Positions 1 through 32,700 of a DNA stretch of 32,700 nt are shown piece by piece (within the stretch, counting starts at the first letter, position 1; every line of letters starts with the position of its first letter). The notes under the pieces are model-generated. The model worked only from the letters and a program-made list of their open reading frames with translations. It had not been told where the DNA came from and made no database searches. The position numbers and the translations under genes are program-made. The stretch is from Bacteriovoracaceae bacterium (GTDB lineage Bacteria > Bdellovibrionota > Bacteriovoracia > Bacteriovoracales > Bacteriovoracaceae), in the NCBI GenBank assembly GCA_947461175.1, contig CANHIY010000019.1, positions 1 through 32,700 on the forward strand. Direction: 5' to 3'.

Positions 1-1850
1 CCTCTGATGATGCTCCAGTGGCAAAAGATATTTTTGCCACTATCAGTGAAGACATCACCACCACAGTCAACCTAGACTACTCAGACATAGAAAATCATCA
101 GGCAACAATTTGTACTCTCTCTTCTCTATCAAACCTAACCCAAATCGATTCATGTGAATGTATTTCCGGTAAATGCCGAGTAAACATCAAAGGAACAACA
201 AACTTTAATGGATCAGCAAGTTTTTACTACACCGTTAGGGCCAATGAACTCGTTTCTCTTTCGGCTTTTGCAACTATTACCGTATCTCCAGTTAATGATC
301 TTCCTGAGATTAATATCATCTCTGGACCAATAACTGATGAAGACATTGCTAAAGATATTGCTTTCACCATTAGAGATGTGGAAAGTTCATTAAATTGTGT
401 TAATTCAGTTTCTGTGTCTTCCTCATCTCCTGTATCCAACGTTGTAAAAAGCGGAATTGCTCCTGATTGTAATCTTAAAGTTACACCAGTCGCAAATCTT
501 CATGGTTCATCCACCATCACTTTAACTGTTTCAGATGGAACAGACTCAGCTGTGAGATCATTTGTATTTACCATTAACCCGGTTAACGATCCCTTTGTCG
601 CTTCAGGAAAAAGCTATGAGCTCACCCCCTGGGGAAGTGAACTCACTGTTGACATTCCTTATACAGATCTTGAAAATGACAGCGCCACTATTTGTGAAAT
701 CAGCTCACCTGTAAATCTTATCCGCACAAAAGATTGCCTCTGCAGTTCTGGAAAATGCAGTACCTCTTTCAAAGGCAATATCAGCATTGCTGGAACAGGA
801 ACATTTAATTACAGAGTGGGTACATCTTTAACTGACTTATCAACCTATGCTGTGGGCACAATCTCTATCAGAGCTAGTCGTCCAAATCTTAGCTACTCAA
901 GTTCTACCGGAAATAAAGATACTTATTTTCAAAAAGAACCATCTAACCTTCAAAGTAATGGTTCATCTGTCACTTGTTCCGCTTCATCACTTCCTCCAGG
1001 ATTATCAATTAATCCTACTTCTTGCGTGATCTTTGGTACTCCCACAACCGTAGCTGGTGCAACCAATTATACTATTACAGCAACAAACTTTGCAGGTCCG
1101 TACTCAACCCCCATATCTATAACTATAAATCCTAGTCCATACATCATTCTGGCCAACTTCTCCGGCTATCGGGCCTGGTCAGATGGAACTTTTGCTAAAA
1201 ACTGCTCTGAGTATCGATATCCAACTCTGCCTTATCAGTACTCTGGTGCAACTGGTAATAGTACTTACAGAATTGATCCAGATGGTTCGGGACCCACTGC
1301 TCCCTTCAACGTTACTTGTGACATGGTCAATAACGGCACCACGATAGTGTCTCTGGCAAATTTTTCAATTTTAAAAGGATACCTCACTGACTGCGGATTA
1401 TCTCAGCAACCTTTTAGCAATAAAGTTTTAAATTGCGCTTTAACGGTAGATGTCGGTGGAGGGAAGCTTTGGAAACTTGTGACTAAATCTTCCACAAACG
1501 AACTTTGGTTAGATAATGTTTCTGGGATGGTCTGGAGTCCTTTTCAGGGATGCATTAATTGGAACTGGGCCGTTTCTCATTGTTCAAGTTTATCATCATA
1601 TGGAATTACCGGAGAAACTTGGAAGTTACCTAGTAGAAATGATTTCACAACAGCTCAAACTAATGGTCTTTTTAATTTTATAAAAACATCCTATTGGGAA
1701 TATTCTCATTTGGGCTGTTTTGCTGCCTGGACATCTGAAGAGAGAACTTCCACAAGTGCTCATGTTTTATTTTGGGATTCTTTTACCTTTGGTTCTGGTT
1801 CTAAAACTTACAATTCTACTGTTCATTGTATATTTAACTCTCGTGATTAG
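1..1850 (+). CDS. Multidomain surface protein with Ig/cadherin-like repeats, He_PIG and DUF1566 domains (5' partial)
   Basis: The reading frame is open to the left edge; residues SDDAP precede the first possible GTG (18), so the true start lies outside the window. The visible ~615 residues hold three tandem beta-sandwich repeats of the cadherin/VCBS-like type (about 1-285), each closing with an 'INPVND'-like linker. Next comes a He_PIG-type Ig domain (about 290-375, LPPGLSINPTSC) and a segment resembling the collagen/fibrinogen C-terminal entry motif (IDPDGSGPTAPFNVTCDM). The C-terminus is DUF1566/Lcl-like (about 480-610, LWLDNVSGMVW, WKLPSRNDF). Repeats 1 and 3 carry paired cysteines (ATIC, then CxCxSGKC), suggesting disulfide stabilisation outside the cytoplasm. 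Such proteins are typically secreted or outer-membrane-attached adhesin-like products. The ligand is unknown and the signal peptide is not visible. Confidence 0.85.
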   Translation, partial: SDDAPVAKDIFATISEDITTTVNLDYSDIENHQATICTLSSLSNLTQIDSCECISGKCRVNIKGTTNFNGSASFYYTVRANELVSLSAFATITVSPVNDLPEINIISGPITDEDIAKDIAFTIRDVESSLNCVNSVSVSSSSPVSNVVKSGIAPDCNLKVTPVANLHGSSTITLTVSDGTDSAVRSFVFTINPVNDPFVASGKSYELTPWGSELTVDIPYTDLENDSATICEISSPVNLIRTKDCLCSSGKCSTSFKGNISIAGTGTFNYRVGTSLTDLSTYAVGTISIRASRPNLSYSSSTGNKDTYFQKEPSNLQSNGSSVTCSASSLPPGLSINPTSCVIFGTPTTVAGATNYTITATNFAGPYSTPISITINPSPYIILANFSGYRAWSDGTFAKNCSEYRYPTLPYQYSGATGNSTYRIDPDGSGPTAPFNVTCDMVNNGTTIVSLANFSILKGYLTDCGLSQQPFSNKVLNCALTVDVGGGKLWKLVTKSSTNELWLDNVSGMVWSPFQGCINWNWAVSHCSSLSSYGITGETWKLPSRNDFTTAQTNGLFNFIKTSYWEYSHLGCFAAWTSEERTSTSAHVLFWDSFTFGSGSKTYNSTVHCIFNSRD

Positions 1851-1918
1851 TTATCACGTCATTAAATTTGTGTTCTAAAGCCCAGTTGAACTAGACACCT
1901 CCAACCACAGGAGGGGAA

Positions 1919-1981
1919 ATGGAAACCCGTAAAAGTAAATTAAAAATAGCTGAAAATTTTTTAAAAAATCATGTCACTTAA
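1919..1981 (+). CDS. Possible 20-codon micro-ORF with strong ribosome binding site
   Basis: An ATG at 1919 follows an AGGAGGGG Shine-Dalgarno sequence (1909-1916) and opens a 20-codon frame (METRKSKLKI..., basic) that stops at 1981, inside the 3' end of the convergent cysQ-like gene. It lies 68 bases after the surface-protein gene on the same strand. It could be a small protein, a degraded gene start, or chance: the GGAGG also pairs with CCTCC just upstream in a short 5-bp hairpin. No homology is recognised. Confidence 0.25.
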   Translation: METRKSKLKIAENFLKNHVT

Positions 1982-2764
1982 AGTATTCACTGCTATGTTT
2001 GAGGTTGCTACAAATGCCTCTTTTATAAGAGAAGTTTTTGATTGGTAAGAAATGGGGAGACCAGACCTTGTGATAACACTTCCTCCGGCCTCTAAGAGGA
2101 TGATCTCCGGCCCACACAGGTCCCAGAGGTGGCATTTGCCTGATAAATTAAAATAAAAATCGGCCTTTCCTTCAGCAATACTTCCTAGTTTTAGTCCAAT
2201 GGAGCTCTGTTTAAGTATTTGGGTGATGCCTAACTTTAGGGCGATTTTATCAACTCTTTTATCATAGTGGCCTTTTGATTGGATGATCCTTGCATCTTTA
2301 AGTTCTAGGGGAGAGGAGACTTGAAGTTTTACTCTCTTTTCCTTTGACTCCACATAGGCACCCTGACCTTTGGTGGCATAATAAAGTCTATCTTCCGTGG
2401 GCCAAAAGACCACACCCAAAATGGGTCTGTTGTTTTCTGCAAGTCCCACCATCACAGACCACTCCGCGCCCTTTTCGATAAATTCTTTGGTTCCATCGAT
2501 CGGATCAATAAACCAAGTGCGCTTATTTTCACAGAGAGTTTCTGGCAATGGGGCCTCTTCTGAAACGATGAGATCCTCGGGAAAGTGATGAGATATTTCC
2601 TTCATGAGAAATTCACTTGCGGCCAAATCAGCTTCGGTGACAGGGTCTGAAACATCACCCTTATATTTAATTTCATCATCACTGGAGCGGATGTTTTGGA
2701 TTAAAGCTCCTGCAGTCTTGACGAGATGGATGATAGTCTTGAGTTCATGGTTAAGCTGATCCAA
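1961..2764 (-). CDS. cysQ: 3'(2'),5'-bisphosphate nucleotidase, CysQ/inositol monophosphatase family
   Basis: 267 residues, normal for CysQ. The IMPase-family metal sites are present: the EE pair (69-70, SEEAP), the DPIDGT signature (87-92, followed by KEF as in CysQ) and a late WD motif (LWDLCGPEIILLEAGG). The family dephosphorylates PAP/PAPS during sulfate assimilation or inositol phosphates; CysQ is the better match because of DGTKEF. The start is TTG at 2764, supported by AAGGAT seven bases upstream. It lies 40 bases downstream of the secreted DUF2141 gene on the same strand, probably co-transcribed. Cytoplasmic enzyme. Confidence 0.85.
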   Translation of the reverse strand: MDQLNHELKTIIHLVKTAGALIQNIRSSDDEIKYKGDVSDPVTEADLAASEFLMKEISHHFPEDLIVSEEAPLPETLCENKRTWFIDPIDGTKEFIEKGAEWSVMVGLAENNRPILGVVFWPTEDRLYYATKGQGAYVESKEKRVKLQVSSPLELKDARIIQSKGHYDKRVDKIALKLGITQILKQSSIGLKLGSIAEGKADFYFNLSGKCHLWDLCGPEIILLEAGGSVITRSGLPISYQSKTSLIKEAFVATSNIAVNTLSDMIF

Positions 2765-2804
2765 GCGTTGATCCTTAATATTTTTGATTGATATTTGAAA
2801 ACGT

Positions 2805-3224
2805 TTAGAGAAGTTTCATGAGCTTTATCTCAAAGCTATGGAAGTCATTTTTAACTTCCACCTCACACTCATAAAATCCTGGGGCACCAGTACTAATGGG
2901 GGGATTGTTGGAAAACCCAAACCTCTCCTTAGGGATGCCAAGAAAATTTTTATCAAGGACATTGTTATGATTTTCATCTAAAAAAACTGAGAGTGCATAA
3001 TTTCCCTCAGGGAGATCCAGCTTCACCTCGTAACCCGAGGCTTCTATGGTGACAGGAATAATTTTATTTAAGAAAGCTTTTTTATCCGGAAATTCTTTCG
3101 GGTCATTAAAAACTGCAATAAGAATTCTTCCCGGTTTATTCTTTGTCTCAGTGATTTTAAGAGTGACTTCTTTGGCAAAAGAAGAATGAATGCTCATTAA
3201 AAATATGATCAAAATCCATTTCAT
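2805..3224 (-). CDS. Secreted DUF2141 family protein
   Basis: 139 residues with a cleavable signal peptide (hydrophobic 2-17, ending SSFA-KE). The body matches DUF2141: an 'ILIAVFND' strand near the start, the conserved LDENHNNVLDKNFLGIPKE segment and a beta-rich C-terminus, as expected for a small periplasmic beta-sandwich. The family has no established biochemical role. A good sigma70-like promoter lies upstream (3254-3283, - strand), and the cysQ-like gene follows 40 bases downstream, so this is probably the first gene of a two-gene transcript. Confidence 0.75.
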   Translation of the reverse strand: MKWILIIFLMSIHSSFAKEVTLKITETKNKPGRILIAVFNDPKEFPDKKAFLNKIIPVTIEASGYEVKLDLPEGNYALSVFLDENHNNVLDKNFLGIPKERFGFSNNPPISTGAPGFYECEVEVKNDFHSFEIKLMKLL

Positions 3225-3253
3225 GACGGCCGCCCTTGATGAGGTGAGGATTG

Positions 3254-3283
3254 ATCATACACTAATTGTTTCGAGGCTTTCAA
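3254..3283 (-). promoter_or_regulatory. Sigma70-like promoter for the DUF2141-cysQ transcript
   Basis: Reading the minus strand: TTGAAA (3283-3278), an 18-bp spacer, then TATGAT (3259-3254). Each hexamer is 5/6 to consensus. It sits about 30 bases upstream of the ATG at 3224. Confidence 0.6.
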
Positions 3284-3314
3284 ATGCTCCCTATTTGACT
3301 CATCACAGACTAAT

Positions 3315-3342
3315 TTTTTCATGGAATCTCACTCATTATAAT
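3315..3342 (+). promoter_or_regulatory. Candidate promoter with perfect -10 box
   Basis: TATAAT at 3337-3342 with a weak -35 (TTTTTC, 3315-3320, 16-bp spacing). Transcription would start near 3349 and serve the secreted-protein gene at 3423. A perfect inverted repeat begins immediately after it. Confidence 0.45.
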
Positions 3343-3352
3343 GGGTTTATTT

Positions 3353-3375
3353 GTTCAAGTCCTATTGACTTGAAC
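3353..3375. repeat. Perfect 9-bp inverted repeat at the start of the 3423 transcript
   Basis: GTTCAAGTC (3353-3361), a 5-base spacer CTATT, then GACTTGAAC (3367-3375). Its position 10 bases after a TATAAT box fits either an operator covering the transcription start or a 5'-leader hairpin. No T-run follows, so it is not a terminator. Confidence 0.6.
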
Positions 3376-3422
3376 GGAGGAGAACGCTAAGAGGAGCCTT
3401 TAAAGTTTAAAGGAGAGGGATA

Positions 3423-3818
3423 ATGAAAACCATTTATATTTCATTAGTTTTATTTTTCAGTTCGCTGACTTTTGGACAAACGATCACAGAGGATGGATTT
3501 CGGCTTTGTTATGATGTCGTGAGTTCAACCAAATCCAACTCAACTTTCTGTTTATATGCTCAAGATGAAAACCATTCTCTGGTGGAACTCAATCTTGAGG
3601 GTAAGGTCTACCGGCTCTTAAACCCAGAGATAAACACGGACATTTATGTTGATTTCTCCTGTGAGTGCATGAAATACAAAAACACCTACACCCAGGGGAG
3701 TATTTCTTATGAGCTTGTGATATTTTCGGACGACGGAGTCCTTTTACAGGGAACACTTAGTGTTGAAGGGGTTTTTTCCAGGAAAAAAGTTTTTGAGGTG
3801 AAAAGGGTCGTTGATTAA
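3423..3818 (+). CDS. Small secreted protein of unknown function
   Basis: 131 residues. A clear signal peptide occupies the first ~19 residues (MKTIYISLVLFFSSLTFG, cleavage before QT). The start is supported by AAAGGAGAGGG six bases upstream. The mature part is predicted beta-rich with several cysteines (LCYDV, FCLYA, SCECMK), compatible with a small disulfide-bonded periplasmic or secreted domain. No family recognised. It has its own promoter region, a leader inverted repeat and a bidirectional terminator downstream (3845-3877), so it is probably monocistronic. Confidence 0.65.
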   Translation: MKTIYISLVLFFSSLTFGQTITEDGFRLCYDVVSSTKSNSTFCLYAQDENHSLVELNLEGKVYRLLNPEINTDIYVDFSCECMKYKNTYTQGSISYELVIFSDDGVLLQGTLSVEGVFSRKKVFEVKRVVD

Positions 3819-3844
3819 AAGAAGGAATTTAAAAAGATTGTCAT

Positions 3845-3877
3845 AAAAAAAGGCCCACTTTTGTGGGCCATTTTTTT
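3845..3877. terminator. Bidirectional intrinsic terminator
   Basis: Perfect stem GGCCCAC (3852-3858) / GTGGGCC (3863-3869) with a TTTT loop, flanked by an A-run (3845-3851) and a T-run (3871-3877). It therefore works in both directions, between the convergent genes ending at 3818 (+) and 3897 (-). Confidence 0.9.
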
Positions 3878-3896
3878 GCTTTAAATCCGGTTCAGA

Positions 3897-4124
3897 TTAC
3901 TGAGCTGGAGCAGCCTCTGGAGCTGGAGCAGCCTCTGGAGCTGGAGCAGCTTCTGGAGCTGGAGCAGCTTCTGGAGCTGGCATAGCTTCTGGAGCTGGAG
4001 CAGCTTCTGGAGCTGGAGCAGCTTGCTCAACAGTTGTTTCAACTGGAGCAGCAACTTCTTCTTTCTTGTTACAAGCAACAGCTAGAACAACAAGAGCAGC
4101 AGCAATCACTAAATACTTAGACAT
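3897..4124 (-). CDS. Small lipoprotein with Ala-Pro-Glu hexapeptide repeats
   Basis: The chosen start is ATG at 4124, preceded by AAAGGAG with a 7-base spacer; an in-frame ATG at 4148 has no such site. The 75-residue product has a lipoprotein signal peptide ending in lipobox LAVAC, then a charged CNKKEE segment. A low-complexity tail follows of about six APAPEA units, one with Met replacing Ala, ending in APAQ. After lipidation it would be a short, flexible, acidic Pro/Ala-rich surface or periplasmic tether. Small repeat lipoproteins of this kind are common in Bdellovibrionota; function unknown. It ends just before the bidirectional terminator. Confidence 0.75.
   Translation of the reverse strand: MSKYLVIAAALVVLAVACNKKEEVAAPVETTVEQAAPAPEAAPAPEAMPAPEAAPAPEAAPAPEAAPAPEAAPAQ
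3901..4026. repeat. 18-bp tandem repeat inside the lipoprotein gene
   Basis: Seven near-identical 18-bp units of the type GGAGCTGGAGCAGCYTCT run from 3901 to 4026. Unit five differs by GCATAG replacing GAGCAG. Being a multiple of three, gain or loss of units would change tail length without shifting frame. Confidence 0.9.
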
Positions 4125-4265
4125 AGAATTCTCCTTTTTGTAATTCATCCAAATGACTCTATATTAGATGACATGTAAAAAACTTGATCGATAGCATACA
4201 ATTTACCGAAACTCTTTTTGTCCCGCAAGAGATTTGGCCTAAATATTTTAAAGGTTTGCCTCATC

Positions 4266-5102
4266 TCAATTTTGTGACGCATCAAGATTTAAAATCTTTT
4301 TCCTACACATTGTAAAGGCAAGTTTTGATGAATAGTAGGCCGCCTCGTTGATAAAAATAGGATAAAGGATTTCTTGAGTTTGTTTTTTGACCTCCTCGCC
4401 AGAGAAGAGGCGAAAGGGAGTGTAGTCCCCAGAAATTTCTTGAAAATCTCTCCCTTGAAATCCCTCATGAATATAACCGTCAAGGGAACCTGCACTTTGT
4501 GGATAATAAACATCTTCCACCTCTTCATAAACCTCAAGGTTTTTCTGTGTTGGTTTTTTGACACTTATTTGAGTGAAGAGTTCTCTTAAAATCCTTAGTG
4601 TTTCATGAAGAACCTGGGCCGAAAGGACTCCCTGGGCCACGGGGCCCACCTCAATCATGACACCGGTCTGTGATTGAGAAACTAAGTATTTTTTTTCAGG
4701 GTCCGGGGAATGAATGATTTTAGAATCTCTTACCCCGCTTGAAAGAATGAAATTCAGAGGATGGTCTTGGGTTACGATCAGGGTGCTTCCGAGGTTAGAG
4801 GTGGTGGTGTGGAGGTCAATCACAAAACACTCTTCTTCTAAAATGAGGGATTTGATTTCTTTTGCCCGAAGGTTTTCATAGGAGTGGGGTCTCTTTTCTT
4901 CTACAAATTCAAAGGCACGGTTTAGGTCTTCGTCCTTAAATCTTTTATTAAGAACAAAGGCCTCAGGGTTGGCGTGGATAAAATTTAAATCAAGATTTTT
5001 AAATTCATTTTTTAAGAGAGAAGAATATTTTTTTATAAGATAAATCCCAGTCCACTCATTCCCATGGGTCCCACCAAAGATGAGAACTTTTTTTATCCCC
5101 AT
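4266..5102 (-). CDS. Aspartoacylase/succinylglutamate desuccinylase family zinc amidohydrolase
   Basis: 278 residues of the AstE/AspA (M14-related) family, which cleaves N-acyl amino acids with one zinc. Seen here: GGTHGNEWTG (zinc ligands H13 and E16), NKRF plus DEDLNR (about 53-62, substrate arginines), VIDLHTTT (third zinc ligand H98) and the general base in IEVGP (E151). The HGNE/DLHTTT/EVGP set resembles aspartoacylases more than AstE, but the substrate cannot be read from sequence. The ATG has GAGGAG upstream and overlaps the end of the ATP-grasp gene by 10 bases, implying translational coupling. No arginine-succinyltransferase genes are nearby, so a role with the ligase is likelier than arginine catabolism (inference). 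Confidence 0.85.
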   Translation of the reverse strand: MGIKKVLIFGGTHGNEWTGIYLIKKYSSLLKNEFKNLDLNFIHANPEAFVLNKRFKDEDLNRAFEFVEEKRPHSYENLRAKEIKSLILEEECFVIDLHTTTSNLGSTLIVTQDHPLNFILSSGVRDSKIIHSPDPEKKYLVSQSQTGVMIEVGPVAQGVLSAQVLHETLRILRELFTQISVKKPTQKNLEVYEEVEDVYYPQSAGSLDGYIHEGFQGRDFQEISGDYTPFRLFSGEEVKKQTQEILYPIFINEAAYYSSKLAFTMCRKKILNLDASQN

Positions 5103-6586
5103 TTTTTCTCCTCAATTCTTTTGATAAAATCGTGGATGATGTTGTGGTAGAGGTCCATGCCTGCAATGGCGTCTTCAATATTTGAATCAATATTTGGGTT
5201 GTCGTTAATTTCTATCACGTAGGCCTTGCCGTTTTTTTCCTTGAGGTCTACTCCGTATAAACTATTTCCCATCTGATGTGAGAGCTTTAAGGCGGTGGTG
5301 ATCACGTTTTTTGGAACTTTTGAGATGGGAAAAGTTTCCGTGTCACCTGATTCCACTCCATTTTTTATTTTTTTTGTATGGTCATAAATCTGCCAGTGGC
5401 CCTTGGTCATGTAGTACTTGCAGGCAAAAATCGGGCGGTCATTTAATATCCCGATCCTCCAGTCAAAGTCAGTGTAAAAATATTCCTGGGCCAAAAGGAG
5501 TGCGGTCTTTTTAAAGAGATCATCGGTCACAAGCTTAAGTTCTTCGATGGAGTTGATTTTAAAAATCCCTTTTGAAAAAGAGCCGTCAGGGATTTTAATG
5601 ATCATAGGAAGACCAATTTCTTCTATCGCTTCTTTAAGTTGATCTGAAGAATTTCCGATGACGAGGGTTTTGGGAGAATTGATGTTATTTGAATGAAGAA
5701 GATTTTGAAGATAAATCTTATTCGTGCAACGAAGAATGGACATGGAGTCATCAATACAAATGAGACCCTCGGCCTCAGCTTTTTTTGCAAACCGGTAGGT
5801 GTGGTTCGTGATAGAAGTTGTTTCTCGGATAAAGAGAGCATCATATTCAGCAATCCTTCCAAAATCTTTTTTCTCTATCAGCTCCACCTGGACATCCAGC
5901 TCCTTACCTGCCTTGATGAAGTTTTGGAGGGCCTTCTTATCACTCGGAGGGAGCTGTTCCTGAGGGTTTTGAAGGATAGCAAGATCATAGCGGTACTTTT
6001 TCTTGGCCTTGGGTTTTCGCCAAATCTTACTGGAGTATTCATCCAGGGCCTTGGCAAATTTATCTTCCTCGATATCTGATAGTGAATTGATGCTTCCAGT
6101 CCTAATGGTATTAATGGACCATTTTTTATCCCACTCAAAATCCACATGAAGAATGGGCGTGGGGAAGAGGTCAAAAATTTGTCTTGCCACATCCTGAAGC
6201 TGCTCCTTCTCGGTTCTTCCAAAATAGATGGTGACAGAAATCCCGTCTGTGGGGACTTGAGATTTGAAGGCCTTCTGGATCGCCATGTCCAAATCCTCTG
6301 TGGCCAGTCCATAAAGAGTAGACTTAGAGAGGTCATTGATGGCCTTCACGGAAGGGATGACCGAGTGCCCACGGGCCTCAGCTAAAAGGGAGCAATAATA
6401 TCCGTTACTAAGGTACTTATAGTTTCTGCAAAGATTGATGATTTTAATTCTTTCATTATTCTCCAGGGCTTCATCATGTTTTTCATCCCAGTTAATCAGA
6501 TAGTCTTCTGGGGTCATGAGTTTTTCAACCGGATAGTAAGAGGTCCAGTCTTTGAGTTTTTCAACGATCACAATAATTTTGGCCAC
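5093..6586 (-). CDS. RimK-like ATP-grasp amidoligase with RLAN N-terminal domain
   Basis: A frame of up to 526 codons begins at GTG 6673, but that start has no ribosome site and lies inside the divergent neighbour. GTG at 6586 (AKIIVIVEK...) follows GGAAA and gives 497 residues. The N-terminal half (LKDWTSYYPVEKLMTPEDYL) fits the RimK-like ATP-grasp N-terminal (RLAN) family. The second half is an ATP-grasp domain with an ATP-binding lysine strand (LPMIIKIPDGSFSKGIF) and the metal-binding VIEINDNPNID near the end. ATP-grasp ligases of this group form amide bonds via acyl-phosphates; RimK adds glutamates to ribosomal protein S6. The substrate here is unknown. Overlap with the hydrolase downstream and divergence from the GNAT/peptidase gene mark a recurrent functional cluster. 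Confidence 0.85.
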   Translation of the reverse strand: MAKIIVIVEKLKDWTSYYPVEKLMTPEDYLINWDEKHDEALENNERIKIINLCRNYKYLSNGYYCSLLAEARGHSVIPSVKAINDLSKSTLYGLATEDLDMAIQKAFKSQVPTDGISVTIYFGRTEKEQLQDVARQIFDLFPTPILHVDFEWDKKWSINTIRTGSINSLSDIEEDKFAKALDEYSSKIWRKPKAKKKYRYDLAILQNPQEQLPPSDKKALQNFIKAGKELDVQVELIEKKDFGRIAEYDALFIRETTSITNHTYRFAKKAEAEGLICIDDSMSILRCTNKIYLQNLLHSNNINSPKTLVIGNSSDQLKEAIEEIGLPMIIKIPDGSFSKGIFKINSIEELKLVTDDLFKKTALLLAQEYFYTDFDWRIGILNDRPIFACKYYMTKGHWQIYDHTKKIKNGVESGDTETFPISKVPKNVITTALKLSHQMGNSLYGVDLKEKNGKAYVIEINDNPNIDSNIEDAIAGMDLYHNIIHDFIKRIEEKKWG

Positions 6587-6602
6587 AATGTTTCCAGTTG
6601 TT

Positions 6603-6610
6603 ACTATAAT
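6603..6610. promoter_or_regulatory. Overlapping divergent -10 elements between ligase and GNAT/peptidase genes
   Basis: TATAAT on the plus strand (6605-6610) and TATAGT on the minus strand (6608-6603) overlap within eight bases, in the 68-bp gap between the two start codons. No convincing -35 is visible for either. If used, the two directions would compete for polymerase. Confidence 0.35.
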
Positions 6611-6654
6611 TAGTACAATATCAGAATGCTTATGATCTTCAAGAGGGAGAGTGT

Positions 6655-7779
6655 TTGAAAAAAAGAAATCCACAAGGGATCAACATCAGAAAGGCCCGTG
6701 TGCACGACATCCCAAAGCTTCTTGAGATTGAGAATGCTTGTTTTGATTACGACAAACTTAGTCGGAGAAATTTCCATTGGATGATTAAAAAGGCCCACTC
6801 CATTTTTATGGTTCTTCAGTATGACGCTCGTCTGGCCGGTTACGGGCTGGTTTTAATCAACTCCGGAACATCTCTGGCAAGACTTTACTCCATTGCCATC
6901 CTAAAAGAGTTTCAGGGCATGGGGCTTGCTTCAAAACTGATTAAGGAACTTGAAGAAAGATCGGCCTTAGATGAGGACTGTGCCTATCTTCGTCTGGAAG
7001 TTAAGGAAGATAACAAAAGTGCCATCCGTCTTTACGAGCGGCTCGGCTACACCAAGTTTACCGAAAAAGATGATTATTATGATGATGGGAAAACCGCCTA
7101 TTGTTATGAAAAAAGAATCCGTACCTTAACTAAACCTCAAAGACTCAATATTCCCTACCACGGCCAGGGCACAGAATTTACCTGTGGCGCTTCAAGCCTT
7201 ATGATGGCGATTAAAACTTTTAACCCTGATTTTGACATGGGCCTATCCCATGAGCTTCAGATCTGGAGAGAGGCCACCACGATTTTCATGACCCAAGGGC
7301 ATGGTGGCTGCGGTCCCCATGGGCTGGCCCTCTCGGCCTGGCGGCGGGGGTACCAGGTGGAGATGTTTCTGTCCCGAAGTGAGGTGCTTTTTTTAAATAC
7401 CGTAAGATCCGAAGAGAAGAAAAAGATCATTGAGCTTGTTCACCGGGATTTTGAAAAGAAAATCGCCGAGACAAACATCAAGGTCATGAAAAAAAAGCTC
7501 ACCCTGAAGGACTTAAAAGAGGTACTTAACAAGGGGGGAATCCCCATTATTCTTATTACCACCTACCACTTTGACCACAACCGTGCTCCTCACTGGGTGG
7601 TGGTGACGGCCTATGAGGATCACTTTGTTTATATCCATGATCCGGATCAGTATCAAAATTCTGACTACGCTGGGGTCATCAGTAGAGTCCACATTCCTAT
7701 CCCAGAGGATCAGTTTGTGAAAATTTCTCGTTGGGGCAAGGATCGTCTTTCAGCGGCCGTGGTGGTTTATTCGGAGTAA
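6655..7779 (+). CDS. GNAT acetyltransferase fused to C39-like cysteine peptidase
   Basis: 374 residues with two domains. Residues 8-155 are a RimI-like GNAT domain with the acetyl-CoA loop FQGMGLASKL (86-95) and a C-terminal LYERLGY. Residues 165-372 are a papain/C39-like peptidase: TCGASSLMMA (nucleophile C177), APHWVVV (H313) and IHDPDQ (D329) form the expected catalytic triad. This fused architecture is known from neighbourhoods with RLAN ATP-grasp ligases, where it may trim and acetylate a peptide made by the ligase; no reaction is proven. The start is TTG at 6655, supported by GAGGGAG six bases upstream. It is divergent from the ligase and ends four bases before the convergent prepilin gene. 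Confidence 0.85.
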   Translation: MKKRNPQGINIRKARVHDIPKLLEIENACFDYDKLSRRNFHWMIKKAHSIFMVLQYDARLAGYGLVLINSGTSLARLYSIAILKEFQGMGLASKLIKELEERSALDEDCAYLRLEVKEDNKSAIRLYERLGYTKFTEKDDYYDDGKTAYCYEKRIRTLTKPQRLNIPYHGQGTEFTCGASSLMMAIKTFNPDFDMGLSHELQIWREATTIFMTQGHGGCGPHGLALSAWRRGYQVEMFLSRSEVLFLNTVRSEEKKKIIELVHRDFEKKIAETNIKVMKKKLTLKDLKEVLNKGGIPIILITTYHFDHNRAPHWVVVTAYEDHFVYIHDPDQYQNSDYAGVISRVHIPIPEDQFVKISRWGKDRLSAAVVVYSE

Positions 7780-7783
7780 GATC

Positions 7784-9589
7784 TTACTGGGCCACAAAGG
7801 TCCAGTACTCAGAATCTCCATCTTTAATTCCATGAATGGATTTTTGAGGTTGGCCAGTAGATTTTACATTGCCATTTAATTCAATTTTATAAGTTTTTCC
7901 TGCAACAAGATCGTCATTGGGGTTGATGGTGATTTTTTTATTACTATAGCTCACATTACTTGGAATCAGGATGTATGTTGCATCCTTATTAGCGTCTAAT
8001 GTTTCAAGATATAACCTCACATTTTGATTAGTCACTGTGGTATTATCAAGTTCAATATCAAAATCCATGGTGATGTTTTGGGAGACAGGGAGTGCTCCCC
8101 CTCGGTTTGGTGATCTATTGATAATAATAACTGCATTGTCACAATCAATTTTTAATTTTCCATTACTCTCAATAATCCTATATTTCCCCGTGGAAGAGCA
8201 TTCGGACTTATCAAAGAGCTTATCTAGGTCAATGTGATTTTTTATATCTTCACAAACCACCTTCATGCCTTCCATCCTTTTAAGAATTTTACCAGTAGAG
8301 CATTTGGCATTTGAGGTGAATGAGCATTTTTTGTTCGTACTGTCCCAAGAGGCAGCTACTCCCAAAGAGTTACAAAACTTCTCCTTGGCCGCAGCACTAG
8401 ATTCCCCCACGGCCGCAGTACAGTCAGTGATGGTGTTGGTTGAGTCTCGTGAAATAATGAGAGGGATTTTTTCTGTAATAATGATGTCATCATCACTAGA
8501 TGAATTAAAAGGGTTCCATTTTCGAGCGTCCCTATTTCTTACCCTGAACTTTACCTGCAGATCCACCACATCGTTGGCATTGGTGTCTTGTTGAAGGACT
8601 TCAATCGACTCCGTTTTAAAATCTTTGTACCTCGTATCTGGTTTAATAATTTCCATCATCTCATCAGGTGAGGAGTTTGATGAGGTGACAGGTGGAGGGA
8701 TCACAGGAGTTCTCTTAAATAGGGTTCCAACAACACCTTTGTATTGAGCAGATTTTCCAGAATCCGAGGCGCTATTGGTGGTGTTACCGATCATTAGGGT
8801 GACGTTTTCACTCACTGATCCATTATCATTCGTGGCAGTGATGGTATAAGTTTGAATTAATATATCTAGCGGTATTCCAGAGATAGCACATTTTTCTTCA
8901 TGAAATTCAAGACCTTCGGGAAGTGGAGGAGAGATGGAGCATGTTTTTTTATCAGTGTACTTTTTTAAAGTGGCAGATATTAAGTTGCTTTCTGCGTAAG
9001 TAGGTTCAAATTTTATTTTAGTTGGGGAGATATTTATTTTTTCTCTAACTTTTCCTCGTATTCCTTGTGCTCCATCAAAGCTTAAAGTTGGTCCTCCTAT
9101 GGTACTTTGGACCTGACTTAAACCTTCAACATACAAAGAAAACGTGGACGTGCGTGGGGTCGTGGAATTGCCGTAAGTCACATTCAGAGTGTAAGTTTGA
9201 GGAAGAAAAACGGACTGTGGTGTTCCAGAAATAAGACAAGTTTTGCTATCAATCTGGAGCCCACTAGGAAGATTTGGTGGAGTCAACGTACAATTGGTGA
9301 TAAGGGATTTGGTTTTATTGACTTTAATCCGTACGGTGGAGAGCTTGGTTTCAGCGGAGGGAGTCTTTTGATACTTTCTTCCCGCAACCACATTTCGGCA
9401 GTTTTCTGGGTTTTTTAAATTGATTGCCATAAGTGAGATCGCCTTCTGAATCTCCCCCTTGGAGGTGATGTAGGATTCATTGGACTTTTGCTGGTTTACC
9501 ACATTCATGCTAATGAGCATGACTCCCCCTAGCACTCCCATGCTGATGGACATCTCAAGCATTGATAAACCGTTCTGACTTTTTATCAT
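7784..9589 (-). CDS. Prepilin-like protein with two He_PIG domains and a C-terminal Ig-like domain
   Basis: About 601 residues from ATG 9589, which overlaps the upstream stop as ATGA; an ATG two codons earlier (9595) is possible. A type IV prepilin leader MIKSQNG is followed by LSMLEMSISMGVLGGVM with Glu at +5, so a prepilin peptidase should process it. Two cysteine-bearing He_PIG repeats follow (LPSGLQIDSKTC...ISGTP; LPEGLEFHEEKC...ISGIP), then a Cys module shared with the two adjacent prepilin-like proteins (FCNSLG...WD...C...C). A final Big_5/SbsA-like Ig domain is near the end (SQNITMDFDIEL...GDSEYWTF). It resembles a very large minor pilin or pseudopilin carrying adhesin-like modules, probably exposed at a pilus tip. 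Translationally coupled to the gene upstream. Confidence 0.8.
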   Translation of the reverse strand: MIKSQNGLSMLEMSISMGVLGGVMLISMNVVNQQKSNESYITSKGEIQKAISLMAINLKNPENCRNVVAGRKYQKTPSAETKLSTVRIKVNKTKSLITNCTLTPPNLPSGLQIDSKTCLISGTPQSVFLPQTYTLNVTYGNSTTPRTSTFSLYVEGLSQVQSTIGGPTLSFDGAQGIRGKVREKINISPTKIKFEPTYAESNLISATLKKYTDKKTCSISPPLPEGLEFHEEKCAISGIPLDILIQTYTITATNDNGSVSENVTLMIGNTTNSASDSGKSAQYKGVVGTLFKRTPVIPPPVTSSNSSPDEMMEIIKPDTRYKDFKTESIEVLQQDTNANDVVDLQVKFRVRNRDARKWNPFNSSSDDDIIITEKIPLIISRDSTNTITDCTAAVGESSAAAKEKFCNSLGVAASWDSTNKKCSFTSNAKCSTGKILKRMEGMKVVCEDIKNHIDLDKLFDKSECSSTGKYRIIESNGKLKIDCDNAVIIINRSPNRGGALPVSQNITMDFDIELDNTTVTNQNVRLYLETLDANKDATYILIPSNVSYSNKKITINPNDDLVAGKTYKIELNGNVKSTGQPQKSIHGIKDGDSEYWTFVAQ

Positions 9590-10476
9590 TGGCATTCCAT
9601 CTCAAACTGCTTTGTGGAATTATTCCATACTGTTTTTAGTTTTTTTGGTGAGGCACAAGACACGGGCACAGTGTTTATAAGTGTCTGTACATCACTATCG
9701 TTGGTCACAATTTTTTTACAGTTAATCCTTCCATCTGATCCAATCCCATCTACCATCTCGCCAAAACCACATTCTACATTACTGAACTTACACGTCTGGC
9801 TTACGGGATCCCAGGTTGCAACTTTATTCCCAGTCGTCTCACTGCCAAGAGTTTTACACAAATCGTTTTGAAGATTTGTGACAGCATTTTCTTTGCCGTC
9901 AACACACTCTCGAAAAAGATCAGCGTTGAATCTTGTGTTTAAAAAAATATCTTTTGAAACCTTATAATCCCTTAGCTTTGGATTCATGCAGTAGCCAATC
10001 CTCATGCGCACCAGACCACTGGTGATCCTCCCTTCCACGATCTCCATCTTACAGACATACCAGGTGTCGGTTTTGTCGATGAACTGATTAACAGAAATAA
10101 GGGGGGCCCCCACATAGTAGCCAGGGGTAAAGGCATCATGGGAGAGGTCGCCAGTATTTGGATCACTGCATTTAGATGAGCAGGTGTAGATGGTTGTGAA
10201 GGTGATGGGATTTACTGGAGATGCAACATTATTGAGAATATTTTTCATCGTGGCATTACAGTTGCCGGCCATGTTTAAAATTTTAGTCAGGTGTTGGTGG
10301 TAGAAGGAGAGTTTCTGGTCAAGCTCAGTGGTGCGTTGAGCGGAGCGCTCGTTTTTAAAAAGTTTTGCACTGGTTAAGGCGACACCTGTAAGAATGGCGG
10401 CCCCGATCGTTACCTCAGTTAACGAAAAGCCTCTTTGGCGGAAGAGAATTTGAGTAATGGCCTTAAGAAATGCCAC
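9586..10476 (-). CDS. Prepilin-like minor pilin with C-terminal cysteine module
   Basis: The frame extends to ATG 10506, but GTG at 10476 has AGGAG at ideal spacing (5 bases) and is chosen: 296 residues. A 16-residue leader ending RQRG precedes FSLTEVTIGAAILTGVAL, a class III prepilin motif with Glu at +5. The soluble part has a cysteine after the long helix (AGNCNATM) and a C-terminal Cys module (LCKTLG...WDPVSQTCKF...ECGFGE...INC...MEC) matching both neighbours. It probably incorporates as a minor pilin in a type IV pilus or type II secretion-like filament. It is the first gene of a two-gene operon, overlapping the next by the ATGA pattern. Confidence 0.8.
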   Translation of the reverse strand: MAFLKAITQILFRQRGFSLTEVTIGAAILTGVALTSAKLFKNERSAQRTTELDQKLSFYHQHLTKILNMAGNCNATMKNILNNVASPVNPITFTTIYTCSSKCSDPNTGDLSHDAFTPGYYVGAPLISVNQFIDKTDTWYVCKMEIVEGRITSGLVRMRIGYCMNPKLRDYKVSKDIFLNTRFNADLFRECVDGKENAVTNLQNDLCKTLGSETTGNKVATWDPVSQTCKFSNVECGFGEMVDGIGSDGRINCKKIVTNDSDVQTLINTVPVSCASPKKLKTVWNNSTKQFEMECQ

Positions 10477-10565
10477 AATATCTCCTGATGAACTTTTAAC
10501 TATCATAAACCTTATCGGCAGTTCCCGGAGATTTTTTAAGTAAAAACAGGAGGTTATTTTTTTGA

Positions 10566-10579
10566 GGGGGGGGAGGGGG
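10566..10579 (+). repeat. Poly-G tract between divergent prepilin-like genes
   Basis: Eight G, one A, five G, in the 218-bp gap between the divergent starts at 10476 (-) and 10695 (+). Homopolymer runs of this length are slippage-prone. No coding frame uses it. The rest of the gap shows no other clear element. Confidence 0.8.
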
Positions 10580-10694
10580 ATGCCTTAAATTTGTGGGGTT
10601 TACACGCAGTAGGAGATGAAGAGTTTTTAATGGGTTAGTTTTGGTGTTTTTTAACATTACCCCAAAAACCATTTCATGCGTAAGATATGAGAAT

Positions 10695-11555
10695 ATGAAG
10701 TTTCTTTTAAAAAATTCTTTAGGACTCTCCATGATTCAGGGAATGATCATCGCGGGTCTAGTGGCCGGGTCAGCGCTGGTGACGGCGAGGCTTTTGGTGG
10801 ATCAAAAATTGATTCAGAAGGGGGCCGAAAGTAGGGATCAAGTTGAAGACTTAAACCTGGTTATTTTTAATATTCTCCAAGATAAAGAGTCCTGTTCTAA
10901 AACAATGGAAAAAAATAATCTTAAGGCTTTTTTTAGTGACAACACCTCCTCTGTGGTGAATGACATTTGGAATAAATACAGTGTGGTCTTTAGTGTTGGT
11001 GGACGTTATTTAGCAGAGAATGTGCAGCTGGAGTCCATGGCCCTGGTGACTTCGTCTACACTGGGAGCGGCAAAACTTTATGTCGTGTATGAAATCCTTA
11101 ATGAAGATAAGGGAACCAAGAGGGGAGTGGCGGCCAAAAGACTTAAGAAAATGATTGAATTAAGGGTCCAAAAAAGCCAAAAGGATGGGTCATTTATTTC
11201 CTGCTATGCCTACAAAGAGGGGATCACGGAGGAGATGAACTCCACCGCCTCCGTGGAAACAGGAAGTGAATTTTCCAGGGAGTTTTGTGAAGAGATGAGT
11301 CAGGGAACAGGAAACCAGAAAGCTTTTTTATGGGATGAGGCCAATGGTCTTTGCAGGATAAATTCTGAGTGCCCTGGTCAGAAAATTTTTGTGGGGATTG
11401 ATGCCAGTGGAACCGTTCTCTGTGAAAACATTAGGGACTGGGTGGATTTTAGCACCATTCTGGATTCAACCCCCGTCAATTGCCCAAATGGCCACAAGGT
11501 GGGTTTTAAAATTGATAACACCACTAAAAAAGTAAAGATAGATTGTCATCTCTGA
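10695..11555 (+). CDS. Prepilin-like protein lacking Glu+5, with C-terminal cysteine module
   Basis: The chosen start is ATG 10695; the longer frame from 10641 adds an implausible leader. The 286-residue product begins MKFLLKNSLG, then LSMIQGMIIAGLVAGSALV: a prepilin cleavage site and hydrophobic helix, but with Gln where Glu+5 normally is. Glu+5 is typically missing in tip-type pseudopilins such as GspK. The soluble part has DKESCSKTM after the helix and the shared module (FCEEMS...LWDEANGLC...ECPGQK...LC...NCPNGHK...IDC). It is divergent from the other two prepilin-like genes. A TAAGAT box ends eight bases before the ATG and no strong ribosome site is visible, so the mRNA may be near-leaderless. 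Likely a filament-tip minor pilin (inference). Confidence 0.78.
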   Translation: MKFLLKNSLGLSMIQGMIIAGLVAGSALVTARLLVDQKLIQKGAESRDQVEDLNLVIFNILQDKESCSKTMEKNNLKAFFSDNTSSVVNDIWNKYSVVFSVGGRYLAENVQLESMALVTSSTLGAAKLYVVYEILNEDKGTKRGVAAKRLKKMIELRVQKSQKDGSFISCYAYKEGITEEMNSTASVETGSEFSREFCEEMSQGTGNQKAFLWDEANGLCRINSECPGQKIFVGIDASGTVLCENIRDWVDFSTILDSTPVNCPNGHKVGFKIDNTTKKVKIDCHL

Positions 11556-11598
11556 AGTTTCACCTTGAACTCTTTCCTATCTCAGTTATCCTTTCTCT

Positions 11599-12765
11599 AT
11601 GCGCTTAGAAGTTTTAATCGATAAAAATGCTCCCGTGGTTTACCCCTTGAGTGGCCCCAAGATCATTCTTGGCTCCTCGGAGAAGTGTGATGTGGTGATT
11701 AATGCTCTTGGAATTAGCCGCAAGCATGTTTGTGTTCTCGTTGAAGGGGATCAGTACAGTGTGGTGGATCTTGGGAGCACGAATGGAAGTTTTATTAATG
11801 AAAACAGACTTATTCCTGGTAAGAAAACAGAACTTACCACTTTTTTTCCTTTAAGGCTTGGGAGTAATGTACTCGTAACTCTTATCTCAGAAGAGGATTA
11901 TGAAGTTAAAATGAATCTTCAAGCCCCGAGTTCAAAAGGAAGAAGTGATGATTCCTCAAAAACCAGAGTCATATCCCTAAAGGAGCTTAATAAGGTTAAA
12001 ACTGAGAAGCTCATTAATATCCGAGACGAGAAAAGAGCTGAAAGTCAGGGTAAGGGACAGAAAAAAGTCGTTAAAAAGAAAAAAATTAATATCGTTCCTT
12101 TTTTTGCCATCTCACTTTTAGTGGGGGCCCTTGTCTTTAACCTGACTCAGGTTAAAGAAGAAGAAGAGTCCCAGGAATATGCCAAAGTGGGGCAAATCAT
12201 TAAAAGCTCCGATGACCACAGCTCCATCAAGCCTGCTGTTTCGGTCACTGAGCTTATCCCCAAGGAAGAAATTCCTTCCAGGGATTATTTTTCAAAAATC
12301 CAATATGAAATGAAGTGCACAAGTGATGTGGAAAAACTTTTTTGCACTTATCTTCCTGGAGTTAATCCTCCCAATCAGGGAGTGACTCAAGTGGGGTTAT
12401 CTCTTTATGCTATGGTGGATGGAACTTCATTCATCGAGGCTTCCCGGGAATTGTTTTCAAAAAACACTAAGGAAGATCAGTCCTTTCAGGTAACCGATGA
12501 GCTGATTGCAGACACCGCTGTTTATCTCTACCTCATGAGTGCCCTCAAAAAGGAATTAGACCTCACTGGGCTTTCTGACATAAAGCTCTTCGTGGGGCTC
12601 TATGAAAAAGTAGAAGGTGAAGATCGTTTATTCAGGGCCTTTGCCTTAAGGCCCAAGGTCATCAATGACTTACGCCCAAACCTTGTGGAAAGGAATTTAG
12701 CTTTCCTTAAGAGTAGTGGAGAGTCAGCTTTGAGTGTGACAAAAAATTACTACCACACTTTTTAA
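11599..12765 (+). CDS. FHA-domain protein with single transmembrane helix
   Basis: 388 residues. Residues 1-100 form an N-terminal forkhead-associated domain: ILGSSEKCDVVI, GISRKHV (the conserved S-x-x-H, 40-43) and VVDLGSTNGSFIN. It therefore probably binds a phosphothreonine peptide in the cytoplasm. A Lys-rich stretch (150-162) precedes one transmembrane helix (about 164-183, FFAISLLVGALVF). The ~200-residue C-terminal part would be periplasmic and matches nothing recognised. Serial arrangement after prepilin-like genes (44 bases) may link phospho-signalling to filament assembly, since FHA proteins occur with secretion machines; this is inference. No obvious Shine-Dalgarno precedes the ATG. 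Confidence 0.8.
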   Translation: MRLEVLIDKNAPVVYPLSGPKIILGSSEKCDVVINALGISRKHVCVLVEGDQYSVVDLGSTNGSFINENRLIPGKKTELTTFFPLRLGSNVLVTLISEEDYEVKMNLQAPSSKGRSDDSSKTRVISLKELNKVKTEKLINIRDEKRAESQGKGQKKVVKKKKINIVPFFAISLLVGALVFNLTQVKEEEESQEYAKVGQIIKSSDDHSSIKPAVSVTELIPKEEIPSRDYFSKIQYEMKCTSDVEKLFCTYLPGVNPPNQGVTQVGLSLYAMVDGTSFIEASRELFSKNTKEDQSFQVTDELIADTAVYLYLMSALKKELDLTGLSDIKLFVGLYEKVEGEDRLFRAFALRPKVINDLRPNLVERNLAFLKSSGESALSVTKNYYHTF

Positions 12766-12818
12766 GCCTCAAAATCATCTGATGTTGAAAATGAAAACTG
12801 TGACGAATAAAACTGTCT

Positions 12819-14498
12819 TTAAAGAGTTTTTAAAAACTCAATTAATTCAAATTTTTCTTCCGAGGAATAAATCTCCCTACCCTCTTTCATAAATATCCTC
12901 TCGTCGTGGCCCATATTTGAGAGTCCCTCTTTGGTAGAATCATAAAAATAATCCCTCTCTTTTTTCCACTCCGCTGGGGTTTTCTCTCCCATGGGGTAGC
13001 CAACGCAGTCTTGGTCAAAGTCTCGCTCTTTTCTGAGGGCCTTTCCGGCCCAGTAAGTCTTGGGTCTTTTTGGCCCAGGGGTAAGTAGTGCGCAGAGGTT
13101 AGGAATAGAGTTGTTGTGAAAGTAGGGCCATCTCGCCCAAATGCCATCCAGTGGAGGTGGCACATAACCCTTTTGGGGCTCCACCACAGCTCCTAGGGCC
13201 TTAGAAATTTGGAGCCTATTTAAATCTTCTGAGAATTCTTTCATCCCCAGATACCGGCCCGGGTCTGTGCCCACGTCTTTAACTGGGGTTTGTAGGTGGT
13301 ATTTAACCCTCGTGTTTTGAAGGAGATCTTTTTTGGAGAGTTGATCACTGTCTATCCCACTCCAGCCTTTCTCGTAACTTCCATGACAGCGCTGACAGGA
13401 ATGAACATAGTGTTTCTCCCCCCGCTTGGCCTTCTCTATGTCGATGGCCTCTGTTCCAAAAAAGGCTTCATACCTTGGAGGTTTGGTGGCAAAAACAGCG
13501 GCCGTTAACTCCTCCACGGTTTTTGAGTTTGTTACTAACCATTTTTCTAGTTTTACGAGATCAGTGCCTCTGCCGATTTCATTCCATAAAAAATTTGTGT
13601 GGACCGGGTTCCCTGAAACAATAGAGCCATCAGAGAGCCATCGGTTTTTATACTTAAGGTTCCACCAGACGGCGGGTTTTGAGTCAGAAATCATGGTTTC
13701 TAGTTTGTTTTTTCTGGGAAAACGGAAAGAGGTTTTGGTTTTTGAGGCAAAGGCATCCGCTTCTCTTTTGGATAAAGACAGCGCCACCTGAGCAAGGGAC
13801 GTATCAAGCCCCAAGGCCACGGGGATTTTAGTGCCCACATAATTTAGGCTTTTTTTGGCCTTCACCATCATGATCCTCTCGCCCTCTGTGGTCTGAAGCA
13901 TATTTTTAAAAAGAAAGGAATTTACATAGGGAGAGAGTCTTCTTCCGTGGTCAAAAAAATGATTGGCCCGGGGAAAACGGTTTGTAAGACCCAGGACCTT
14001 AACGCCAAAAAGATCCCCTGAGTGGCAGGCGGCACAACCAAAAGTCATTCCAATTCCCTCTTCATTTTCCATGAAGGTCGCTCCCAGAGGAAATTTTTTT
14101 TGGTGCTCTTTTATCTCTGGAAATGGATTAGGTGTTTCACTTTGGGCCGTGAGGGGGAAGGCATGGAGCCCCAACCACTGAAAAACCTCCTCCATACTTT
14201 TAAAAGGGGAAACCTCTTTTGAAAGGTCAAAAAAGACTTTTCTCACAGGGTCCTGGGGGTCAGACTCAAAAAAATCTCTCAAAGGTTTGTAGGGAATTTT
14301 TAATTCCGTCACACGAACTGGATAGATGAGAGCGTGTTTCCTTCCGTTCATGACGTTTCTTAAGAACTCATCTTCTGGGAGTTCGTAAATATTCTCTCTA
14401 GGGGAGGTGACCTCGAAGCCTTTTGACCAGTTGACAGCGTAGGTGGTTAGGGGAAAGAGGAGTGTAAATATAAAAAGTTTAGACAGGGTGTTTTTCAT
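12819..14498 (-). CDS. Secreted di-heme c-type cytochrome (RoxA/cytochrome c peroxidase-like)
   Basis: 559 residues. The signal peptide (about 1-21, ending TTYA) is followed by two covalent heme sites, GCAACH (C155-H159) and SCQRCH (C368-H372). Conserved PPPLDGIWARWPYFHNNSIPNL (448-467) is split between a Pro-rich turn and a His/Asn segment, typical of the di-heme peroxidase/RoxA-like superfamily. The product is periplasmic or secreted and redox-active. Whether it is a peroxidase, a dioxygenase-like enzyme or an electron carrier cannot be decided from sequence. It is monocistronic. Upstream lies a perfect TTGAT-N4-ATCAA box, suggesting control by an FNR/CRP-type regulator. The ATG at 14498 lacks a strong Shine-Dalgarno. 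Confidence 0.8.
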   Translation of the reverse strand: MKNTLSKLFIFTLLFPLTTYAVNWSKGFEVTSPRENIYELPEDEFLRNVMNGRKHALIYPVRVTELKIPYKPLRDFFESDPQDPVRKVFFDLSKEVSPFKSMEEVFQWLGLHAFPLTAQSETPNPFPEIKEHQKKFPLGATFMENEEGIGMTFGCAACHSGDLFGVKVLGLTNRFPRANHFFDHGRRLSPYVNSFLFKNMLQTTEGERIMMVKAKKSLNYVGTKIPVALGLDTSLAQVALSLSKREADAFASKTKTSFRFPRKNKLETMISDSKPAVWWNLKYKNRWLSDGSIVSGNPVHTNFLWNEIGRGTDLVKLEKWLVTNSKTVEELTAAVFATKPPRYEAFFGTEAIDIEKAKRGEKHYVHSCQRCHGSYEKGWSGIDSDQLSKKDLLQNTRVKYHLQTPVKDVGTDPGRYLGMKEFSEDLNRLQISKALGAVVEPQKGYVPPPLDGIWARWPYFHNNSIPNLCALLTPGPKRPKTYWAGKALRKERDFDQDCVGYPMGEKTPAEWKKERDYFYDSTKEGLSNMGHDERIFMKEGREIYSSEEKFELIEFLKTL

Positions 14499-14542
14499 GA
14501 CGGCATTTTTCTAAAATTGAAAACCAATGGTCAACTTCTCTT

Positions 14543-14579
14543 TTCTAACACCTTGATTGGGATCAAGTGTTAGAAAAAA
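14543..14579. promoter_or_regulatory. FNR-type operator: TTGAT-N4-ATCAA in an extended palindrome
   Basis: The core TTGAT-TGGG-ATCAA (14555-14568) is an exact match to the FNR/ANR consensus. It is embedded in longer arms TTTTCTAACAC (14543-14553) and GTGTTAGAAAA (14569-14579), with one unpaired C at 14554. The centre lies 63 bases upstream of the cytochrome ATG (14498) on one side. On the other it lies about 70 bases upstream of the predicted start of the small RNA, close to the class I FNR position -71.5. Confidence 0.65.
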
Positions 14580-14594
14580 AACTCTTTTGGTCTG

Positions 14595-14624
14595 TTGACG
14601 GGAATAAGTGCTTTCCATGATGAT
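14595..14624 (+). promoter_or_regulatory. Candidate promoter of the intergenic small RNA
   Basis: TTGACG (14595-14600, 5/6) and GATGAT (14619-14624, 4/6) with an 18-bp spacer. Transcription would begin near 14631, exactly at the first stem of the candidate RNA. The -10 is weak, in keeping with an activator-dependent promoter. Confidence 0.4.
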
Positions 14625-14630
14625 GGATAG

Positions 14631-14698
14631 GAAATCATCGGCCATGATTTCACCTCCCAGATTTAGAAGACCCTCGTTTCAAAACGGGGGTTTTTTTT
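14631..14698 (+). ncRNA. Candidate trans-acting small RNA with anti-Shine-Dalgarno linker
   Basis: About 68 nt, on the plus strand between two minus-strand genes. Stem 1 is a perfect 8-bp hairpin GAAATCAT / ATGATTTC (14631-14638 and 14644-14651) with loop CGGCC. A linker containing ACCTCCC (14652-14658) follows, complementary to a Shine-Dalgarno sequence and predicted unpaired. It ends in an intrinsic terminator. Two hairpins with a C-rich single-stranded linker are typical of bacterial base-pairing sRNAs. An overlapping ORF on this strand starts upstream and reads through the terminator, so it does not explain the structure. FNR-box proximity suggests an oxygen-responsive RNA (inference). 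Confidence 0.5.
14671..14698 (+). terminator. Intrinsic terminator of the small RNA
   Basis: CCCTCGTTT (14671-14679) pairs with AAACGGGGG (14682-14690, one T-G wobble), followed by eight T. The T-run is only on the plus-strand 3' side, so it acts on rightward transcription even though both flanking protein genes run leftward. Confidence 0.85.
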
Positions 14699-14751
14699 GT
14701 CTTTTTTCTGGTTTTCACCTAACACACTTGAAATTCGAAATTAAAACTCTA

Positions 14752-15279
14752 TTAACTGGCCCTTTCGAAAAGTTTTATCATCCTTTCAACTTCAGTGATA
14801 AAACGCTCCTGGCTCAAAGGTAGTTCAAAGTAGCCATGGGCCCCGGCCGGTGACTGGGCGTGAAGCCTCGCCTTCTCGGGGGAGATTTTTCTCGCCATGA
14901 GAAGAGTTTTTACGTGAGGAAACTTTTTTCTTACCTGGGTGGAGAGGTTATTTATCACTTTGGGATTTGAGTCATAATTTAACACCAGGATAAGAGGAGT
15001 TTTTGAAGCTAAATTTTCATTTAGTTCTGTGAGTTCTCTGACCAGATAATAATCGTATCCAGCAGGAAATTCTCCAAACGAGAGGTGAAAAAAATCAGAT
15101 TGGAAATCAAATAGAATAATTTTTATGCCCGTTGAAGCGAGTGTATTGACCTGTGGAATAGAAAATTCCAGTGAATCAACTGTTTTAGCGAGGACTTCCT
15201 CGTTATTTTTCTTCTCTTGTTTGAGGTCCTCAATATTAAGAACCACCGTGGTTTTTTCGTCGTAGTTTTTATCAGACAT
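14752..15279 (-). CDS. Pseudo-receiver-like protein of unknown function
   Basis: 175 residues, no signal peptide. A short N-terminal acidic/lysine stretch (1-40) leads into a domain of alternating hydrophobic strands and helices (IKIILFDFQSDFF, PLILVLNYDS, VKTLLMARKIS, GYFELPLSQERFITEVERMI). The order and the final 'F-x-LP-x-S..F...V..MI' element resemble a response-regulator receiver fold. The phospho-acceptor Asp and the usual Lys-Pro are not recognisable, so it would be a degenerate receiver acting by protein contacts. RBS AAGGAC lies 11 bases before the ATG. The assignment rests on pattern only and could be wrong. Divergent from the next gene across 196 bp. Confidence 0.55.
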   Translation of the reverse strand: MSDKNYDEKTTVVLNIEDLKQEKKNNEEVLAKTVDSLEFSIPQVNTLASTGIKIILFDFQSDFFHLSFGEFPAGYDYYLVRELTELNENLASKTPLILVLNYDSNPKVINNLSTQVRKKFPHVKTLLMARKISPEKARLHAQSPAGAHGYFELPLSQERFITEVERMIKLFERAS

Positions 15280-15475
15280 ATTTTTTCATGTCCTTGTGGG
15301 TTTTTAGTGTTTTGTCATGTTCAGTAATCTATCGGCACTAAAAGGGTAAGTCTTAAGAGGATGACTGGACTAGTCGGCAATGGTTTTTTTCTCTAGTGAC
15401 TTAACTTTTTGAAAAAAAGATTTTTGTTAAGAAAAGCATTCCTTCTCCGATGAGTAACTCAAAATAAGGTGGTGT

Positions 15476-16027
15476 ATGTCTTTAGAAGACCTTGACCTCG
15501 AATTTGAAGACGAGGATGAAAGTAAAAACAAGAAGAAGGAAACAATGGATTATGATGATGATCTGGAGTTTCACTCTCCGGTCCCTCCTAAACCACGGGT
15601 GGTGCCCCCTCCAGTGACAGAAGTGGTCTCAAGGCCCCTTCCTCCTGAGGCCCCCACTCCTATTCCCGATGTTCAGGTCAGAAAAATCGAAGAGGTCAGA
15701 AGACCCGGCCCCACACTCCAGACTGTGGTAAAACCCATGACTGAAGGAAGTAGTGCTCTCAAAAAAGAAATTGAAAAAGAAACTCCCGCACCTGAAGAAT
15801 CCCTTAAGGATCAGATGCTAAAGCTTCAGATAGAGTCTCAGGTGAAAGTCTCCATAGCGGAGTTTAAAGTGGATTTTTTAAGTGACGTCCTGAGTGATAT
15901 GAAACTTCTGGAGCACCAGGTGGGCCAGCTTCTTGCCCGGATTCATGCCAAAAGCCCAGATACCAAAAATGAAGCCTTGATGATCAAAAAAATCATGGCA
16001 GACTTTGTGGCCAAAAAAAGAAAATAA
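15476..16027 (+). CDS. Acidic/proline-rich protein with C-terminal helical region
   Basis: 183 residues, cytoplasmic, no recognised family. Residues 1-30 are extremely acidic (LEDLDLEFEDEDE). Residues 34-75 are a Pro/Val-rich linker (PVPPKPRVVPPP). Residues 100-183 are charged and helical (SIAEFKVDFLSDVLSDMKLLEHQ), probably a coiled coil, ending in KKRK. The layout suggests a scaffold or adaptor. The start is supported by AAGGTGG seven bases upstream. The 196-bp interval upstream (15280-15475) is AT-rich, with only a short CTTAAC/GTTAAG inverted pair and no clear promoter. Confidence 0.6.
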   Translation: MSLEDLDLEFEDEDESKNKKKETMDYDDDLEFHSPVPPKPRVVPPPVTEVVSRPLPPEAPTPIPDVQVRKIEEVRRPGPTLQTVVKPMTEGSSALKKEIEKETPAPEESLKDQMLKLQIESQVKVSIAEFKVDFLSDVLSDMKLLEHQVGQLLARIHAKSPDTKNEALMIKKIMADFVAKKRK

Positions 16028-16082
16028 AACTACCTTATCCTCTGATAACTTTTAAATCGATTTATTTTTCTCAAGGTACATT

Positions 16083-16778
16083 ATGAAATCCTCACTCGTC
16101 ACCATTTCTGGAATGGAATGCCTTCAGGTTTTAGGGGAACAGAAAGATGTTGCTGTGATTATGCTTCATGGGTATGGAGCAAATATGCATGATCTTTTTC
16201 CCCTCTGGGAATTGTGGCACAGGGAGGGGTTTAACTGGTATTTTCCCAATGGGCCCCATGCCTTGAATATGGGGTTTTATGAAGGACGAGCGTGGTTTAA
16301 TATAGACGTTGAGGCCCTGGAAAGGGCCATCCGTGAAGGAAGGACGAGGGACCTAAGGGAGAGTGTGCCTTTGGAGTTAGACAAGACCCTTGAGGGTCTT
16401 GAGGCCCTTATCTTTGAGGTAGCAAAAGTTCATAAAAAAATTATTCTCGGTGGTTTTTCCCAAGGGGCCATGTGCTCATCTCATCTTGCCATGCGGGGGA
16501 CCCTTCCCTTGACGGGTCTTGTGTTGTTGTCCGGGGCCCTGGTCGCCCAGGAAAAGTGCCCAGAGAGCCTGAGTTCTCAAAAGGCCCTCCCTTTTTACCA
16601 GTCCCATGGGACCCGGGATCCAATCCTGTCTCTCGAGGGGGCACGGGACCTAGAGAAGAAGCTTCACACCCTTCACTTTAAGGGGGCCCTTCATCCGTTT
16701 ACAGGGGGTCATGAAATCCCCCCATCGGTGATTGGAGAGGTGAAGGATTTTCTTAAAGAGATAACTTTTTTAAAATAA
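16083..16778 (+). CDS. Phospholipase/carboxylesterase family alpha/beta hydrolase
   Basis: 231 residues, the usual size of the cytosolic Abhydrolase_2 esterase family. The oxyanion segment is VIMLHGYGANMHDLF (25-39). The nucleophile elbow is GGFSQG (S126), with D179 in SHGTRDP and H210 in TGGHEIP completing the triad. These enzymes hydrolyse short acyl esters or lysophospholipids; the specific substrate is unknown. No signal peptide. AAGGT precedes the ATG. The last 26 bases overlap the convergent gene at 16753. Confidence 0.85.
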   Translation: MKSSLVTISGMECLQVLGEQKDVAVIMLHGYGANMHDLFPLWELWHREGFNWYFPNGPHALNMGFYEGRAWFNIDVEALERAIREGRTRDLRESVPLELDKTLEGLEALIFEVAKVHKKIILGGFSQGAMCSSHLAMRGTLPLTGLVLLSGALVAQEKCPESLSSQKALPFYQSHGTRDPILSLEGARDLEKKLHTLHFKGALHPFTGGHEIPPSVIGEVKDFLKEITFLK

Positions 16779-17742
16779 GCTTTACGGCCTTAGAGGTTGA
16801 GGTTTCAAAAGTTCTTTTTATCTCGTCATAATCCCTATCTTTTGATTTCAGACCCAAAGGACCCTTGATCCCAAGGCCTGTGCCACAAAAACTTGCGAAG
16901 ATGTCCCTGATCTTATGGGTTGAGTTGATGAAGGAGGGATCAAGATAAAGAAATTTATAATCATGGGAGGAGGTAACGAATTCATAACTTAGGCTCAGCA
17001 TCAGGGGACCCACCTGGGCCATTTCTTTTTTTATGCCAGATTTTATCAGGGCCTTGGACAAAAAGAATGGCACATAAAACTGATAAATATTTCGATTTAA
17101 ATATTCATGAAGGTTTTCTGGGTAGAAGAGTTTTTTGTAATTTTCCTCTGAACTGTCAAAAACGAGACCAATCATATCGATCACACGGGAGAGGAGCTCT
17201 TTATTTGACTCAAACTGGGAATTACTTTTGGTATCGGTTTCCTCTAAATAGGCCAGGTGAAGTTTTCTAAAGGTTGTGTCCTGAAAAAGAGTCGCCATCA
17301 CTTCAGAGGCCTTGTCCTCACTTTGATAAAAATTTTTGGTAAACTCAAAGATGGTTAAATCCTTCTCAAGCCCCAAGAGGTAGTCACTCAGGTGCTGGTT
17401 GAGTTTTTCCAGGTAGGTTTTGGTTTGAGGATTCGACAGCAAGTGAATGAGACGCTTTTTAAAAGCAATAAACACAAAGGCCCTGGGGTCCCAGGCCCTT
17501 TCGTCCATGGGAGGCATGGTATTTTTTATCAGGATGACATCGTAATCTAAAACCTCAAGCATGGAAGAGACGGTTGTTTGGCACTCATCTTTCTTTTCAG
17601 GAGGCATATAACGGGAACAGCGGGTATGAATGATGGATTTTAACACCGTATTGTAGGCATAATTTGTTGCAGGACGCCCATGGTGTGATCCAAATGCTGT
17701 ATTGAGTAGAGTTATCAGGACGGCGGTAGTCATGACTTTCAT
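16753..17742 (-). CDS. Secreted protein of unknown function
   Basis: 329 residues with a signal peptide (MKVMTTAVLITLLNTAFG, cleavage before SHHG). The remainder is largely helical and charged, with a CSRYMPPEKKDEC cysteine pair near residues 40-53. No domain recognised. AGGA lies three bases before the ATG at 17742, an unusually close spacing. It overlaps the esterase gene by 26 bases at the 3' ends and is divergent from the sucA operon. Predicted periplasmic or secreted. Confidence 0.6.
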   Translation of the reverse strand: MKVMTTAVLITLLNTAFGSHHGRPATNYAYNTVLKSIIHTRCSRYMPPEKKDECQTTVSSMLEVLDYDVILIKNTMPPMDERAWDPRAFVFIAFKKRLIHLLSNPQTKTYLEKLNQHLSDYLLGLEKDLTIFEFTKNFYQSEDKASEVMATLFQDTTFRKLHLAYLEETDTKSNSQFESNKELLSRVIDMIGLVFDSSEENYKKLFYPENLHEYLNRNIYQFYVPFFLSKALIKSGIKKEMAQVGPLMLSLSYEFVTSSHDYKFLYLDPSFINSTHKIRDIFASFCGTGLGIKGPLGLKSKDRDYDEIKRTFETSTSKAVKLILKKLSL

Positions 17743-17853
17743 AGGTCCTACTTATCTTTAACTTAAGCTAAATGGTCAAATAGAAAGATTCTAAATTCTG
17801 CCGCAATGACTCAGCGCAAAGCTTCAAAGATAAGATATTTCTTGGCTAAAAGA

Positions 17854-17882
17854 TTTTCACAAGAGGCTTCATGTTTTATAAT
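17854..17882 (+). promoter_or_regulatory. Promoter of the sucA-sucB-lpd operon
   Basis: TATAAT (17877-17882, perfect) 17 bases after TTTTCA (17854-17859, 4/6). It predicts a start near 17889, downstream of the first two in-frame start codons of the sucA reading frame. Confidence 0.6.
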
Positions 17883-17919
17883 GGATTCAACATTAAACCC
17901 CCGAATCCTAAGAGTTTCT

Positions 17920-20664
17920 ATGACAGTATCAAATGACTATTCCTATGTTTCCTCTTCAGACAATTTATTCATCGATGGACTTTATAAAGATTACAAACGA
18001 AACCCCGAAGCTGTGGATGTATCCTGGAGACAATTCTTCCGGGGTTTTGAGTATGCCGCTACCACTTCTTCTCCTGTTGAATCCACCGGTGTTTCTTCTT
18101 CAAACCTTTCAAAAGAATTTAAAGTTTTTCGCCTCATTGAGGCCTATCGATCTAGAGGTCATTTAATCTCTACCACCAATCCCATCCGAGAAAGAATGAA
18201 CCGATCCCCGAAGCTTCTACTTGAAGATTACGGATTAACTCAAGCCGAACTTGAGGAGAGTTTTGTCATCGGAGAGGTGTTGGGACTTAAGAATGGAAAA
18301 CTTAAAGAAATCATCACAAGGCTAAAAAGTATTTACTGCGGAAATATTGGTGCAGAGTACATGCATTCGAATGATACCGACATCCGGGAGTGGTTTCAAA
18401 AAAAGTTTGAGAACGCCCAAGAGGAAAAGAATTTTAGTATTGAGAAGAAAAAAAGAATCCTCACAAAACTTAATGAAGCTGTGGCCTTTGAGAATTTTTT
18501 GCACACAAAATATGTGGGGCAAAAGCGCTTCTCTCTTGAAGGTGGAGAGAACACGATTCCAGCCCTTGATGCCATGATTAACACAGCTGCCTCCCACGGA
18601 GTGGAAGAAGTTGTTATCGGCATGGCCCACCGAGGGCGGCTTAATGTTCTTTCAAACATAATGGGAAAAACTTACGAGTACATTTTTAATGAGTTTGAGG
18701 GACAGGCCGTTCCGGATTTAACTATGGGGGATGGAGATGTGAAGTATCATATGGGGTACTCTTCCCAGGTGACAGCTTCTGGTGGGCAAAAGGTCTATCT
18801 TAAACTTATGCCAAATCCTTCTCACCTTGAGGCCGTTGATGCCGTCGTTCTTGGATACACCAGGGCCCAAGGGGACACCCTCTATCACGAAGATCCTAAA
18901 AAACTTCTTCCCATTATCATTCATGGTGATGCAGCTGTGGCCGGACAAGGAATTGTTTATGAAACGGTTCAGATGTCTGGGCTCAAGGGCTATAATGTGG
19001 GTGGGGCCATCCACTTTGTGATTAATAATCAAATTGGTTTTACCACAGATTTTGATGACGCAAGATCCTCTATTTATTCCACTTCAGTGGCCAGGGTTTT
19101 AGAGACTCCTATCCTTCATGTCAACGGTGATGATGCGGAGGCGGTGGTTTATGCGGTGGAGTTAGCGGCCCAGTTTAGAGCAAAATTTCACAAAGATATT
19201 TTCGTGGACATGGTCTGTTACCGAAAGCATGGGCACAATGAGTCTGATGAGCCAAGATTTACCCAGCCTAAATTCTACGGGCTCATTTCAAAGCATGCTA
19301 ATCCTCGAGAAATTTATAAGGATCAGTTAATTGAGGGCCGTCAAATTGAAGCACAGCTTGCCGTTCAAATGGAGGAGCAATTTAAAAATCTTCTCCAGGA
19401 CCGCTTCAATATGGTGAAACAAAAACCACTTCCTTATCTGTATCAAAAACCTGAAGAGCAGTGGAAGTCTTTCCGTCGTTCAATCCCTAAGGATTTTGAC
19501 TACTCCCCAAAGACTTCTGTCTCAAAGGATGTGCTTGAAAAAACACTTAAGGCCCTCACCACTCTTCCTGAAAATTTTAAACCCATTCAAAAAATTGATA
19601 AGCTTTTAGAGGAAAGATCAAAACGATGGAGTGAGGATCAGTTAGACTGGGCCATGGGGGAGCTTATGGCCTATGGATCCCTTCTTCAGGAGGGGATCAC
19701 TGTGCGCATGTCTGGCCAGGACTGCATCCGGGGAACTTTTTCTCACCGACACGCAGGGGTTGTGGATGAGAATTCCAACACCCGGTATTTGTTTTTAAAT
19801 AATTTCTCTGAAAATCAAGGAAAGTATAAAATTTATAACTCCCTTCTCTCTGAATATGCTGTCCTGGGTTTTGAGTACGGCTACTCTCTTGGGTCACCGG
19901 GATCCCTTAATATCTGGGAGGCCCAGTTTGGGGATTTTGCTAACGGGGCCCAGACCATTATTGATCAGTTTATTTCTTCCGGTGAGTCTAAGTGGCAAAG
20001 GCAATCTGGGGTGGTCCTCATGCTCCCCCATGGTTATGAAGGTCAGGGCCCGGAGCACTCCAATGCCCGTCCTGAGCGCTTTTTGCAGCTTGCTGCCGAA
20101 TGGAATATGGTGGTGGCAAACCTCACCACTCCAGCAAATATTTTTCATATCCTGCGCCGTCAGGTGAAGTGGGATTTTAGAAAGCCATTGGTGATTTTTA
20201 CTCCCAAGTCACTTTTAAGGCATCCTGAATGTGTCTCAAAGATAAAAGACCTCACAGAGGGATCGTTCCAGGAAATTATTGATGATTCTTCTGTTAATGC
20301 TAAAGAGGTCAAGCGCCTGATCCTTTGCACAGGGAAAGTTTATTACGATCTAAAGGCAAGACAAGTCAAAGACAAACGAAAGGATGTGGCCATTGTCCGC
20401 TTAGAGCAGTTGTATCCCATGCCTGAGGAGCAGAGCTGGAAGCTGATTGAAAAGTACAAGCATGCTGAAAAGGTTTGGGTTCAAGAAGAGCCTAAAAATA
20501 TGGGAGCGTTTACCTTCCTTCGCCGCTACGTTCAGTTTGATGAATTTAAGCTTATTGCCCGTAAGTCTTCTGCTTCTCCGGCCACAGGACACGCCAGTGT
20601 ACATGCACAAGAGCAGGCAAAAATACTTACCCAGGCTTTCGCAGAAAAGATTGAGACAGTTTAA
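17920..20664 (+). CDS. sucA: 2-oxoglutarate dehydrogenase E1 component
   Basis: The frame opens at 17806, but the promoter inside it and the family N-terminus favour ATG 17920 (MTVSNDYSYV...), giving 914 residues, close to E. coli SucA (933). The N-terminal E2-contact motif (LYKDYKRNPEAVDVSWRQFF) is present. TPP/Mg-binding and active-site segments include GMAHRGRLNVL, HGDAAVAGQGIVYET, NNQIGFTT and RKHGHNESDEP. The transketolase-like part has SGQDCIRGTFSHRHAG and HGYEGQGPEHSNAR. It decarboxylates 2-oxoglutarate in the TCA cycle and passes the succinyl group to the E2 lipoyl arm. It is first in the operon, with 21 bases to sucB. Confidence 0.96.
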   Translation: MTVSNDYSYVSSSDNLFIDGLYKDYKRNPEAVDVSWRQFFRGFEYAATTSSPVESTGVSSSNLSKEFKVFRLIEAYRSRGHLISTTNPIRERMNRSPKLLLEDYGLTQAELEESFVIGEVLGLKNGKLKEIITRLKSIYCGNIGAEYMHSNDTDIREWFQKKFENAQEEKNFSIEKKKRILTKLNEAVAFENFLHTKYVGQKRFSLEGGENTIPALDAMINTAASHGVEEVVIGMAHRGRLNVLSNIMGKTYEYIFNEFEGQAVPDLTMGDGDVKYHMGYSSQVTASGGQKVYLKLMPNPSHLEAVDAVVLGYTRAQGDTLYHEDPKKLLPIIIHGDAAVAGQGIVYETVQMSGLKGYNVGGAIHFVINNQIGFTTDFDDARSSIYSTSVARVLETPILHVNGDDAEAVVYAVELAAQFRAKFHKDIFVDMVCYRKHGHNESDEPRFTQPKFYGLISKHANPREIYKDQLIEGRQIEAQLAVQMEEQFKNLLQDRFNMVKQKPLPYLYQKPEEQWKSFRRSIPKDFDYSPKTSVSKDVLEKTLKALTTLPENFKPIQKIDKLLEERSKRWSEDQLDWAMGELMAYGSLLQEGITVRMSGQDCIRGTFSHRHAGVVDENSNTRYLFLNNFSENQGKYKIYNSLLSEYAVLGFEYGYSLGSPGSLNIWEAQFGDFANGAQTIIDQFISSGESKWQRQSGVVLMLPHGYEGQGPEHSNARPERFLQLAAEWNMVVANLTTPANIFHILRRQVKWDFRKPLVIFTPKSLLRHPECVSKIKDLTEGSFQEIIDDSSVNAKEVKRLILCTGKVYYDLKARQVKDKRKDVAIVRLEQLYPMPEEQSWKLIEKYKHAEKVWVQEEPKNMGAFTFLRRYVQFDEFKLIARKSSASPATGHASVHAQEQAKILTQAFAEKIETV

Positions 20665-20685
20665 TTGGTTCTAAAAGGATAGATT

Positions 20686-21888
20686 ATGGTTGATGTTAAA
20701 GTTCCAAGTGTCGGTGAGTCCATTTCAGAAGTTACTATTGCCAGTTGGTTAAAAAAAGATGGTGATATCGTAAAACTTGATGAGGCCATTTGCTCCATTG
20801 AATCTGATAAGGCCACCTTAGAAATTTCTGCTCCGAAGGCAGGGAAACTTAAAATTCTTGTTAAAGAAGGCGAAACAGTTCTTATTGGAACTAAGGTAGC
20901 AGAAGTTTTAGAAAGCACTGAAAAAGTTTCTGAACAGAAGGCTCCTTCCCCTGAAGTGTCTCCAAAAACAATTGTTGAAACAAAAAACTATCCCTCTCCC
21001 TCTGCTCAAAAAATTCTCTCTGAAAAAGGCATTGATCCTAAAACGGTTGAGGGGAGTGGGAGAGACGGAAGAATTACCAAGGCCGATGCTGTTGCCCAAG
21101 AGGTCAAAACAGTGGCCCCTCTCTCAGGAGCTGTTTCTGATTCAGACCTTAAGGCCCTGGCCCAGGAAACTCTCTCGTCTTCATTCTCCAGAGAAATTCG
21201 TCGAGAAAAAATGAGTGGCCTTCGTAAGACCATTGCAAGCCGCCTTGTGGCCGCCAAAAATACCACGGCCATGCTCACCACTTTCAATGAAGTGGATATG
21301 TCCCAGGTGATGGAGATCAGAAAAAAGTATAAGGACTCCTTTAAGGAAAAGCACGGCGTGGGTCTGGGATTCATGAGCTTTTTTACCAAAGCGGTCTGCC
21401 AGGCACTTAAACAGTTTCCTGCGGTCAATGGCATGATAGACGGGAGTGAAATTGTTTTTCATAACTACGCCGATGTGGGTGTGGCCGTCTCAACGCCAAG
21501 GGGACTAGTGGTCCCCGTGATCCGGAATGCTGAATCCATGGGAATGGCCTCCATTGAGTCTAAGATTGTTGAGCTTGCCACCCGGGCCCGGGACGGGAAG
21601 ATTACGATTGAAGAAATGCAGGGGGGAACATTCACCATTACTAACGGCGGAATTTTTGGATCCATGCTTTCAACTCCTATCCTTAATGCTCCCCAGTCAG
21701 CAATCTTGGGTCTTCATAATATCGTGGAGAGACCTGTGGCCATCAATGGTCAGGTTGTTATCCGCCCTATTATGTATCTCGCCCTCTCTTATGATCACCG
21801 GATAGTGGATGGCAGAGAATCTGTTTCTTTTTTGAAGGCCGTGAAAGAAATGATCGAAGATCCGGCCCGCTTACTGCTCGATCTTTAA
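20686..21888 (+). CDS. sucB: Dihydrolipoyl succinyltransferase (E2)
   Basis: 400 residues, normal for SucB. A single lipoyl domain has the lipoylated lysine in ESDKATLE (K42). A Pro/Ser/Lys linker leads to the E3-binding domain (about 103-137, [23 protein letters not shown]). The catalytic domain ends in [14 protein letters not shown] (H371, D375). It transfers succinyl from E1 to CoA and forms the core of the complex. A strong AAAGGA site precedes the ATG. It lies between sucA and lpd in one transcript. Confidence 0.96.
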
Positions 21889-21901
21889 TGAAGGATAATG
21901 A

Positions 21902-23305
21902 ATGGAACAATTTGATTTAGTGGTTATTGGTTCTGGTCCCGGTGGTTATATAGCTGCTATTAGGGCCAGTCAGTTAAAAATGAAAGTCGCTCTTATTGAA
22001 AGATATAATACCCTAGGGGGCACTTGCCTGAATGTGGGTTGTATTCCTTCTAAGGCGTGGCTTGATTCTTCTGAGAGGTACCATGAGACTGTTCACTCCC
22101 ATGACCTTCATGGAATTGAAGTTTCTCAGGTAAAACTTAACCCTAAGAAAATGTCCGAAAGGGTGGCCAAGGTGGTAGAGGGAATCACTGGGGGTGTTTC
22201 CTTTCTTATGAAAAAAAATAAGGTTACAGTTTTTCATGGCCATGGATCTTTTAAAGATCAAAACACCATTGTTGTCACTTCTGAAAAAGGCACCCAAGAG
22301 GTGAGCTTTAAAAAGGCCATCATCGCCACTGGTTCAAAACCCTCAACTCTCCCAGGAGTGAGTATAGATAAAGAGAGGATCATCACCTCAACCGAGGCCC
22401 TAAAGCTGACCACTGTTCCTAAGCACCTCATGGTGATTGGTGGTGGAGTCATTGGACTAGAACTGGGGTCAGTTTTTAACCGCCTTGGAGCAAAGGTCTC
22501 AGTGATTGAGTTCGCAGATTCCTGCATCGCGAGCATGGATAAGGACTTAGGAAAAGAACTTCAGAAGGTTTTAAGTAAAGACGGTGTAACGTTTTACTTA
22601 GGTCATGGGGTCACATCCGTTTCAAGAAATGGGGATGAGGTCACTCTTAAGGCAAAGAATAAAACCTCAAATGAGGAGATAGAGCTTAAGGGGGATTACT
22701 GCCTAGTGGCGGTGGGACGTCGCCCTTATACAGAAAGTCTTGGCCTGGAGAAAATTGGTTTAAAAACTGACGAACGGGGAAGGATTCCGGTGAATGACCA
22801 CCTTCAGACAACTCATTCTCATATCTATGCCATTGGAGATGTGGTGAGAGGGGCCATGCTCGCCCATAAGGCCGAGGAAGAGGGTGTTTTTGTGGCCGAA
22901 CATATGGCGGGACAAAAACCTCACATCCATTATCACCTCATTCCTGGAGTCGTTTACACCTGGCCCGAAGTGGCCGCCGTGGGGTATACGGAGGAGGAGC
23001 TTAAGGCAAAGGGTGTTCCCTATAAAGTAGGAAAATTTCCTTTCCTCGCTTTAGGAAGGGCCCTGGCCTCTAATGAAAAAAATGGTCTTATTAAGGTTTT
23101 GGCCGATAAAAATACTGACGAAATTCTGGGCGTTCACATGATTGGCCCCAGAACTGCAGATATGATTTCTGAGGCCGTGGTGGCCATGGAGTTCAGGGCC
23201 AGTGCGGAAGACATTGGGCGCATTTCTCATGCTCACCCCACGTATTCAGAGGGGTTTAAAGAGGCCTGTCTTGCGGCCACTGAGAATAGGGCCCTCAATA
23301 TTTAA
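21902..23305 (+). CDS. lpd: Dihydrolipoyl dehydrogenase (E3)
   Basis: 467 residues. FAD-binding GSGPGG (10-15), the redox disulfide GGTCLNVGCIPSK (C42, C47), NAD-binding VIGGGVIGLELGS, the second FAD motif YAIGDVV and the C-terminal active-site HAHPTYSE of the partner subunit are all present. It reoxidises dihydrolipoamide of the 2-oxoglutarate complex with NAD+. It starts 13 bases after sucB with GAAGGA upstream. The operon position ties this copy to the 2-oxoglutarate rather than the pyruvate complex. No intrinsic terminator is seen after it; the 64-bp gap holds a run of seven G (23327-23333). Confidence 0.96.
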   Translation: MEQFDLVVIGSGPGGYIAAIRASQLKMKVALIERYNTLGGTCLNVGCIPSKAWLDSSERYHETVHSHDLHGIEVSQVKLNPKKMSERVAKVVEGITGGVSFLMKKNKVTVFHGHGSFKDQNTIVVTSEKGTQEVSFKKAIIATGSKPSTLPGVSIDKERIITSTEALKLTTVPKHLMVIGGGVIGLELGSVFNRLGAKVSVIEFADSCIASMDKDLGKELQKVLSKDGVTFYLGHGVTSVSRNGDEVTLKAKNKTSNEEIELKGDYCLVAVGRRPYTESLGLEKIGLKTDERGRIPVNDHLQTTHSHIYAIGDVVRGAMLAHKAEEEGVFVAEHMAGQKPHIHYHLIPGVVYTWPEVAAVGYTEEELKAKGVPYKVGKFPFLALGRALASNEKNGLIKVLADKNTDEILGVHMIGPRTADMISEAVVAMEFRASAEDIGRISHAHPTYSEGFKEACLAATENRALNI

Positions 23306-23369
23306 ATAATCCATAAGATATTTTCAGGGGGGGCATTAATTTTAGTTCATAATTGCCGATAATTCTCTT

Positions 23370-24575
23370 ATGGACCTAAAGATTTTAGGAACTTTATTTA
23401 TTTTAAAATTGGTTTTTTTCATGGGATGTAATCCCATGGGTGAGGGTTCAAAGGTTGACGAAAACTATGGAACCACAGCACCCACACTGAGTTTTAGTTC
23501 CACTCCTTTGGTTTCGGGGAATGTGGGGAGCCAGATGACCATTACTCCCTCTGGTACAAAAAATTACACCACTTGCACCATTTCACCTCCCTTACCGTCT
23601 TGGCTCTCTTTAAATAACAGCACCTGTGAAATAACGGGTATTCCTCAGGATATATTACCCCAGACGACTTATGAGCTCACGGCCAAAAACGAGGCCGGAA
23701 GTGCTACTTCTTCTGTGACTCTTTCAACTCAGTTGACCTGTCCACCCAATTTTGTGGCCGTCCATGCCAATCCACAGTTAAGTGTTTATGCCTTTTGCGT
23801 CTCAAAATATGAAATGAAATGCTCAGGAATAAGTTGTTCAGATCTATCGGCAGTGATTCCTGGGCCAAGTGCTCTTGCGGTTTCACAAAAAGAAGGTCTA
23901 CCCTGGGTGAGGATCTCTCAATCTGATGCTCTTGTGGCCTGTTCTTACCTGGGTGATAAGTATGGATTAATTTCAAATCCAGAATGGATGACGATTGCTT
24001 ATGAATTAGAGTCAGAGGATGAGAACTGGACTGGTGGATCTAAGGGAGTTGGGATGTTATACAAAGGTCATTCTGATGGTCTAAAACTATCCGGGGTTCC
24101 TGGAACCCATTCTTCTTTGGAGGCACAACTTGATACTGACCCCTATTATCTTACAGGAAACAACTCTTCTGAACCTCCGGGAGCAGGAAAAGAGCAAAAA
24201 AGAACCCACGTCTTAAAAAGTGATGACATCCTTTGGGATTTTTCTGGAAATGTATGGGAGTGGTCTAATTGGGAGCTAGATGAGCTTCTCTTCTTAGGGC
24301 CCACCGCTTGTCCTGACAGCGCCTCAGAACTTAAAGATGTAAATTGTGGGTCACTCATGGATAAAGATTTTTTACCAGTAAACCCAATGAATATGAATCC
24401 CTATGATTCAACTTATGGGCTGGGCATGTTTTTTGGAGGAAGTGGTGGGGCCCTCATAAGGGGCGGGATCTCCAGTGGGGGAGTGAATACGGGGATATTT
24501 TCTATGGACCTAAGCTTTCTTTCCCACCAACAAAATTCAGTCACTGGATTCAGGTGCGTTTACCGACCGATCTAA
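23370..24575 (+). CDS. Lipoprotein with He_PIG domain and formylglycine-generating-enzyme-like domain
   Basis: 401 residues. The signal peptide ends in lipobox FFMGC (Cys20). Residues ~34-125 form a He_PIG Ig-type domain with the paired-cysteine pattern CTISPPLPSWLSL...CEITGIP. Residues ~130-401 look like an FGE/SUMF1 (C-type-lectin-like) domain: SKYEMKC, GNVWEWSNW, RGGISSGG and terminal TGFRCVYRP. Catalytic FGE needs specific cysteines that cannot be assigned here, so a binding role is as likely as catalysis. Predicted outer-membrane lipoprotein. GATAAT ends six bases before the ATG and there is no Shine-Dalgarno, which would fit a leaderless transcript. Confidence 0.78.
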   Translation: MDLKILGTLFILKLVFFMGCNPMGEGSKVDENYGTTAPTLSFSSTPLVSGNVGSQMTITPSGTKNYTTCTISPPLPSWLSLNNSTCEITGIPQDILPQTTYELTAKNEAGSATSSVTLSTQLTCPPNFVAVHANPQLSVYAFCVSKYEMKCSGISCSDLSAVIPGPSALAVSQKEGLPWVRISQSDALVACSYLGDKYGLISNPEWMTIAYELESEDENWTGGSKGVGMLYKGHSDGLKLSGVPGTHSSLEAQLDTDPYYLTGNNSSEPPGAGKEQKRTHVLKSDDILWDFSGNVWEWSNWELDELLFLGPTACPDSASELKDVNCGSLMDKDFLPVNPMNMNPYDSTYGLGMFFGGSGGALIRGGISSGGVNTGIFSMDLSFLSHQQNSVTGFRCVYRPI

Positions 24576-24587
24576 GACATTCATGAT

Positions 24588-25757
24588 TTAAAATTGTAGT
24601 ATTCCCGACAAACTAATGAGGTGATCAGTTTGTTCATAGGTCTTGGATTCCTGAAAAAATAAAGAATACATGATACCAAAATCCAATGGTCTTGAAAAAA
24701 GAGTGGTGCTTAAGTTGGACCCAATTGAGGGCCCGTGGCCAAGTTTGAGTTTTTGACCTTGGGCCTCTACAGGGAGGGAAGTTTGATAAGAGGTGAGTAT
24801 TGAGAGGTCAAAGGAGTTATTTTTAAGAAAAGAAAAACCGTAATCTAGAGCAGTGGAGGGTCTCCAGAACTTTCTTACGGTGACTCCTGATGAACTTGAA
24901 CCTGTGAGGAATTGATACTCTCCATACTGTGCTCTTAGTTTAAAAGTACCTATTTGATGATAATTCTTTTCAAAAGATGTTCCCAAAAGGCTTAAAGAGC
25001 TTTGAGCATTTTCAATGGTGGTGGAATCATCGAGAATAAATTTAACAGACTGATAATGGTAGAAAAAACTGGTCCGAAGATTTTTTACTTCTCCAAAAGA
25101 TAAGTTTATTTGGGCCCCCATGATAGGTTCACTTAGGAGAGTGGAGTTTTTGTTGGTCACTAAATCAGTGGAAGTGATTTTTTTAAACCCACTGACTAGA
25201 CCTATAGATAGGTTTTTTATGAATTCTTTTTTTATTTTTTCAACAGGTGGACTCACCTTGGGTTTAGGAGTTTCATCAAGACTGGTTTTTGTCACTGGAG
25301 TCGAATGCTCAGGCACAGGGGGCGCCTCTTCATCAAAGGGTTTTCTGGTGCCATCAGGATATTCAAGTACCATCTTCTTTTCGTTTGAAACTTTGACCGT
25401 TTTGACCTTAATGAGTTTCGTGGAATCAATCAAACGGGATTCACCTCTGTTAATCAGGGAGAATCTTTGGGCATCTTCTTCACACCGAAAGGGGATTTCA
25501 AGTTCTTTTCCGCTTAGGATAAAGTCTGGGTTATTGAGGCGGTTTATTTTGAGTGATTTTCTCACAAAATTTGACTTACCCCAGAGAGGAGTGAGCTCAA
25601 AAGTTTGAAGGATATCGGATAAAACATCATCCTGTTCAATGGTGTAAATAACTTTGGATTGTAATTTTGTGCACGAATCATGATTTGGATCAGTGGTCTT
25701 CGCCATAATGGAAGTGCCCCAAACAACAACACATACAACCAAGAGTTTATTTTTCAT
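24588..25757 (-). CDS. Secreted LysM-like protein with C-terminal beta-barrel-like region
   Basis: 389 residues. Signal peptide about 1-19 (ending IMA-K). Residues 36-91 resemble a LysM domain (VIYTIEQDDVLSDIL...LNNPDFILSGKELEIPF), flanked by C29 and C92 that may form a disulfide. A Pro-rich linker (about 145-170) leads to ~215 residues of alternating amphipathic strands ending in a terminal Phe (SLSGILQF), the usual outer-membrane barrel C-terminal signature. It could anchor the outer membrane to peptidoglycan. No specific family recognised. It ends 12 bases from the convergent FGE-like gene. The ATG lacks a Shine-Dalgarno; TAAAAT lies nine bases upstream. Confidence 0.6.
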   Translation of the reverse strand: MKNKLLVVCVVVWGTSIMAKTTDPNHDSCTKLQSKVIYTIEQDDVLSDILQTFELTPLWGKSNFVRKSLKINRLNNPDFILSGKELEIPFRCEEDAQRFSLINRGESRLIDSTKLIKVKTVKVSNEKKMVLEYPDGTRKPFDEEAPPVPEHSTPVTKTSLDETPKPKVSPPVEKIKKEFIKNLSIGLVSGFKKITSTDLVTNKNSTLLSEPIMGAQINLSFGEVKNLRTSFFYHYQSVKFILDDSTTIENAQSSLSLLGTSFEKNYHQIGTFKLRAQYGEYQFLTGSSSSGVTVRKFWRPSTALDYGFSFLKNNSFDLSILTSYQTSLPVEAQGQKLKLGHGPSIGSNLSTTLFSRPLDFGIMYSLFFQESKTYEQTDHLISLSGILQF

Positions 25758-25843
25758 GATAGAAATATTTTAATGGAGAAAACTATTTTTTAAAAAAAAT
25801 AGATTAAGGAATTTATTTCCCTTAAAAGTGGTCCTCATCTTCT

Positions 25844-27571
25844 CTAGAGTTCCCCTAAGCTAAGCCCCTCACCTCTGGGGTCTGAAACTCCGTGCCAGTG
25901 GCCCTTTACTTTTTTTATGGCCTGAATAGAGCAGCCAAGTTGTTCGTGGGAGATGTTGTGGCCCTTTTCTTTGAGTTCCTTTTCTACTTCCGGAGAGAGG
26001 TAGGGGGATTCAATTTTAAGCACATCTGGTCGCCACTGGTGGTGGATCCTTGTGGCGGCCACGGCCTCATAGAGGGGCATTTCAAATTCAACGGTATTTA
26101 AAATGGTCTGGGCCACACAGCTAATGATCCTCGTTCCAGAAGGGGAGCCCAAGGCCATGAAGGGTTCACCCTCTTTTGTCATGATGGTGGGAGACATGGA
26201 AGAGAGAGGGCGCTTTCTAGGGTAAACAAGATTATGTTCTCCACCCACGGCACCGAAGAGGTTTTGGGCCCCCTTTTTTTGAGCGAAGTCATCCATTTCA
26301 TTATTCAGGATAACTCCTGTTCCCTGAGCAATCACTCCTGACCCAAACCAACCGTTTATGGTTTGAGTGGAGGAAACGAGGTTTCCTTCCTCATCTGCGA
26401 TAGTAAAGTGAGTCGTGTCGGAAGACTCGTAGGGAAGTTCCTCTGCCTTAACATCCAGGGCCCCAAGGGCCTTGGGGTGATTGATGGCCTTGGAGAGTTT
26501 AGAGAGGTATGTCTCACTTAAAAGTTCTTTTTGTGGCACAGGATGAAAATCAGGGTCTCCTAAGTACAGGGCCCGGTCAAGAAACGCCCTCTGCATGGCA
26601 TTGGCAGTGAGGTGCACAGATTGAGTGGTTTGAGGTCCCCATTTTTTTAACTCATAGGGAGAGAGCATTTTTAAAATCTGGATCACATGAATGCCCCCAG
26701 AACTTGGAGGGGGCATAGAGAAAATCTTAAGCCCCTTGTAGGATCCTTCCACCGGTGTCCTCTCCACCATCTTGTAGGTTTTCAAATCTTTTAGAGAGAG
26801 GAGTCCATTTTTTTTTCGAACTGTTTCAACCACTGAGCGGGCAATCTTACCCTCGTAAAAACCATCCGCCCCTTCTTGTGCAATAACCTCTAACGTCTTG
26901 GCGAGGTTTTCTTGATAAATCATGGTGCCAAGATAGGGTGCTTCCCCTGCTGGGGTATAGAAAGTTTTTTTTGCCTCTTCATCCAAAAGAAGAAGATTCT
27001 TCCTGTCCTCTAGGGCCTCATGAAGTTCAGGATAAAGAGGGAACCCTTCCCTTGCAAGTTTAATGGCAGGGCCCAGGGTTTCTTTCCAGGGAAGTTTTCC
27101 AAAACGTTGGTGGATTTCAAAGAGCCCTCTCACCAGACCTGGTGTTGCCACTGCGAGCCCCCCTTCCTGAGAAAGAAGAGGCTGAGGGGCCCCAGACTTA
27201 GTGAGGAACATAGTTTTAGTCGCCATCAAAGGTGCCACTTCACGAAAATCAAAGGCGTAAACTTTGTTCTCCTTTTGGGAGAAATACAACAAAAACCCTC
27301 CTCCTCCGATACCTGTAGAGTGGGGACGCTCGACTGAAATGGCAAAAGAGGCGGCCACAAATGCATCAATAATGTTACCCCCATTTTCTAAAACAGAAAG
27401 TGCGGCCCTGGTGGTTCCTCCTCCCTGACTTGCCACCATGACTTTTTTTGACCTGGCCTCATGGGTGATTCTTTTGTGATTTCCCTCAGGGGAGACGATG
27501 TTAACTTTATGAGTACAGGCAACGGGTGAAATCAAGAGTCCTAGGGAAATGATCTGTATCATCGAGCGCAT
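25844..27571 (-). CDS. ggt: Gamma-glutamyltransferase, periplasmic
   Basis: 575 residues, standard length for the precursor. The signal region is MRSMIQIISLGLLISPVAC; the VAC could be a weak lipobox (Pro at -3 is unusual) or an ordinary cleavage site. Family segments are SVERPHSTGIGGGGFLLYF and the autoprocessing/nucleophile site DTTHFTIADEEGN (catalytic Thr386). A lid-loop-like region is present too (GGEHNLVYPRKRPLSSMSPTI). The oxyanion-hole GSPGG of characterised GGTs reads GSPSG here (476-479). It cleaves and transfers gamma-glutamyl groups, e.g. from glutathione or poly-gamma-glutamyl peptides. It lies 33 bases downstream of the RimK-associated zinc protease gene, probably co-transcribed. 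RBS GGAGAA. Confidence 0.93.
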   Translation of the reverse strand: MRSMIQIISLGLLISPVACTHKVNIVSPEGNHKRITHEARSKKVMVASQGGGTTRAALSVLENGGNIIDAFVAASFAISVERPHSTGIGGGGFLLYFSQKENKVYAFDFREVAPLMATKTMFLTKSGAPQPLLSQEGGLAVATPGLVRGLFEIHQRFGKLPWKETLGPAIKLAREGFPLYPELHEALEDRKNLLLLDEEAKKTFYTPAGEAPYLGTMIYQENLAKTLEVIAQEGADGFYEGKIARSVVETVRKKNGLLSLKDLKTYKMVERTPVEGSYKGLKIFSMPPPSSGGIHVIQILKMLSPYELKKWGPQTTQSVHLTANAMQRAFLDRALYLGDPDFHPVPQKELLSETYLSKLSKAINHPKALGALDVKAEELPYESSDTTHFTIADEEGNLVSSTQTINGWFGSGVIAQGTGVILNNEMDDFAQKKGAQNLFGAVGGEHNLVYPRKRPLSSMSPTIMTKEGEPFMALGSPSGTRIISCVAQTILNTVEFEMPLYEAVAATRIHHQWRPDVLKIESPYLSPEVEKELKEKGHNISHEQLGCSIQAIKKVKGHWHGVSDPRGEGLSLGEL

Positions 27572-27604
27572 AATTTAAGGTTCTCCGTTATTTTGGAACA
27601 TTAT

Positions 27605-28099
27605 TTAAGAGGGAGTCGTTGTGGTTGTGAGTTCTTTTAAAAATCTTTTTTGCTTGGTGGTTTTCCCGGCCAGATAAGACTGAGTAGGATCAATATAGAA
27701 GTGCTTTAGGGCCGCTCTCCCAATCAGCATACGGTACTTCATAGAGGCCCGGTTGGTGAGGGTGAGTTCAATGGTTTTTTTAATGCCGGCAAGGATCATG
27801 GTGGTGCGGATCACATACCTTTCCTCCTTGTGTCCCCCAGAATCTGAAACAAATCTTTTATCAACCAGGAGGGCCTTGCACTGGACCACCACCCGGGAGT
27901 TATTTTGAAGAGGATGAACCTTAAAATGGACGAAGGTTTTCTGCCCCTTTTTTTTAAGGACAATATCAAAGGCATGTAAGCTTGACGTTTTTGCGCCTGT
28001 GTCAATTTTCCCTTTGATCGCCACAATCCCAAGTTCAGGCAGTGAAGGCCACTCCCGCCATCCTATGATTTTTGATTCACCATTTGCTTCTTTATCCAT
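27605..28099 (-). CDS. RimK/LysX-associated ATP-dependent zinc protease family protein (DUF785-type, pepsin-like fold)
   Basis: 164 residues, the size of the Zn_protease/DUF785 family. GKIDTGAKTSSLHA (30-43) is the retropepsin-like active-site strand with Asp33; KYRMLIGRAAL (121-131) is the second conserved segment. Family members sit next to RimK-type ligases and are proposed to process ligase products; the activity is poorly characterised. Here the gene is paired with ggt downstream and divergent from the lytic transglycosylase. A TTCACA-N18-TAAGAT promoter (28135-28106) ends six bases before the ATG and no Shine-Dalgarno is visible, suggesting a leaderless mRNA. Confidence 0.85.
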   Translation of the reverse strand: MDKEANGESKIIGWREWPSLPELGIVAIKGKIDTGAKTSSLHAFDIVLKKKGQKTFVHFKVHPLQNNSRVVVQCKALLVDKRFVSDSGGHKEERYVIRTTMILAGIKKTIELTLTNRASMKYRMLIGRAALKHFYIDPTQSYLAGKTTKQKRFLKELTTTTTPS

Positions 28100-28105
28100 A
28101 TGAGC

Positions 28106-28135
28106 ATCTTACCAAAAAGTGACATTTCTTGTGAA
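28106..28135 (-). promoter_or_regulatory. Promoter of the zinc protease-ggt pair
   Basis: Minus strand: TTCACA (28135-28130, 5/6), an 18-bp spacer, TAAGAT (28111-28106, 4/6), then six bases to the ATG at 28099. A transcript start at or next to the start codon would follow. Confidence 0.4.
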
Positions 28136-28141
28136 GAATTC

Positions 28142-28169
28142 TTGCAATGCCTGCCTCTGATGCTAAAAT
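28142..28169 (+). promoter_or_regulatory. Promoter of the lytic transglycosylase gene
   Basis: TTGCAA (28142-28147, 4/6), a 16-bp spacer, TAAAAT (28164-28169, 5/6). The start would be near 28176, giving a ~39-base leader to the ATG at 28215. Confidence 0.5.
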
Positions 28170-28214
28170 AAGAAATCAGACATGATGTCATCATTCATCA
28201 AAGGTTTTAATTTC

Positions 28215-29750
28215 ATGAAGAAACATTTTCTTTTCTGTTCCTTATTAACTCTAATCCTTTCTGGTTGTTCAACAGTTAATTCCCAAATGAACAAACAGAT
28301 GAACAAACAGATAAACAAAAGTCCCTCCAAGAAAGTGACCCCAATTGTCCACCAGACCAAGGCCCCAGAATACACCCATGAAATGGCCGAGGCCGATGCA
28401 GATGACCAAAAAATTAAAAAAGAAACCGGTGACTCCGCTGATATCGATCAAGATCTTAAGGATGTTTCAAAAAAATCGGACCACTTTCTTTTAAAGAAAA
28501 ACACAAAAAGAATGGAGTATTGGATAGATTTTTTCGCTAAAAAAAATCGCGACCGCTTTCAGCGCTTCATTAATAATGGAGAAGAGTACAGGCCAATTAT
28601 TGAAAGCATCCTCTCCTCTGAGGGTCTTCCTAAAGAGCTTTATTTTGTGGGTCTTATTGAATCTGGTTACTACCTAACCGCCCGATCCCATGCCCAGGCG
28701 GTGGGACCTTGGCAATTTATCCGAGGGACTGGGAAGCGCTATGGATTAAAGATCACCTCAGAGTTAGATGAAAGACAGGATATTTTTAAGGCCACCAGGG
28801 CCGCAGCTCTCTATTTTAAAGACCTTCATAATGTTTTCTCTAGCTGGGAGCTTGCCCTTTCCGCCTACAATGCTGGTGAGTATGGGATCATCCGAAGAAT
28901 CATGAAGCATGGAACCAGGGACTTTTATGAACTCTCAAAGCATAAGTACCTTCCCTCTGAAACCATCAATTATGTGCCAAAAGTCTTAGCGGCCATGGAG
29001 ATCATCAATAACCCCCGGAAGTATGGATTCGTGATCCCTAAAAAAGACAAAAGGCTCTTTGAACTTTCTCACCTTGCTCCTGCTCAAAAAAACCTCTCAC
29101 TTTCAGTGATTGCTAAAAGACTAAATCTTCCTTTGGATCTGTTGAAAAAATTAAACCCTGAGCTTAAGGGACATAGAACACCTAGGCATTTTGCTGGGAC
29201 TTACTACATAAGAGTTCCAAAAAACCAAAACTTCATAAAGCTTGGTGAGGATAGTTCTCTCACGTCCCTTCCTTCCTCAAAAAACACGAACCCAAGTTCT
29301 CGTAAAGAAGTCAACCGAAGAACAGCTTTTATTGAAAAAACTCTCTCTGATGCCAAGATCATGAAGGTTCCAGGGGTGAAGATTGAAAAGACTCATAAGT
29401 CCCAGAGGATTGTGGCCCGTCATTCTTTTTCACCAAAAGTTAAAATCACCAATAATCCTGTGACTTATAAAATCAGGAAAGGGGATAACCTCACAGAGAT
29501 TGCTAAACTCTTTGATGTAAAACTCTCTAAAATTAAAACGGTCAATAGACTAAAGAGAAGTAAGGTCATGGTTGGGCAAAAAATTGTGTTGCCTGACACG
29601 AGAAAAGGGATTTACACCGTCAAAAAAGGTGACCACCTCACCAAGGTGGCAAAAGACCTGAAGCGTCCCATTGAGGCCCTTATAAAACTTAATTCACTTA
29701 AGCGCGGAGAAATTTATCCCGGGCAAAAAATTATTGTGAATATGGATTAA
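28215..29750 (+). CDS. mltD: MltD-like membrane-bound lytic murein transglycosylase with LysM repeats
   Basis: The start is set at ATG 28215 rather than 28182, because the lipoprotein signal MKKHFLFCSLLTLILSGC begins there (lipobox LSGC, Cys18); 511 residues. The transglycosylase domain (about 120-280) has the catalytic glutamate in GLIESGYY (E149), AVGPWQFI and LALSAYNAGE. After a degenerate LysM-like segment (LSVIAKRLNLPLDLL), two clear LysM domains close the protein (TYKIRKGDNLTEIA; IYTVKKGDHLTKVA). It cleaves peptidoglycan to anhydromuropeptides at the outer membrane's inner face. In a predator it could act on self or prey wall. A 12-bp direct repeat encodes MNKQ units right after the lipobox. 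The 3' end overlaps the convergent gene by 20 bases. Confidence 0.9.
   Translation: MKKHFLFCSLLTLILSGCSTVNSQMNKQMNKQINKSPSKKVTPIVHQTKAPEYTHEMAEADADDQKIKKETGDSADIDQDLKDVSKKSDHFLLKKNTKRMEYWIDFFAKKNRDRFQRFINNGEEYRPIIESILSSEGLPKELYFVGLIESGYYLTARSHAQAVGPWQFIRGTGKRYGLKITSELDERQDIFKATRAAALYFKDLHNVFSSWELALSAYNAGEYGIIRRIMKHGTRDFYELSKHKYLPSETINYVPKVLAAMEIINNPRKYGFVIPKKDKRLFELSHLAPAQKNLSLSVIAKRLNLPLDLLKKLNPELKGHRTPRHFAGTYYIRVPKNQNFIKLGEDSSLTSLPSSKNTNPSSRKEVNRRTAFIEKTLSDAKIMKVPGVKIEKTHKSQRIVARHSFSPKVKITNNPVTYKIRKGDNLTEIAKLFDVKLSKIKTVNRLKRSKVMVGQKIVLPDTRKGIYTVKKGDHLTKVAKDLKRPIEALIKLNSLKRGEIYPGQKIIVNMD
28287..28322 (+). repeat. Short in-frame 12-bp tandem repeat in mltD
   Basis: ATGAACAAACAG occurs twice (28287-28298, 28299-28310) and a diverged third copy follows, encoding MNKQ-MNKQ-INKS in the linker just after the lipidated cysteine. 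Confidence 0.8.
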
Positions 29751-30786
29751 AGTTTGGTCCACTGATTTGAAAAGAGGCCTTTAGAGGCAAGTGATCAGAG
29801 AGGGCCGAAGGAAGAACTTCGGCCTTCATCATTTTAAGGTCTTTTTTATACCAAATGTAATCCAGCCTTCGATCCGGGGCCCAGGCAGGAAAAGTAAAAT
29901 AGAGGCCCTCATCTTTTTGATAAATTTCTTCTGGGATCACTTCTAAGAAACCACTTGTTTTCATGTCTTCAAAGCTTGTATCAAATTCATAATTATCTTC
30001 ATTAAAAAATTTTGATTTCTTGGTGGCAATAGTAGGGACCATATTAAAGTCTCCGGCCACAAAGTGAGGATTTTCTTTCTGAATCTTTGAGAGGAGGAGC
30101 TTGATTTGTTTTTGACGGTCGGTTTTATCAAAGGCCTCAAGATGCACATTTAAGATGTTAAAGATTTGATCTCCCACCGTCACAGTGACTTTTTGAACAT
30201 ACCGGTGGAGGTAAAATAGGTTGTACCACCAGGGTTTTGAGGCAGGTTTTGAAAAGAGTGTGACCTCATGAAGGGAGAGTGGGTACTTACTAAGAATCGC
30301 CCCACCAGATTTGATCCTCCCGAAGTGGTTTTTTATGGGCCAGTAGGGAAAAGGAATATAATTTGAAACCCAGGAAGGGGCCTCGGCGACAAAGGGGTAG
30401 TTAGAGTTTTTTGCAATAAGGTGCGCCTGATTTAAGTCATGGGAGCGGTCCCCCGAAAAATCCACTTCCTGAAGGCACACAATATCTGCGTCCCATTCTT
30501 TTATTTCCTCAGAGGCTTTTTTAAGTTGTTCTTCATAAAATTCTTTTCCTCTTTTTTCATAAAGAGGTCCCTCCGAGCCTTTTCCATAAAGAAAGCTTAA
30601 GTTATAGGTCAGGATCTTTAGGACGGAGGGGTTTTCTTCTATATTCACAGATGGGTCTATCCCCAGGGAGTAAACTTCTGGGGAAATCTTTTTTTCATGT
30701 AAGCTCCAGGGGTAGGAGGCCCAGAGGAAGAAGAGGAAAAAAATCAAAAAAGTTAAAAGGAAGGGAAGAAAAATAAACTTTATCAT
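29731..30786 (-). CDS. Membrane-anchored endonuclease/exonuclease/phosphatase family protein
   Basis: 351 residues. An N-terminal hydrophobic helix (about 4-26) acts as an uncleaved anchor or signal. The catalytic EEP fold follows: ILTYNLS (N62), DIVCLQEVDF (E107), NVHLEA, FVAGDFNMVP and the terminal SDHLPL. All expected metal/catalytic motifs are present. Members include DNases, sphingomyelinases and inositol phosphatases, so the substrate is open. An extracytoplasmic phosphodiesterase is plausible in a predator. The ATG overlaps the dihydroorotase stop by four bases (ATGA), so translation is coupled; the 3' end overlaps mltD by 20 bases. Confidence 0.82.
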   Translation of the reverse strand: MIKFIFLPFLLTFLIFFLFFLWASYPWSLHEKKISPEVYSLGIDPSVNIEENPSVLKILTYNLSFLYGKGSEGPLYEKRGKEFYEEQLKKASEEIKEWDADIVCLQEVDFSGDRSHDLNQAHLIAKNSNYPFVAEAPSWVSNYIPFPYWPIKNHFGRIKSGGAILSKYPLSLHEVTLFSKPASKPWWYNLFYLHRYVQKVTVTVGDQIFNILNVHLEAFDKTDRQKQIKLLLSKIQKENPHFVAGDFNMVPTIATKKSKFFNEDNYEFDTSFEDMKTSGFLEVIPEEIYQKDEGLYFTFPAWAPDRRLDYIWYKKDLKMMKAEVLPSALSDHLPLKASFQISGPNFNPYSQ

Positions 30787-32063
30787 TCAAGACTTCCGAT
30801 TTTTTTCCCACCAATATAGAGGGCCTCCACCTGCCCTGGGAAAGTGATTCCTAAAAAGGGAGAGTGACGGGCCTTGGTTTTAAGCATCCTCTCATTTATG
30901 TGGAGAGGTTTACGAAGGTTTAGAATCGTAAAATTCGCCCTGTAACCTGGTTTTAAATACCCCACACCCTTATTCATGGAGGCATAAAGAGGGGAGAGTT
31001 TTGACCAGGAGGGAAGAAACTGATTGAAAAAATCTCCAGGATTTTCCGAGGCCACTTTAGCAATAAGTTTTGGGTCAATTCCTTCTTCTAAAAGCCAGGT
31101 GACAAAGGGCCCAAAGGTATCAAGCCCAGTAAGTCCTGAGGTGCCTTGCTTTTTTTCCTCCGGAGAGTGTGGGGCGTGGTCTGTGGCGAGGTAATTAATC
31201 TCTCCCTTTTTAAGGGCCTCTAAGAGGGCCAGTCTGTCATGGTGAGGCCTTATGGGAGGATTCATTTGAAAACTGGTTAAATCCACTTCTTGAATTTTAT
31301 CCAAGTCATAAAAAAGATGCTGAGGAGTCACTTCTATCACCACGTTCACTCCCCGCTCTCTGGCCTCTCGGATGAGACGCAGACCTTCGCCGGAGCTGTA
31401 GTGACAAAGTTTTCCCTTAAGCTGGTATTTTTCAATAAGCATTAAGGCATCTTTGGTGGCCACCACCTCTGCACTCACCGGACGCCTTTCATGGTGGTGG
31501 GTACAGTGTTTATTTTCTTCTAGGATCTCTGGATCTTCACAGTGAAAACTCACCGTTTGTCCCCGGTAATGGGAGAGGGTTTCATCCAAAGTAGAGAGGT
31601 CTTTAAAAAAGAGCTCTCCGATGGAGGGGCCCATATAAACTTTGTAAGGGACTGGATACCCCAAAGGTCTTGTTCCCGGGCCAATGCCCGCGTAGATCCA
31701 AATCTCTCCCTGGGTTTTAAGGGTGAGGTGAAACTTTTCCTCATAGGACTTTTTATCCACAGGAGGGATAGGGTTATTAGGCATATCTCCGGCATGGCAT
31801 AGGCCCCCATTATGAAGGGCCTCTCTTGCCGAGGTGAAATCTTCTTTGTAGTTATTTTTTCCAGACACGTCTTCCCTGGCATGAATGTGGACATCTCCCA
31901 TGCCAGCAAAGAGGTAGCACTCATCTGAGTAGTACTCATCAAGCTTATGTTTGGGTATTCCCAAGTCACCCACCGATTCAATGAGACCTGTGGTTTCATG
32001 AAAAAGAATTTGGGTTCTTTTAATTTCGTCGGATGTGACACAGACTGCTTCGAGAGACTTCAC
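30783..32063 (-). CDS. pyrC: Dihydroorotase (class I amidohydrolase)
   Basis: 426 residues. The binuclear metal site can be read in order: GDVHIHARE (H59, H61), a candidate carboxylated lysine in KVYMG (K141), SFHCED (H174), LCHYSS (H221) and TDHAPHSPEEK (D295). Class I dihydroorotases cyclise carbamoyl-aspartate in pyrimidine synthesis. Allantoinase or hydantoinase are related alternatives, but the TDHAPHSPEEK-x(n)-SGLTGLDT segment favours dihydroorotase. It overlaps the upstream SDR gene and the downstream EEP gene by four bases each (ATGA), a tightly coupled three-gene set. No other pyrimidine genes are in the window. Confidence 0.85.
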   Translation of the reverse strand: MKSLEAVCVTSDEIKRTQILFHETTGLIESVGDLGIPKHKLDEYYSDECYLFAGMGDVHIHAREDVSGKNNYKEDFTSAREALHNGGLCHAGDMPNNPIPPVDKKSYEEKFHLTLKTQGEIWIYAGIGPGTRPLGYPVPYKVYMGPSIGELFFKDLSTLDETLSHYRGQTVSFHCEDPEILEENKHCTHHHERRPVSAEVVATKDALMLIEKYQLKGKLCHYSSGEGLRLIREARERGVNVVIEVTPQHLFYDLDKIQEVDLTSFQMNPPIRPHHDRLALLEALKKGEINYLATDHAPHSPEEKKQGTSGLTGLDTFGPFVTWLLEEGIDPKLIAKVASENPGDFFNQFLPSWSKLSPLYASMNKGVGYLKPGYRANFTILNLRKPLHINERMLKTKARHSPFLGITFPGQVEALYIGGKKIGSLE

Positions 32064-32700
32064 TTTTTTCTCCTGGATACTGTTGTAGGGGAGCCCTGTT
32101 CCTGGGGCATGGTGATAATTTCATCAATCACCACGTGGCGGGGACTCTCCAGCATAAAGACCATCATACGGGCAATGTCAAAAGCTGTGAGTGGAGTCAT
32201 GCCTTCATAAACTTTTTGGGAGGCCTCTTCATCCCCCTTAAACCTCACACGGCTAAATTCTGTTTCCACCATGCCGGGAGAAATTTGCATGACCCGGATG
32301 TTTTCTCCGCAAGTCTCTTCCCGTAAAACCCGGGTAAAGGCCTTCACCGCATGTTTTGTAGCACAATACACCGCCCCCCCTGGGTAGGTGTAGTGCCCGG
32401 CCACTGAACACAGGTTGATGATGTCCCCGGCCCCCCTTTGTCTCATCCAGGGGAGGATCAGGTGGATGAGTTTAAAATTGGCCACCATATTGGTGGAGAT
32501 CATCTGTTCCCAGTCATCAGTATCACTGTGGATCACTTTCTCTCTTCCAAGGGCAAGACCAGCGTTGTTAATAAGGATGTCCAGATTTTTTTCCGTCACT
32601 TCTTCTAGAACTTCTCTAAGATCAGGATCCTTCACATCTTTTGAAAGGATGTGGCACTGGGTCTGTGGATAGAGTCTTGAAATGTTATCTTTAACGAGGA
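32060..32700 (-). CDS. Short-chain dehydrogenase/reductase (5' partial)
   Basis: The frame continues open to the right edge beyond the first internal GTG (32635), reading ...CHILSKDVKDPDL, so the N-terminal NAD(P)-binding TGxxxGIG segment lies outside. Visible are the LDILINNAGLAL strand, the catalytic Ser in LCSVAGHYTYPGG, YCATKHA (Tyr-x-x-x-Lys) and the ISPGMVETEF loop. This is a classical SDR; the YdfG-like (3-hydroxy acid dehydrogenase) group is a reasonable guess. It is the first visible gene of the coupled SDR-pyrC-EEP set, overlapping pyrC by four bases. Confidence 0.88.
   Translation of the reverse strand, partial: LVKDNISRLYPQTQCHILSKDVKDPDLREVLEEVTEKNLDILINNAGLALGREKVIHSDTDDWEQMISTNMVANFKLIHLILPWMRQRGAGDIINLCSVAGHYTYPGGAVYCATKHAVKAFTRVLREETCGENIRVMQISPGMVETEFSRVRFKGDEEASQKVYEGMTPLTAFDIARMMVFMLESPRHVVIDEIITMPQEQGSPTTVSRRKK

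Follow-up and report, generated by a model that had tools for sequence, protein, structure and literature searches.

What do an ATP-grasp ligase, an acetyltransferase fused to a papain-like peptidase and an aspartoacylase-like hydrolase do together in a Bacteriovoracaceae bacterium? The preliminary description of this locus, which lies in the 32,700-nucleotide stretch of DNA analysed here (the window), placed three such genes side by side, and we found three intact open reading frames with profile matches for each. The third gene of the cassette, for an AspA/AstE-family zinc deacylase (4266..5102, minus strand, 278 aa; PF24827, PF04952 and PRK02259), follows the gene of a ligase carrying RLAN and RimK-type ATP-grasp domains (5093..6586, minus strand, about 497 aa, GTG start; PF14401 and PF08443). 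The ORF coordinates agreed with the 10 bp overlap described earlier, here between the end of the ligase gene and the beginning of the AspA gene (5093..5102, minus strand). In relatives, too, at the 15 junctions (14 distinct contigs) inspected by eye, an overlap of some length is kept and the AspA start codon shares bases with a stop codon, mostly as ATGA. Divergent from the ligase gene is a gene encoding a GNAT domain fused to a papain-like C39/DUF3335 domain (6655..7779, plus strand, 374 aa, TTG start; PF00583 and PF11814). The ligase ORF as listed begins at 6673, within the start of the GNAT gene. Since two close homologues have the N-terminus M-A-K/R-I, the GTG at 6586 is most likely the true start, and the divergent gap would therefore be 68 bp (6587..6654, assigned to neither strand), a candidate promoter region. 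One promoter-like site (6591-6619, plus strand) lies inside this gap. Over 3800-8000, promoter-like sites were not above chance (6 observed, 6.7 expected in shuffles), and the shared divergent promoter proposed earlier was not borne out.

The ligase scored 173.4 bits with the RLAN domain PF14401 (gathering cut-off 25) and 45.5 bits with the RimK ATP-grasp domain PF08443 (cut-off 21), thereby identifying it as an RLAN ATP-grasp ligase. A structure search, in which residues 1-197 were barely covered, placed its fold in the RimK/LysX/ArgX group, with LysX, RimK and ArgX as the nearest folds. These enzymes modify the C-terminal end of a protein. With its RimK-type ATP-grasp domain, the ligase could in principle perform ordinary RimK-type modification of S6, the other two genes being passengers, and an ordinary S6 glutamate ligase was the outcome against which the preliminary description had asked to be checked. 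The window ligase reached 39.8 bits on the S6 ligase family NF007764 (cut-off 331), whereas a separate, true RimK of the same genome (G000:C82) reached 435.9 bits. As the co-occurrence of RLAN and DUF3335 reported below is too tight for passenger genes, we regard S6 modification as very improbable. The fused GNAT/ATP-grasp NAGGN synthase family TIGR03103 did not match either (P0002, 21.9 bits, cut-off 569).

In the fusion protein, both the GNAT domain (about residues 8-156; 65 bits with PF00583) and the papain-like C39/DUF3335 domain (about residues 166-371; 265.8 bits with PF11814) exceeded the curated cut-offs. Residues C177, H313, D329 and Q171, invariant in 31/31 sequences, are by analogy the probable catalytic residues of the C39 domain, and the two domains with Cys-His-Asp make the protein a member of the GNAT-DUF3335 (peptidase C39-like) family. 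In the fold lists, which did not reach the C39 half, the GNAT fold was nearest to the alpha-amine acetyltransferases Ard1 and RimI. Both acetylate protein N-termini. A search for GNAT-C39 in phages gave 11 pattern matches among viral contigs, 0 of them relatives.

We determined the conservation of the linkage in two samples, one of 145 relatives, own genome included, and one of 194 genomes from the order of a Pseudomonas genome. The RLAN ligase was present in every genome with DUF3335 over cut-off, that is in 32/32 and 74/74, respectively (106/106 when pooled), with Fisher p = 2.6e-24 and 5.9e-45, genomes being treated as independent though related. The two genes were not within 6 kb of each other in 13 of the 74 genomes, yet both were kept. 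The control, Methanosarcina acetivorans, has DUF3335 and lacks RLAN. In a scan of genome contigs, from which the best 80 RLAN loci were evaluated, a GNAT match adjoined RLAN in 71 and was absent in 9 (5 of these at contig ends), C39 was absent beside GNAT in 30, and AspA adjoined RLAN in only 3. Among the 145 relatives, AspA over cut-off adjoined RLAN in 20 (18 from this genus and 2 from other genera of the family) and occurred without RLAN in 7. In a sister clade GCS2 replaces GNAT, the gene order being C39-RLAN-GCS2-(FGase). The hydrolase also differs between lineages, with AspA in this one, DUF2817 in some Gammaproteobacteria and FGase as a further alternative. Thus, of the three-gene amide-bond system envisaged earlier, the RLAN-DUF3335 linkage proved very strong, but the genes are not equal partners: RLAN ligase and GNAT form the core, C39 is often fused, and the hydrolase depends on lineage. 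Neither of the two outcomes that the preliminary description had named as refuting it, missing co-occurrence or an ordinary S6 ligase, was observed. As AspA is absent from most RLAN/GNAT loci, deacetylation is not part of the core. By gene order we take PA1345 of P. aeruginosa to be the RLAN ligase. Evidence for control of PA1345 by CpxR was too weak to use: in the available part of PMC12802237, Table 1 gives it as a motif-predicted CpxR site that DAP-Seq did not find.

The trio behaves as one cassette. In a congener (G010) all three genes are missing together from the usual site, and in a related genus (G074) the trio occupies a different site. A short lipoprotein gene (3897-4124, minus strand) follows AspA in 15/15 loci inspected (14 distinct contigs), as an operon member would, and was considered as a fourth member or as the target of the ligase. 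It was rejected because G010, which lacks the three cassette genes, retains it (95 bits) next to the usual backbone genes, and because weaker relatives in G029 (44 bits) and G074 (48 bits) lie by the FHA gene, away from any cassette; the lipoprotein therefore marks the site and is not a cassette member. The genome has two PF05618 genes, one on another contig and one in the window at 27605-28099, about 21 kb from the cassette; neither stands beside the ligase, as it would in a Rim/Rlo retropepsin module. The window copy, RimB-like, was rejected as a partner because of this distance and because no relative of it occurred in the best 80 scanned loci. It sits beside a gamma-glutamyltransferase, and an Rlo-like gene group is present elsewhere in this genome.

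The AspA-family protein scored 85.8 bits with PF24827 and 236.3 bits with the NCBIfam model PRK02259 'aspartoacylase' (cut-off 180), and this score together with its zinc and catalytic residues places it in the aspartoacylase family. Equivalents of human ASPA H21, E24, H116, R63, N70, R71, E178 and T118 were kept in 27/27 aligned rows, and those of F282, E285, A287 and Y288 in every aligned row covering them. The earlier statement that all catalytic residues are intact thus held for the catalytic positions, but the position of human Arg168 is occupied by Gln143 in the window protein, and by Gln in 17/17 RLAN-linked rows. As described in the available part of PMC10998430, R168 of ASPA contacts the aspartate side, the substrate is a small N-acetyl amino acid, and the channel prevents peptide hydrolysis. 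With Gln143 in this place the protein does not classify as an N-acetylaspartate-specific aspartoacylase. The human Q184 equivalent is Asn or Ser in all RLAN-linked AspA rows except that of the window, and the acyl pocket is therefore not fully ASPA-like. Since the ASPA-equivalent residues are kept, the expected substrate of the enzyme is an amino acid that bears a short acyl group and has its alpha-carboxylate free; the sequence predicts an N-acetyl-amino-acid deacetylase that is not aspartate-specific.

What we observed are the genes present, their conserved linkage, the intact catalytic residues, the predicted folds and the behaviour as a cassette; from these we infer the reactions, their order, the product and its role. 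Our preferred reading, tentative and at somewhat less than even likelihood, is that the trio works in the cytosol as a single cassette for the synthesis and recycling of a small N-acetylated oligopeptide or N-acetyl-amino-acid amide. The GNAT domain would acetylate an amino acid or short peptide on its alpha-amine, and the RLAN ATP-grasp ligase would then use ATP to activate the free carboxylate of the capped molecule and join another amino acid to it. The C39 domain would cleave (or transfer) the peptide bond, and the AspA-family enzyme would convert the released N-acetyl-amino acid to acetate and amino acid. The capped residue is predicted to be other than aspartate. In its logic the cycle resembles mammalian NAAG metabolism and the bacterial synthesis of the osmolyte NAGGN. 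Capping agrees with the exchange of partners (GCS2 for GNAT, and DUF2817 or FGase as hydrolase). Against this cycle stand the scarcity of AspA, the frequent absence of C39 beside GNAT and the 9 loci lacking a GNAT match among the best 80, as well as the AspA genes without RLAN in 7 genomes, the acyl pocket that is not fully ASPA-like and the DUF3335 of M. acetivorans without RLAN.

Because Ard1 and RimI, like RimK, LysX and ArgX, act on protein ends, the folds fit protein modification as well. The RLAN ligase might extend a protein terminus by amino acids, in the manner of RimK on S6 or LysX on LysW, with GNAT capping or marking the N-terminus, C39 removing the tag and AspA recycling the pieces; the dedicated N-terminal RLAN domain could bind such a protein. 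Yet no small carrier or target gene recurs with the cassette in the compared loci, the sole recurring neighbour, the lipoprotein, also occurs without it, and an aspartoacylase channel that bars peptide hydrolysis (available part of PMC10998430) would not suit the role; we consider protein tagging doubtful. Distinctly unlikely, in our view, is a gamma-glutamyl or amide secondary metabolite for export or signalling, the locus then being one of many RLAN pathways with varying caps, where GNAT would add an acetyl group and GCS2 a gamma-glutamyl or other group. The sister clade order C39-RLAN-GCS2-(FGase) would agree with it, as would linked peptide ligases that make peptide-derived metabolites which a linked GNAT may acyl-cap (available part of PMC4431377). 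In the loci compared in this genus no transporter, regulator or tailoring enzyme recurs beside the cassette, although a CorA-like gene follows RLAN in 15 of the best 80 scanned loci. The original choice between a peptide tag and a metabolite was too open: the AspA residues, which would form a short acyl pocket and clamp the alpha-carboxylate, tend to favour a small molecule with an N-acyl group, a protein tag being still conceivable.

A literature search on the names RLAN/PF14401 and DUF3335/PF11814, with the Iyer 2009 survey outside its reach, gave no experimental study among the papers listed; the available part of PMC10318531 is a classification. Labels like 'RimK family' and 'DUF3335' are still in use for these proteins. 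Linking the uncharacterised RLAN/DUF3335 pair to a third enzyme, one whose residues indicate its class of substrate, makes it a testable pathway, with the prediction of an N-acetylated small molecule and of a deacetylase that prefers a substrate other than N-acetylaspartate. If this is true, a common metabolite of Pseudomonas and its relatives has been overlooked.

Among known systems, Iyer et al. 2009 (Mol Biosyst) reportedly described RLAN-RimK and GNAT-DUF3335 amidoligase neighbourhoods, with ligase, GNAT and papain-like domain, and predicted peptide synthesis or modification; the survey is cited in PMC10318531 and PMC4431377. The window cassette shares the ATP-grasp ligase linked to GNAT and a papain-like domain, and differs from the neighbourhoods as reported in its translationally overlapping AspA-family third gene with Arg168 replaced. 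The NAGGN osmolyte system (asnO-ngg, PA3459-PA3461), as given in the available part of PMC8070244, is a precedent for GNAT, ligase and peptidase genes together and yields an N-acetyl-dipeptide; there, a single protein both acetylates and ligates, alongside an asparagine-synthase-like amidotransferase. In contrast, the cassette has GNAT fused to C39, a separate ligase with RLAN and no amidotransferase. RimABK and RloABC pair a RimK-type ligase with a retropepsin (available parts of PMC11957791 and PMC12239564). The cassette likewise combines a RimK-type ligase with a peptidase, but a papain-like one. Mammalian NAA/NAAG metabolism uses NAT8L, RIMKLA/B, GCPII and ASPA, and thus also joins a GNAT, a RimK-type ligase, a peptidase and an aspartoacylase-family deacetylase; the cassette differs in peptidase class, in the RLAN domain and in the change of Arg168 to Gln. 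This likeness would be a functional parallel and no proof of a homologous pathway. It is an unlikely idea that the cassette is a bacterial counterpart of the brain NAA/NAAG cycle, retuned from aspartate to another residue, for which the Gln in place of Arg168 would point to an uncharged polar side chain (Gln, Asn or Ser, for example). Such a cycle would supply Bacteriovoracaceae with a new compatible solute or a store of nitrogen, its ligase-GNAT core being widespread in Gammaproteobacteria.

The ligase of the cassette, an RLAN/RimK-type ATP-grasp protein, is encoded on the reverse strand at 5093-6586, where the start was placed at 6586 because homologues begin M-A-K/R-I. An AspA/AstE-family hydrolase gene (4266-5102, reverse strand) lies downstream with a 10-bp overlap, and a fusion of a GNAT acetyltransferase with a papain-like DUF3335/C39 domain (6655-7779, forward strand) is divergent from the ligase across a gap of 68 bp. 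The genome itself measures 3.0 Mb in 211 contigs, with completeness given as 89.7.

We checked the co-occurrence of RLAN (PF14401) and DUF3335 in a set of 145 relatives that includes the window's own genome. Of these, 41 had RLAN and 32 had DUF3335, and all 32 DUF3335 genomes carried RLAN as well, a co-occurrence whose significance is inflated by shared ancestry of the genomes. Both matches were on one contig in 31 of the 32, their starts being separated by 1.0 to 1.4 kb; in the remaining genome (G036) they were on separate contigs. Similarly, among 194 genomes of the order to which a Pseudomonas genome belongs (G145, source of locus L065), 82 carried RLAN and 74 had DUF3335 over cut-off, each of the 74 being among the 82; the two were within 6 kb of each other in 61 of the 74 and not in 13. 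In the same sample, genome G306 had a DUF3335 match under cut-off and no RLAN, and G145, G241, G269 and G317 each had two RLAN matches and a single DUF3335 match. RLAN was absent from all 14 control genomes, one of which, the archaeon Methanosarcina acetivorans, had DUF3335 over cut-off; the C39-like domain thus also exists outside the RLAN pair.

For partner counts, which are biased towards relatives of the query, we kept the best 80 of at least 592 relatives from a scan of genome contigs. Among these best 80, the closest loci were L061-L064, from Bacteriovoracaceae or Bacteriovorax stolpii; a GNAT match stood beside RLAN in 71, with the C39 domain also present in 41 of the 71 and not in 30, while five of the nine loci without GNAT were interrupted by contig ends and four were not. 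A DUF2817-similar gene was seen in 12 of the same 80 (Pfam confirmation for one, L118) and AspA in 3. On a Pseudomonas aeruginosa plasmid (L181, NZ_CP133752.1), an RLAN ligase annotated as 'RimK family alpha-L-glutamate ligase' has pagP, a glutamate/aspartate transporter and ggt in its vicinity, and the annotation shows no GNAT-C39 within roughly 6 kb of it.

The third member of the cassette, AspA, is lineage-specific. Its profile, PRK02259, scored over cut-off in 30 of the 145 genomes, 23 with RLAN and 7 without; in the 23, AspA was adjacent to RLAN in 20, on a different contig in two (G020, G022) and about 9 kb off in one (G060). In a midpoint-rooted tree of 98 ligases, the AspA-linked sequences fell in one clade, which also includes one ligase (L060) partnered by a GNAT without C39 and itself lacking AspA. 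DUF2817-linked ligases were spread over more than one clade, and seven GCS2-linked ligases formed a separate, well-supported one; five of the seven had a stand-alone C39 and two of these five FGase. Pfam bore out each of these domains in one or two members. At L050-L053 and L057, in related genomes, the gene rows read stand-alone C39 peptidase, RLAN ligase and GCS2 carboxylate-amine ligase, two of them adding an N-formylglutamate-amidohydrolase-like gene. Such C39-RLAN-GCS2 rows are a sister variant within the same ligase family.

A conserved gene for a predicted short lipoprotein (3897-4124, reverse strand) adjoins the cassette both in the window and in its compared congeners; the N-terminal half of the lipoprotein is nearly invariant (MSKYLVIAAALVVLAVAC-NKKEE), and its Ala/Pro/Glu low-complexity tail is encoded by an 18-bp repeat (3902-4024, 6.8 copies). 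FHA and cytochrome-type genes are close to the cassette in several of these loci. Three pilin-like genes with prepilin-type N-termini, as judged by eye, occupy 7784-11555 between cassette and FHA gene. G010, of the same genus (completeness 92), has the cytochrome, FHA, three pilin-like, lipoprotein and DUF2141 genes, the pilin block being inverted relative to the window (L189); neither RLAN nor DUF3335, nor AspA over cut-off, was found in its genome. G029 has its lipoprotein and FHA genes next to each other, with no cassette in between, and RLAN and DUF3335 were not found in the genome, while in G074, placed in the genus of G029, the AspA-ligase-GNAT-C39 trio and the FHA-lipoprotein site are on different contigs. 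The absence of the whole block, together with the same-order trio at a different place, argues that the three genes function together.

The window also encodes a RimB-like retropepsin (27605-28099, reverse strand; PF05618 115 bits, NF052261 119 bits against a cut-off of 200) whose immediate neighbour is a gamma-glutamyltransferase (25844-27571, reverse strand); the retropepsin possibly partners a true RimK on another contig. Elsewhere in this genome, an Rlo-like group (L162, G000:C9:13000-28000; 4737-7776, reverse strand) comprises a retropepsin, an RloB-like membrane protein (199 bits against a cut-off of 900) and a TIGR02291 alpha-L-glutamate-ligase-like protein (369 bits, over the cut-off of 314).

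GNAT-DUF3335 fusions are a known class; a passage of PMC10318531, which cites a 2009 survey, gives them a predicted role as peptide ligases or acetylating enzymes. We add the variant that contains AspA and in which the arginine that contacts aspartate is missing, although the 2009 survey may already list AspA, as well as the measured RLAN co-occurrence and the behaviour of the cassette.

In the most economical cycle, which would act on a small N-acetyl-peptide, GNAT would cap, the ATP-grasp ligase extend, C39 cleave and AspA deacetylate. Protein tagging is the main rival, since the ligase and the GNAT are both closest in structure to enzymes that act on proteins. As for the N-acetyl-peptide cycle, the exchange of GNAT for GCS2 in the sister clade, and the occurrence of DUF2817 or FGase at loci that lack AspA, would be expected if ligation were constant and the cap variable. 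Mammalian NAAG metabolism follows the same logic as this proposed cycle. A passage of PMC4431377 proposes, for other ATP-grasp families, that a linked GNAT caps what the peptide ligase makes. The account of NAGGN in PMC8070244, where a single protein acetylates one glutamine and joins a second, has the logic proposed here for the cassette.
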